Source of the DNA: a candidate division WOR-1 bacterium RIFOXYB2_FULL_37_13 | GTDB lineage: Bacteria > Margulisbacteria > WOR-1 > XYC2-FULL-46-14 > XYC2-FULL-37-10 | Reading direction: 5' to 3' | NCBI GenBank assembly: GCA_001771535.1 | Contig: MEUB01000029.1 | Location: 1 to 37,436 of the forward strand | Length of the DNA stretch: 37,436 nucleotides | Part shown: positions 1-37,436 of the stretch, one piece after another | Position numbering within the stretch: the stretch's first letter is position 1 | Layout: each line of letters begins with the position of its first letter | Notes under the pieces: model-generated | The model's database searches: none | What the model was told of the DNA's origin: nothing | The model's input: the letters and a program-made list of their open reading frames with translations, nothing else | Made by a program: the position numbers and the translations under genes

Positions 1-160
1 ATAGTTACAGGATGTGCCAAATTAATCATTATCATGTTTATGTTTTTTTCCTCAAAAATTTATTAAGCTATCCTTTTACAGATGCAGGTATAAGTTGACT
101 CATGTATCCTGAAACTTCTTTTGCTCCCCAAATTTCATTATTAAATCAATATCGAAAAAT

Positions 161-189
161 TAGACAATATAAAAAAATTCTGGTACAAT
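161..189 (+). promoter_or_regulatory. secD promoter, extended -10
   Basis: TAGACA (161-166), a 17-nt spacer and TACAAT (184-189), preceded by TGG so that it reads as an extended -10. Transcription should begin about 195-197, leaving a leader of only a few bases before the ATG at 203. No Shine-Dalgarno is visible. The rest of 1-160 shows no supported gene. Confidence 0.65.
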
Positions 190-202
190 TTTACTTCAAC
201 GT

Positions 203-1534
203 ATGAAAAACATTAATCAATTCCGTTCACTCATTATTCTTTTTGTTGTAGCGGCTTCGGTGTTTGTTATTTACAGTATGCCCATAAATCTTGGGCTCGA
301 CCTTCAAGGCGGAACGAGGCTTGTTTTTGTCGGGCAGGATACTTCTAAAGTTAAAGTTTCAGATGATGCGATGGCGGGGGTTGCCGCGGTTATAAGAAAT
401 CGTATTGATTCTCTCGGCGTTTCAGAGCCGGTTATTCAACGTAAAGGAAAAGATCAGGTTATTGTTGAGCTTCCAGGAGTTAAAGACCCTGACAGGGCTA
501 TCAAGCTGATAGGCGATACGGCTCTCCTTGAATTTGTTGAAGCCGAATGGGCTCCTGGAGACGAATCGGTTCTTACCCCGCAAAAAGTAAAAGAATATTA
601 TGGAGATTCTGCGCGATTGGATAAAGTGGAATCTGTAAAAGATGGGCAAGTTGTAAGGTCAACCCCCATCATATTGAAAGATACTACAATTACAGGGGCA
701 GATGTTAAAGCTGTTTATCCTCAAGTGGACGAATATGGAAATCCGTCTGTTGGGTTTGAATTAAACTCTACTGGCGTAAACCTTTTTGCTAGGCTTACAA
801 CTAGGCATATAGGTAAGCCGATAGCCATTTTACTGGACAAGAAAATAATTTCCGCCCCTAATGTTAATACCCCTATAACAGAAGGAAAAGGAATAATAAC
901 CGGCTCATTTTCCGCAGATGAAGTGCGCGATATGATTATAAAACTTAAAGCAGGCTCCCTGCCAATTCCGGTAAAAATGGTCGAGTCTCGAATCGTAGGC
1001 CCGACTTTGGGTCGTGATTCTATTGATAAAAGCAAAATAGCGGGAATAATAGGATTTGCGTTTATCTTCTTTTTTATGATTTTTTATTACAGGCTGCCGG
1101 GATTTGTTTCAACAATAGCTTTAGTTGTTTATGTTTTACTTACTTTGGCGATATTGTCCATTATTCGTACAACTTTAACTTTACCCGGAATTGCCGGCTT
1201 TTTGCTTTCCATGGGAATGGCTGTTGACGCAAATGTTATTATATTTGAGCGCTTAAAAGAAGAATTGCGCGCCGGCAAAAAAATCAAGATGGCTCTTGAC
1301 GCGGCATTTGAAAGAGCTTTTAATGCAATACTTGATTCCAATGTTACTACCGTGGTTGCTGCCGCGACCTTGTTTTTTGTCGGAACAGGAACGATTAAAG
1401 GGTTTGCCATAACTCTTTCAATTGGTATTTTGGTTTCTATGTTTACCGCGATTACCTTAACTAAAATGATGATGAATATGCTGGCTGACAGCGGGATTAT
1501 TTCAAAGCCGGATACTAAACTGGTGTATAAATGA
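203..1534 (+). CDS. secD: Protein translocase subunit SecD
   Basis: SecD works with SecF as an accessory of the SecYEG channel in the inner membrane, using the proton-motive force to pull exported proteins across. The 443-residue protein has an N-terminal membrane helix followed by the family motif LGLDLQGGTRLVF, a periplasmic region containing the conserved RIDSLGVSEPVIQRKG segment, and a C-terminal block of about five membrane helices with MGMAVDANVIIFERLKEE. It is shorter than E. coli SecD and lacks the long periplasmic insertion, as in many non-proteobacteria. The ATG at 203 lies just after a strong -10 box and has no Shine-Dalgarno, so initiation is probably leaderless or nearly so. Its stop overlaps the secF start (ATGA). 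Family assignment is secure. Confidence 0.97.
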   Translation: MKNINQFRSLIILFVVAASVFVIYSMPINLGLDLQGGTRLVFVGQDTSKVKVSDDAMAGVAAVIRNRIDSLGVSEPVIQRKGKDQVIVELPGVKDPDRAIKLIGDTALLEFVEAEWAPGDESVLTPQKVKEYYGDSARLDKVESVKDGQVVRSTPIILKDTTITGADVKAVYPQVDEYGNPSVGFELNSTGVNLFARLTTRHIGKPIAILLDKKIISAPNVNTPITEGKGIITGSFSADEVRDMIIKLKAGSLPIPVKMVESRIVGPTLGRDSIDKSKIAGIIGFAFIFFFMIFYYRLPGFVSTIALVVYVLLTLAILSIIRTTLTLPGIAGFLLSMGMAVDANVIIFERLKEELRAGKKIKMALDAAFERAFNAILDSNVTTVVAAATLFFVGTGTIKGFAITLSIGILVSMFTAITLTKMMMNMLADSGIISKPDTKLVYK

Positions 1535-2430
1535 ATTTAAATATAATAAAAAAGACAAAACTTTGGTTTACCTTGTCGGGGATGTTGATAGTTCTGGGCA
1601 TTTGTGGTCTTCTTTTTAATTCTGTAACTCGTGGAAAACCGATGAATTTTGGCATTGATTTTACCGGAGGAACCATGATCAATGTCCGCTTTAACTCTCC
1701 GAATATATCTGCCGCGAATCCTGTTAAAATTGCCGATGTTAGGGATGTCCTTCATCATTACAAGCTTGGAGAAGCTGTTATCCAGAGGTCAGGAGAAAGA
1801 GATGTTTTTATTCGTACAGAACCGATTGAAACTGAGACAAGACAGCAGATAATACAGGAATTGTATCAAAAGTATGACGGGGTTGATCTTTTGGAAGCGG
1901 ATACGATAGGGCCTGTTATAGGCGCGGAACTTCGCGCTCAGGCTTTTTGGGCGTTGGTTTTGGCACTGATTGGCATATTGATATATGTTTCTTTCCGTTT
2001 TGAATTTGTTTTTGCCACAGCTGCTGTAGTTGCCCTAGCGCATGATGCCATTATTACAACGGGAATTATGGCTATTTTGTGGCGCAGCATAGATATTTCT
2101 TTTATTGCCGCGATACTTACGATTCTTGGTTATTCTATCAACGATACAATTGTTATTTTTGACAGAATCCGTGAAAACTCAAAAAAACCGGCATATCGCA
2201 AACTTTCTTTTGCACAAATGGTTAATGAAAGTATTTGGGAAACAATGGCTCGTTCAATCAATACTGTGTTAACTGTTCTTGTTATGGTATTGGCTTTTCT
2301 TTTCTTCGGAGGAGAAACTCTGCGAGAATTTTCTTTGACCTTATTAATAGGATTTACCGCGGGCGCTTATTCTTCGATTTTTATCGCTTCTCCCCTTGTT
2401 GTCATGTGGAGCAAGAAAGAAAACCCATAA
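1531..2430 (+). CDS. secF: Protein translocase subunit SecF
   Basis: Partner of SecD in the SecDF export complex. The 299-residue protein has an N-terminal membrane helix, the motif MNFGIDFTGGTMINVRF, a small periplasmic domain (about residues 55-130) and five C-terminal membrane helices with the signature LTILGYSINDTIVIFDRIRE. Its ATG overlaps the secD stop by four bases (ATGA) and it has no clear ribosome-binding site of its own, so translation is probably coupled. The stop codon sits in the loop of a stem-loop (2421-2443). Assignment is secure. Confidence 0.97.
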   Translation: MNLNIIKKTKLWFTLSGMLIVLGICGLLFNSVTRGKPMNFGIDFTGGTMINVRFNSPNISAANPVKIADVRDVLHHYKLGEAVIQRSGERDVFIRTEPIETETRQQIIQELYQKYDGVDLLEADTIGPVIGAELRAQAFWALVLALIGILIYVSFRFEFVFATAAVVALAHDAIITTGIMAILWRSIDISFIAAILTILGYSINDTIVIFDRIRENSKKPAYRKLSFAQMVNESIWETMARSINTVLTVLVMVLAFLFFGGETLREFSLTLLIGFTAGAYSSIFIASPLVVMWSKKENP

Positions 2431-2443
2431 TTTATTTGGGTTT
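2421..2443 (+). terminator. Stem-loop across the secF stop codon
   Basis: AAACCCA (2421-2427) pairs with TGGGTTT (2437-2443), placing the secF TAA in the 9-nt loop. The next bases are CTGTCTTG rather than a T-run, so it is at best a weak terminator. It may instead protect the 3' end of the secDF mRNA or separate it from ftsK. Confidence 0.4.
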
Positions 2444-2454
2444 CTGTCTTGCAA

Positions 2455-2484
2455 TTGGATTGCTCGGATTGATTTTGCTATAAT
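2455..2484 (+). promoter_or_regulatory. ftsK promoter, extended -10
   Basis: TTGGAT (2455-2460), an 18-nt spacer and a perfect TATAAT (2479-2484) preceded by TGC. The GTG start of ftsK lies nine bases after the -10, so the transcript is predicted to begin at or within a few bases of the start codon. Confidence 0.65.
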
Positions 2485-2493
2485 GGGTTCACT

Positions 2494-4788
2494 GTGGCTC
2501 GAAAAAAAAATGACTCAAAGCAGGAACCTTCACCTTTTGCTCAGGATTTATCGGGGATACTTCTTGTGGCATTATCTGTTTTTATATTAGTATCCAATTT
2601 TTCATCTTCGACCGGATTAGTCGGCCTTTATCTTATAAAACTTTCTCTGCGAGCAATTCTTGGAATAGGAATTTATTTGCTTCCGTTTTTTATTGGAGCT
2701 TATGGCGTAGTTTTATTGTTTCGTCATGAAATAGCGGAACTAAGGATCAGGTTGGTCGGCCTCTTTACTCTTTTTTTGGCTTTTGTAACCGCAGTCCAAT
2801 TTTATTCTCCTTTTTATTTTAAAGCAGAAATTTCTCATAATATCATACAAGGCGCCGGCGGCATTTTGGGATATTTTTTGAAATTTGTTTTGGAAAGAAC
2901 GGTTGGGACAGTCGGTGCTTACATAGCAATAACTGTAATGGTTCTAATTTCAATGCTCCTTATTTTTAACATTACCGCTTTAATGGCGTTTAATTTTTTA
3001 AAATCTTTATTTGTTTTTATTCCTAAAAATTCCGTCCTTCAACAAAAAACTAGGCTACAGATAAAAGACAAAGAATTAATTACTGTTTCTGAGGGCTCTT
3101 TAATCCCTTCTCCGGCTCCTCCCCGGGAAATAGTTTCGTTTCCTGTTCCCCAGTATTCTTCTGATACGGAACCGGCAAAAGATTCTCAGCCTTATCCTCC
3201 GCTTGACCTTAATAATGAAACTGTGGGAGATGATGACTTTGATATTATTGAAGAGAAGCAGGAAAAAAAGAAGGCTTCTTATGCTAAATATAAGCTTCCG
3301 CCAATTTCTTTACTTGAAGATCCTTCTTCAAAGGATAAACAGATGCAGGAAAAGATCAAGGAAACTACAGAATTCAGAAAAAAACTTTTGGAAGAAACTC
3401 TGCGAAATTTTGGTGTCGGCGCTAGAGTTGTTTCCATTAATCAGGGGCCTGCTGTTACAAGATTTGAGCTTCAGCCCGATCCGGGAGTCAAGATCAGCAG
3501 GATAGCTTCTCTATCCGACGATATAGCCTTAAATCTTGCGGCTCAGGGGGTTCGTATTGAAGCTCCGGTTCCTGGGAGATCGGTTGTTGGAATAGAGGTT
3601 CCCAATACCAGTGTTACGGCTGTAAAACTCAAAGAGATAGTAAGGACCGATGAATTTCAAAAGAACCGGTCAAAAATTTTTATCGCGCTTGGAAAAGATT
3701 TGTCAGGGACTCCTGTTTACGGCGATCTTGCGAAAATGCCGCATCTTTTAATCGCGGGAACAACAGGATCGGGGAAATCTGTTTGTATAAATTCACTTAT
3801 AATAAGTATTTTACTCAGGGCGAGGCCGGATGAGGTCAAGTTCATAATGATTGATCCTAAGATGGTTGAGTTGTCTCTTTATGATGATATTCCGCATCTT
3901 CTGGCGCCTGTGGTAACCGATCCGCGTCGTGCGGCATTAACATTGAAAGAATGGGTCATGCGGGAGATGGAAAAAAGGTACCAGCTTTTTTATGATAACG
4001 CGGTAAGGAATATAGATGCTTACAATGGCAGACATGCCGATGAAAAACTTCCTCATATTCTTGTAATAATAGATGAGCTTGCTGATTTGATGATGGTTGC
4101 GGCTTCTGAAGTTGAGACGACAATTTGCCGTTTGGCACAGATGGCGCGTGCGACAGGCATACATCTTGTTATTGCTACACAGAGGCCTTCTGTTGATGTT
4201 ATAACTGGGCTTATTAAGGCAAATGTTCCTTCCAGAATTGCCTTTGCTGTGGCGACACAAATTGATTCAAGGGTTATTTTGGATTATTCCGGAGCTGAAA
4301 AACTGCTGGGAAGGGGAGATATGCTTTACAGTCCTATTGGAGCAATGAAACCTACAAGGATGCAGGGCTCTTTTGTAACAGACAAAGAAGCGGAAAAAAT
4401 TATCGATTTTATCAAAAGACAGGCTGCTCCCGATTATCTCGAGGAGATTACAGACTTAAAATTGCCGGATGGAGATGCAAAGGAGTTTGGTGCTCACGGA
4501 GCTTCGGGGAGAGACGCGTTATTTAATGATGCGGTAAGGCTTGTGATTGAATCAGGAGTTGCTTCGACCTCTTATCTTCAAAGGAGAATGCGTATAGGAT
4601 ACAACAGAGCAGCTAGGCTTATGGATGAAATAGAAGCGGCCAATATTGTAAGCAGGCCAGAAGGTGACAATAAGGGTCGCCGAATAATAGCAAGCGCAGA
4701 AATGCTTGCGGCGCTTAATATTTCTTTGATCCGTCCTTCGCAACCACCGCAGAAAGAAACGCCCGAATCAGAAAAAATTCCCGCATAG
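2494..4788 (+). CDS. ftsK: DNA translocase FtsK/SpoIIIE family
   Basis: Hexameric dsDNA pump at the division septum that segregates chromosome termini. At 764 residues it has the full architecture: several membrane helices in about the first 170 residues, a linker rich in Pro and charged residues (about 180-270), then the motor. The motor carries Walker A GTTGSGKS (422-429), Walker B HILVIIDELADLMM and the segment RATGIHLVIATQRPSVDVITG. A C-terminal winged-helix gamma domain (ALFNDAVRLVIESGVASTSY onward) would read orienting DNA sequences and contact XerD. The start is GTG, chosen because it lies directly after a TATAAT box and before the first membrane helix; there is no Shine-Dalgarno. The C-terminus ends in a Pro/Glu-rich tail. 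Confidence 0.96.
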   Translation: MARKKNDSKQEPSPFAQDLSGILLVALSVFILVSNFSSSTGLVGLYLIKLSLRAILGIGIYLLPFFIGAYGVVLLFRHEIAELRIRLVGLFTLFLAFVTAVQFYSPFYFKAEISHNIIQGAGGILGYFLKFVLERTVGTVGAYIAITVMVLISMLLIFNITALMAFNFLKSLFVFIPKNSVLQQKTRLQIKDKELITVSEGSLIPSPAPPREIVSFPVPQYSSDTEPAKDSQPYPPLDLNNETVGDDDFDIIEEKQEKKKASYAKYKLPPISLLEDPSSKDKQMQEKIKETTEFRKKLLEETLRNFGVGARVVSINQGPAVTRFELQPDPGVKISRIASLSDDIALNLAAQGVRIEAPVPGRSVVGIEVPNTSVTAVKLKEIVRTDEFQKNRSKIFIALGKDLSGTPVYGDLAKMPHLLIAGTTGSGKSVCINSLIISILLRARPDEVKFIMIDPKMVELSLYDDIPHLLAPVVTDPRRAALTLKEWVMREMEKRYQLFYDNAVRNIDAYNGRHADEKLPHILVIIDELADLMMVAASEVETTICRLAQMARATGIHLVIATQRPSVDVITGLIKANVPSRIAFAVATQIDSRVILDYSGAEKLLGRGDMLYSPIGAMKPTRMQGSFVTDKEAEKIIDFIKRQAAPDYLEEITDLKLPDGDAKEFGAHGASGRDALFNDAVRLVIESGVASTSYLQRRMRIGYNRAARLMDEIEAANIVSRPEGDNKGRRIIASAEMLAALNISLIRPSQPPQKETPESEKIPA

Positions 4789-4899
4789 CGTTTTGTTTTT
4801 TTATTACTTTCTTATTTGCGAAATTTCCTCTATTTTTTAACGATATATATGCAGGAAATTGATTTCTCTAGAAATAAATAAAACGGAGGAAAATATTTT

Positions 4900-6447
4900 A
4901 TGACAATTAATCCAACTTCAGGGGCAAAAACAAGAGCTGAAACAGTAGGGGGCCCAAGTTTAAGGGTGAAAATACCATTATGGAGAAACATGTTAGCTAT
5001 GTGTAAGATGGCTAAGCCTTCGGATATTTTTCCTCTTGATGATGTTCAACAAGAAGGAATGTTACCTCAATTGAAATCCGACTGCCGCGCACTAAAACTG
5101 GAATACCACCCTGATAGAATAGAAGGAGAGGGAGAATTTGTAGCTACACTTAAAGAACTTGGCGGTCAAATTTGTGGCGAAATAGATAGGCTTTATGGTT
5201 TGAGAAAAGCAGAAATTGAAAAAAAGTTGGAACCGGCAGGCTCACCTCATCAAGCCCAAGCGCCTAGAAGAGGAGATCAGGGCAAAAAATTAGTCAGAGA
5301 TTACCAAAAACCGCCCAGCTGGACAGAAGAAGAATGGCAAACTCTTCTTAAAGCACATCCATTGTTGGAGACAAGCAGCCCTCTTAGTGATGAAAAATTT
5401 TCTCAAGTAATAGAACGCCTTAAGCCTCGCAAGCTTCAAGATTGCCCAAAACCTCCAAATTGGGAAAATTGGGAATGGACAAAGTTTATTAATGAACATA
5501 AGGATTGGTACTTCTCTCATGGCAAACCTTGGGATAATGATGCATTTTGGAATAATATAGAAGCTAATAGGCCGATGCCAACAAAGAGAGCCCTTCATTT
5601 CTTTAATCTGCCTGACGGAGTTGAAAAGTGGGAGTGGCAGGATATTCTAGAGAGAAACCCGCATACAGAATTTCCTGTTGAACCTTTTAACAAAGATAAA
5701 TTTATTGCTTGGGTTGAAAGTCAAAGGCCATATCCTTATGAGAAAAATGCGATTACTTCTGACAAAATGTATGAATTGGAGAGGAGGCAAGTTAGCGATT
5801 TAGACTATTCTGGAAGGAAGGAGCTCCTTTTTGATAGAAAATGCTCTAAACATAAAAAAGAAAGGAATGGCTCCCCTGCCGTTTTGTGGATACCTAAAGA
5901 AAATATAGCTGAGTTGATAACAAAACATATAACAGCTGAGCAACAGGATGCTTTGTTTAATCTTTTAGGTTTAGAAAAACCCACACCAGCTTGGTATGAG
6001 CTACTTCAGCCTGAGTGGAAAACTGTATATACTGCGATGATGTTGGCTAAAGAGGGAAAGCATCCGGATATTTCTTTGTCACCTTTGTACTCTTACGGGA
6101 ATAGTAAATATGAAAATTGCCCAAGTGTTAGTTGGGGGTATAGATGTGATGCATGTTTTGAGGGGACCAACATTGTCTGGAAATTTCAGAGAAAAATAGA
6201 GCAAAGTGGGGCATATACTCAGCCGCCATTTTTAGTGACATCTCCCGCGCTTGTTGAGCATTCGTTTGGAAATCATGGGTCTCTAGCTGTTTTTGAAATT
6301 GATATGCCAGGCTATAGTTGGTATCCTTCACGACCGGATGTATATGGAGCTGAAGTTGATAAAAGTGCAATTTTAGTATTTTTTGGTGGCAAGAAAAATG
6401 ATGCGAAAATTATAAACCCAATGTTAAAAAAAAGGCTTATTAAATGA
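4900..6447 (+). CDS. Orphan J-domain protein with three W/P-rich repeats
   Basis: No known full-length family is recognised. Residues about 41-105 look like a divergent J-domain: a helix ending RALKLEYHPDR with the HPD tripeptide at 70-72, then a helix with the GEIDRLYGL pattern. HPD motifs stimulate Hsp70 ATPase, so a DnaK partner is plausible. After a charged linker come three tandem units of about 45 residues (133-177, 181-226, 232-279), each with a P-rich start, W..(W)EW, a hydrophobic helix, then F..(W)(I/V)E..(R/K)P. The C-terminal half (about 320-515) is unassigned and has a CDAC pair (416-419). There is no signal peptide. The first 20 residues are rich in Thr, Ser and Gly. The ATG follows GGAGGA (4885-4890). 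The gene is monocistronic. Confidence 0.85.
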   Translation: MTINPTSGAKTRAETVGGPSLRVKIPLWRNMLAMCKMAKPSDIFPLDDVQQEGMLPQLKSDCRALKLEYHPDRIEGEGEFVATLKELGGQICGEIDRLYGLRKAEIEKKLEPAGSPHQAQAPRRGDQGKKLVRDYQKPPSWTEEEWQTLLKAHPLLETSSPLSDEKFSQVIERLKPRKLQDCPKPPNWENWEWTKFINEHKDWYFSHGKPWDNDAFWNNIEANRPMPTKRALHFFNLPDGVEKWEWQDILERNPHTEFPVEPFNKDKFIAWVESQRPYPYEKNAITSDKMYELERRQVSDLDYSGRKELLFDRKCSKHKKERNGSPAVLWIPKENIAELITKHITAEQQDALFNLLGLEKPTPAWYELLQPEWKTVYTAMMLAKEGKHPDISLSPLYSYGNSKYENCPSVSWGYRCDACFEGTNIVWKFQRKIEQSGAYTQPPFLVTSPALVEHSFGNHGSLAVFEIDMPGYSWYPSRPDVYGAEVDKSAILVFFGGKKNDAKIINPMLKKRLIK

Positions 6448-6483
6448 AAAAATGCGAGTTTAGGCTTCTTGCCAAATTTAAGG

Positions 6484-6512
6484 ATGACAGTTCTTTTATA
6501 TTTTGTTAGAAT
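6484..6512 (+). promoter_or_regulatory. Promoter of the ABC importer operon
   Basis: ATGACA (6484-6489), a 17-nt spacer and TAGAAT (6507-6512) with an upstream TGT, an extended -10. The start site should be near 6519, just before the AGGAG of the 17-codon leader ORF. No cobalamin-riboswitch B12 box was seen in 6448-6587. Confidence 0.6.
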
Positions 6513-6537
6513 GAAAGCAATAAGCAGGAGATAAAAA

Positions 6538-6591
6538 ATGACCAAAACTATAATAAAAAAAGGCTTTTTAATTGAAATGCTTTTAACATGA
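6538..6591 (+). CDS. Putative 17-aa leader peptide, coupled to the binding-protein gene
   Basis: A short ORF encoding MTKTIIKKGFLIEMLLT. It is preceded by AGGAG (6526-6530) at a good spacing, while the following binding-protein gene has no Shine-Dalgarno of its own. Its TGA overlaps the next ATG in the arrangement ATGA (6588-6591), so terminating ribosomes could restart on the downstream gene. It lies about 20 nt downstream of the predicted transcription start. It has no detectable homology by eye. It could be a regulatory leader peptide or simply a translational coupler. Sequence evidence for the ORF and its site is clear; translation is inferred. Confidence 0.5.
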   Translation: MTKTIIKKGFLIEMLLT

Positions 6592-7403
6592 TTTTCAGGC
6601 GTATTTTTGTTTTTCTTATAATTTCTTTTCTTCTTGCAGCTGCTTCATTTGCTCTCCCTTCACGCATTATTTCTACCATGCCTTCGATTACAGAAACTCT
6701 TTTTATTCTTGGGGTTGGGGATAAGGTTGTAGGAGTAACCACAAACTGTAATTATCCAAAAGAAGCCGCGACAAAAGAAAAAATCGGGCGGGTTACTGTC
6801 AATGTTGAAAAAATATTTTATTTAAAGCCTGACCTTATCCTTATGCTTGAAGATGCCCAGCTGCGCGACATTGAATACCTTAAATCCAAAAAACTTCCGG
6901 TTGTCGCAATTCAGGCCAACACCGTGCAGGGGGTTTTTGATTCTATCAATCAAATAGGCTCTTTGACGGGAGCAACCAAAGAGGCGGAAAAAATTGTTAT
7001 GCAGCTTAATTCTCGTTTGCATAAAATTAAAGAATCGGATAAGGCTAAAATAGCCAAATCTATATTTGTCATGGCGGGATTTAAGCCTTTGGTGAGCGTG
7101 GGGAGAAGCTCTTTTATTAATGATATATTGGCAAAAGCAGGAGGAGAAAATGTTATCATAAGTAAAGTAGCGTATCCGCAAATAAGTTTTGAAGAATTGT
7201 ACAGGTTAAATCCTGATATCTTGATCGTGCCAAAAGGTCTTTTTGGCGGGGATCAAATTAAAAAAGAAGAAAAATTAAGAAGACTTTCGGCCGTACAAAA
7301 TGATAGAATATTGTTTGTGGAGGATGATCTCCTGTTTCGTCCCGGGCCGAGGGTTGTTGACGCTATAGAAATTATCGCAAAGTTTTTATCCAATGAAAAT
7401 TAA
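6588..7403 (+). CDS. ABC transporter periplasmic binding protein (BtuF/FhuD-like)
   Basis: Substrate-capture protein of a class II ABC importer of the cobalamin/siderophore/heme type. The 271 residues begin with a hydrophobic signal sequence (about 1-22, RRIFVFLIISFLLAAASFAL). No lipobox cysteine is evident, so the protein is probably periplasmic. Family features are the early SIISTMPSITETLFILGVGDKVVGVT stretch (given as family pattern RIISTMPSITETLF), the CNYP motif, and the later ERP-fold segment with SVGRSSFINDILAKAGGENV (SFINDILAKAGGENV). CNYP occurs in BtuF-like proteins, which leans towards cobalamin, but the ligand cannot be fixed by sequence. Its start overlaps the stop of a 17-codon leader ORF, and its end overlaps the permease gene by 11 bases. 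Confidence 0.88.
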   Translation: MIFRRIFVFLIISFLLAAASFALPSRIISTMPSITETLFILGVGDKVVGVTTNCNYPKEAATKEKIGRVTVNVEKIFYLKPDLILMLEDAQLRDIEYLKSKKLPVVAIQANTVQGVFDSINQIGSLTGATKEAEKIVMQLNSRLHKIKESDKAKIAKSIFVMAGFKPLVSVGRSSFINDILAKAGGENVIISKVAYPQISFEELYRLNPDILIVPKGLFGGDQIKKEEKLRRLSAVQNDRILFVEDDLLFRPGPRVVDAIEIIAKFLSNEN

Positions 7404-8361
7404 TAAGAAAAATATATTATACGTTCTACTGTTGGCATTGGCTTTGCTTTCGATTGTTTCTATGTTGCTTGGGCCTGTTTTTATTTCTCCCAAATATCTT
7501 TTTCAGAGTGAAATTCTCTGGCAGATCCGATTGCCTCGCATTATTTTGTCGGCATTGGTTGGCATAATGCTTGGTATTTCCGGTGTTATTTTGCAGGGTA
7601 TACTGCGCAACCCTCTGGCAGATCCATACATTTTAGGTGTTTCTGCCGGCGCTGGGGTTGGGGCTGCTGTTGCTATGGGGGCAGGTTTGAATTTTGTTTT
7701 TTTGGGAATGAGCTCAATTCCGATCCTTGCATTTATGTTTGCGCTTGGGGCGGTTCTTATTGTTTATAAGCTTGCTCAAGTCAAAGGCGAGACCTCTACA
7801 GAAACTTTAATATTAGCAGGAATAGCGGTTTCTGCTTTTTCTTCGGCAGTTTTAGCTTTAATAATAATTATTACGGGTCAGCTCCAGTCGATTTATTTTT
7901 GGCTTTTGGGTTCTTTTTCCATGGCCTCTTATACCGATATCTTTACGTTGCTGCCTTATTTGCTTGTCGGATCAATCTTTGCTTTTTTCTATTCAAAAGA
8001 GCTTAACGCCCTTTTACTTGGAGAAGAAATGGCGTTAACTCTTGGCGTTGATGTCGAAAAGGTTCGGCTGATGATGGTTATAGTTGCCAGCCTTATGACT
8101 GCGGCAGCGGTTTCTGTTTCCGGGCTTATAGGCTTTGTCGGTCTTATTGTCCCTCATTTTGTAAGGCTGTTTTTGGGGCCTAACCATAAGATGCTAGTTC
8201 CTACGTCAGCTCTTGGCGGGGCAATTCTTATGATGGGGGCAGACACTTTGGGAAGGACTCTTTTTTCTCCGATAGAAGTTCCAATCGGAGTTGTCATGGC
8301 TCTTGTCGGAAGTCCTTTCTTTTTGTATGTTCTAAGAAGGAGATATAAAGCAAAAAGATGA
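7393..8361 (+). CDS. FecCD/BtuC-family ABC transporter permease
   Basis: Inner-membrane channel of the importer. The 322-residue protein is almost wholly hydrophobic, compatible with 9-10 membrane helices. It carries the FecCD signatures RLPRIILSALVG, ILRNPLADPYILGVSAGAG and the GLIGFVGLIVPHFVRL segment that forms the coupling-helix region contacting the ATPase. The N-terminal ATG lies inside the end of the binding-protein gene, and its TGA overlaps the ATPase start (ATGA at 8358-8361), so all three proteins are likely made in a coupled ratio. Substrate is probably cobalamin, heme or an iron chelate; the family does not separate these by sequence alone. Confidence 0.93.
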   Translation: MKINKKNILYVLLLALALLSIVSMLLGPVFISPKYLFQSEILWQIRLPRIILSALVGIMLGISGVILQGILRNPLADPYILGVSAGAGVGAAVAMGAGLNFVFLGMSSIPILAFMFALGAVLIVYKLAQVKGETSTETLILAGIAVSAFSSAVLALIIIITGQLQSIYFWLLGSFSMASYTDIFTLLPYLLVGSIFAFFYSKELNALLLGEEMALTLGVDVEKVRLMMVIVASLMTAAAVSVSGLIGFVGLIVPHFVRLFLGPNHKMLVPTSALGGAILMMGADTLGRTLFSPIEVPIGVVMALVGSPFFLYVLRRRYKAKR

Positions 8362-9128
8362 AAGCTCTTGAGGTAGAAAATTTAATTTGCGGGTATAAAG
8401 ATAAAGTAGTAATTAAAAACCTGTCTTTTACTGTAACGGCCGGTGAATTTGTTGGAATTGTAGGGCCCAACGGATCAGGAAAGACAACTCTTTTAAGAAC
8501 TATAAGTGGTCTTTTGCCTCTTACTATGGGAGAAATACGGTTAGAAGGCGGGAATTTCAAAAATCTTACCAGAAACGAGCTTGCCAAAACGGTTGCTTTT
8601 GTTCCGCAGCTGATGGAGCCAGTCGAAGGTTTTTCTGTTTTAGATATGGTCCTTTTAGGCCGAACCCCTTACGTTAACCGTTTTAGCTTTGAATCTGCCG
8701 AAGATATACAGGTTGCTAAATGGGCAATAAAAGAGCTTCAAGCGGAAGAATTTACAGATCAGGATGTAACAAAACTTTCCGGCGGTGAATTTCAGCGGGT
8801 TGCGATTGCAAGAGCCTTGGCTCAGGAGCCTAAAATATTGCTTCTTGATGAGCCGATTTCTCACCTCGATTTAAGATATCAGGTTAAAATATTAAAACTA
8901 CTTCGCAAATTGCGGCAGCAAAGAACTATTGTTGCCACTTTTCACGATTTAAATATGGCGTCCCGTTTTTGCCAGAAGCTAATGCTTCTTAAAAAAGGGG
9001 AGATAATAGCTTATGGTTATCCCGATGAAGTTTTAACTGCTGAGAATATCTGGAAAGCTTACAGAGTCAAGGCTCAGGTCAAAAAAAATCCCCGCACAAA
9101 AAGAGCAAGCCTAGTTTTCCTCCCTTAA
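8358..9128 (+). CDS. ABC transporter ATP-binding protein (BtuD/FecE-like)
   Basis: Cytoplasmic ATPase powering the importer encoded by the two preceding genes. The 256 residues hold a complete nucleotide-binding domain: Walker A GPNGSGKT (36-43), Q-loop at about 84, signature LSGGEFQR (140-147), Walker B ILLLDEP (160-166), D-loop SHLD and switch histidine H196 in ATFHDL. The C-terminal tail is Lys/Arg-rich. It is translationally coupled to the permease through ATGA. Nothing odd is seen in the catalytic motifs. The following 70 bp carry only a weak inverted repeat (TGTGAGT at 9129-9135, ACTCACA at 9171-9177) without a T-run. Confidence 0.94.
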   Translation: MKALEVENLICGYKDKVVIKNLSFTVTAGEFVGIVGPNGSGKTTLLRTISGLLPLTMGEIRLEGGNFKNLTRNELAKTVAFVPQLMEPVEGFSVLDMVLLGRTPYVNRFSFESAEDIQVAKWAIKELQAEEFTDQDVTKLSGGEFQRVAIARALAQEPKILLLDEPISHLDLRYQVKILKLLRKLRQQRTIVATFHDLNMASRFCQKLMLLKKGEIIAYGYPDEVLTAENIWKAYRVKAQVKKNPRTKRASLVFLP

Positions 9129-9196
9129 TGTGAGTGTGTATAATTTGTATTTATTAGCTAATTACTAACTACTCACACTATTGCTAAAGACTTGAA

Positions 9197-9270
9197 TGGG
9201 CGGTGTAGGAGTCGAACCTACGACCTCCTCGGTGTAAGCGAGGCATTCTAACCAGCTGAACTAACCGCCC
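9197..9270 (-). tRNA. tRNA-Val(TAC)
   Basis: On the minus strand the acceptor GGGCGGT pairs with ACCGCCC, followed by discriminator A. The anticodon stem CCTCG/CGAGG holds the loop CTTACAC, giving anticodon TAC. The T-arm is GTAGG-TTCGACT-CCTAC. No CCA is encoded. It is the last gene of a four-tRNA array read leftwards. Confidence 0.95.
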
Positions 9271-9273
9271 GTT

Positions 9274-9345
9274 TAACTGATAACTTATAACCAATAACCT
9301 ATAACAGAGAACCGCAAAATTGCCTTTGTTATAAGTTATCAGTTA
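9274..9345 (+). repeat. 18-bp perfect inverted repeat between tRNA-Val genes
   Basis: TAACTGATAACTTATAAC (9274-9291) is the exact reverse complement of 9328-9345, with a 36-nt loop. Further degenerate copies of the same TAACTTATAAC-like word continue to about 9358 and reappear at 9537-9565 between the Val(CAC)-Gln pair and the Arg gene. It may be a processing or folding element of the tRNA transcript, or a spreading simple repeat. Confidence 0.7.
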
Positions 9346-9361
9346 TAAGTTATTAGTTACA

Positions 9362-9433
9362 TGGGCGCGAGAGGGATCGAACCTCTGACCTCTTCCGTGT
9401 GAAGGAAGCATTCCACCACTGAACTACGCGCCC
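9362..9433 (-). tRNA. tRNA-Val(CAC)
   Basis: On the minus strand GGGCGCG pairs with CGCGCCC, discriminator A. The anticodon stem CTTCC/GGAAG holds TTCACAC, so the anticodon is CAC. The T-arm is AGAGG-TTCGATC-CCTCT. No CCA is encoded. With the neighbouring TAC isoacceptor it provides valine reading of GTG and other GTN codons. Confidence 0.93.
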
Positions 9434-9465
9434 TTATAGTCGATCCATTTCGCGTTGCAAATTTA

Positions 9466-9536
9466 CTGGCGGACAGGGATTTGAACCCCGACTGTCGCCT
9501 CCAAAGGGCGATGGCCTACCATTAGCCGATCCGCCA
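9466..9536 (-). tRNA. tRNA-Gln(TTG)
   Basis: On the minus strand the acceptor TGGCGGA pairs with TCCGCCA and is followed by G, the usual glutamine discriminator. A weak U1-A72 first pair is also typical of tRNA-Gln. The anticodon stem TCGCC/GGCGA holds CTTTGGA, giving anticodon TTG. It is short (71 nt) because of a compact D-loop. No CCA is encoded. Confidence 0.9.
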
Positions 9537-9629
9537 TTATAGCTAATAGCTTATAACTAATGGCTTATGGCCAAAAGCAAAAACTATTAACACAAAAAAA
9601 CAGCCAACGATAAAATTATATCACACTCT

Positions 9630-9703
9630 TGCGCCCAGAGTGATTCGAACACTCGACCTTCTGTTTCGTAGACAGACGCTCTATCCATCTGAGCTATGGG
9701 CGC
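9630..9703 (-). tRNA. tRNA-Arg(ACG)
   Basis: On the minus strand GCGCCCA pairs with TGGGCGC, discriminator A. The anticodon stem TCTGT/ACAGA holds CTACGAA, giving anticodon ACG. A34 of this tRNA is the known substrate of TadA, whose gene lies at 16722-17165. It is the first gene of the leftward four-tRNA array. Confidence 0.95.
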
Positions 9704-9715
9704 ATTTAGACTTAA

Positions 9716-9721
9716 ATTATA
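9716..9721 (-). promoter_or_regulatory. Probable -10 box of the tRNA array
   Basis: On the minus strand a TATAAT (9716-9721) lies 12 nt before the first base of tRNA-Arg, a suitable distance for a transcript with a short 5' leader for the whole Arg-Gln-Val-Val array. No good -35 is seen at 17 nt. Confidence 0.45.
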
Positions 9722-9821
9722 CCGTATTTAGGGACGTTGCGCTATTCCTCAAGAAATCTGACGAGATTCCGTCATATCGAGGTTGTTTAGGTAGGCATGA
9801 AAATTGCTAGAATAGCTTAGG

Positions 9822-9875
9822 AAAATGTCCAATTTCCAATGTCGAATGTCGAATGGAGGTATCGCTTTGCGATAT
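9822..9875 (+). repeat. Dispersed repeat, copy 1 (AATGTCCAATTTCC family)
   Basis: It opens AATGTCCAATTTCCAATGTC, continues with GAATG units, and ends in the small hairpin ATCGC-TTT-GCGAT (about 9861-9873). The same word order occurs at 10250-10408 on this strand and at 11354-11412 on the other strand. This copy runs into the 5' end of the four-helix-bundle gene. Bases 9704-9821 show nothing beyond the tRNA promoter. Confidence 0.8.
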
Positions 9876-9885
9876 TTATATAAAA

Positions 9886-10263
9886 ATGCAAAAATATGAT
9901 ATTTATGAGAGAGTGACTGTTTTTGTTGTTAAGATCATTAAATTTTCTGAAAAATTATCAAAAAGTTTTTCAGGTAGGATTATAGCAAAGCAAATGATTA
10001 GATCCGCAAGCTCAGTTGGGGCAAATATGCAAGAAGCAGATGGCGCGACATCAAAAAAGGATTTTATTAATAAGGTTGGAATCTCGAGAAAAGAGGCTCA
10101 AGAGACAAGGTATTGGTTGGATTTATTAAAGAGAGCAAATCTTATTGGGAATCAGCAGAATGTGGAAGAGCTACAGTTTTTATTTTCTGAGTGTGATCAG
10201 ATTGCTAGGATTTTGAGTAGTATTATTAATAGTGCGAGGGAAGGGGAGGGGGAAAATGTCTAA
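9886..10263 (+). CDS. Four-helix-bundle protein (23S rRNA intervening-sequence protein family)
   Basis: The 125 residues from MQKYDIYERV match the small all-helical family often encoded in 23S rRNA intervening sequences and also as solitary genes. Family features are the RSASSVGANMQEADGA segment, the SKKDFINKVGISRKEAQETRYW helix (SKKDFINKVG, KEAQETRYWLDLL) and a C-terminal hydrophobic helix. A function is not established for the family. I chose the ATG at 9886 because residues added by the upstream in-frame ATG at 9853 come entirely from the dispersed repeat. No good Shine-Dalgarno is present at the right distance. The gene is flanked on both sides by direct copies of that repeat, suggesting acquisition or mobility as a cassette. 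Confidence 0.85.
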   Translation: MQKYDIYERVTVFVVKIIKFSEKLSKSFSGRIIAKQMIRSASSVGANMQEADGATSKKDFINKVGISRKEAQETRYWLDLLKRANLIGNQQNVEELQFLFSECDQIARILSSIINSAREGEGENV

Positions 10264-10400
10264 TGTCGAATGTCCAATGATGGTATCGGGAAGCGAAGAA
10301 ATGTCCAATTTCCAATGTCGAATGTCCAATGATGGTATCGGGAAGCGAAGAAATGTCCAATTTCCAATGTCGAATGTCCAATGATGGTATCGCCTTTGGC
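10250..10400 (+). repeat. Tandem array of the dispersed repeat, 52-bp period
   Basis: About three units; equivalent bases are 52 bp apart (for example 10302 and 10354). Each unit reads AATGTCCAATTTCCAATGTC then GAATGTCCAATGATGGTATC; the inner units end GGGAAGCGAAGAA, the last one in a perfect hairpin. The first unit lacks the CCAATTTC part. Together with 9822-9875 it brackets the four-helix-bundle gene. Confidence 0.85.
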
Positions 10401-10408
10401 GATTTTTT
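10389..10408 (+). terminator. Hairpin plus T-run at the end of the repeat array
   Basis: ATCGCC-TTT-GGCGAT (10389-10403) followed by TTTTT forms a compact intrinsic-terminator-like structure. It would end transcription from the four-helix-bundle gene, and it abuts the stop codon of the convergent HExxH-motif gene (10407-10409). Confidence 0.6.
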
Positions 10409-11153
10409 ATATATGGAGAAAACTATTTAATTCATCGCAAGCAAGATCAATATTAAATTCTTTGATTGTTTTATTTTTTTGTCTATCTAAATTGTGAATT
10501 GATTGTAGTTGTGTTTTATATTTCTTTAATATAGCAACTGTTTGCTCTATAACATTATATTGGTTATAAGGATTATGTTTTACCAGCAACTTATATTCTT
10601 CAATGTTTTTAATACTAGCTTTATCATGAAGAAAAGCTTTTATTGAATCATCCCCAAATAAAGTGTTACCTGTTCGCCATGCCGATAATTCGGCATCTAA
10701 TTCCGTAGGAACAGTTATGTTAATTTTTGGTTCTTCAATTTCAATCCTGCCAAGATTATTATACAAAAAACAACCTGCCCAGGATAAGATAAAACTCTTT
10801 ACATCCTGCTCAAGATGACGCAATTCGTGTGCAAAATTCCATGAAAATTCAATATCATCAGCAAGAGAAACCCTTTTAGAAAACCAAATAAAATGAGTAT
10901 ATTTTTTTGATTTTATTATTTTTAATATATCATCTGGACTACATTCTTCAATCTCACCAAGCCGCACATTCATATGTAAACCATAGTTTTTGCTCCATAG
11001 ATCATTTGGATGACTCTTATAGTCTTCATCGTCAAATAGCAAAACAACACCTGAATCAGGCATATTAAAGTTAATCATTATTTTTTCGAGCAACTCTTTT
11101 TTCTCTTTTGACAGATCTAATTTATATATTATTTCGTTTTTTTCATCCCACAT
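10407..11153 (-). CDS. Putative HExxH zinc metallopeptidase-like protein
   Basis: The 248-residue protein is not assigned to a named family. The clear feature is HELRH at 109-113 within WNFAHELRHLEQD, followed about 40 residues later by TELDAELSAWR (150-160). This HExxH-plus-downstream-Glu arrangement is that of gluzincin-type zinc proteases, as in ImmA/IrrE-like and related accessory proteins. No signal peptide or membrane helix is seen, so it is probably cytoplasmic. The C-terminal quarter is helical and Lys-rich. It is very AT-rich, sits between copies of a dispersed repeat next to a tRNA cluster, and so is likely an acquired gene. A possible -10 (TTAAAT after TGT) lies six bases before the ATG. 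Catalytic function is inferred from the motif only. Confidence 0.7.
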   Translation of the reverse strand: MWDEKNEIIYKLDLSKEKKELLEKIMINFNMPDSGVVLLFDDEDYKSHPNDLWSKNYGLHMNVRLGEIEECSPDDILKIIKSKKYTHFIWFSKRVSLADDIEFSWNFAHELRHLEQDVKSFILSWAGCFLYNNLGRIEIEEPKINITVPTELDAELSAWRTGNTLFGDDSIKAFLHDKASIKNIEEYKLLVKHNPYNQYNVIEQTVAILKKYKTQLQSIHNLDRQKNKTIKEFNIDLACDELNSFLHI

Positions 11154-11312
11154 GCGATTATTTAAACATAAGATTGTTATATAGTAAATTGTTTTTGTAG
11201 TGTAGCCACAATATGACTATAATTTAAAGATAATCCGTCATCCATTTGATAAAAAATAAAATTAAGTGGTTGCAAGTTGTAACTGTTTAAATTTTAAAAT
11301 AAAAAGTCAACC

Positions 11313-11339
11313 AAAGTGTATAAATCTAACATACACTTT
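11313..11339. repeat. Stem-loop in the 11154-11442 intergenic region
   Basis: AAAGTGTA (11313-11320) pairs with TACACTTT (11332-11339), loop 11 nt. The region 11154-11442 is otherwise AT-rich, with the inverted copy of the dispersed repeat at 11354-11412 and the uppP promoter at its end. Confidence 0.5.
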
Positions 11340-11353
11340 CAATTTCTTTATCT

Positions 11354-11412
11354 AAAAAATCGCGAAGCGATACCATCATTCGACATTCGACATTGGAAAT
11401 TGGACATTTGCA
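11354..11412 (-). repeat. Dispersed repeat, inverted copy
   Basis: Read on the minus strand it gives AATGTCCAATTTCCAATGTC, two GAATGTC-type units, then ATGATGGTATC and the hairpin ATCGC-TTC-GCGAT followed by six Ts. It matches 9822-9875 closely. Its position directly upstream of uppP means the uppP -35 region overlaps or lies just beside it. Confidence 0.8.
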
Positions 11413-11434
11413 TTTCCCCTCTATCTGGTATAAT
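11407..11434 (+). promoter_or_regulatory. uppP promoter, extended -10
   Basis: TATAAT (11429-11434) with upstream TGG gives a strong extended -10 only eight bases before the uppP ATG. The -35 is weak (TTTGCA, 11407-11412, 16-nt spacer). The transcript should start at or next to the initiation codon. Confidence 0.6.
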
Positions 11435-11442
11435 AAGCCAAA

Positions 11443-12216
11443 ATGGACATCCTCCACAGCATAATAATCGGCATCGTCGAAGGAATAACCGAATTCCTCC
11501 CAATCTCCTCCACAGCCCACATGGTTCTTGCTGCAAAAGTTTTAAATATCGCCCAGTCTGATTTTGTAAAAAGCTTTGAGATAATTATTCAGTTTGGCGC
11601 AATTCTTTCTGTTCTTGTTCTTTACTGGCGAAGATTTTTAGTTGATTCTGAAAGCTTAAAAAGAGTTCTTGCTGCATTTATACCAACCGCGATTCTAGGA
11701 TTTGCTCTTTATAAGTTTATAAAGGGCTATTTAATATCAAACGAAACTATAATAGTCTGGTCTCTTTTGCTCGGTGGTATTATTTTAATAATATTTGAGC
11801 TTTTTCATAAAGAAAGTGACACGGCGGTTGAGGATATTTCAAAGATACCGTACTCAAAATGCATTACAATAGGGCTTTTTCAATCACTTGCGATGTTTCC
11901 TGGAGTTTCAAGATCAGCCGCAACAATAATAGGGGGGCTTACTCTTGGGCTTAAGCGAAAAACGATAGTCGAATTCTCTTTTCTACTTGCTGTCCCCACA
12001 ATGCTTGCGGCATCGGTCCTCGATATTTTAAAAACAGGTAGCTCTTTTACAGTTAATCAAGTAGGTGTTTTGGCTGTTGGATTTGTTGTGTCGTTTGTTG
12101 TCGCGCTTCTTAGTATTAAGTTCTTATTGAGATATATTGAGAAGCATTCTTTTATCCCATTTGGAGTTTACCGTATAATTATCGCTCTTATTTTCATGTT
12201 TGGGTTGTTTCGTTAA
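11443..12216 (+). CDS. uppP: Undecaprenyl-diphosphate phosphatase UppP/BacA
   Basis: Integral membrane phosphatase that recycles undecaprenyl diphosphate to the monophosphate carrier for peptidoglycan and other envelope polymers. At 257 residues it has the usual length and about eight membrane segments. Both active-site motifs are intact: GITEFLPISSTAHM near the N-terminus (Glu-rich motif) and FPGVSRSAATI (about residues 150-160, with the catalytic Ser/Arg). The ATG is eight bases after an extended -10, with no Shine-Dalgarno, so probably leaderless. The SIMPL-domain gene follows after about 50 bp and could be co-transcribed. Confidence 0.96.
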   Translation: MDILHSIIIGIVEGITEFLPISSTAHMVLAAKVLNIAQSDFVKSFEIIIQFGAILSVLVLYWRRFLVDSESLKRVLAAFIPTAILGFALYKFIKGYLISNETIIVWSLLLGGIILIIFELFHKESDTAVEDISKIPYSKCITIGLFQSLAMFPGVSRSAATIIGGLTLGLKRKTIVEFSFLLAVPTMLAASVLDILKTGSSFTVNQVGVLAVGFVVSFVVALLSIKFLLRYIEKHSFIPFGVYRIIIALIFMFGLFR

Positions 12217-12265
12217 AGACTAAAGACTCACACTCAAACTAACTACTTAAAAGGGGTGTTTTGTT

Positions 12266-12958
12266 GTGAAAAAAACTTTGATGATTATCCTGTTTTCTCT
12301 TTTTCTGTCCCCTTGTTTTGCAGATAGCCAGATGCTTGTTGTTACAGGAACAGGCAATGTTAATGTAGAACCTGATACAGCAACAATTACTCTTGGCGTT
12401 CAAACAGAGGATAAAACCGCGTCAAAGGCGCAATCTGAAAATGCAAGACTTATGCAAAAGGTTATTGATTCCGTCAAAAGCTTTAACATACCAAAAGATA
12501 AAATAAAAACTTCCAGATTTAGTATCGGACCAAAGATGAAATATGAAAACGGAAATTCTTATCTTGTAGGGTATATATGTAGCAATCAAGTTTCGGTTAC
12601 AATAAGCGACGATCTTGAAAAGGTTTCAAAAATAATAGACAAAGGTACATCTGCAGGCGCCAATCAAATATTAAGCGTCAATTTTTCAAGAAAAGATATT
12701 TTGCCTTACAGAAAAGAGGCACTAAAGCTTGCTGTTGAATCTGCAAAATCAAAAGCACGCGCCATTGCGGATGCGGCTGGGCTTACTCTTGTCAGGATAG
12801 AAAAGATAGAAGAACAGGGAGTAAATAATTGGGGAATAATCTCACAACAATCAAATATTTCAGCCGATAGGGTGCTTGGAGGCGAATCTTCTACCCCAAT
12901 TTACAGCGGAGATATCAATGTTACGATGAGTGTTAATGTTGCTTATGTTGTGAAATAA
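12266..12958 (+). CDS. SIMPL-domain (DUF541) exported protein
   Basis: A 230-residue secreted protein of the SIMPL/DUF541 family (periplasmic or envelope proteins, with roles in oxidative-stress tolerance reported for some members; the biochemical activity is not defined). A signal peptide covers about residues 1-19 (LMIILFSLFLSPCFA). The mature part starts with VVTGTGNVNVEPDTATITLG, the family's hallmark N-terminal strand, followed by alternating strands and helices, ending NVTMSVNVAYVVK. The cysteine in SPC is not in a proper lipobox. The start is GTG, preceded by AAGGGGTG (12250-12257). It lies downstream of uppP with a 49-bp gap containing a CTCACACTC-type repeat word that resembles one at 9161-9180. 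Confidence 0.9.
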   Translation: MKKTLMIILFSLFLSPCFADSQMLVVTGTGNVNVEPDTATITLGVQTEDKTASKAQSENARLMQKVIDSVKSFNIPKDKIKTSRFSIGPKMKYENGNSYLVGYICSNQVSVTISDDLEKVSKIIDKGTSAGANQILSVNFSRKDILPYRKEALKLAVESAKSKARAIADAAGLTLVRIEKIEEQGVNNWGIISQQSNISADRVLGGESSTPIYSGDINVTMSVNVAYVVK

Positions 12959-12974
12959 ATTGAAATTTTCTATT

Positions 12975-13003
12975 TTAACCTCCGAAGAAGCTGTGTGTAT
13001 AAA
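12975..13003 (+). promoter_or_regulatory. Promoter of the 606-aa orphan gene
   Basis: TTAACC (12975-12980), 17-nt spacer, TATAAA (12998-13003). The predicted start near 13010 gives a short leader that contains the Shine-Dalgarno CGGAGGA immediately upstream of the ATG at 13037. Confidence 0.55.
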
Positions 13004-13036
13004 AAAGGGTTCAAATAAATAACGGAGGAATTAATT

Positions 13037-14857
13037 ATGGGAACATCAGTTGTACCAGTCGGATGTGGGTTTTCAGCTCCTGTCACAAAAAAGGATGATT
13101 TAACAACAGCGCCAGAAGTTGTAGAAGAAGCAAATAGCAATTCCTGCCAGGAAATTTATATAAACCCGCCAATTTGTTGTAATGATATTGATGTGTCTGA
13201 TGCTAATGCTGTTGAATCTAAGCTATATGATGAAATTGCGGAATTGAAAACTTTGTTATCAGCCCCCTCCCAAGATAATGAGATATCATCAAGTGCCGAA
13301 AGAATTGCTGAATTAATCACTCTTATTTATTGTGCGAAAGGAATGGATAAAGCTTGTGAAGCGTTTTCTCTCCTGTATAGCGATGGTTATAATTATATCA
13401 AGGCTCATTCTTTTGTAGAAAATGAAGGGGCAACTCCTCTGGTTTTTGAAAAGCTTGTAAGCAAAAATCCGGAAATAGCCACTGCCATTGCCATAGGATT
13501 TTATTCCGATCAATCCTATGTAATAAAAGAGGTTTTTATCACTAAATCAATGTTTGCTGCATCTCTCTCTCCAAAAGAAAGCGCGGATTTGATAAGTGAA
13601 ATATTTAAAAGAGATAAAGATTTGGCAATTGATATATTTTTATTGATCGACGATCGTAAGAATTTTTTTACAAAGCCCATTCTTGCATCTATTAAAGATC
13701 GTGAGCTTCTGGCATATCTTTTTTTAAATCCTTTACTTCTTGAAGATATAATTACGGTTTTAAATTTAAATAGCACCCAAACAGCAGATTTGGTTGTATC
13801 GGCTTATGATATAGCAATAAAAGAAGATGGCGATTATGCAGAAGTCAGAATCGACAAATTGTTTTCAGCTCTTACTCGCATAGATGACAAGGGTTTGAAA
13901 TTAAAAACATTTCAGATTCTTATTAATAAATACCCAAAACAGGCAATTGGCCTTTTGACTTTTGGGGCTATTAAGGAGAAAAATATTTCAAATGAATTAG
14001 CAGAAAAACTATCTCAAAGGTTTAAAACCAGTGGTTTGACGATCCCTGCTATGCTTGCCTCATTTGTATTATTTATTTATGACGAATTTGGTCAAAAAGA
14101 AGCAGGAAAGGTGCTTAATAACTATTGTCAGGGGAATAAACTTGCAGTAAGAAAAATGTTTGACTTACTCTTTTCTCAAGATCGAGAAACAACAAAAAAA
14201 CTTTTAGCTGAAGAGATTTATTCAGCCTATCTATCATATGTTGCGCAAGCATGTGAAGATGCTGGCATTTCAGATTACGAAATAAGTCAACTATTAGTTG
14301 ACGCTTATAAAAACAGAAAAAACGGCGGTGAAATAGCTGGCAATATTTTTTATTCGCTTAAAGATAAAGATATAAAGAAAACCATTGCCCTTTTTCTCTT
14401 TCAATTCAATTCCAAATATGCGGCTCCTATTATGACTTTCGGAGAAATTACAGAGGAAGAGTTTACTGGAAAGGAAATAGATGAAATTGCAGAAAAAAAC
14501 TCCTCATGGCAAGAGGCAATAGCTTTGATGATTTTGAAGACTTATGAAAAAAATAATAAGACTGGAATATCTGTATTTAATGGCATAATACTCCGTGATC
14601 ATTTTTACCACAAAGATAAATGGGCAATTTTGTATGAAATTGCGAAACAAGAAAGAAGTGTTTATGCTGGCATTACTTCATGTGATTATTGTGACCAAGT
14701 TCTTTGTAATATTATAAGTTTTCCTTTTGAAAACGAAAGCACTCCAGATGAAAAAGAAAAAGCAAACCTAATATTATTAGCTAGGCCTTATTTGATGCAT
14801 AATATTAGCGATAGGGTAAAGGCCTTGATTGATCCAACGCATCCAATTCCGCAATAA
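13037..14857 (+). CDS. Orphan all-helical repeat protein, 606 aa
   Basis: Not recognised. From about residue 75 to the end the sequence looks entirely helical, in repeated pairs of amphipathic helices of about 35-40 residues (for example SADLISEIFKRDKDLAIDIF and KLKTFQILINKYPKQAIGLL). This is reminiscent of HEAT/ARM-type or other solenoid folds. The first 40 residues are polar and rich in Ser, Thr, Val and Pro, with no hydrophobic signal peptide. A CDYCDQVLC cluster lies near residue 555. A strong CGGAGGA site precedes the ATG. The 3' end overlaps the convergent ABC-F gene by 53 bp. It resembles the window's other orphan proteins in its N-terminal composition and monocistronic layout. Function unknown. 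Confidence 0.8.
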   Translation: MGTSVVPVGCGFSAPVTKKDDLTTAPEVVEEANSNSCQEIYINPPICCNDIDVSDANAVESKLYDEIAELKTLLSAPSQDNEISSSAERIAELITLIYCAKGMDKACEAFSLLYSDGYNYIKAHSFVENEGATPLVFEKLVSKNPEIATAIAIGFYSDQSYVIKEVFITKSMFAASLSPKESADLISEIFKRDKDLAIDIFLLIDDRKNFFTKPILASIKDRELLAYLFLNPLLLEDIITVLNLNSTQTADLVVSAYDIAIKEDGDYAEVRIDKLFSALTRIDDKGLKLKTFQILINKYPKQAIGLLTFGAIKEKNISNELAEKLSQRFKTSGLTIPAMLASFVLFIYDEFGQKEAGKVLNNYCQGNKLAVRKMFDLLFSQDRETTKKLLAEEIYSAYLSYVAQACEDAGISDYEISQLLVDAYKNRKNGGEIAGNIFYSLKDKDIKKTIALFLFQFNSKYAAPIMTFGEITEEEFTGKEIDEIAEKNSSWQEAIALMILKTYEKNNKTGISVFNGIILRDHFYHKDKWAILYEIAKQERSVYAGITSCDYCDQVLCNIISFPFENESTPDEKEKANLILLARPYLMHNISDRVKALIDPTHPIPQ

Positions 14858-16616
14858 GGATTTCAAGCTCTTTATAACCGTTATCAACATCCTGCTGATG
14901 TTTGTGCGATTTGATCTGAAGCTGAGAAATCTCTTCACCTTTTAATTTTGCAGAATTATTGGCTATTTCAAGGTTAACTGCTTCAAGTGCCGTCTCATCT
15001 TTATCAATCTTTTTTTCAACCTCTTTTACTTTCGCAAGCAGTGCTTTGTGCTTTTTGTTGTATTCTTCCTCTAAATCTTTCTGGCTTTTCTGCTCAGATT
15101 TTTTCATTTTAACTTTTTTAGGTTTTTTTATTTCCTGTTCCCATCCAACTCTGTCCAAAAAGTCCTGATATGTTCCGTCAAAAACAAAAACGCGATCTTC
15201 ATTGAATACTATAAGCTTTCTAGCTAAATGATGCAGAAACATTTCGCTATGTGTTACGATAATTACAGCTCCAGGGAATTCATCAAGCGCTGTAATCATA
15301 GAATCGCACGATTCTACATCTAAATGGTTAGTTGGTTCGTCAAGCAGTAGCATATTGGTAGGGGAGAGAAGGATTTTCCCAAGCGATACCCTGCTTTTTT
15401 CGCCGCCCGAGAGTACTGATATCTTTTTAAGCGCCGCATCGCCAGAAAACATCATGGCGCCGCAGGTTTTTCGAATGTCCGTATAAGTCATATCCGGTCT
15501 TAATGCGGAAAATTCTTGTTCTATTGTAAGTGTTGGCTTGAGCCGCTCGATATTTGTTTGTCCGAAATAGCCAATTTTGCAATTTGGATGGCTTGTTATT
15601 TTGCCTTCATTTGGGTCAAGTTCCCCTGCCAGCAACCTAAGCAGGGTGGATTTTCCCTTGCCATTTTTTCCGATAACGCAGATCCTATCATTTTTGCCGA
15701 TATAAAGAGACAGTTTTTCTATTAGAGTTCGTTCGGGGGAATAACCGAAAGATATTTCCTCAATATTCATAAGATAGTTGGCTTCAAATTCTAAGGAGTT
15801 AAACCTAAACCCCAAATCAGTAACCTTTCTAAGTTCTTCTTTTTTGCCCATTTTTTCCAACGCTTTGATCCGTGATTGAACAAGGCTTGCGCGAGCTGCC
15901 TGGGCACGAAATCTGTTAATGAACTCTATGGTTTCTTGCCGTTTTTTGTCTTCTTTCCGGCGAGTCTTTTCATAAACTTCTTCTTCCAATGCGATCTGTT
16001 CAAAAAGTTTTATTGTGTCTCCTTCTATTTTCTTGATTTTTTTACGATGTATACCCATTGTATGAGTTGTAATGCTGTTCATGAAATCGCGTTCGTGTGT
16101 GATGATTATCAGTTCATTTTCCCATCGTTGCAGGAAGCGGGTTAGCCATCGTATAGATATAATATCCAGATAGTTTGTAGGTTCATCAAGAAGCAAAAGA
16201 TGTGGTTCTGCAAGAAGTACTTTAGCTAGATTCAATCTAACTTGAAAGCCACCTGAAAATTCCAAAGGAGATTTATAAAACTCGTCTTCAGAAAAGCCCA
16301 AACCACTTAAAATCTTTTCAGCTTTCCAGATTTGATCTTTGTCATCCTCTTTGAGTCCAAGACAAGCCTCTTGTAGTACTGTGTCTTCTGTAAATTGCAA
16401 ATGCTGTTTAAGATATCCGATGGTGTAATTTTTTGGAATAGAGATGTTTCCTTCATCTGTGTGTATTTCACCTGTTATAAGCTTAAACAGAGTAGTTTTA
16501 CCCGAACCATTACGACCAACAAGCCCAATACGTTCGCCACTGTGTATGTTGAAACTTATATCATCAAGCAGTTCTTCCCCGCAGAAGGATAATGATAGAT
16601 TGTTTATTTGTAGCAT
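14805..16616 (-). CDS. ABC-F family ATPase
   Basis: A soluble tandem-ABC protein of the ribosome-associated ABC-F group (EttA/Uup/YheS/YdiF relatives), which act on translating ribosomes or, in some subfamilies, confer antibiotic resistance by target protection. The 603 residues contain two ATPase domains: Walker A GRNGSGKT (about 37-44), signature FSGGFQVRL, Walker B LLLLDEPTNYLD; then a charged linker (about 210-275), Walker A GKNGKGKS, signature LSGGEKSRV and LLLDEPTNHLD. The C-terminal 80 residues form a Lys/Glu-rich coiled coil, as in Uup-like members. There are no membrane segments. The first signature has Phe in place of Leu and lacks the Glu after GG. The subfamily is uncertain. The 3' end overlaps the convergent orphan gene by 53 bp. 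Confidence 0.94.
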   Translation of the reverse strand: MLQINNLSLSFCGEELLDDISFNIHSGERIGLVGRNGSGKTTLFKLITGEIHTDEGNISIPKNYTIGYLKQHLQFTEDTVLQEACLGLKEDDKDQIWKAEKILSGLGFSEDEFYKSPLEFSGGFQVRLNLAKVLLAEPHLLLLDEPTNYLDIISIRWLTRFLQRWENELIIITHERDFMNSITTHTMGIHRKKIKKIEGDTIKLFEQIALEEEVYEKTRRKEDKKRQETIEFINRFRAQAARASLVQSRIKALEKMGKKEELRKVTDLGFRFNSLEFEANYLMNIEEISFGYSPERTLIEKLSLYIGKNDRICVIGKNGKGKSTLLRLLAGELDPNEGKITSHPNCKIGYFGQTNIERLKPTLTIEQEFSALRPDMTYTDIRKTCGAMMFSGDAALKKISVLSGGEKSRVSLGKILLSPTNMLLLDEPTNHLDVESCDSMITALDEFPGAVIIVTHSEMFLHHLARKLIVFNEDRVFVFDGTYQDFLDRVGWEQEIKKPKKVKMKKSEQKSQKDLEEEYNKKHKALLAKVKEVEKKIDKDETALEAVNLEIANNSAKLKGEEISQLQIKSHKHQQDVDNGYKELEILIAELDALDQSRPLPYR

Positions 16617-16656
16617 TCTTTACCTAATATCGAATCAAAAATTTCTAATTTCGAAA

Positions 16657-16743
16657 CGGAGGGGGAGAGATTCGAACTCTCGGTACACGTTAATGTACAC
16701 ACACTTTCCAGGCGTGCTCCTTCAACCACTCGGACACCCCTCC
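16657..16743 (-). tRNA. tRNA-Ser(GGA)
   Basis: On the minus strand GGAGGGG pairs with CCCCTCC, followed by discriminator G as expected for serine. The anticodon stem CACGC/GTGTG holds CTGGAAA, giving anticodon GGA. A long variable arm (GTGTACATTAACGTGTAC) marks a class II tRNA. No CCA is encoded. The 5' part overlaps the 3' end of tadA by 22 bp; tadA terminates at a TGA inside the D-arm. Confidence 0.95.
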
Positions 16744-17165
16744 TTCTCTCTCAACTTTCCAAAGAACTCTTTCAATAATCCTCTGCACTCTTTCTTTAAA
16801 ATCCCGCGAGTCAGTTTGACATTGTATTTTTTTAAAAGCCTTCCCGCGCCGTTGTCCGGAGAGTTGGCTCCGATTACAACATTTCTTATTTTAGCATGAA
16901 TCATTGCTCCGGCACACATTAAACATGGTTCAAGCGTCGTATACAACACAATGTTATTTAAATGCCACCCTCCCATCTTTTTTGCGGCTTTTTTTATGCA
17001 AATAATTTCCGCGTGCGCTAAAGGATCCTGCTTTGTCTCCCTTATGTTATGCCCTCTTGCGATAACTTTATCGTTTAACACCGCTACACAGCCGATAGGG
17101 ACTTCATTTTTTTTAAAAGCTTTTTGCGCTTCCCGCAGGGCCTCTTTCATATGGATTTCATTCAT
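16722..17165 (-). CDS. tadA: tRNA adenosine(34) deaminase TadA
   Basis: Zinc enzyme that converts A34 of tRNA-Arg(ACG) to inosine, allowing reading of CGT, CGC and CGA. The 147 residues contain the deaminase motifs HAE (51-53, zinc ligand and catalytic Glu) and PCLMC (80-84, two zinc-binding Cys), plus the VPIGCVAV N-terminal strand. Length is normal for the family. The last six residues (EGCPSG) are encoded by the 5' part of tRNA-Ser, on the same strand; the stop is the TGA of the tRNA D-arm. The ATG lies six bases after a perfect extended -10 (TGCTATAAT on the minus strand). Its substrate tRNA is encoded at 9630-9703. Confidence 0.96.
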   Translation of the reverse strand: MNEIHMKEALREAQKAFKKNEVPIGCVAVLNDKVIARGHNIRETKQDPLAHAEIICIKKAAKKMGGWHLNNIVLYTTLEPCLMCAGAMIHAKIRNVVIGANSPDNGAGRLLKKYNVKLTRGILKKECRGLLKEFFGKLREKEGCPSG

Positions 17166-17167
17166 GT

Positions 17168-17177
17168 TAAAATTATA
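17168..17177. promoter_or_regulatory. Overlapping divergent -10 boxes of tadA and the phosphohexomutase gene
   Basis: Minus strand: TGC-TATAAT with its -10 at 17172-17177, six bases before the tadA ATG. Plus strand: TGT-TAAAAT with its -10 at 17168-17173, nine bases before the ATG at 17183. The boxes share two base pairs, and the two start codons are only 17 bp apart (17166-17182), so polymerases could not occupy both at once. The -35 regions are weak on both sides. Confidence 0.55.
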
Positions 17178-17182
17178 GCATA

Positions 17183-18580
17183 ATGATTAAATTTGGAACC
17201 GACGGATGGAGAGCAATAATATCGGACGAGTTTACTTTTGATAATGTCCGTAAAGTCGCGCGCGCCATCGCATTATACTTGATAGAGCAAAAAAAAACTG
17301 ATAAACCTATTATCATAGGATACGACCCAAGGTTTTTAGCCGATGAATTCGCATTTGAAGTTGCAAAAGTTATTAAATCGGCTGGAATTGATGTTTTCCT
17401 GCCCAACCGAGATACTCCAACCCCTGTTATTGCCTGGTCAATAAAAGATAAAGGTGCGTGCGGGGCAGTAATGCTTACCGCTTCGCATAATCCGCCGCAA
17501 TATTGCGGCATAAAATTTATTCCGGAATATGCGGGTCCTGCAAACGAAAGAATTACATCCGTACTACAGGAATATGCGAACAAAGAAATTAATCTTCCGA
17601 AACCTTCAAAACAGGGAGAGGTCAAACATTTTAAGCCGCGAGACAGATATTTTGAATATTTAAAGTCATTGATTGATTTTGAAGAGATAAAAAAATCAAA
17701 ATTAAAAATCGTATATGATTCGATGTTTGGATCAGGCCGGGCTTATACCGATTTTATTCTTGGAAAATCCGGATGCATTGTTGAATCTATACATAATTAC
17801 CGCGATGTTTTATTCGGCGGGAGCAATCCTGAGCCTTCGGACGAACTTCTCGGAGAATTAAAGCAGAAAGTTGTTGAGAGGAATTTTGATCTTGGCTTGG
17901 CGAACGATGGTGATTCCGACCGCTTTGGCATTGTTGACGAAAAAGGCCTTTTTTATTCTCCTAATCAGATTATTGCCATCCTTTTTGATTATCTTGTTTC
18001 AGACAGGGGATTTGACGGTTCTGTTGTAAGAACAATTGCAACCACTTCTATGATCGATGAAATAGCAAGGCAGCATAATATTGAGTTACATGAAACTCCC
18101 GTCGGGTTTAAGCATATTGCGGAATATATGATGAAAGAACCTGTAATTATTGGTGGGGAGGAGAGCGGGGGCCTTTCTATTAAAGGGCATATCCCCGAAA
18201 AAGACGGCATTTTAGCATGCCTTTTGGTTGTTGAAATGATGGTAAAACGAAAAAAAACATTGTCTGCTATTTGGGCGGACACCGTAAAAAAAATAGGCTT
18301 GTTCAAAGAGTTGAGGAAAAAACTTGAATTGCCGGAAGAGAAGAAGAAAAAAATCATGGAAATATTGGCTCGAGAACATCCAAAAGAAATTTGCGGGATT
18401 AAAGTTGTAAAGGTTAACAAAGTAGACGGTGTTAAGGTTATCTTTGAAGATGGGAGCTGGTTTCTTGGGCGGCCGTCAGGAACAGAGCCGATTATAAGAA
18501 TCTACGCGGAATCTAGGAATGCCGATTTATTGCGAAATATAGATTCTTATTTAAGCCGGTTAGTGGTAGAATTAGGATAA
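17183..18580 (+). CDS. Alpha-D-phosphohexomutase (phosphoglucomutase/phosphomannomutase)
   Basis: Catalyses 1-to-6 phosphate transfer on hexose phosphates via a phosphoserine, supplying activated sugars for glycogen, cell-wall or polysaccharide synthesis. The 465-residue protein has all four family elements: N-terminal KFGTDGWRAI, the phosphoserine loop TASHNPP with S101, the metal-binding loop DGDSDR (about 242-247), the sugar-binding GGEESGGL loop, and the phosphate-binding RPSGTEPIIRIYAES near the C-terminus. Whether glucose, mannose or glucosamine phosphate is preferred cannot be told. Start chosen at the ATG preceding KFGTDGWR, directly after an extended -10. pyrR follows after 16 bp. 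Confidence 0.94.
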   Translation: MIKFGTDGWRAIISDEFTFDNVRKVARAIALYLIEQKKTDKPIIIGYDPRFLADEFAFEVAKVIKSAGIDVFLPNRDTPTPVIAWSIKDKGACGAVMLTASHNPPQYCGIKFIPEYAGPANERITSVLQEYANKEINLPKPSKQGEVKHFKPRDRYFEYLKSLIDFEEIKKSKLKIVYDSMFGSGRAYTDFILGKSGCIVESIHNYRDVLFGGSNPEPSDELLGELKQKVVERNFDLGLANDGDSDRFGIVDEKGLFYSPNQIIAILFDYLVSDRGFDGSVVRTIATTSMIDEIARQHNIELHETPVGFKHIAEYMMKEPVIIGGEESGGLSIKGHIPEKDGILACLLVVEMMVKRKKTLSAIWADTVKKIGLFKELRKKLELPEEKKKKIMEILAREHPKEICGIKVVKVNKVDGVKVIFEDGSWFLGRPSGTEPIIRIYAESRNADLLRNIDSYLSRLVVELG

Positions 18581-18596
18581 TAAAAAGGAGAAAAGC

Positions 18597-19136
18597 ATGA
18601 CAAACAATAAAGAAAAAATTTTAATGGATGAGGTGGCAATGAATAGGGCGCTAAAAAGAGTTGCCCATGAAATAGTAGAAGCCAACCGCGGAGCAAAAAA
18701 TGTGGTTCTCATTGGAATCATGAATAGGGGTGTTCCTTTGGCAAAACGCATTGCAAAGATTATAGATCAATCTGAAAAAGAGCTTATTCCTGTGGGCTCT
18801 CTGGACGTTGCTTTGTATCGCGACGATCTTGCCAATAAAGGAGATTATATTACCGTTAGAAAATCCGACATGCCTTTTTCTGTTGATGACAAGATTGTAA
18901 TTTTGGTTGATGATGTTATATTTGCAGGTCGTACAGCGCGGGCGGCTCTTGATGGATTAAAAGATTATGGCAGAGCCGCAAAAGTTCAACTTGCCGCCTT
19001 GGTTGACAGAGGGCATAGGGATCTGCCTATACATCCCGATTATATAGGCAAAAAAATACCTACCAATATTAAAGAAAAAGTAAGCGTTGAAGTTCTTGAA
19101 ATAGATGGAGTGGATAGAGTTATTATTAGAGATTAA
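18597..19136 (+). CDS. pyrR: Bifunctional pyr regulator/uracil phosphoribosyltransferase PyrR
   Basis: PyrR-family phosphoribosyltransferase that can both make UMP from uracil and PRPP and, in Gram-positives, bind pyr mRNA to cause attenuation. The 179 residues show the PyrR pattern: EKILMDEVAMNRALKRVAHE start, VLIGIMNRGVPLAKRI, LDVALYRDDL and the PRPP-binding loop VILVDDVIFAGRTARAAL. It is preceded by AAGGAG (18585-18590) and probably co-transcribed with the phosphohexomutase. No pyr biosynthetic genes and no PyrR-binding attenuator are visible here, so a regulatory role is unproven and it may act mainly in salvage. Confidence 0.94.
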   Translation: MTNNKEKILMDEVAMNRALKRVAHEIVEANRGAKNVVLIGIMNRGVPLAKRIAKIIDQSEKELIPVGSLDVALYRDDLANKGDYITVRKSDMPFSVDDKIVILVDDVIFAGRTARAALDGLKDYGRAAKVQLAALVDRGHRDLPIHPDYIGKKIPTNIKEKVSVEVLEIDGVDRVIIRD

Positions 19137-19158
19137 TAGTAGCCCTTAACCTTTTTAT

Positions 19159-20295
19159 CTATAATGTCGGAATCTTCATGGGCAGATAAGGATAGTTTGA
19201 ATACATAGATGACCATCCCCGCTGCAGTATTGTATGATCTACGACTTGCGAAAGATAGATATAGGGTCTTCCTTCTTTTCTTGCGCTATTCATTGCTTCT
19301 TTTAAATCTTTTGTTTCAAAATAATGCTTTGTATCACAAACAGGTTGTGTGGAATATTTAGGATATTCTGTACATTCTCCAAGGGTAATATATCGTTCAT
19401 CAACTAAAAACGATAAAAGCTCTTCTACTTCTTGCGTGGTCGCATAACTGTTTATAGCAAGCCCGACTTCAAACGAGTCTCCCGTGCTTCTTACTACCTT
19501 ATAAACAATTAACGGCATTATTCCATCGGGAGTGTTTGTTTGGTTTAAAAATTCATTTGAATGGAAAAGAACCCCTTTTAGCCGAAAAAGCTCCTTTTCT
19601 GCGGTGATGACATTTTTCTCAAGCTCTCTTATTCTTGTATATGTTTCTCTAATATATAATTGAATTTCGTTTGTGAAATCCGAACAGAAAAATTCAATTT
19701 CTTTGAGTTGTTCTCGCGCAGATTTAAGCGCTTCTTTTATTTGCCCTGTTTTATTGAGCTCGGCTCTAATGGCTGCGAGAGTTTGTGGAGAAATGGGATT
19801 GTTTGTTGCTTTTGAATTTAAAGTTTCAAAAAAACGGGTTGCTTCTCCCATCGTATCGTTTAGCTTTTTTGACAAGGCATCAAAAATATCTTTTATCGGG
19901 ATATTTTTTTCTGTTATATCCAAAGCTTTTTGCACCATGTCAAGCCTAAGTGAGATGGCGGCGATTAAGTTTTTATCTTCAAGGGCAAGTTGTCGATTAA
20001 ACCTTCTTATCTTATCTATGATTTCTTTTGCTTTTTTTATGTATTCTTTTGTTTTGCCGACTTTTAATAGATCTTCAAAAACCAAAGAAGGTTTGTTGGC
20101 TTTTAATTTGCCAGTTGAAGAATCCGGAATTTCCAGACTTAAATCATCAACCGCGTCTTCCAAATCATTAACTGCTTCATCCAAAGAATCAAATAAATCG
20201 TTTAATGCCTTTGAATATGAAGGACTCTCGGCTTGCGGCAGCGCGGCCGGTTTTTGAGACTGTGAAGAATAGCCTGTTCCTGTTATTTCAACCAT
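19159..20295 (-). CDS. Orphan coiled-coil protein, 378 aa
   Basis: Not recognised. Residues 1-28 are polar, rich in Ser, Gly, Gln and Pro. Residues about 28-55 are an acidic heptad-like helix (LFDSLDEAVNDLEDAVDDL). A long, mainly helical region (about 70-255) with coiled-coil character follows. The C-terminal third is mixed alpha/beta, with PLIVYKVVRSTGDSFEVGLA and ending SNYPYLPMKIPTL. There is no signal peptide or membrane segment. The gene is convergent with pyrR (22-bp gap, no terminator seen). No clear Shine-Dalgarno is present; ACGAG lies about 10 bases upstream. It belongs to the set of lineage-restricted orphan proteins in this window. Function unknown. Confidence 0.8.
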   Translation of the reverse strand: MVEITGTGYSSQSQKPAALPQAESPSYSKALNDLFDSLDEAVNDLEDAVDDLSLEIPDSSTGKLKANKPSLVFEDLLKVGKTKEYIKKAKEIIDKIRRFNRQLALEDKNLIAAISLRLDMVQKALDITEKNIPIKDIFDALSKKLNDTMGEATRFFETLNSKATNNPISPQTLAAIRAELNKTGQIKEALKSAREQLKEIEFFCSDFTNEIQLYIRETYTRIRELEKNVITAEKELFRLKGVLFHSNEFLNQTNTPDGIMPLIVYKVVRSTGDSFEVGLAINSYATTQEVEELLSFLVDERYITLGECTEYPKYSTQPVCDTKHYFETKDLKEAMNSARKEGRPYIYLSQVVDHTILQRGWSSMYSNYPYLPMKIPTL

Positions 20296-20356
20296 ATAAA
20301 TATATCTCGTTAAGTTTTACAAAAAATTGCAAGGTGAAATACTTAAATTCTAACTG

Positions 20357-20362
20357 TATAAT
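20357..20362 (+). promoter_or_regulatory. -10 box of the helicase-nuclease gene
   Basis: A perfect TATAAT lies eight bases before the ATG at 20371 and no Shine-Dalgarno is present, so initiation is predicted leaderless. No -35 is found at standard spacing; a self-complementary TTGCAA (20327-20332) is 24 bp away. Confidence 0.45.
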
Positions 20363-20370
20363 AATATGTC

Positions 20371-23300
20371 ATGCCTTCAATAAAAACTTATGCGACTCCA
20401 AAAGATATTTTAGAAGGGCTAAATGTCGATCAGGAAGAAGCGGTAAGACATGATAAAGGCCCCCTTTTAATAATTGCCGGAGCCGGAACGGGAAAAACTA
20501 CAGTTATCACCCGCAGAATTGCTTATCTTATTTCATTAAAGCTTGCGAAGCCGAATGAAATTCTTGCCTTAACATTTACGGATAAAGCGGCAAATGAAAT
20601 GGAGGCGCGAGTTGATAGGCTCGTTCCTTACGGTTATATCGATGTCGCAATATCAACCTTCCATTCATTTGGAGACCATATTTTGCGGGACTATGCGATC
20701 GACCTTGGGCTACGACCCGATTACAGGGTTCTTTCGCATGAAGAGCAAATGGTCTTTTTTCGAGAGCACCTGCACGAATTCCCTTTGAAGCACTACGTAT
20801 CATTGAGCGATCCGACGCGCCACATTGAAGCTATGATTGGGATCATATCCCGCGCGATGGATGAAGATGTTCCCGCCGATGAGTATGTGCAATGGGCGGA
20901 GATTAATTTAAAACGTGTACAGTATGCAGTTAACAGTTTACAGAAGGGACAAAATGATGATACTTCTGTGAATGAGATGGAAAAACAGCTTGAAATCGCA
21001 CAGGTTTATAAAAAATACCAGGAATTAAAGATTAAAAGCGGGTTTGTTGATTTTGGGGATCAGGTTAGCCTTGTTTTGAAGCTTTTTAGAGAACATCCCC
21101 GAATATTAAAATTTTTTCATGATAAGTTTAAATATATCCTTGTAGATGAATTCCAAGACACAAACTATGCCCAGTTTGAAATATTAAAATTATTGGCAGG
21201 CAAAAATAAGAATATTACAGTTGTAGGGGATGATGACCAGAGCATATACAAATTCCGTGGAGCTGCCATATCAAACATCCTAGGATTCACAAAAATTTAC
21301 CCAAAAGCAAAAAAAGTGGTCATTAACAAAAACTACAGATCGACACAATTAATACTTGATGCCGCGTACAGGCTTATCCAACACAACAATCCCGACAGGC
21401 TGGAGATCAAAAATAAAATTAATAAGCGTCTGACCTCCGAGAGAAAAGAGTGCGCAAATAAGCCTGAATATAAAGGGTTTGACAAAATAACGTCAGAGGC
21501 CGACTTTGTCGCAAAAACAATCAAGGAGAAATGGGAGAGCGGCAATTATAAATTGAAGGATTTTGCGATTTTGACGCGGTCGAAAGCAAATGCGGAACCA
21601 TTTGTCCAATCTCTCAACCTCCTGAATATTCCTTATCTCTTCTCTGGTGGTGGGGGACTGTATGTTCTTGAAGAAGTAAAACTTGCAATCTCTTTTTTGC
21701 GCGTAATAGGAGATCCCTCTGACAGTAGATCATTATATAGCCTAGCAATATCTCCTATATATGGGCTTGATCCCCTTGATATGCAAAAGATAAATACTTT
21801 TGCAAAAAGGCGGAATTATACTCTTCATTATGTTTTTGCAAACATTGAAAAGACAAAAATTGAAGAATCGGAATTTACCGTGCTAAACGACTTAAAACAG
21901 AAATCAATTGATGTGATTGCAAATATTATGCAGGATATTGAGATTTATCTTGAATTTGCGAAAGACCATACAACGGGTGAGGTTCTTTATCGTTTCCTTA
22001 AGAAGTCAGGTTATTTAAAAACTCTTACATTTTATGAATCAGCAGAAAACGAGAACAAAGTTAAAAATATAGCCGCTTTTTTTGATAGGGTCAGGAAGTT
22101 TAAAGAGATTGCAGAAGTTGACAGAGTTTCTGAATTTGTAAATCATTTGAATATATTAAAAGAGGCAGGAGAAAATCCCGAATCTGCAACTTACGATTCG
22201 GATATTGACGCGGTAAGTATCTCAACAGTTCACAAATCAAAAGGGCTCGAGTTCCCTGTTGTATTCATGGTTTCTTTAACATCCGACAGGTTCCCCGTTC
22301 GCAATCGAAAAGACCCTATAGAACTTCCTGATGAGCTTTTAAAAGAGAGTTTGCCAAAAGGCGATGCCCACGTACAAGAAGAAAGGAGGCTTTTTTATGT
22401 CGGGGTGACGCGTGCAAAAGATGAGCTTTATCTGCTATCTTCTCTTGATTGCGGGGGAAAGAGGGACAAAAAAGTTTCTCAGTTTGTCCTTGAGGCTCTT
22501 GATATGCCAAAAGTCAACCTTGAAGTTTTAAAGAGAAAACCTATTGAGCAGATCGAACTTTTTGCCCCGCAGGATTATATTTGTCCTCCTATAAGGAAGA
22601 TATCAAAAGATGAAAGACTCTCACTCTCTTTTTATCCTATTGACGATTATTTAACCTGTCCGCTTAAATATAAGTATGTTCATATTTTAAATGTTCCTCT
22701 TCTTCCAAGCCATACGATTATGTACGGATCGGCTTTACATAAAGCCGTACAGGGGTATTTTTCTGCCAAAATCCATGGCAAGGAATTTGCTGAAAAAGAG
22801 TTGCTTCTACTGTTTAAAAATAACTGGAGTTCGGAAGGATTTATTTCTCGCGAGCACGAAGAGGCCCGTTTTGAAAAAGGGGAAAAAGCGTTGAAGCAAT
22901 TTTATAAAGACCAAGAGAAATCAAAGCTTATTCCCAAGTTTGTCGAAAAGGAATTTAAATTTGTAAAAGGGAATATCCAAATAGCCGGCAGATTTGATCT
23001 TGTTTTAGAATCCTTGAATCCTCGAACCCTTAAATCTTCGAGCCCTTCCACTATTATTGTAGATTTTAAGTCTACTGAAGTAAAAGATCAGGAGAAGGCT
23101 GATAAAAAAGCAAAAGGGAGCATGCAGCTTGCGATTTACGCGATGGCATGGAGGGAGATGATGGAGATGCTTCCCATGTCTCTTAAGTTATATTTTCTTG
23201 AAAGCGGACATATCGGTTCGACGCAGATAACTGCAAAAGACCTTGAAAAGACATGGGATGAAATAAAAAAAGTGGAAGAGGGGATACGATCAGCTGATTT

Positions 23301-23373
23301 TCGTGCGACACCGGGGAAGATTCAATGCGGATATTGCCCGTACAACGAAATCTGTTCAAGCGCGGCGGTTTAA
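20371..23373 (+). CDS. UvrD/Rep-family helicase fused to a Fe-S PD-(D/E)XK nuclease
   Basis: A 1000-residue superfamily 1A helicase with a RecB-like C-terminal nuclease. Helicase motifs are intact: Q-motif LNVDQEEAV, Walker A AGAGTGKT (36-43), motif Ia LTFTDKAANEM, motif II VDEFQDT (about 259-264), motif III GDDDQSIYKFRGA, motif IV-VI elements STVHKSKGLEFPVVF and YVGVTRAKDELYL. From about residue 740 a nuclease domain shows GRFDLVLES (about 872), VDFKST (about 896) and Q/Y residues in GSMQLAIYAMAW. Cysteines C763, C986, C989 and C995 are placed as in the AddB/AdnB-type iron-sulfur nuclease. It is probably part of end-resection or repair. Its TAA overlaps the stop codon of convergent rmuC. It is not standard UvrD or PcrA. 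Confidence 0.93.
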   Translation: MPSIKTYATPKDILEGLNVDQEEAVRHDKGPLLIIAGAGTGKTTVITRRIAYLISLKLAKPNEILALTFTDKAANEMEARVDRLVPYGYIDVAISTFHSFGDHILRDYAIDLGLRPDYRVLSHEEQMVFFREHLHEFPLKHYVSLSDPTRHIEAMIGIISRAMDEDVPADEYVQWAEINLKRVQYAVNSLQKGQNDDTSVNEMEKQLEIAQVYKKYQELKIKSGFVDFGDQVSLVLKLFREHPRILKFFHDKFKYILVDEFQDTNYAQFEILKLLAGKNKNITVVGDDDQSIYKFRGAAISNILGFTKIYPKAKKVVINKNYRSTQLILDAAYRLIQHNNPDRLEIKNKINKRLTSERKECANKPEYKGFDKITSEADFVAKTIKEKWESGNYKLKDFAILTRSKANAEPFVQSLNLLNIPYLFSGGGGLYVLEEVKLAISFLRVIGDPSDSRSLYSLAISPIYGLDPLDMQKINTFAKRRNYTLHYVFANIEKTKIEESEFTVLNDLKQKSIDVIANIMQDIEIYLEFAKDHTTGEVLYRFLKKSGYLKTLTFYESAENENKVKNIAAFFDRVRKFKEIAEVDRVSEFVNHLNILKEAGENPESATYDSDIDAVSISTVHKSKGLEFPVVFMVSLTSDRFPVRNRKDPIELPDELLKESLPKGDAHVQEERRLFYVGVTRAKDELYLLSSLDCGGKRDKKVSQFVLEALDMPKVNLEVLKRKPIEQIELFAPQDYICPPIRKISKDERLSLSFYPIDDYLTCPLKYKYVHILNVPLLPSHTIMYGSALHKAVQGYFSAKIHGKEFAEKELLLLFKNNWSSEGFISREHEEARFEKGEKALKQFYKDQEKSKLIPKFVEKEFKFVKGNIQIAGRFDLVLESLNPRTLKSSSPSTIIVDFKSTEVKDQEKADKKAKGSMQLAIYAMAWREMMEMLPMSLKLYFLESGHIGSTQITAKDLEKTWDEIKKVEEGIRSADFRATPGKIQCGYCPYNEICSSAAV

Positions 23374-24473
23374 TGCATCTGGACAAACTCTTGTGTCTCT
23401 ATATTTTTGGGTTCTTGCTTTTCTTCGAGGGAGTCAAGCTTTGTTTCAAATTTCCCCATTCTTTTTTCGGTAGATTCATATGCGGAGGTCATGTTTTTGA
23501 GATGGGTTCCCATTTTAGTGAAATCATCTAAAACTTTTACGAAATCCCCTTGTAATTGAGAGATGTTTTTCAATATCTCCTGTGCTCTCTCTTCTATCTG
23601 CATCCCTCTAAATCCAAGCAAGATGGTTTGCAGGTATCCATAAAATGAATTTGGCGATACCGGGAATATTTTGTTCTCAAGGGCGTATTTAAAAACACTT
23701 TTATCCTCGTCTAAATTTTCATCTTTTATTATTATTTCGTAATATACATTTTCCGCGGGTATATACATCAGTCCAAAATCAGAGGTTCCTTCATCGGGAA
23801 GGATATACTTCTTTTTTATGTCTGAAATATGCTTTTTGACATCCCGGACAAAAGCCTTCTTGGCATTTAACCTTTCCAAATCTGTTTGCGCTTCAGATAT
23901 TTTTTTGAAATTTTCCAGAGGGAATTTTGAGTCAATGGGGATCAGCAGGTCTTTTAATATAATTACGGCATCAACTGCCTCCCTGCTTTTGAATTTATAT
24001 TGTTCCTGATATAGTGAAGGAGGGAGAACTTGTCCAAGCAGGTCACTTAAAAACAATTCCCCCATACCGCCGCGGATTTTTGGTGATCTTAAAATTTCCT
24101 GGAGGGAGGAAATGTCTTTGCTTAACTCTTTCACCTGTTCTGTTGCTTGGTGGACTTCTCCCAGCTTCCTGTGCACATCTCCAATTACTTTTGCCGCGTT
24201 ATCCAGCCTTGAATTTACGTTTTTATCCACATTTTGAAGGGTCTGGGTCAAATCGGTGTTTACTTTTTGAAGGATGCTCTGGTTGTCTGAATACAACTTT
24301 GCAATTTGTTCATTTACCTGTCCCATTTGAAGGATTACCTGGTTTCGAAAACCTTCTAATTGTTGCTGGATGCCGTCTTGGTTTGAGCTTTTATCTGCAA
24401 AAGTTAGCCTGTATATTATAAAGCCTAAGCCTATAATTGAAACAGCGGAAAAAATAACAGCAATTAATATCAT
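23370..24473 (-). CDS. rmuC: DNA recombination protein RmuC
   Basis: RmuC-family protein, thought to limit inversions and rearrangements at short repeats; it has a predicted endonuclease-like core. The 367 residues comprise an N-terminal membrane anchor (about 1-23), a long coiled coil (about 35-125) and the RmuC domain (about 130-330) with RGGMGELFLSDLL, AVIILKDLLIPIDSKFPLENF and PNSFYGYLQTILLGFRGMQ. The C-terminus is charged and helical. It is convergent with the helicase-nuclease gene; the two stops share TTAA at 23370-23373. The start ATG follows an extended -10 (TGTTATAAT) by six bases and lacks a Shine-Dalgarno. Confidence 0.95.
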   Translation of the reverse strand: MILIAVIFSAVSIIGLGFIIYRLTFADKSSNQDGIQQQLEGFRNQVILQMGQVNEQIAKLYSDNQSILQKVNTDLTQTLQNVDKNVNSRLDNAAKVIGDVHRKLGEVHQATEQVKELSKDISSLQEILRSPKIRGGMGELFLSDLLGQVLPPSLYQEQYKFKSREAVDAVIILKDLLIPIDSKFPLENFKKISEAQTDLERLNAKKAFVRDVKKHISDIKKKYILPDEGTSDFGLMYIPAENVYYEIIIKDENLDEDKSVFKYALENKIFPVSPNSFYGYLQTILLGFRGMQIEERAQEILKNISQLQGDFVKVLDDFTKMGTHLKNMTSAYESTEKRMGKFETKLDSLEEKQEPKNIETQEFVQMH

Positions 24474-24479
24474 TTTGCT

Positions 24480-24529
24480 ATTATAACATCAAAAAAACTA
24501 CTTGACAAAAATTTGTTGAAAGGTATGAT
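24480..24529. promoter_or_regulatory. Divergent rmuC / outer-membrane-protein promoters with overlapping -35 boxes
   Basis: Minus strand (rmuC): TTGTCA at 24503-24508, 17-nt spacer, TATAAT at 24480-24485 with extended TGT. Plus strand: TTGACA at 24502-24507, 16-nt spacer, TATGAT at 24524-24529. The two -35 hexamers overlap by five base pairs. rmuC should be leaderless; the plus-strand gene gets a leader of about 35 nt. Confidence 0.75.
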
Positions 24530-24552
24530 TAAACTTAAATTTATTAAATAAA

Positions 24553-24562
24553 AAGGAGGTGA
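24553..24562 (+). promoter_or_regulatory. Very strong ribosome-binding site
   Basis: AAGGAGGTGA matches ten bases of the complement of the 16S rRNA 3' end, the best such match in the window. It precedes the outer-membrane-like protein and, with its near-consensus promoter, points to high expression. Confidence 0.8.
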
Positions 24563-24569
24563 AAAATAA

Positions 24570-25373
24570 ATGAAAAAGACAATTGCTTTATTTGTAGCGC
24601 TTGCTTTTATACTATCTGTTGCAAGCTTGGCTTTTGGCCGAACTCTTGAAGAAGAAAAGGCTGCTGTTCGTGATTACCTGAAAGTAATTGATGCCAAAAT
24701 CATCAAATACAGGAATCAAGGAAACACAACAAAAGTTACAGTTTTGCAAAAAGAAAAGTCAGCAACGTTAAAAAGGTGGGAAAAGGTTAAAGCGGAATTA
24801 ATGGCGCAGGATGAGGTTACTCCTCCTCCACAACCAACACCACCGCCACCACCACCAGTCAAAAAACCTCAGATGGTTTCGGCTCCTTCAGCCGGTTTAC
24901 TCGGCATGGGAATTGAGACAGCTGTGGAAGTTGGTATGATTGGAGGATTGGTTGGATTAACGGGCAATGTCATTATCCCTGATCCTATGCAGCTTGGATC
25001 AATGATCGGCTTGTCAGACAAGGCCATCAGCTACAAGCTTGGCGTGGGGTATGCTCAAGGAAATGACGTGAATAGTAATGCATGGAAAGCAGTCCCTATT
25101 ATTGTTGACGGAGTAATAACTTTACCTGCAGACATGATGGAAGGGCTTTCAACCTTTATCGGAGGCGGCATTAACTATGTTGCTTATCGTACTGGACAAA
25201 CTTCAGGGTCTATCGGCGGCCAGATTTATGTTGGAGCTGAAGGGGATCTTGGTTTGGGAGGCAATACTTACGGAGAAGTCGGTTACTCAGTTTTGAGAAC
25301 AGGAACTTCGACTAAGGGACAATATACCAGTAAGAGTGTTACGGTTTTGATAGGACAAAAAATAATGTTCTAA
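24570..25373 (+). CDS. Probable outer-membrane or surface protein, 267 aa
   Basis: No named family is recognised. A clear signal peptide (about 1-23, ending SLAFG) is followed by a charged helical segment (24-80), a proline tract (85-96) and a glycine-rich C-terminal half of alternating short strands (for example GGQIYVGAEGDLGLGGNTYG) ending in phenylalanine (QKIMF). That layout resembles a small beta-barrel anchored in an outer membrane, with an N-terminal periplasmic helix and Pro linker that may reach the peptidoglycan. It is driven by a near-consensus promoter and a ten-base Shine-Dalgarno, so it is probably abundant. An intrinsic terminator-like structure follows. Outer-membrane location is inferred. 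Confidence 0.8.
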   Translation: MKKTIALFVALAFILSVASLAFGRTLEEEKAAVRDYLKVIDAKIIKYRNQGNTTKVTVLQKEKSATLKRWEKVKAELMAQDEVTPPPQPTPPPPPPVKKPQMVSAPSAGLLGMGIETAVEVGMIGGLVGLTGNVIIPDPMQLGSMIGLSDKAISYKLGVGYAQGNDVNSNAWKAVPIIVDGVITLPADMMEGLSTFIGGGINYVAYRTGQTSGSIGGQIYVGAEGDLGLGGNTYGEVGYSVLRTGTSTKGQYTSKSVTVLIGQKIMF

Positions 25374-25379
25374 TTGAGT

Positions 25380-25440
25380 AAGGACCTTTTACTTTTAAAG
25401 GAAACATGGAATCTTTAGAAGTCGGGGTCCTTCTCTTTTA
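25380..25440 (+). terminator. Terminator of the outer-membrane-like gene
   Basis: AAGGACC (25380-25386) pairs with GGTCCTT (25426-25432), followed by the T-rich CTCTTTTATT. The loop is long (about 39 nt) and contains a minor CTTTTAAAGG hairpin. The end abuts the stop of convergent rsmE. Confidence 0.55.
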
Positions 25441-26223
25441 TTCAAACTCATAAAATATTTGCGCGAGTAGAGCGATTGCGGCTGTTTCCGTTCTTAAGAT
25501 TCTTTTACCGAGGCTTATCGGAATAAAACTGTTTTGTTTTGCTGATTCGACCTCATTTTGTGAAAATCCGCCTTCCGGCCCGATGAGAATTAAAATCCCA
25601 TTGTCAAGCAATGGCGGCGATTTCAAAAGACAACGATTTGAATCGCTGCCTTTAGGATTAAATTTTTCTCTGCAGCAGATAAATTTTTTTAAATTGTTAT
25701 TTTGTTCCCCTTCCCAAGGGATAAGCTTCAAATCGTACTTTGGGCAGGACTTAATTAAAGTTTCAAATTTTATAAGAGGTTTTATTTCAGGGACAATAGT
25801 CCTTCCGGATTGTTCTGATGCTTCCTTTGCTATTTTTTGCCAATGCTCAATTTTTTTATCTGCTTTATCCTCAATTTTAGGAACAGATCTTTCAGATTCA
25901 ACAGGAATAATATCAAAAACTCCAAGCTCAGTGGTCTTCTGGATAATCAAGTCCATTTTTTTGCCTTTTGGCAGGCATTGCGCCAAAGAAACTTTTACCG
26001 CTGCTTCTTTATTGTCTTTGCTGGTTTTTAGTATTGAACAGATTATCTTGTTGTTTTGAATTTCTTTGATTTTCGCTTTGTAGGTATTTGCGAAACTGTC
26101 GAAAACTTCTAATTTATCGCCGTTAGTCATTCTAAGAACATTGACTATGTGGTTTATATCACTTCCAAAAATAAAAATCTGGTCTTTTTCTATTTGGTAA
26201 TGAGGGACAAAAAACCTATGCAT
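25438..26223 (-). CDS. rsmE: 16S rRNA m3U1498 methyltransferase RsmE
   Basis: SPOUT-fold enzyme that methylates N3 of U1498 in 16S rRNA. The 261 residues have the PUA-like N-terminus (MHRFFVPHYQIEKDQIFIFG, HIVNVLRMTNGDKLEVFD) and the SPOUT core: QKTTELGVFDIIPVESERSV, HWQKIAKEASEQSGRTIVPEI, the knot motif LIGPEGGFSQNEV and LGKRILRTETAAI. The linker before the knot (about residues 185-205, with GSDSNRCLLKSPPLL) looks longer than usual and is encoded by an imperfect palindrome. On the minus strand the start overlaps the dnaJ stop by one base (TAATG), so it is translationally coupled to dnaJ, a common pairing. Confidence 0.95.
   Translation of the reverse strand: MHRFFVPHYQIEKDQIFIFGSDINHIVNVLRMTNGDKLEVFDSFANTYKAKIKEIQNNKIICSILKTSKDNKEAAVKVSLAQCLPKGKKMDLIIQKTTELGVFDIIPVESERSVPKIEDKADKKIEHWQKIAKEASEQSGRTIVPEIKPLIKFETLIKSCPKYDLKLIPWEGEQNNNLKKFICCREKFNPKGSDSNRCLLKSPPLLDNGILILIGPEGGFSQNEVESAKQNSFIPISLGKRILRTETAAIALLAQIFYEFE
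25613..25650. repeat. Imperfect palindrome within rsmE
   Basis: GGCGGCGATTTCAAA (25613-25627) and TTTGAATCGCTGCC (25637-25650) are near reverse complements with a 9-nt spacer. It encodes the unusual linker of RsmE and could be a small inserted palindromic element kept in frame. Confidence 0.55.
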
Positions 26224-27308
26224 TATAGTTCTTTCCGTAGTTCTCCAAACTTTTTCAGAAGCTCTTTTTGTTCGTTTGTCAGGGCTTTTGGCGTTTCAAC
26301 CTCTACCACAACAATAAAATCTCCACGCCTGCGGCTGCCGACATAGTGCATCCCTTTTTCTTGAAATCTGAACATTGAGCCTGTTTGTGTCCCCTGAGGT
26401 ATTTTTAGTATAGCCTTGCCGTCTATTGTTTTAACTTCAACTTCACTTCCAAGCGCCGCCTGCGCGAATGAGATGTTTTTTTTCTGATATAAATCAGCTC
26501 CTTCACGCTCAAAAATAGGGCTGGTTTTGACATTGATAAATACATATAAGTCTCCGGGTGCTCCCCCTTTTATTCCTGCGTCTCCTGCTCCCCCAACTCT
26601 TAAACGATATCCGGATTCTATTCCTTGCGGCATTTTTATTTTGATTTTGTGTTTTGATCTTTCACGGCCTGATCCCGAGCATATATGACAGGGTGATGAG
26701 TTTATTGTTCCTGTGCCGTGGCATGTCGGACATGTTGATACTTGAGTAAAGGCGCCAAGAGGAGTCCTTTGTGTCCTTCTTACCTGACCTGCTCCGTTGC
26801 ATGATGAGCATTTTGATGTGGTAGTTCCAGCCTTTACTCCACTTCCTTTGCATATGTGGCAGGCTACGAGATGTGTTATCTCGATCTCTTTTTCTACCCC
26901 TAAGAAGGCTTCTTCAAGTGTTATTTCAATATCATATCTCAAATCCGCTCCATCTTGTCTTCCTGAATGGCTTGTTGTTCTTCCTCTGGTTCCTCCAAAA
27001 AACATATCAAAAATATCGCCAAATCCGTTGAAGTCCGAAAATCCGCCGCCAACATCAAAGTCTGAAAAGCCTCCAGCCCCTCCGGCATCAAACCCTCCCG
27101 AGCCAAATTGGTCATAATGCTGGCGTTTTTGCGGATCACCCAAAACCTGATAAGCTTCGTTTATTTCTTTGAATTTTTCCGCGGACCCCGATTCTTTATT
27201 GACATCAGGATGATGTTTGCGGGCAGCACTTCGGAATGCTTTTTTTATTTCATCCTGTGATGCGTTTTTTGAAACGCCAAGGAGGTTATAATAATCTTTG
27301 TTGGCCAT
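26223..27308 (-). CDS. dnaJ: Chaperone protein DnaJ
   Basis: Type I Hsp40 that delivers unfolded clients to DnaK and stimulates its ATPase. The 361 residues contain a J-domain with HPD at 33-35, a Gly/Phe-rich region (about 69-106), four zinc-binding CxxCxGxG motifs (Cys 150/153, 167/170, 193/196, 207/210) and the C-terminal substrate domains. I chose the ATG at 27308 (MANKDYYNLLGV); a longer in-frame reading from 27467 adds 53 unrelated residues that cross the neighbouring promoter. The ATG follows an extended -10 by seven bases, with no Shine-Dalgarno. rsmE is coupled downstream by TAATG. No CIRCE element is seen and dnaK is not in the window. Confidence 0.96.
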   Translation of the reverse strand: MANKDYYNLLGVSKNASQDEIKKAFRSAARKHHPDVNKESGSAEKFKEINEAYQVLGDPQKRQHYDQFGSGGFDAGGAGGFSDFDVGGGFSDFNGFGDIFDMFFGGTRGRTTSHSGRQDGADLRYDIEITLEEAFLGVEKEIEITHLVACHICKGSGVKAGTTTSKCSSCNGAGQVRRTQRTPLGAFTQVSTCPTCHGTGTINSSPCHICSGSGRERSKHKIKIKMPQGIESGYRLRVGGAGDAGIKGGAPGDLYVFINVKTSPIFEREGADLYQKKNISFAQAALGSEVEVKTIDGKAILKIPQGTQTGSMFRFQEKGMHYVGSRRRGDFIVVVEVETPKALTNEQKELLKKFGELRKEL

Positions 27309-27315
27309 ATATTTT

Positions 27316-27344
27316 ATTCTATCAAATAGCCGGTTTTTAAGCAA
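27316..27344 (-). promoter_or_regulatory. dnaJ promoter, extended -10
   Basis: Minus strand: TTGCTT (27339-27344), 17-nt spacer, TAGAAT (27316-27321) with upstream TGA. The -10 ends seven bases before the ATG at 27308, so the dnaJ-rsmE mRNA is predicted leaderless. Confidence 0.6.
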
Positions 27345-27370
27345 TTTTACATTGCAGGCAGAAATTTCCC

Positions 27371-27398
27371 TTGACAGGACGTTCTCATCTTGTATAAT
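27371..27398 (+). promoter_or_regulatory. Consensus sigma-70 promoter of the zinc-ribbon gene
   Basis: Perfect TTGACA (27371-27376) and perfect TATAAT (27393-27398) with a 16-nt spacer. It is the only promoter in the window with both hexamers perfect. The predicted start is near 27405, giving a leader of about 60 nt with GGGGGAG before the ATG. Confidence 0.8.
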
Positions 27399-27466
27399 CC
27401 ATTTTAAATATAGTAGTTCCTTTGTGAGTCTTAAGTAATTTTTAAATAAAAAGGGGGAGAGAAACA

Positions 27467-27613
27467 ATGGCAGAAGTAAAAGGGTACTGTGTAAAATGCA
27501 AAGAGAAACGTGTTATGAAGGAAGCTAAAGCAGTTACATTGAAGAACGGAAGAAAAGCCACAAAAGGAGAATGTCCAACTTGCGGCACCAAAATGTTTAA
27601 AATAGGCGGCTAA
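27467..27613 (+). CDS. 48-aa zinc-ribbon protein (DUF5679-like)
   Basis: A small protein starting MAEVKGYCVKCKEKRVMKEA and ending KGECPTCGTKMFKIGG. The two pairs CVKC (8-11) and CPTC (36-39) form a predicted zinc ribbon, and the pattern matches the DUF5679 family of tiny proteins. Function is unknown; nucleic-acid binding is plausible for the fold. The ATG follows GGGGGAG (27453-27458) at normal spacing. It has the window's strongest promoter and is followed by a very long RNA hairpin with a T-run, so it is probably an abundant, separately terminated mRNA. Confidence 0.85.
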   Translation: MAEVKGYCVKCKEKRVMKEAKAVTLKNGRKATKGECPTCGTKMFKIGG

Positions 27614-27621
27614 AATTGTAG

Positions 27622-27746
27622 TGGGTTGTGGGTAATGGGTTGTGGGTTTGGTAATGTGTTGTGAGGGTGAGGGTGAGAGTAAGACACATGACCCCTTTCT
27701 CACTACCAAACTCGCAACTCATAACTCACAACTCACAACTTTTTTT
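27622..27746 (+). terminator. Long G-U rich RNA hairpin with T-run
   Basis: The arms 27622-27653 and 27704-27735 pair over 32 positions with 31 pairs when G-U is allowed; five of these are G-U in the plus-strand RNA. An inner stem (ATGTGTT at 27654-27660 with GACACAT at 27683-27689) extends it. T7 follows at 27740-27746. It may terminate the zinc-ribbon mRNA or insulate dnaE. Confidence 0.55.
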
Positions 27747-27761
27747 ACAGCTCTTCTTACA

Positions 27762-27790
27762 TTGAGTCCTTTCTTCTTTTTTGTTATAAT
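27762..27790 (+). promoter_or_regulatory. dnaE promoter, extended -10
   Basis: TTGAGT (27762-27767), 17-nt spacer and perfect TATAAT (27785-27790) with upstream TGT. The -10 ends six bases before the dnaE ATG, so the mRNA should start at the initiation codon. Confidence 0.7.
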
Positions 27791-27796
27791 CACTAA

Positions 27797-30700
27797 ATGC
27801 CTCGCCAATTTGTGCATCTCCATGTTCACTCCGAATTTAGTTTGTTGGATGGCGCTATAAAAATTGCGGAACTTGTAAAAAAAGTAAAAGAACTTAATAT
27901 GCCTGCGGTTGCTTTGACAGACCATGGGAATATGTATGCCGCCGTAAAATTTTTTATCGAATGTAAAAACAATGGCATAAAGCCTATTCTTGGCTGTGAG
28001 CTATATCTCGCTCCTCGCACACGGTTACATAAAGAGACAAAAGAAGATCGATCCCCGTTTCATTTAACTCTTCTTGCCAAAAATGAGGAAGGATATAAAA
28101 ACCTTGTAAAACTTGTTTCATTGGCTTCCCTTGAGGGATTTTATAATAAGCCCCGCATAGATAAAGAGCTTATAGAAAAATACTATAAAGGGCTTGTTTG
28201 TTTGTCAGGTTGCCTGCAGGGAGAAATAGGCGCCCATTTGATTGACAATCAAGAAGAAAAGGCAATAGAAGCTATGTCTTATTATAAAAAACTTTTTGGC
28301 GAAGATTTTTACATAGAAATTATGGATATGGGGCTTGCTGATCAGAAGGCTGTAAATCCAAAGATTGTTGAAATTGCAAAAAAGCTCAATATAAAGCTTG
28401 TTGCGACAAATGATGCCCATTATTTAAACCAAAAAGATGCTTTTGCGCAGGATGTTCTTTTGTGCATAGGAACCAACTCGTTTTTAGATCAGGAAAAACG
28501 TTTGAGGTTTGATAACGATCAGTTTTATCTCAAATCACAGGAAGAAATGGCTGAGATTTTTAAAGATATACCGGAAGCGCTGGATAATACTTTGGAGGTT
28601 GCAGATAAGTGCATGTTTGAGCTTGAAACTGGCAAGCTCCATCTTCCTAATTTTGAAGTTCCAAAAGGTGAAACGCCTGACACCTACCTTGAAAAACTCG
28701 TTTGGGAGGGAATTAAGAAAATATACGGAAAAAAAATAGAAGGGATGGGCCAGGAAAAATTAATGGTTCCTCCGGAAGTAAATGATCGGGTTAAATATGA
28801 GATTTATACTATAGAAAAAATGGGATATTCGGCTTATTTTTTGATAGTACAGGATTTTATAAATTTTGCAAAGAATAATGGCATACAAGTAGGGCCAGGA
28901 AGAGGATCTGCGGCAGGCTCTATCGTATCATATGCTTTGGGAATTACAAATATTGATCCTTTAAAATATGGACTTATCTTTGAGAGGTTTTTGAATATCG
29001 AAAGAGTGTCGATGCCTGACATAGATATAGATTTTTGTTTTGAACGCCGCCAAGAGGTTATAGACTACGTCAATAAAAAGTATGGCACCGACCATGTGGC
29101 GCAAATAGTTACGTTTGGGACAATGGCCGCGCGTGGTGCCATTCGTGATGTTGGCAGAGTTCAAAAATTCCCGCTTTCTGAAGTTGATAAAATTGCCAAG
29201 ATGATACCATTTGGTCCAAAAATGACAATTGACGACGGTTTGAATCTAAATAAAGAGTTAAAAGAGCTTTATGACAAAGATGAAAAGGTTAGGGATTTAA
29301 TTGATACCGCAAAAAAACTTGAGGGATTGTCCCGTCACGCATCTGTCCATGCTGCAGGCGTCGTTATTTCTGAAAAACCTTTGATGGACCATCTTCCCCT
29401 GCAAAGGCTTGCTGAGAATTCTATTGTAACGCAGTATCAAATGACAGACCTTGAAAAGATAGGTCTTCTTAAAATGGATTTTTTGGGACTTCGCAACCTT
29501 ACAATGATAGCTCATGCCGTTGTTCTTGTTAAAGAAAACCATGGAATTGAACTTGACATTGATAACCTCCCGTTAAATGACCAAAAGACTTTTTCTCTTC
29601 TTATGTCAGGTGAAGCTGTTGGCATATTTCAGCTTGAATCAAGGGGGATGCGGGGGCTTATAAAAGATCTTCAGCCTGACAACTTTGAAGAGATAATAGC
29701 ACTTCTTGCCTTGTACCGTCCCGGGCCTCTTGAGTCGGGGATGGTAGATGATTATGTGAAAAGAAAACACAAAAAAATTCCTGTCCATTATGAACTTCCT
29801 GAACTTATTCCTATTCTTGAAGAGACGCACGGGGTTATTCTTTACCAGGAGCAGGTTATGGGAATAGCAAGTAAAGTAGCGGGATTTACCATGGGGCAAG
29901 CGGATGTTTTGCGGGCGGCTATGGGAAAGAAAAAAGTAAAAGAAATGGAAAAACAGAAGGAGCGATTTATTGAAGGGGCGGTTAAGAGGGGAGTGTCGAG
30001 GCACAAAGCGGCCGAACTCTTTAATATATGCGCGAAATTTGCTGGTTATGGCTTTAATAAGTCCCATTCGACTGCTTACTCTATGATTTCTTATCAGACG
30101 GCTTATTTGAAAGCAAATTATCCGCAGGAGTTTATGGCAGCCCTTTTGACTTCTGTTATGGGAAATACCGACAAAGTGACCCTTTACATATCCGAAGCTC
30201 AGAGAATGGGGATAAAAATTCTTCCTCCGGACGTAAACTTTAGCTCCCGCACTTTTACCGTTGTTCCTGAAGGGATAAGGTTTGGTCTTACGGCAATCAA
30301 AAATGTCGGGGTTGGGGCAATAGACTCAATTTTGGAATCAAGGAAAAAAGAGGGTAAATTTAAATCTCTTCTAGACTTTTGTCGCAGAATAGACACAAGG
30401 GCATGCAATAAAAAGGTGATAGAGAGCCTTATAAAATCAGGGTCAATGGACTCGTTTCAAAAAACAAGAGGATATCTTCTTTCGATTTTTGAAAAAGTTT
30501 TATCAAAAGCGTCAAGTGAACAGAAAGAAAGAGCAAGCGGGCAGATATTTTTATTTGATGTAAAACCGGAAGCTTATCAGGAGCCTTCTGATGATTATTT
30601 CTTAGGGGATGTTACTCCTGTTGAGTTTGCTCCTGATGAACTTTTGCGCATGGAAAAAGAGCTTTTAGGCCTTTATATTTCAAACCATCCGCTGGAAAAC

Positions 30701-31279
30701 TTAAAAGACTCTTTGGAAGGACAAGTAGAATATCGTATTGCCGATGTTGCGGAAAAATACGAAGGAGATATCATAAAGATCGGGGGGCTTTTAACGTCAA
30801 TCAGAAAGATCACAACTAAAAAAGGGGATTTAATGATGGTTGCTACTTTAGAAGATTTGTCAGGGAGTATCCCTCTTATCATTTTTCCAAAAACTTATAA
30901 CAAATATGTCCATCTCTTAACCGATGATGCTGTTATAATAGTAAAAGGAAAGTTAAACAGGGATACAAGGACAGAGGAGATGAATGTGTGGGCAGAGACA
31001 ATTGACACCCTTGTTGAGCTTGAAAAAGTAAGATCGCTTCATATTGAGATAATCGATATCAAAGATAAATCTATTTTGGAAAGATTAAAAGAGGCTTTGT
31101 TGTTTTACAGGGGGAATGAGCCTGTAATGATTTATTACGATGGACAGAGAGTTTCGGCCGGTTCCAAATATCGGGTTGATATAAATCCGGAACTTGTAGA
31201 GCGGATCGAAGGACTTTTGGGGACGGGGTCTGCAAGAGTTGAACAGAGGCATACAAAGAAAATGACCAATGACCAATGA
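27797..31279 (+). CDS. dnaE: DNA polymerase III subunit alpha
   Basis: Catalytic subunit of the replicative DNA polymerase. The 1160 residues are typical of DnaE. The order is an N-terminal PHP domain ([19 protein letters not shown]), the polymerase palm with [17 protein letters not shown] and catalytic PDIDIDFC (about 405-411), a fingers region with [20 protein letters not shown], helix-hairpin-helix motifs and a C-terminal OB-fold ([20 protein letters not shown]). The start is leaderless by position, six bases after a TATAAT. The last residues (KKMTNDQ) are encoded by an AATGACC repeat that continues into the hisI leader. No proofreading exonuclease domain is present. Confidence 0.97.
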
Positions 31280-31299
31280 TTAATGTCAAATGTCAAATG
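31262..31299 (+). repeat. AATGACC/AATGTCAA short tandem repeat between dnaE and hisI
   Basis: AATGACC occurs twice in tandem, then AATGATT and two AATGTCAA-like words. It covers the end of dnaE and the leader of hisI. The words resemble the AATGTCC/GAATGTC repeats at 9822-10400. Confidence 0.6.
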
Positions 31300-31311
31300 G
31301 AGGTTGATTGT

Positions 31312-31623
31312 ATGAATTTAAAGTTTAATAAAGATGGGTTGATCCCTGTTATCGCGCAGGATTATAAGACAGGAGATGTTTTAATGCTGGCTTATATGAA
31401 TGAGGAGTCCTATAAAAAAACCGTTGAAACAAAAGAGATGTGGTATTGGTCGCGATCAAGAAAGGTTTTGTGGCACAAGGGTGATACTTCTGGTCATGTG
31501 CAGAAAGTAAAAGAGCTCTACTATGATTGTGATGCGGATGCCCTTCTTGCAAAAATCGAACAGATAGGGGATATTGCCTGCCACACAGGCAATAGGAGCT
31601 GTTTTTTTAATAAGGTAATATAG
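31312..31623 (+). CDS. hisI: Phosphoribosyl-AMP cyclohydrolase HisI
   Basis: Third-step zinc enzyme of histidine biosynthesis, opening the adenine ring of PR-AMP. The 103 residues contain the PRA-CH pattern: [39 protein letters not shown], the metal-binding DCDADALL and [11 protein letters not shown]. It lacks the HisE pyrophosphatase domain. I chose the ATG at 31312 because GGAGG (31299-31303) precedes it by eight bases; an earlier in-frame ATG at 31276 adds only repeat-encoded residues. No other his gene is in the window. It may be co-transcribed with dnaE. Confidence 0.95.
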
Positions 31624-31654
31624 TTTTTCGTCAAGGGTTGCGGAAAGGGGAAAA

Positions 31655-33796
31655 CTAATGTTCTTTATTTTGGAGTAGAGAGTTAAGACGGCTTTTTCCT
31701 TCTTTCTTTATATATGTAAACCAGTGAGTTGTTTTTTCAAACCCTTTCCCTATTGATAGATCTCTTAATTTGCCAAGATCTTTTTTATCGATCAAAATAT
31801 CCATTAACCTGTGTATTGCGGAAATAACACAATCTTCATCACTAGGAGAGGCAATCTGTTGAAAAGGATGAAAAATATTCTGTTTGATAAACCACTCTAA
31901 AGCTTGTATTTCTGCATCAGTACCTGTAAGTCTTTCTATGGTTTCCATTAACAGTTGGTTTGGTTCTTTTTTTGCATTATTTAAAGAGATTACAAGATTC
32001 ATAAGCTCCAATAAATGTTCATTAGGATCATTTTTATAATGTTCAATTAAGCTTAAAATAACATTATCTCTAAAAAATTCATGAATTTCGCTTCCGAGCT
32101 CAGACTCTATTTTTTGACCTAACGCATCAATGTCCTCATCTTCTAATTTTGGGATCAATTTGCATAATGTTTCTTTTGTGATATCAGCCGTGAAATAAGA
32201 TAGCCCCATTATTCTTAAAAAATTCACCCAATCTTTTTGTCTGCTATAATATTCCGCTAAACATTCACAAATTTTATTTCCTACAGTTTCAAACTCAGGA
32301 TTAATTGGAAGAGTTCCTCTATTAAATAAACTCCTTATTGCTTGAAAATTTATTTCTTCTAAAACACCTTCTAATGCCTCACAATTTCTTTCTGCTAGAA
32401 TTCCTATTGCGGCAGATTTTATGTCTGTCAGAGAATAACCATATTTAGGGATACTGGATTTTATTATTTCCAAAATGCCATCATCAGTTAAGGAATGACC
32501 GTTTTGGACTAAAGCCTTAATGGATGCTTCTGCGTTAGGGTAACAAATTGCTATTTCCCATAAATTTTCCCATTCATTACTACTATCATAATAAGCTATT
32601 GCTAATTTGCCAGCAGATTCTCTTGTTGATGACGGATAATCGTCATTCAGTGCTATATTTTTTATGGCTTCCCAATCAGAGTCTGCTTCATATCTTGCAA
32701 CTAACGTATTCCCCGCATGTTCTCTTATTGCAAGGAGAATTCTTTTATCTCTTGCAACCTCATCAACAAATCTTATCCCCCCATTTAATCTTTCTGCCGC
32801 CGCAACTAAAGCTTCTCCAAGAGGATTTTTATAAAGATCAATAGATTCGCCAAATAAAGTAACTAAAATATATAGATTGTGAAAATCTAAAAATGGATGT
32901 GGGCTTTCTTGTGTGGCAAGATCTTCTAGTTGAACTAAAAGCCCCCCACCTTTATCTCCTCTTCTCAAAAATTTTGTTACCGATGCTCTTTTTTCTAATT
33001 GATTCAAGCAAACCATGGCTCTCAATCGCTCAACAAAAAAAGCCCCTTCATTTTCCATAATTTCCGTATAAAATTTTACTCTAGCTTTTTGATCAACTGG
33101 GGCAACATCACTTCTTAACAGATGTCCTTTTAACATAAATTCGGTTGACCCTAAATACTCCTCTCTCATCGCGCAAAGACCAATTAAAACTTCTATCCAT
33201 TTATTAGAAACTGCGAGAGATTTTACCCCTTCCTGCAAAATTGTGTAAGCCGCTTCTTTTGTTTCGAGGTTTCTGCTGTTAACCATAGTTTCAAGCATTG
33301 GAACAAGTGTTTCTGAATGAAGCAGAGCGCGAAGAACATTTTCAAGAAATTGGTCATAAACTACAAAATCTACGCTTCTATCGTCAAATTCTTTTGCTAC
33401 TTGGACAAGAAAAGTTTGAAATTCTTGGTTGTCAAGGGCATGTAAAATATTCCATGCGTTAACTGGCTCCAATCCAGCAAAGATTTGTCTCAATTCAGAT
33501 ATTTCGCGGGGCACTCCAGAAATCAAACAACACGCGGAAGCATAATCTTCTTTGGCGGCAAGAAGCCGTCCCTCTCTTTCTAATCTCTCTGCCACAGGCA
33601 CAATGTCAAGCCTTTGTCTTTCCGATGTATCTACTACTCTGGCAAAGTCGGTTGGGGTAACTTCTCTAGTAGAAAGAAATCTATCTCTTGCAATAAATCT
33701 TTGCGGCGTGATCACAGTAGAGGCCGATCTTGGTCTTGAGTTTGATCTTGATCTTGATATAGATCTTGATATAGATTCACCAACATGTTTTGCCAT
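31655..33796 (-). CDS. Orphan helical-repeat protein with RS-rich N-terminus, 713 aa
   Basis: Not recognised. After the start comes an arginine-serine stretch (residues 8-24, ESISRSISRSRSNSRPRSAS), then a linker, and from about residue 60 a long all-helical region with repeated helix pairs (for example LETMVNSRNLETKEAAYTIL; ILLAIREHAGNTLVARY), suggesting a HEAT/ARM-like solenoid. No signal peptide or membrane segment is seen. The start is uncertain: I favour the ATG at 33796 with a weak AGAGAG upstream; a GTG at 33868 would add 24 residues (no ribosome-binding site). The gene is convergent with hisI. It resembles the 606-aa orphan at 13037 in being a long helical-repeat protein. Function unknown. 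Confidence 0.78.
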   Translation of the reverse strand: MAKHVGESISRSISRSRSNSRPRSASTVITPQRFIARDRFLSTREVTPTDFARVVDTSERQRLDIVPVAERLEREGRLLAAKEDYASACCLISGVPREISELRQIFAGLEPVNAWNILHALDNQEFQTFLVQVAKEFDDRSVDFVVYDQFLENVLRALLHSETLVPMLETMVNSRNLETKEAAYTILQEGVKSLAVSNKWIEVLIGLCAMREEYLGSTEFMLKGHLLRSDVAPVDQKARVKFYTEIMENEGAFFVERLRAMVCLNQLEKRASVTKFLRRGDKGGGLLVQLEDLATQESPHPFLDFHNLYILVTLFGESIDLYKNPLGEALVAAAERLNGGIRFVDEVARDKRILLAIREHAGNTLVARYEADSDWEAIKNIALNDDYPSSTRESAGKLAIAYYDSSNEWENLWEIAICYPNAEASIKALVQNGHSLTDDGILEIIKSSIPKYGYSLTDIKSAAIGILAERNCEALEGVLEEINFQAIRSLFNRGTLPINPEFETVGNKICECLAEYYSRQKDWVNFLRIMGLSYFTADITKETLCKLIPKLEDEDIDALGQKIESELGSEIHEFFRDNVILSLIEHYKNDPNEHLLELMNLVISLNNAKKEPNQLLMETIERLTGTDAEIQALEWFIKQNIFHPFQQIASPSDEDCVISAIHRLMDILIDKKDLGKLRDLSIGKGFEKTTHWFTYIKKEGKSRLNSLLQNKEH

Positions 33797-33949
33797 AAAT
33801 GACTCTCTTTTTTTAAGTTTCTCTGCATTCTCCACACATATATCGTCATTTTTAAAGTTAAAATTCACCCAAGAAAAACGAAAAACGATATAATTGAATC
33901 AATATATAAATATCTTCACTTGGCGAATCTCCATTGTCCTGTTTTGTAT

Positions 33950-33979
33950 TTGACATGTTCGGGTGTGGTTTGTTACACT
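33950..33979 (+). promoter_or_regulatory. Promoter of the wHTH-NTase/HEPN pair
   Basis: Perfect TTGACA (33950-33955), 18-nt spacer, TACACT (33974-33979) with upstream TGT. The -10 overlaps the left half-site of the palindromic operator. Confidence 0.6.
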
Positions 33980-34004
33980 TATCGGTGTAATTCATTACAC
34001 CGAT
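33973..34004. promoter_or_regulatory. Palindromic operator with TTACAC/GTGTAA half-sites
   Basis: ATCGGTGTAA (33981-33990) is a perfect inverted match to TTACACCGAT (33995-34004) with a 4-nt spacer. An overlapping palindrome TTACACTTATCGGTGTAA (33973-33990) shares the central half-site. Three half-sites therefore lie 10-12 bp apart, across the -10 and the transcription start; a degenerate GTGTAC follows at 34014-34019. The location suits autorepression by the winged-helix protein encoded next. Confidence 0.65.
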
Positions 34005-34033
34005 GGGGTGCATGTGTACAACCAGGAGGGAGC

Positions 34034-34579
34034 ATGATATCTTTAATATCTAAGATAACAAGGGAATTGTTAAATTATTTTTTTGTCAATCCGCATGAAG
34101 GTTTATATGTTAATGAACTTGCAATAAAGCTTATGCTAGACAAAAGAAATCTTGTTAAAAAATTGAGGGAACTGGAAAAAGAAGGCATATTGAAAAGCCA
34201 AAAAAGGGGCAATTTAAAGCTTTATTCTGCAGATAAAAATTATCCCTTGTATGAAGAATATCGTAATATTATTCTTAAAACTTTTGGATTTGAAGATAAA
34301 CTAAAACAAATTATACATAAAACAAAAGGAGTAAAAATAGCTTTTATTTACGGCTCATATGCAGCAAACAAGATGGAGGCTTATAGCGATATAGATTTAT
34401 TGGTTGTTGGCAATCATGATATTATATTATTGCAAAAAATGATAAGTAAACTCCAAAAGGAAATTGACAGAGAAATTAATGTTGTAAATATGGATTCCTC
34501 GGATTATGAGAATAGACTGAAAAAGAAAGATCCTTTTGTAATGTCGATTATGAAAAGAAAGCATATAAAACTTTTATGA
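34034..34579 (+). CDS. Winged-helix/minimal nucleotidyltransferase fusion (putative antitoxin and autoregulator)
   Basis: The 181 residues combine an N-terminal winged helix (about 5-66; VNELAIKLMLDKRNLVKKLR as recognition region) with a minimal nucleotidyltransferase domain. The latter has IYGSYAANKMEAYSDIDLLV, the GSx10DxD motif at G107-S108, D119 and D121. The usual third acidic residue is unclear; the equivalent strand reads EINVVNM. Proteins of this kind pair with HEPN toxins and AMPylate them. I chose the ATG at 34034, four bases after AGGAGG (34024-34029); an upstream in-frame reading from 33920 runs through the operator and is not credible. The gene overlaps the HEPN gene by ATGA. Confidence 0.85.
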   Translation: MISLISKITRELLNYFFVNPHEGLYVNELAIKLMLDKRNLVKKLRELEKEGILKSQKRGNLKLYSADKNYPLYEEYRNIILKTFGFEDKLKQIIHKTKGVKIAFIYGSYAANKMEAYSDIDLLVVGNHDIILLQKMISKLQKEIDREINVVNMDSSDYENRLKKKDPFVMSIMKRKHIKLL

Positions 34580-34986
34580 ATAATTTTGAAGATAAATATT
34601 TTATCAAATTTCAATTTTCTCCTGAACAGGCTGAAGCTCATTTTAAGAATGCTTTAAAAGATTTCGACATTGCAAAAAAAGATAAAATAATTGATGTTAA
34701 ATTCAATTATTCTTATACGGCGCTTATTAAGGCGGGGATTGCCTTGTTAAGCCACAATGAAATTAAAGTGAAAAGCCTGCCAGGGCATCATATAAAAATC
34801 ATAGATAAAATGGCGCAAATCCTCAAAGATGAAGCCATTTCTGATATTGGCAATGCTATGCGTTCAAAAAGAAATATCGGTTTGTATTCCGGAGGCATTG
34901 AAATTACTGAAAAAGAAAGCAGGGAGTATCTTGATTTTGTAGAAAAAGTTTTGTTTTCAATTAAAGGGATAATTGAAACTAAATGA
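34576..34986 (+). CDS. HEPN-domain protein (putative RNase toxin)
   Basis: The 136 residues form a predicted all-helical HEPN domain, likely an RNase or RNase-like partner of the upstream nucleotidyltransferase. The helix IGNAMRSKRNIGLYSGG carries the family's conserved position as R99-N100 followed by Y104. The His of the canonical RNxxxH motif appears to be replaced by Tyr, as in some HEPN subfamilies. It overlaps the previous gene by four bases (ATGA). Toxicity is inferred from the pairing, not shown. Alternatives are a non-toxic HEPN involved in nucleotide sensing. Confidence 0.8.
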   Translation: MNNFEDKYFIKFQFSPEQAEAHFKNALKDFDIAKKDKIIDVKFNYSYTALIKAGIALLSHNEIKVKSLPGHHIKIIDKMAQILKDEAISDIGNAMRSKRNIGLYSGGIEITEKESREYLDFVEKVLFSIKGIIETK

Positions 34987-35146
34987 ATATGAAAGGGAAG
35001 ATTTGAAAAGAATAATCAGCCTGAAAGAACCTCGTCCTTGCTCGAGGCATCCCAAAAATCAAACAACAGGCAGAAGAGTAATCAAGATAGGTACAGTAGA
35101 CAATCTTGAAATTTATGCGTGTATTATATTAAAAGGGATGTGGAAT

Positions 35147-35341
35147 ATGAAAGTTAGATTTGATCAAACTTTAGGAGTTCGACAAAAATTGCCAGGGATT
35201 GTTTTGGCTATGCCTAGTAATGCGAGGGATTCTTCTTTTGGAAATTTGGAGGCGCTTCCAGCCTTTGGTTTATGTAAGCCTTCTGATAAAATATTTAGAG
35301 AGATAATTTCTTCAGATCCTGAGATGCATTTTTTCTATTAA
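35147..35341 (+). CDS. Small hypothetical protein, 64 aa
   Basis: Starts MKVRFDQTLGVRQKLPG and ends SSDPEMHFFY. AAAAGGGA (35131-35138) lies at a suitable distance before the ATG, and a plausible TAGACA/TATTAT promoter (35097-35102, 35122-35127, spacer 19) lies upstream. A longer in-frame reading from 34973 needs a TTG start inside the HEPN gene and has improbable composition. No family is recognised. The codon pattern looks coding but the protein is short, so this is tentative. Confidence 0.45.
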   Translation: MKVRFDQTLGVRQKLPGIVLAMPSNARDSSFGNLEALPAFGLCKPSDKIFREIISSDPEMHFFY

Positions 35342-35368
35342 CGGTGCCTCTTTTATAAAAAAAGAATA

Positions 35369-35494
35369 TCAGCGTATGATAAGCGTTGAAGCTCTTTCCT
35401 CTCCTATGTTGTCTTTTTTGGAGCGAGAAGCAATAGCGCTAGAAAAAGCTGCCCTTGAAGCAGTTGATATATAGCTTGAAATTCTAATTGTCAT
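35369..35494 (-). CDS. Small hypothetical protein, 41 aa
   Basis: A minus-strand ORF starting MTIRISSYISTASRAAFSSA, preceded by GGAG six bases upstream. The protein is rich in Ser, Ala and Arg, ending in a charged helix. It shares the Ser/Thr-rich N-terminal style of the orphan proteins in this window. It lies divergent from argF. No homology is recognised and translation is uncertain. Confidence 0.4.
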   Translation of the reverse strand: MTIRISSYISTASRAAFSSAIASRSKKDNIGEERASTLIIR

Positions 35495-35510
35495 ATTTTT
35501 CTCCATATGG

Positions 35511-35528
35511 TAAGCTAAGATTAGCTTA
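35511..35528. promoter_or_regulatory. Palindrome at the argF start
   Basis: TAAGCTAA (35511-35518) and TTAGCTTA (35521-35528) form a perfect palindrome with a 2-nt centre that ends on the A of the argF ATG. It contains a TAAGAT (35516-35521) that could be the argF -10. It could be an operator, or a hairpin if a longer transcript crosses it. Confidence 0.5.
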
Positions 35529-36463
35529 TGAAAGACCTCATATCTATTCATGATCTAACCTCCTTGCAAGTTGAGGAAATCCTTAGCCTTGCCCGCGACC
35601 TTAAACAGAAACAGAGAAACAAAGAGAAACACGAATATCTTTGGGCAAAATCTCTTGCAATGATTTTTGAAAAACCTTCAACCCGCACCCGAGTTTCTTT
35701 TGAAATAGGGATGTGGCAGTTGGGAGGGTTGGCTATCAATCTTGACCAGGAAAATATCGGGCTTGGAGCTAGGGAATCAATAGGCGATGTGGCAAAAACA
35801 CTTTCCCGCTATGCTGACGGGATTTTGATCCGCACTTTTGAGCATAAAAAAGTTATCGACCTTGCAAAATCAGCCAGTGTTCCTGTTATAAATGGCTTAT
35901 CCGACCTTCTTCATCCGTGCCAGGCACTGACGGATGTTTTTACTATAAGGGAAGAAAAGGGGTTAGAAGGGGCGAAAAAAGATGGAAAGGGATTGAAGGT
36001 GGCGTATATTGGAGATGGCAATAATGTTTGTCATTCCCTTATGTTTGCTTGTGCTAAAGTCGGGATAAATTTGACTATTGCGGTGCCGGTTGGTTATGAG
36101 CCTGACGAAGAAATTGTAAAAATGGCATTTTCTGACGCAAAGACGGCGGGGATCCAGATAGATATTTTAAATGACCCAATAATGGCGGCCAAAAATGCTG
36201 ATGTTATTTATACGGATGTTTGGACATCGATGGGGCAAGAGGCAGAGAGCAAAAAGCGGAAAGCGGATTTTGAAAAGTTTCAAATTAACAAAGAGTTGGT
36301 TAAATTAGCAAAGCCCGACTTTATCTTTATGCATTGCCTCCCCGCGCATCGTGGCGAAGAGGTAACCGATGAGGTTGTTGATTCCACAAATTCGGTTGTC
36401 TTCGACCAAGCCGAAAACCGCTTACATGTCCAAAAAGCTATATTGACGATGTTGTTGAGATGA
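35528..36463 (+). CDS. argF: Ornithine carbamoyltransferase
   Basis: Makes citrulline from ornithine and carbamoyl phosphate in arginine biosynthesis. The 311 residues contain the carbamoyl-phosphate motif FEKPSTRTRVSFE (STRTR), the HPCQALTD motif, the ornithine-binding segment near YIGDGNNVCHS and the C-terminal catalytic FMHCLPAHRGEEV. Length is normal. The start ATG is immediately downstream of a perfect palindrome and a possible -10, with no Shine-Dalgarno. No other arg genes are in the window. No clear terminator follows; a T-rich stretch is at 36486-36495. Confidence 0.96.
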   Translation: MKDLISIHDLTSLQVEEILSLARDLKQKQRNKEKHEYLWAKSLAMIFEKPSTRTRVSFEIGMWQLGGLAINLDQENIGLGARESIGDVAKTLSRYADGILIRTFEHKKVIDLAKSASVPVINGLSDLLHPCQALTDVFTIREEKGLEGAKKDGKGLKVAYIGDGNNVCHSLMFACAKVGINLTIAVPVGYEPDEEIVKMAFSDAKTAGIQIDILNDPIMAAKNADVIYTDVWTSMGQEAESKKRKADFEKFQINKELVKLAKPDFIFMHCLPAHRGEEVTDEVVDSTNSVVFDQAENRLHVQKAILTMLLR

Positions 36464-36543
36464 ATTTTTGGTGTTGGGAGTCCTCTTCTTTTTTATTAAA
36501 AATCATCTGAAATTTTCATAAAAACATTAAGAAGATTATCTGA

Positions 36544-36572
36544 TAAAATTCACCCCGATTATCCTAATCGGG
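36544..36572 (+). promoter_or_regulatory. Probable -10 and 5' hairpin of the 210-aa orphan gene
   Basis: TGA-TAAAAT (36541-36549) is a possible extended -10. Downstream, CCCGATTA (36554-36561) and TAATCGGG (36565-36572) form a perfect 8-bp stem with a 3-nt loop. The hairpin would sit at the 5' end of the transcript, before the AGGGGGA site. Confidence 0.45.
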
Positions 36573-36597
36573 ATTTATAATAGGGGGAAATAAAAAA

Positions 36598-37230
36598 ATG
36601 ACAAGTTTTTCAACGCGAGGGAGCCTCGTTACTCCTGATTTTCCAAAACTTTTTATGGATATTCGGACGCTGTTTCACAGCCGCGCATTAGGGCAAAGAA
36701 AAGAAGGAAAAGAGCAAGCTGCTAGATTGCTTGTTGGCGCTGGGCACGAAACAGAATTTTTGAAATTTTGTGAGAACTTGCCGAGGCAACTTAGTCTCAG
36801 AGATATATGTTTTTTCCCGACGCAACCAGTGGAATCAAAGGGGGCGAATAATCTCCGGTTTGATGTGGGCATAGGAGTTGGTAATAAGATGACATGGACA
36901 AAGTTTTCTGTTGCGATTAGAGATGAAAACTTGGGGGGATCAGAAACACCTGAAGCTTATCTTGCAGGATTAAGGACGAGCTCTAGTTTTTTAAGCGAAA
37001 CAATAACCCTTGATGACGGGATAGGTGCCGACTCTCCAAGTCAAGTAGAGTCCGCGAATTCAGTTCAGACATTAGCTGAAGTTGAGCAAGTCTTATTTTA
37101 TTATGTTTTGAATCAAAGGCTTACAACTATAGAGCGAGCAATTGCCAGTAATTTGTCATTAGCTCAGGGAGATCAGTCATTGAGACGCGCGGAACAAGAT
37201 GCTAGAATCAAAAGTCAGCGTCAACAATAA
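36598..37230 (+). CDS. Orphan protein, 210 aa
   Basis: Not recognised. It starts MTSFSTRGSLVTPDFPKLFM and has a polar, Ser/Thr-rich N-terminus without a hydrophobic signal peptide. A helical part (about 15-65) is followed by a beta-rich middle (about 75-110) and a helical C-terminal third (about 150-205), ending in a charged tail rich in Gln, Arg and Lys. AGGGGGAA precedes the ATG. It is monocistronic and similar in style to the other orphan proteins (4900, 13037, 19159, 31655). Function unknown. Confidence 0.72.
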   Translation: MTSFSTRGSLVTPDFPKLFMDIRTLFHSRALGQRKEGKEQAARLLVGAGHETEFLKFCENLPRQLSLRDICFFPTQPVESKGANNLRFDVGIGVGNKMTWTKFSVAIRDENLGGSETPEAYLAGLRTSSSFLSETITLDDGIGADSPSQVESANSVQTLAEVEQVLFYYVLNQRLTTIERAIASNLSLAQGDQSLRRAEQDARIKSQRQQ

Positions 37231-37266
37231 AAGGATATTCTGAGGATTTTATCTTTCTTGACTGAA

Positions 37267-37373
37267 TTATGGGGCTGTTGCGAAATAGGCACCCCACATT
37301 AAAATGTGGGGAATTTGTGAGTAAATATTCCCCAGACTTAAGTCTGGGGTGGCATTATACAACAGTCCCATAA
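37267..37373. mobile_element. 107-bp structured element, MITE- or IS-end-like
   Basis: TTATGGGGCTGTTG (37267-37280) and CAACAGTCCCATAA (37360-37373) are terminal inverted repeats matching at 13 of 14 positions. Inside are two perfect hairpins: CCCCACATT-AA-AATGTGGGG (37292-37311) and the palindrome CCCCAGACTTAAGTCTGGGG (37330-37349). No coding capacity is present. It is either a small non-autonomous element or one edge of a larger element that continues beyond the window. Confidence 0.55.
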
Positions 37374-37388
37374 ACACGAAAACAAGCA

Positions 37389-37405
37389 AACCCTTCTGAA
37401 GGGTT
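37389..37405 (+). repeat. Third hairpin near the window end
   Basis: AACCCTT (37389-37395), loop CTG, AAGGGTT (37399-37405). It lies between the structured element and a GGAGGA (37431-37436) at the last bases of the window, which looks like the ribosome-binding site of a gene starting just outside. Confidence 0.5.
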
Positions 37406-37436
37406 CATTTCTCGACGAAAGGTTTCAGCAGGAGGA

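Follow-up and report, generated by a model that had tools for sequence, protein, structure and literature searches.

A rare WOR-1 protein with a divergent J-domain, tandem W/P repeats and a C-terminal domain shared with a single homologue: a probable class C co-chaperone of DnaK

Class C J-domain proteins are by definition those in which a J-domain is combined with other domains of varied kinds, and in HscB, DjlA and AtcJ, as in the class generally, it is the part not shared with DnaJ that selects the partner. TopJ, a J-protein of the Mycoplasma terminal organelle, has aromatic- and proline-rich sequence following its J-domain, and in DNAJC24/Dph4 the J-domain is followed by a Cys-containing metal site, the CSL zinc domain, which has four cysteines. 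In AtcJ, an extension outside the J-domain binds AtcC (PMC6715715).

The protein described here, P0001, is encoded in a window of 37,436 nucleotides (the whole stretch of DNA that was analysed) from the candidate division WOR-1 bacterium RIFOXYB2_FULL_37_13, whose genome assembly is 1.79 Mb and 97% complete. No entry covering the whole protein was found in Pfam, NCBIfam, PHROGs, PADLOC or the PDB sequences, and its features are as follows.

4885..4889, + strand: GGAGG ribosome-binding site, 10 nt upstream of the ATG (from the sequence)
4900..6447, + strand: P0001 gene, J-domain protein of 515 aa (open reading frame, native codon usage, homologue in another genus)
4981..5229, + strand: divergent J-domain region, residues 28-110 (profile, profile-profile and AlphaFold)
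5107..5115, + strand: HPD tripeptide, residues 70-72 (aligns with HPD 69-71 of the homologue P0002)
5305..5445, + strand: repeat unit 1, residues 136-182 (shuffle test, shared columns; two short helices predicted at low confidence)
5446..5598, + strand: repeat unit 2, residues 183-233 (same evidence, same low-confidence helices)
5599..5751, + strand: repeat unit 3, residues 234-284 (same evidence, same low-confidence helices)
5974..6405, + strand: C-terminal domain common to P0001 and P0002, residues 359-502 (local score 122 against a shuffle mean of 30, z 17.8)
6145..6156, + strand: CxxC, C416 and C419, kept in the homologue (sequence comparison)
6259..6276, + strand: HxxxxH, H454 and H459, kept in the homologue (sequence comparison)

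The open reading frame begins with ATG and its codon usage is native: the synonymous codon score is -1.01, compared with -1.00 to -1.18 for 15 neighbouring genes, -1.18 to -1.28 for the other five frames at the same place and -1.26 for random synonymous choice. The GC content of the gene is also native.

Like HscB, DjlA and AtcJ, P0001 carries a J-domain joined to parts that are foreign to DnaJ. Classes A and B are marked by a G/F region, DnaJ_C beta domains and CxxCxGxG zinc repeats; with no match to PF01556 or PF00684, P0001 falls outside them and within class C. The first-pass annotation, which knew of no DnaJ class with this architecture, therefore overstated the case. P0001 differs from HscB, DjlA and AtcJ in sharing no extra domain with them, in lacking an operon with a client, in the far greater divergence of its J-domain and in the presence of a repeat insert. 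It has no NCBIfam match, and of the HscB model NF003449, whose protein also has a C-terminal IscU-binding domain, P0002 matches the J part with only 12.9 bits. The aromatic- and proline-rich sequence after the J-domain recalls TopJ, but the repeats of P0001 are not glycine-rich EAGR boxes, and the TopJ models NF037946 and TIGR03835 do not match it. DNAJC24/Dph4 (PDB 2l6l; 1wjz) is among the closest solved J-domains by the family profile (E 0.25 and 0.05), and the order of a J-domain and then a Cys-containing metal site may be common to both; P0001, however, has C2H2-like ligands at most, in a C-terminal domain without a sequence match.

The host encodes the machinery with which such a protein could work. 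A grpE-dnaK pair lies on one contig (C7:44292-46590) and includes the only full-length DnaK of the genome, and a canonical DnaJ with both PF01556 and PF00684 is encoded at 26226-27467 of the window. The host also encodes another class C protein (L027:40-1677, contig C58), 545 aa long, with a C-terminal J-domain (485-540) and an unassigned, helical-looking N-terminal part.

In our reading, to which we give a probability of roughly 0.6, P0001 acts as a co-chaperone of class C with a divergent J-domain, and takes DnaK to a client or a location that its remaining domains select. Starting from what can be read in the sequences, namely J-domain homology, a common C-terminal domain, repeats that are absent from P0002 and the presence of DnaK and GrpE, we infer that the HPD hairpin at the N terminus would dock onto the cell's one full-length DnaK and set off hydrolysis of ATP, that the C-terminal domain, perhaps zinc-binding, would hold one client or site, and that the W/P repeats between the two domains, which may form three pairs of short helices, would either add to client binding or serve as a spacer. 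By analogy with AtcJ and HscB, in which the parts outside the J-domain select the partner, it is most likely the C-terminal domain that would direct DnaK, the repeats providing a further binding surface or a spacer.

The J-domain itself is well supported, although not by the usual Pfam threshold: P0001 scores 11.5 bits against PF00226, for which the curated cut-off is 27.8, and our claim of homology is based instead on profile-profile comparison and on blind lists of matches. Profile A3, built from the two members P0001 and P0002 and searched without any J-domain information, hit 18 weak places beyond the family itself across the 74 phylum genomes; of these, 15 were read, and every one was a J-domain, aligned at the corresponding place mostly in DnaJ and otherwise in CbpA-like or other J-proteins. 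Against PDB sequences, 18 of 19 weak matches of the family profile were J-domain proteins (three of them taken to be so by name), the exception being a circadian regulator. Comparison by hhalign with 13 J-domains of the phylum gave a probability of 92% (E 6e-7), and a J-domain HMM placed both P0002 and P0001 above 1000 of 1000 shuffles. In an AlphaFold model made from the two sequences, helix II (51-68) and helix III (79-110) flank the HPD (block pLDDT 72-89), as in the J-domain of DnaJ (PF00226). The proposal in the first-pass annotation of a J-domain with HPD at residues 70-72 is thus borne out both in position and in the predicted helix-HPD-helix hairpin. Foldseek returned nothing at E<=0.001 for the model, and its top five included weak J-domain matches to DNAJB8 (second) and HSJ1a (fifth). 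Helix I is short, and neither the canonical YxxLgv of helix I nor the QKRxx motif of helix IV is evident in the region.

P0002, the sole relative found, is a protein of 272 aa encoded by the WOR-1 bacterium RIFOXYB2_FULL_46_45 (L005:7923-8738). The two are reciprocal best matches with no other match at E<=0.001, so that the family is present in 2 of 74 genomes of the phylum, and no further homologue emerged from scanning 85k genomes and viral contigs for patterns, which reaches close relatives only, or from tblastn on phages and plasmids. Their N-terminal regions, which share an SGAK motif, IF, HPD and Y..RK, are about 30% identical (local score 48 against a shuffle mean of 25, z about 5), a comparison made on hand-cut segments because mechanical full-length pair alignments misalign the J region. 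The C-terminal domains are 31% identical over about 145 residues. Residues 131-290 of P0001, which hold the repeats, find no match in P0002 (z 1.0; 162 of 1000 shuffles were equally good), and P0002 passes almost directly from its J-like region to the C-terminal domain. As judged from these alignments, the core of the family is J-domain plus C-terminal domain, with repeats that differ between lineages; they were either inserted in the P0001 lineage or lost in the other, two sequences giving no direction. The homologue with a different repeat number that the first-pass annotation had called for is accordingly P0002, with zero.

Within the C-terminal domain, the only cysteines and histidines that align with P0002 are C416, C419, H454 and H459. 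The first of these pairs is the CDAC noticed earlier in the C-terminal half, and the CxxC and HxxxxH together suggest a possible zinc or other metal site. The domain has no library match, and its AlphaFold model is uninformative (pLDDT 34).

The tandem triplication between the two domains stands up to shuffling: the three pairs of units score 55, 49 and 61 where shuffled sequences average 24, 23 and 29 (z 6.5, 5.7 and 5.3), and 0, 4 and 0 of 2000 shuffles do as well. Its period is 47-53 aa rather than the 45 or so first estimated, and the P, EW, F and E positions first proposed recur among the columns common to all three units, which include P, EW, P, F, E and P. Tryptophan makes up 6.9% of residues 131-290 compared with 2.0% of the remainder of the protein. 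Searched alone, as had been advised, the repeat profile matched no known domain and gave no convincing match in the PDB; across the phylum genomes only P0001 carries the repeats (next best E 0.02). Structure prediction of the repeats, also advised, gave two ten-residue helices per unit (143-152/164-174, 190-199/213-222 and 243-252/265-274; block pLDDT 34-70), a low-confidence hint of a two-helix structure. A likeness to W..LL..QPQFADKCDW repeats was considered and rejected, as the example L065 ranked among the shuffles with an hhalign probability of 1%.

These results bear on how DnaK might be directed. Because P0002 keeps the C-terminal domain without the repeats, client recruitment can be ascribed to this domain with no less justification than to the repeats, the part that the first-pass annotation proposed for it. 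A bolder reading, which we consider unlikely, sees in the W/P unit a helical-hairpin repeat of a new kind, inserted into a J-domain protein as a client-binding array that retargets DnaK in a new way, and in the C-terminal domain a new metal-binding fold.

The P0001 gene has ftsK on one side and btuFCD on the other, and it is missing from the ftsK-btu place in all six relatives examined. In four of these (G001, G002, G003 and G008) ftsK is directly followed by btuF-btuC-btuD, and in G006 by btuC; in G005 a different ORF, of 277 aa (L063, 324-1154), occupies the ftsK-btuF gap, which thus tolerates insertions. The P0002 gene is flanked by trpB and trpA and lies on the opposite strand. Upstream of btuF no riboswitch was found, of the B12 type or any other, and the neighbours of P0001 include no operon partner that would name a client.

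Several other features of the window may be recorded. A 23-nt direct repeat, AT-rich and 91% identical, has one copy at the stop codon of the P0001 gene (6427-6449) and the other just upstream of btuF (6555-6577); it may be due to chance. Long ORFs of 606, 737 and 378 aa (13037-14857, +; 31655-33868, -; 19159-20295, -) have no Pfam match and a GC3 below that of most neighbours, and the two longest resemble alpha-helical repeat proteins by eye. An ORF of 248 aa (10407-11153, -; GC 29%), likewise without a Pfam match, contains HELRHLEQD, which resembles the HExxH motif of zinc peptidases. The ORF at 14805-16616 (-) encodes an ATPase of the ABC-F type, in which an ABC_tran_Xtn linker accompanies two ABC_tran domains, and is a candidate for an ordinary translation factor.

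Sporadic occurrence in 2 of 74 genomes, as an orphan family at unrelated places (the ftsK/btuF gap and, on the other strand, trpB/trpA), is what might be expected if the gene were carried by a mobile or selfish element, for instance in a defence or anti-defence role, with a J-domain that draws in the DnaK of the host. We find this improbable, since phage, plasmid and viral collections and PADLOC gave no match, no phage relation, integrase (among the neighbouring ORFs identified by family) or flanking repeat of note is apparent around the gene, and its GC and codon usage are native. A different doubt concerns the J-like segment, which could be a degenerate, non-stimulating J-domain kept as a structural or docking module in a protein that acts through its C-terminal domain without DnaK. 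With a PF00226 score so far under the cut-off, some J-domain determinants are lost and the protein may stimulate DnaK weakly or not at all; a helix I and helix IV consensus that is not evident, and stronger conservation in the C-terminal domain (z 17.8) than in the J region (z about 5), point the same way. Yet the HPD and the preceding Y are kept in both members in spite of only about 30% N-terminal identity, and we regard degeneration as rather unlikely. Every library comparison of P0001 alone is sub-threshold, as it would be if the HPD and the repeats had arisen by chance in an orphan protein of unrelated kind, but J-domains are what the profile tests and the profile-profile tests both point to, and the repeats are significant by shuffling, which makes coincidence very improbable.

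P0001 is real, rare and without a named family, a variant within a class whose defining property is diversity. Beyond its contrast with P0002, it is one orphan protein in the sparsely sampled and little-studied phylum Margulisbacteria. The class C J-domain proteins of bacteria are nevertheless a poorly explored reservoir of DnaK targeting, and the P0001/P0002 pair, having the same J-domain and C-terminal core with and without repeats, permits a direct domain-swap test of what the repeats contribute.

Follow-up and report, generated by a model that had tools for sequence, protein, structure and literature searches.

The segment at positions 37271–37369 of the window is very probably a non-autonomous composite element, present as an old copy, in which a REPIN is bracketed by terminal inverted repeats (TIRs) resembling those of the IS5 family. 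This reading, drawn from sequence comparison, was based on the identity of the TIRs, the 5-bp target duplications found in relatives, and a transposase located between TIRs of the same kind. It was also based on the core, which was free-standing elsewhere and lay beside RAYT genes, and on the apparent inheritance of the copy from an ancestor common with G001, a genome of the same family. The window was the whole 37,436-nt contig C29 of the candidate division WOR-1 genome under study (G000), and position 37436 was therefore the contig end, with no gene start or transposase observed after GGAGGA. The features of the contig-end stretch (37267–37436) and its neighboring gene were as follows, with the strand given where one applies.

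36598–37230, plus strand: upstream gene of 210 aa, without a Pfam match
37271–37369: composite element of 99 bp, a MITE with a REPIN core, delimited by comparison with relatives
37271–37287, plus strand: left TIR, GGGGCTGTTGCGAAATA, with 0 mismatches to the pattern GGGNCTGTTGCNNAAT; the same end was present on MITEs of G001, G006, and G068 and on IS5-like IS copies
37292–37311: first REP hairpin, CCCCACATTAAAATGTGGGG, a perfect inverted repeat with a 9-bp stem and a 2-nt loop, fitting the REP pattern
37312–37329: REPIN spacer with AAT/ATT edges, between both REP hairpins
37330–37349: second REP hairpin, CCCCAGACTTAAGTCTGGGG, a perfect inverted repeat with a 10-bp stem and no loop
37353–37369, minus strand: right TIR, CATTATACAACAGTCCC, with 1 mismatch to the TIR pattern on this strand
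37389–37405: third hairpin, outside the element, perfect, with an 8-bp stem and a 1-nt loop
37431–37436, plus strand: GGAGGA, the last six bases of the contig

Structure and locus of the window copy

The described structure is real and lies far beyond chance. The segment 37267–37373 folded at −50 kcal/mol, compared with −25.9 kcal/mol (s.d. 3.15) in 200 dinucleotide shuffles, which corresponded to a z value of −7.65. When the 170-bp stretch was shuffled 2000 times by mononucleotides, a perfect stem of at least 8 with a loop of at most 2 arose in 18 shuffles; for 37374–37436, 2 shuffles out of 2000 gave such a stem. The two main hairpins were inverted copies of one another (25 nt, 80%), and the core had the structure of a REPIN, with two inverted REP palindromes and a spacer. 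The 14-bp TIRs, two perfect hairpins, third hairpin, and GGAGGA described in the earlier note were all present, but the borders of the repeats had to be redrawn. The 14-nt arms (37267–37280 and 37360–37373) matched at 13 of 14 positions, and comparison with relatives placed the outer 4 nt of each arm (TTAT/ATAA) outside the element. The true TIR, GGGNCTGTTGCNNAATG, was about 17 nt long and started at 37271, and the element ran from GGGG at 37271 to CCC at 37369.

The element was non-coding, with no ORF of at least 100 aa across it, and began 40 bp past the stop codon of the 210-aa gene. This position and the very stable fold could point to a transcription terminator or an RNA-stabilizing structure of the upstream gene as the main role of the stretch. 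However, no T-run followed the hairpins, no Rfam family scored above threshold, and the same sequence recurred as a dispersed repeat, and such a main role is very unlikely; termination or stabilization may be a side effect of the element. The Rfam matches to RybB and ClpQY_promoter were both far below threshold and were judged to be chance. Elsewhere in the window, a perfect hairpin, ATCGGTGTAATTCATTACACCGAT, was located at 33981–34004, within a reading frame (33920–34579) matching nucleotidyltransferase families.

A genome search found no second copy of the 170-bp stretch in G000, and the second hairpin had no further copy there at up to 3 mismatches. In a nucleotide search of 57 genomes, a copy with 97% identity was found in G001, downstream of the ortholog of the 210-aa gene, the two proteins being 75% identical. 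Because the two copies lie behind orthologous genes, the window insertion is most likely older than the split of G000 and G001, as judged from the sequences compared. The right TIR was decayed in the orthologous G001 copy, and the G000 and G001 sequences diverged beyond it. The hairpin pair alone (query positions 92–151) recurred across the class in the same search, which scored 13 of the 53 first-look candidates in G001 and may miss ACCCC-type REPs there. The exact core-to-TIR junction was found in one stretch among genome contigs, in Candidatus Saganbacteria WPAF01000012.1.

The earlier note had named further copies and target duplications as the marks of a mobile element, and a single copy followed by an unrelated housekeeping gene as the sign against one. 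The element was single in its own genome, but it belonged to a dispersed MITE family that was multi-copy in relatives, where many elements shared its TIRs. The window copy was without a clean 5-bp duplication (ATTAT on the left, ATAAA on the right).

At the place in G001 equivalent to the contig end, a CGTC-like hairpin was recognized by eye, followed by a run of N. As this run begins near the corresponding position, GGAGGA may belong to another repeat and not be a ribosome-binding site. That two assemblies break off at almost one position points to a difficult repeat, and GGAGGA is no more than a putative ribosome-binding site. The hairpins with GGAGGA, and the tendency of contigs to break at repeats, would also suit an IS200/IS605 or RAYT gene that begins immediately after the contig end, in which case the stretch would be its left flank and GGAGGA its ribosome-binding site. 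This arrangement is extremely improbable, as the search for a RAYT or Y1 transposase (PF01797) gave 0 matches in G000, an incomplete assembly in which a gene in a gap would be missed, and G001 after its gap contained short reading frames and no Y1 transposase in a three-frame translation inspected by eye.

The TIR shell and an IS5-like transposase

Four of 74 phylum genomes contained the TIR pair GGGNCTGTTG..CAACAGNCCC at a spacing of 50–110 nt (once in G000, seven times in G001, once in G006, which is of the same order as the window genome, and twice in G068), and the backward control of this pattern gave 0 matches in the 74 genomes. The single TIR pattern was present in 21 of these genomes, and G001 alone had 30 matches in forward and 38 in reverse orientation; no exact single-TIR match was found in G003, G005, G009, G013, G022, and G028. 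Fifty-six TIR-bounded elements, 3 of them overlapping alternates, were read when each TIR was allowed up to 3 mismatches. Exact 5-bp direct repeats flanked 27 of these elements, compared with 0.56 expected from mispaired flanks. One element had a 6-bp repeat, and the remaining 28, including the window copy, had no exact repeat of 5 or 6 bp. The 5-bp footprint is therefore true of the family and not of the window copy. The MITE reading of the earlier note was borne out by the TIRs and internal hairpins, and by relatives that carried the same TIRs both on many short elements with 5-bp duplications and on an IS5-like IS. A second family of elements in G000 had TIRs of this kind (GGGTCTGTTGC..) around a different inverted interior of 144–177 bp, and was located at C54:2677–2853 (L078), C61:8138–8281 (L079), and C65:4868 (L080).

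The best TIR match with a complete transposase came from G048, a more distant genome of the phylum. The G048 copy was a complete IS of 1213 bp, in which the TIR GGGACTGTCGCGAAAT and an inverted right end enclosed the gene of a 320-aa protein, with ACTTT, a 5-bp target duplication, on both sides. The 320-aa protein matched DUF772 and DDE_Tnp_1 above the Pfam cut-off. Plasmid relatives of the transposase, all below 60% identity, were mostly annotated as IS5 family transposases among the annotated matches listed, and the plasmid search with a 55-aa transposase fragment found nothing. The TIR was also located shortly upstream of the start of a related transposase in G056, G068, and G070, and the TIRs were common to the window MITE family and the IS5-like IS, as the complete G048 copy and the partial copies in these three genomes. 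In G000, a frameshifted IS5-like relative with one TIR-like end was present at C17; an intact IS able to have moved the window copy was not found in G000 or G001.

The TIR pair at G056:C33 enclosed no intact transposase frame, only a partial match. Two other assignments were rejected. An IS6-type origin of the shell, suggested by the look of the TIR, did not agree with the 5-bp duplications and the enclosed DUF772/DDE_Tnp_1 protein. The shell was not a direct member of IS200/IS605, because the incomplete G000 assembly had no PF01797 match and the TIRs belonged to a DDE-type IS.

From the shared ends and the shared duplication length, we infer that an IS5-like transposase would mobilize the MITEs in trans. 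A REPIN would have been captured by two TIRs, or inserted into a minimal TIR–TIR element, in an ancestor. An IS5-like DDE transposase would have recognized the ends and moved the unit of about 100 bp, with its REPIN interior, in trans. The unit most likely inserted downstream of the 210-aa gene before G000 and G001 separated and has decayed since, and the present copy would be immobile, with hairpins forming at most a passive structure behind the neighboring gene.

Both origins of the composite, by REPIN insertion and by capture between two TIRs, fit the data, and G001 contains minimal forms of 48–54 bp, which are short MITEs almost devoid of an interior. These near-empty MITEs, and the other small palindromes that occur inside elements of this kind, would also be in line with a REPIN inserted by a RAYT into a MITE that was already in place, in which case the composite would never have moved as one piece. 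This sequence of events is unlikely, as composites of TIR and ACCCC core were present at other loci of G005 and G006, two of them with direct repeats at the TIR ends: a composite with a looser TIR in G005 had a direct repeat of at least 5 bp, and one in G006 had a 6-bp direct repeat. From these repeats, the composite appears to move as one piece, at any rate in G005 and G006.

The REPIN core and the other cores of the shell

A search of 31 class genomes gave 56 places, spread over 9 of the genomes, with doublets of the form CCCCANNNTNNANNNTGGGGAAT..ATTCCCCANNNTNNANNNTGGGG and AAT..ATT edges; the control gave 0 matches. In the 53 distinct doublets, 316 of 318 unconstrained stem positions paired, compared with a shuffle mean of 224 and a maximum of 241. 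All 53 of these ACCCC-type doublets were heterodimers, with the same variable triplet in the two stems in 0 of 53, compared with 15.1 of 53 expected by shuffling and a minimum of 4 in 20000 shuffles. A preference for heterodimers is known in other REP families and is given without explanation in the available text of PMC3733652.

Doublets were located inside TIRs in G000, in G001 (one TIR decayed), and at G006:C26, and 13 other doublets whose flanks were read were free-standing, none of them inside TIRs. RAYT-type genes (PF01797) were present in 34 of the 74 phylum genomes, with an internal stop codon in the single G001 gene. Of 20 RAYT loci scanned in the phylum, 6 (L059, L060, L062, L063, L064, and L071) had ACCCC-type hairpins near the RAYT gene, and a whole-locus scan found no CCCC..GGGG hairpin in the RAYT loci L055, L057, and L069. 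The resemblance to REP-associated or IS200-like transposase loci, to which the earlier note had drawn attention, thus applied to the hairpin core and to the flanking RAYT genes in relatives, but not to the outer TIRs, which are those of a DDE-type IS.

The same observations, a core that is a REPIN by structure and RAYT genes that adjoin such hairpins in relatives, would be accommodated by an ordinary REPIN moved by a RAYT, with an outer inverted repeat that is unrelated or due to chance. This alternative is highly unlikely and is largely refuted by the recurrence of the outer TIR with other cores and 5-bp duplications, and beside IS5-like transposases; moreover, the host genome had no detected RAYT. 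Composites or half-composites of REPIN and TIR were observed right beside a RAYT gene at L008/L064 (G005:C1, about 697050–697173) and L039/L062 (G006:C19, about 3050–3125), which are possible places where REPIN and shell first met.

The TIR shell was not restricted to one core, and held at least two other hairpin cores in relatives. Automatic labels with tight motifs assigned 33 of the 56 elements to the CGTC type (GTCATTCCCG..), 4 to the ACCCC type, 3 to the CACCCTGAG type, and 16 to none, and these motifs miss diverged cores such as those of L151–L153 of G006, which were readable by eye. The AACCCCGATTAT hairpin was located inside 9 of the 56 elements, and CTGCCTGCC-type palindromes inside G006 elements. 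In L151 and L153 (G006:C12 and C49), the small palindromes CTGCCTGCCGGCAGGCAG and GACTCGACTGAGCTCGTCGAAGTC were located in the loops of REP hairpins, forming a hairpin within a hairpin within a MITE.

The GTCATTCCCG hairpins were provisionally assigned as CGTC-type REPs from the description in the available text of PMC3733652 rather than from a database match. In G001, 112 of 117 CGTC-type matches were grouped into 71 clusters, from which 3 at segment edges were left out. Among the 68 scorable clusters, from stretches taken around TIR matches as well as around REP matches, a TIR was present within 80 bp on both sides in 48, on one side in 19, and on neither side in 1; the corresponding numbers in the shuffled-flank control were 0, 3, and 65. 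The single CGTC-type match of G000 had a TIR with one mismatch on one side. The 10 CGTC-type matches read in G006 and G002 were free, two with a one-sided TIR-like word (3 mismatches) and none with a pair. Since a single expanding family (88, 119, and 144 bp) accounts for many of the G001 copies, these numbers show carriage and not many independent captures, and the minimum is one capture per core type.

CGTC REPs are described without a dedicated transposase, and their spread is stated as an open question in the available text of PMC3733652. The relatives suggest that wrapping in TIRs lets repeats without an enzyme of their own keep spreading. By such vehicle switching, it is possible, although rather doubtful, that REP doublets whose dedicated transposase was lost or never existed survive and increase in number while carried in a MITE shell of the DDE type. 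The ACCCC-type REPIN of the window lay in the same shell, in a host genome without a detected RAYT. Several REP types are carried here by a single TIR shell whose 5-bp footprint is clear, which makes the idea of a carrier for partnerless REPs testable. How many REPs a genome contains may also mirror how active a transposon of quite another kind is.

Comparison with known mobile elements

MITEs and REPINs are each already known. No description of a REP core in IS5-type TIRs was found in the literature searched, including the available texts of PMC3733652, PMC3116915, and PMC2817692, which does not prove its absence from print; the matches listed for the TIR letters in literature text were unrelated by title.

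When compared with MITEs derived from IS5-family (DDE) IS, the element was likewise short and non-coding, shared its TIRs with an IS, and had a target duplication of fixed length in relatives. However, its interior was a REP doublet and not a deleted IS, and the shell held several core types. When compared with the REPINs described in the available text of PMC3116915, the two inverted REP hairpins and the spacer were the same, and the link to RAYT was seen in relatives, whereas the doublet was bracketed by TIRs of a DDE-type IS in a host genome without a detected RAYT.

The REP dimers of Anabaena variabilis (GTAG-15) and Halothiobacillus neapolitanus (CGTC-1), as presented in the available text of PMC3733652, are also located at the heart of a longer inverted repeat. 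That text links the outer palindrome neither to an IS nor to a target duplication, whereas here it was linked to both, and one shell held several REP types. Within the literature searched, the new features appear to be that the outer palindrome could be connected to an IS whose duplication was measured and that a single shell contained several REP types.
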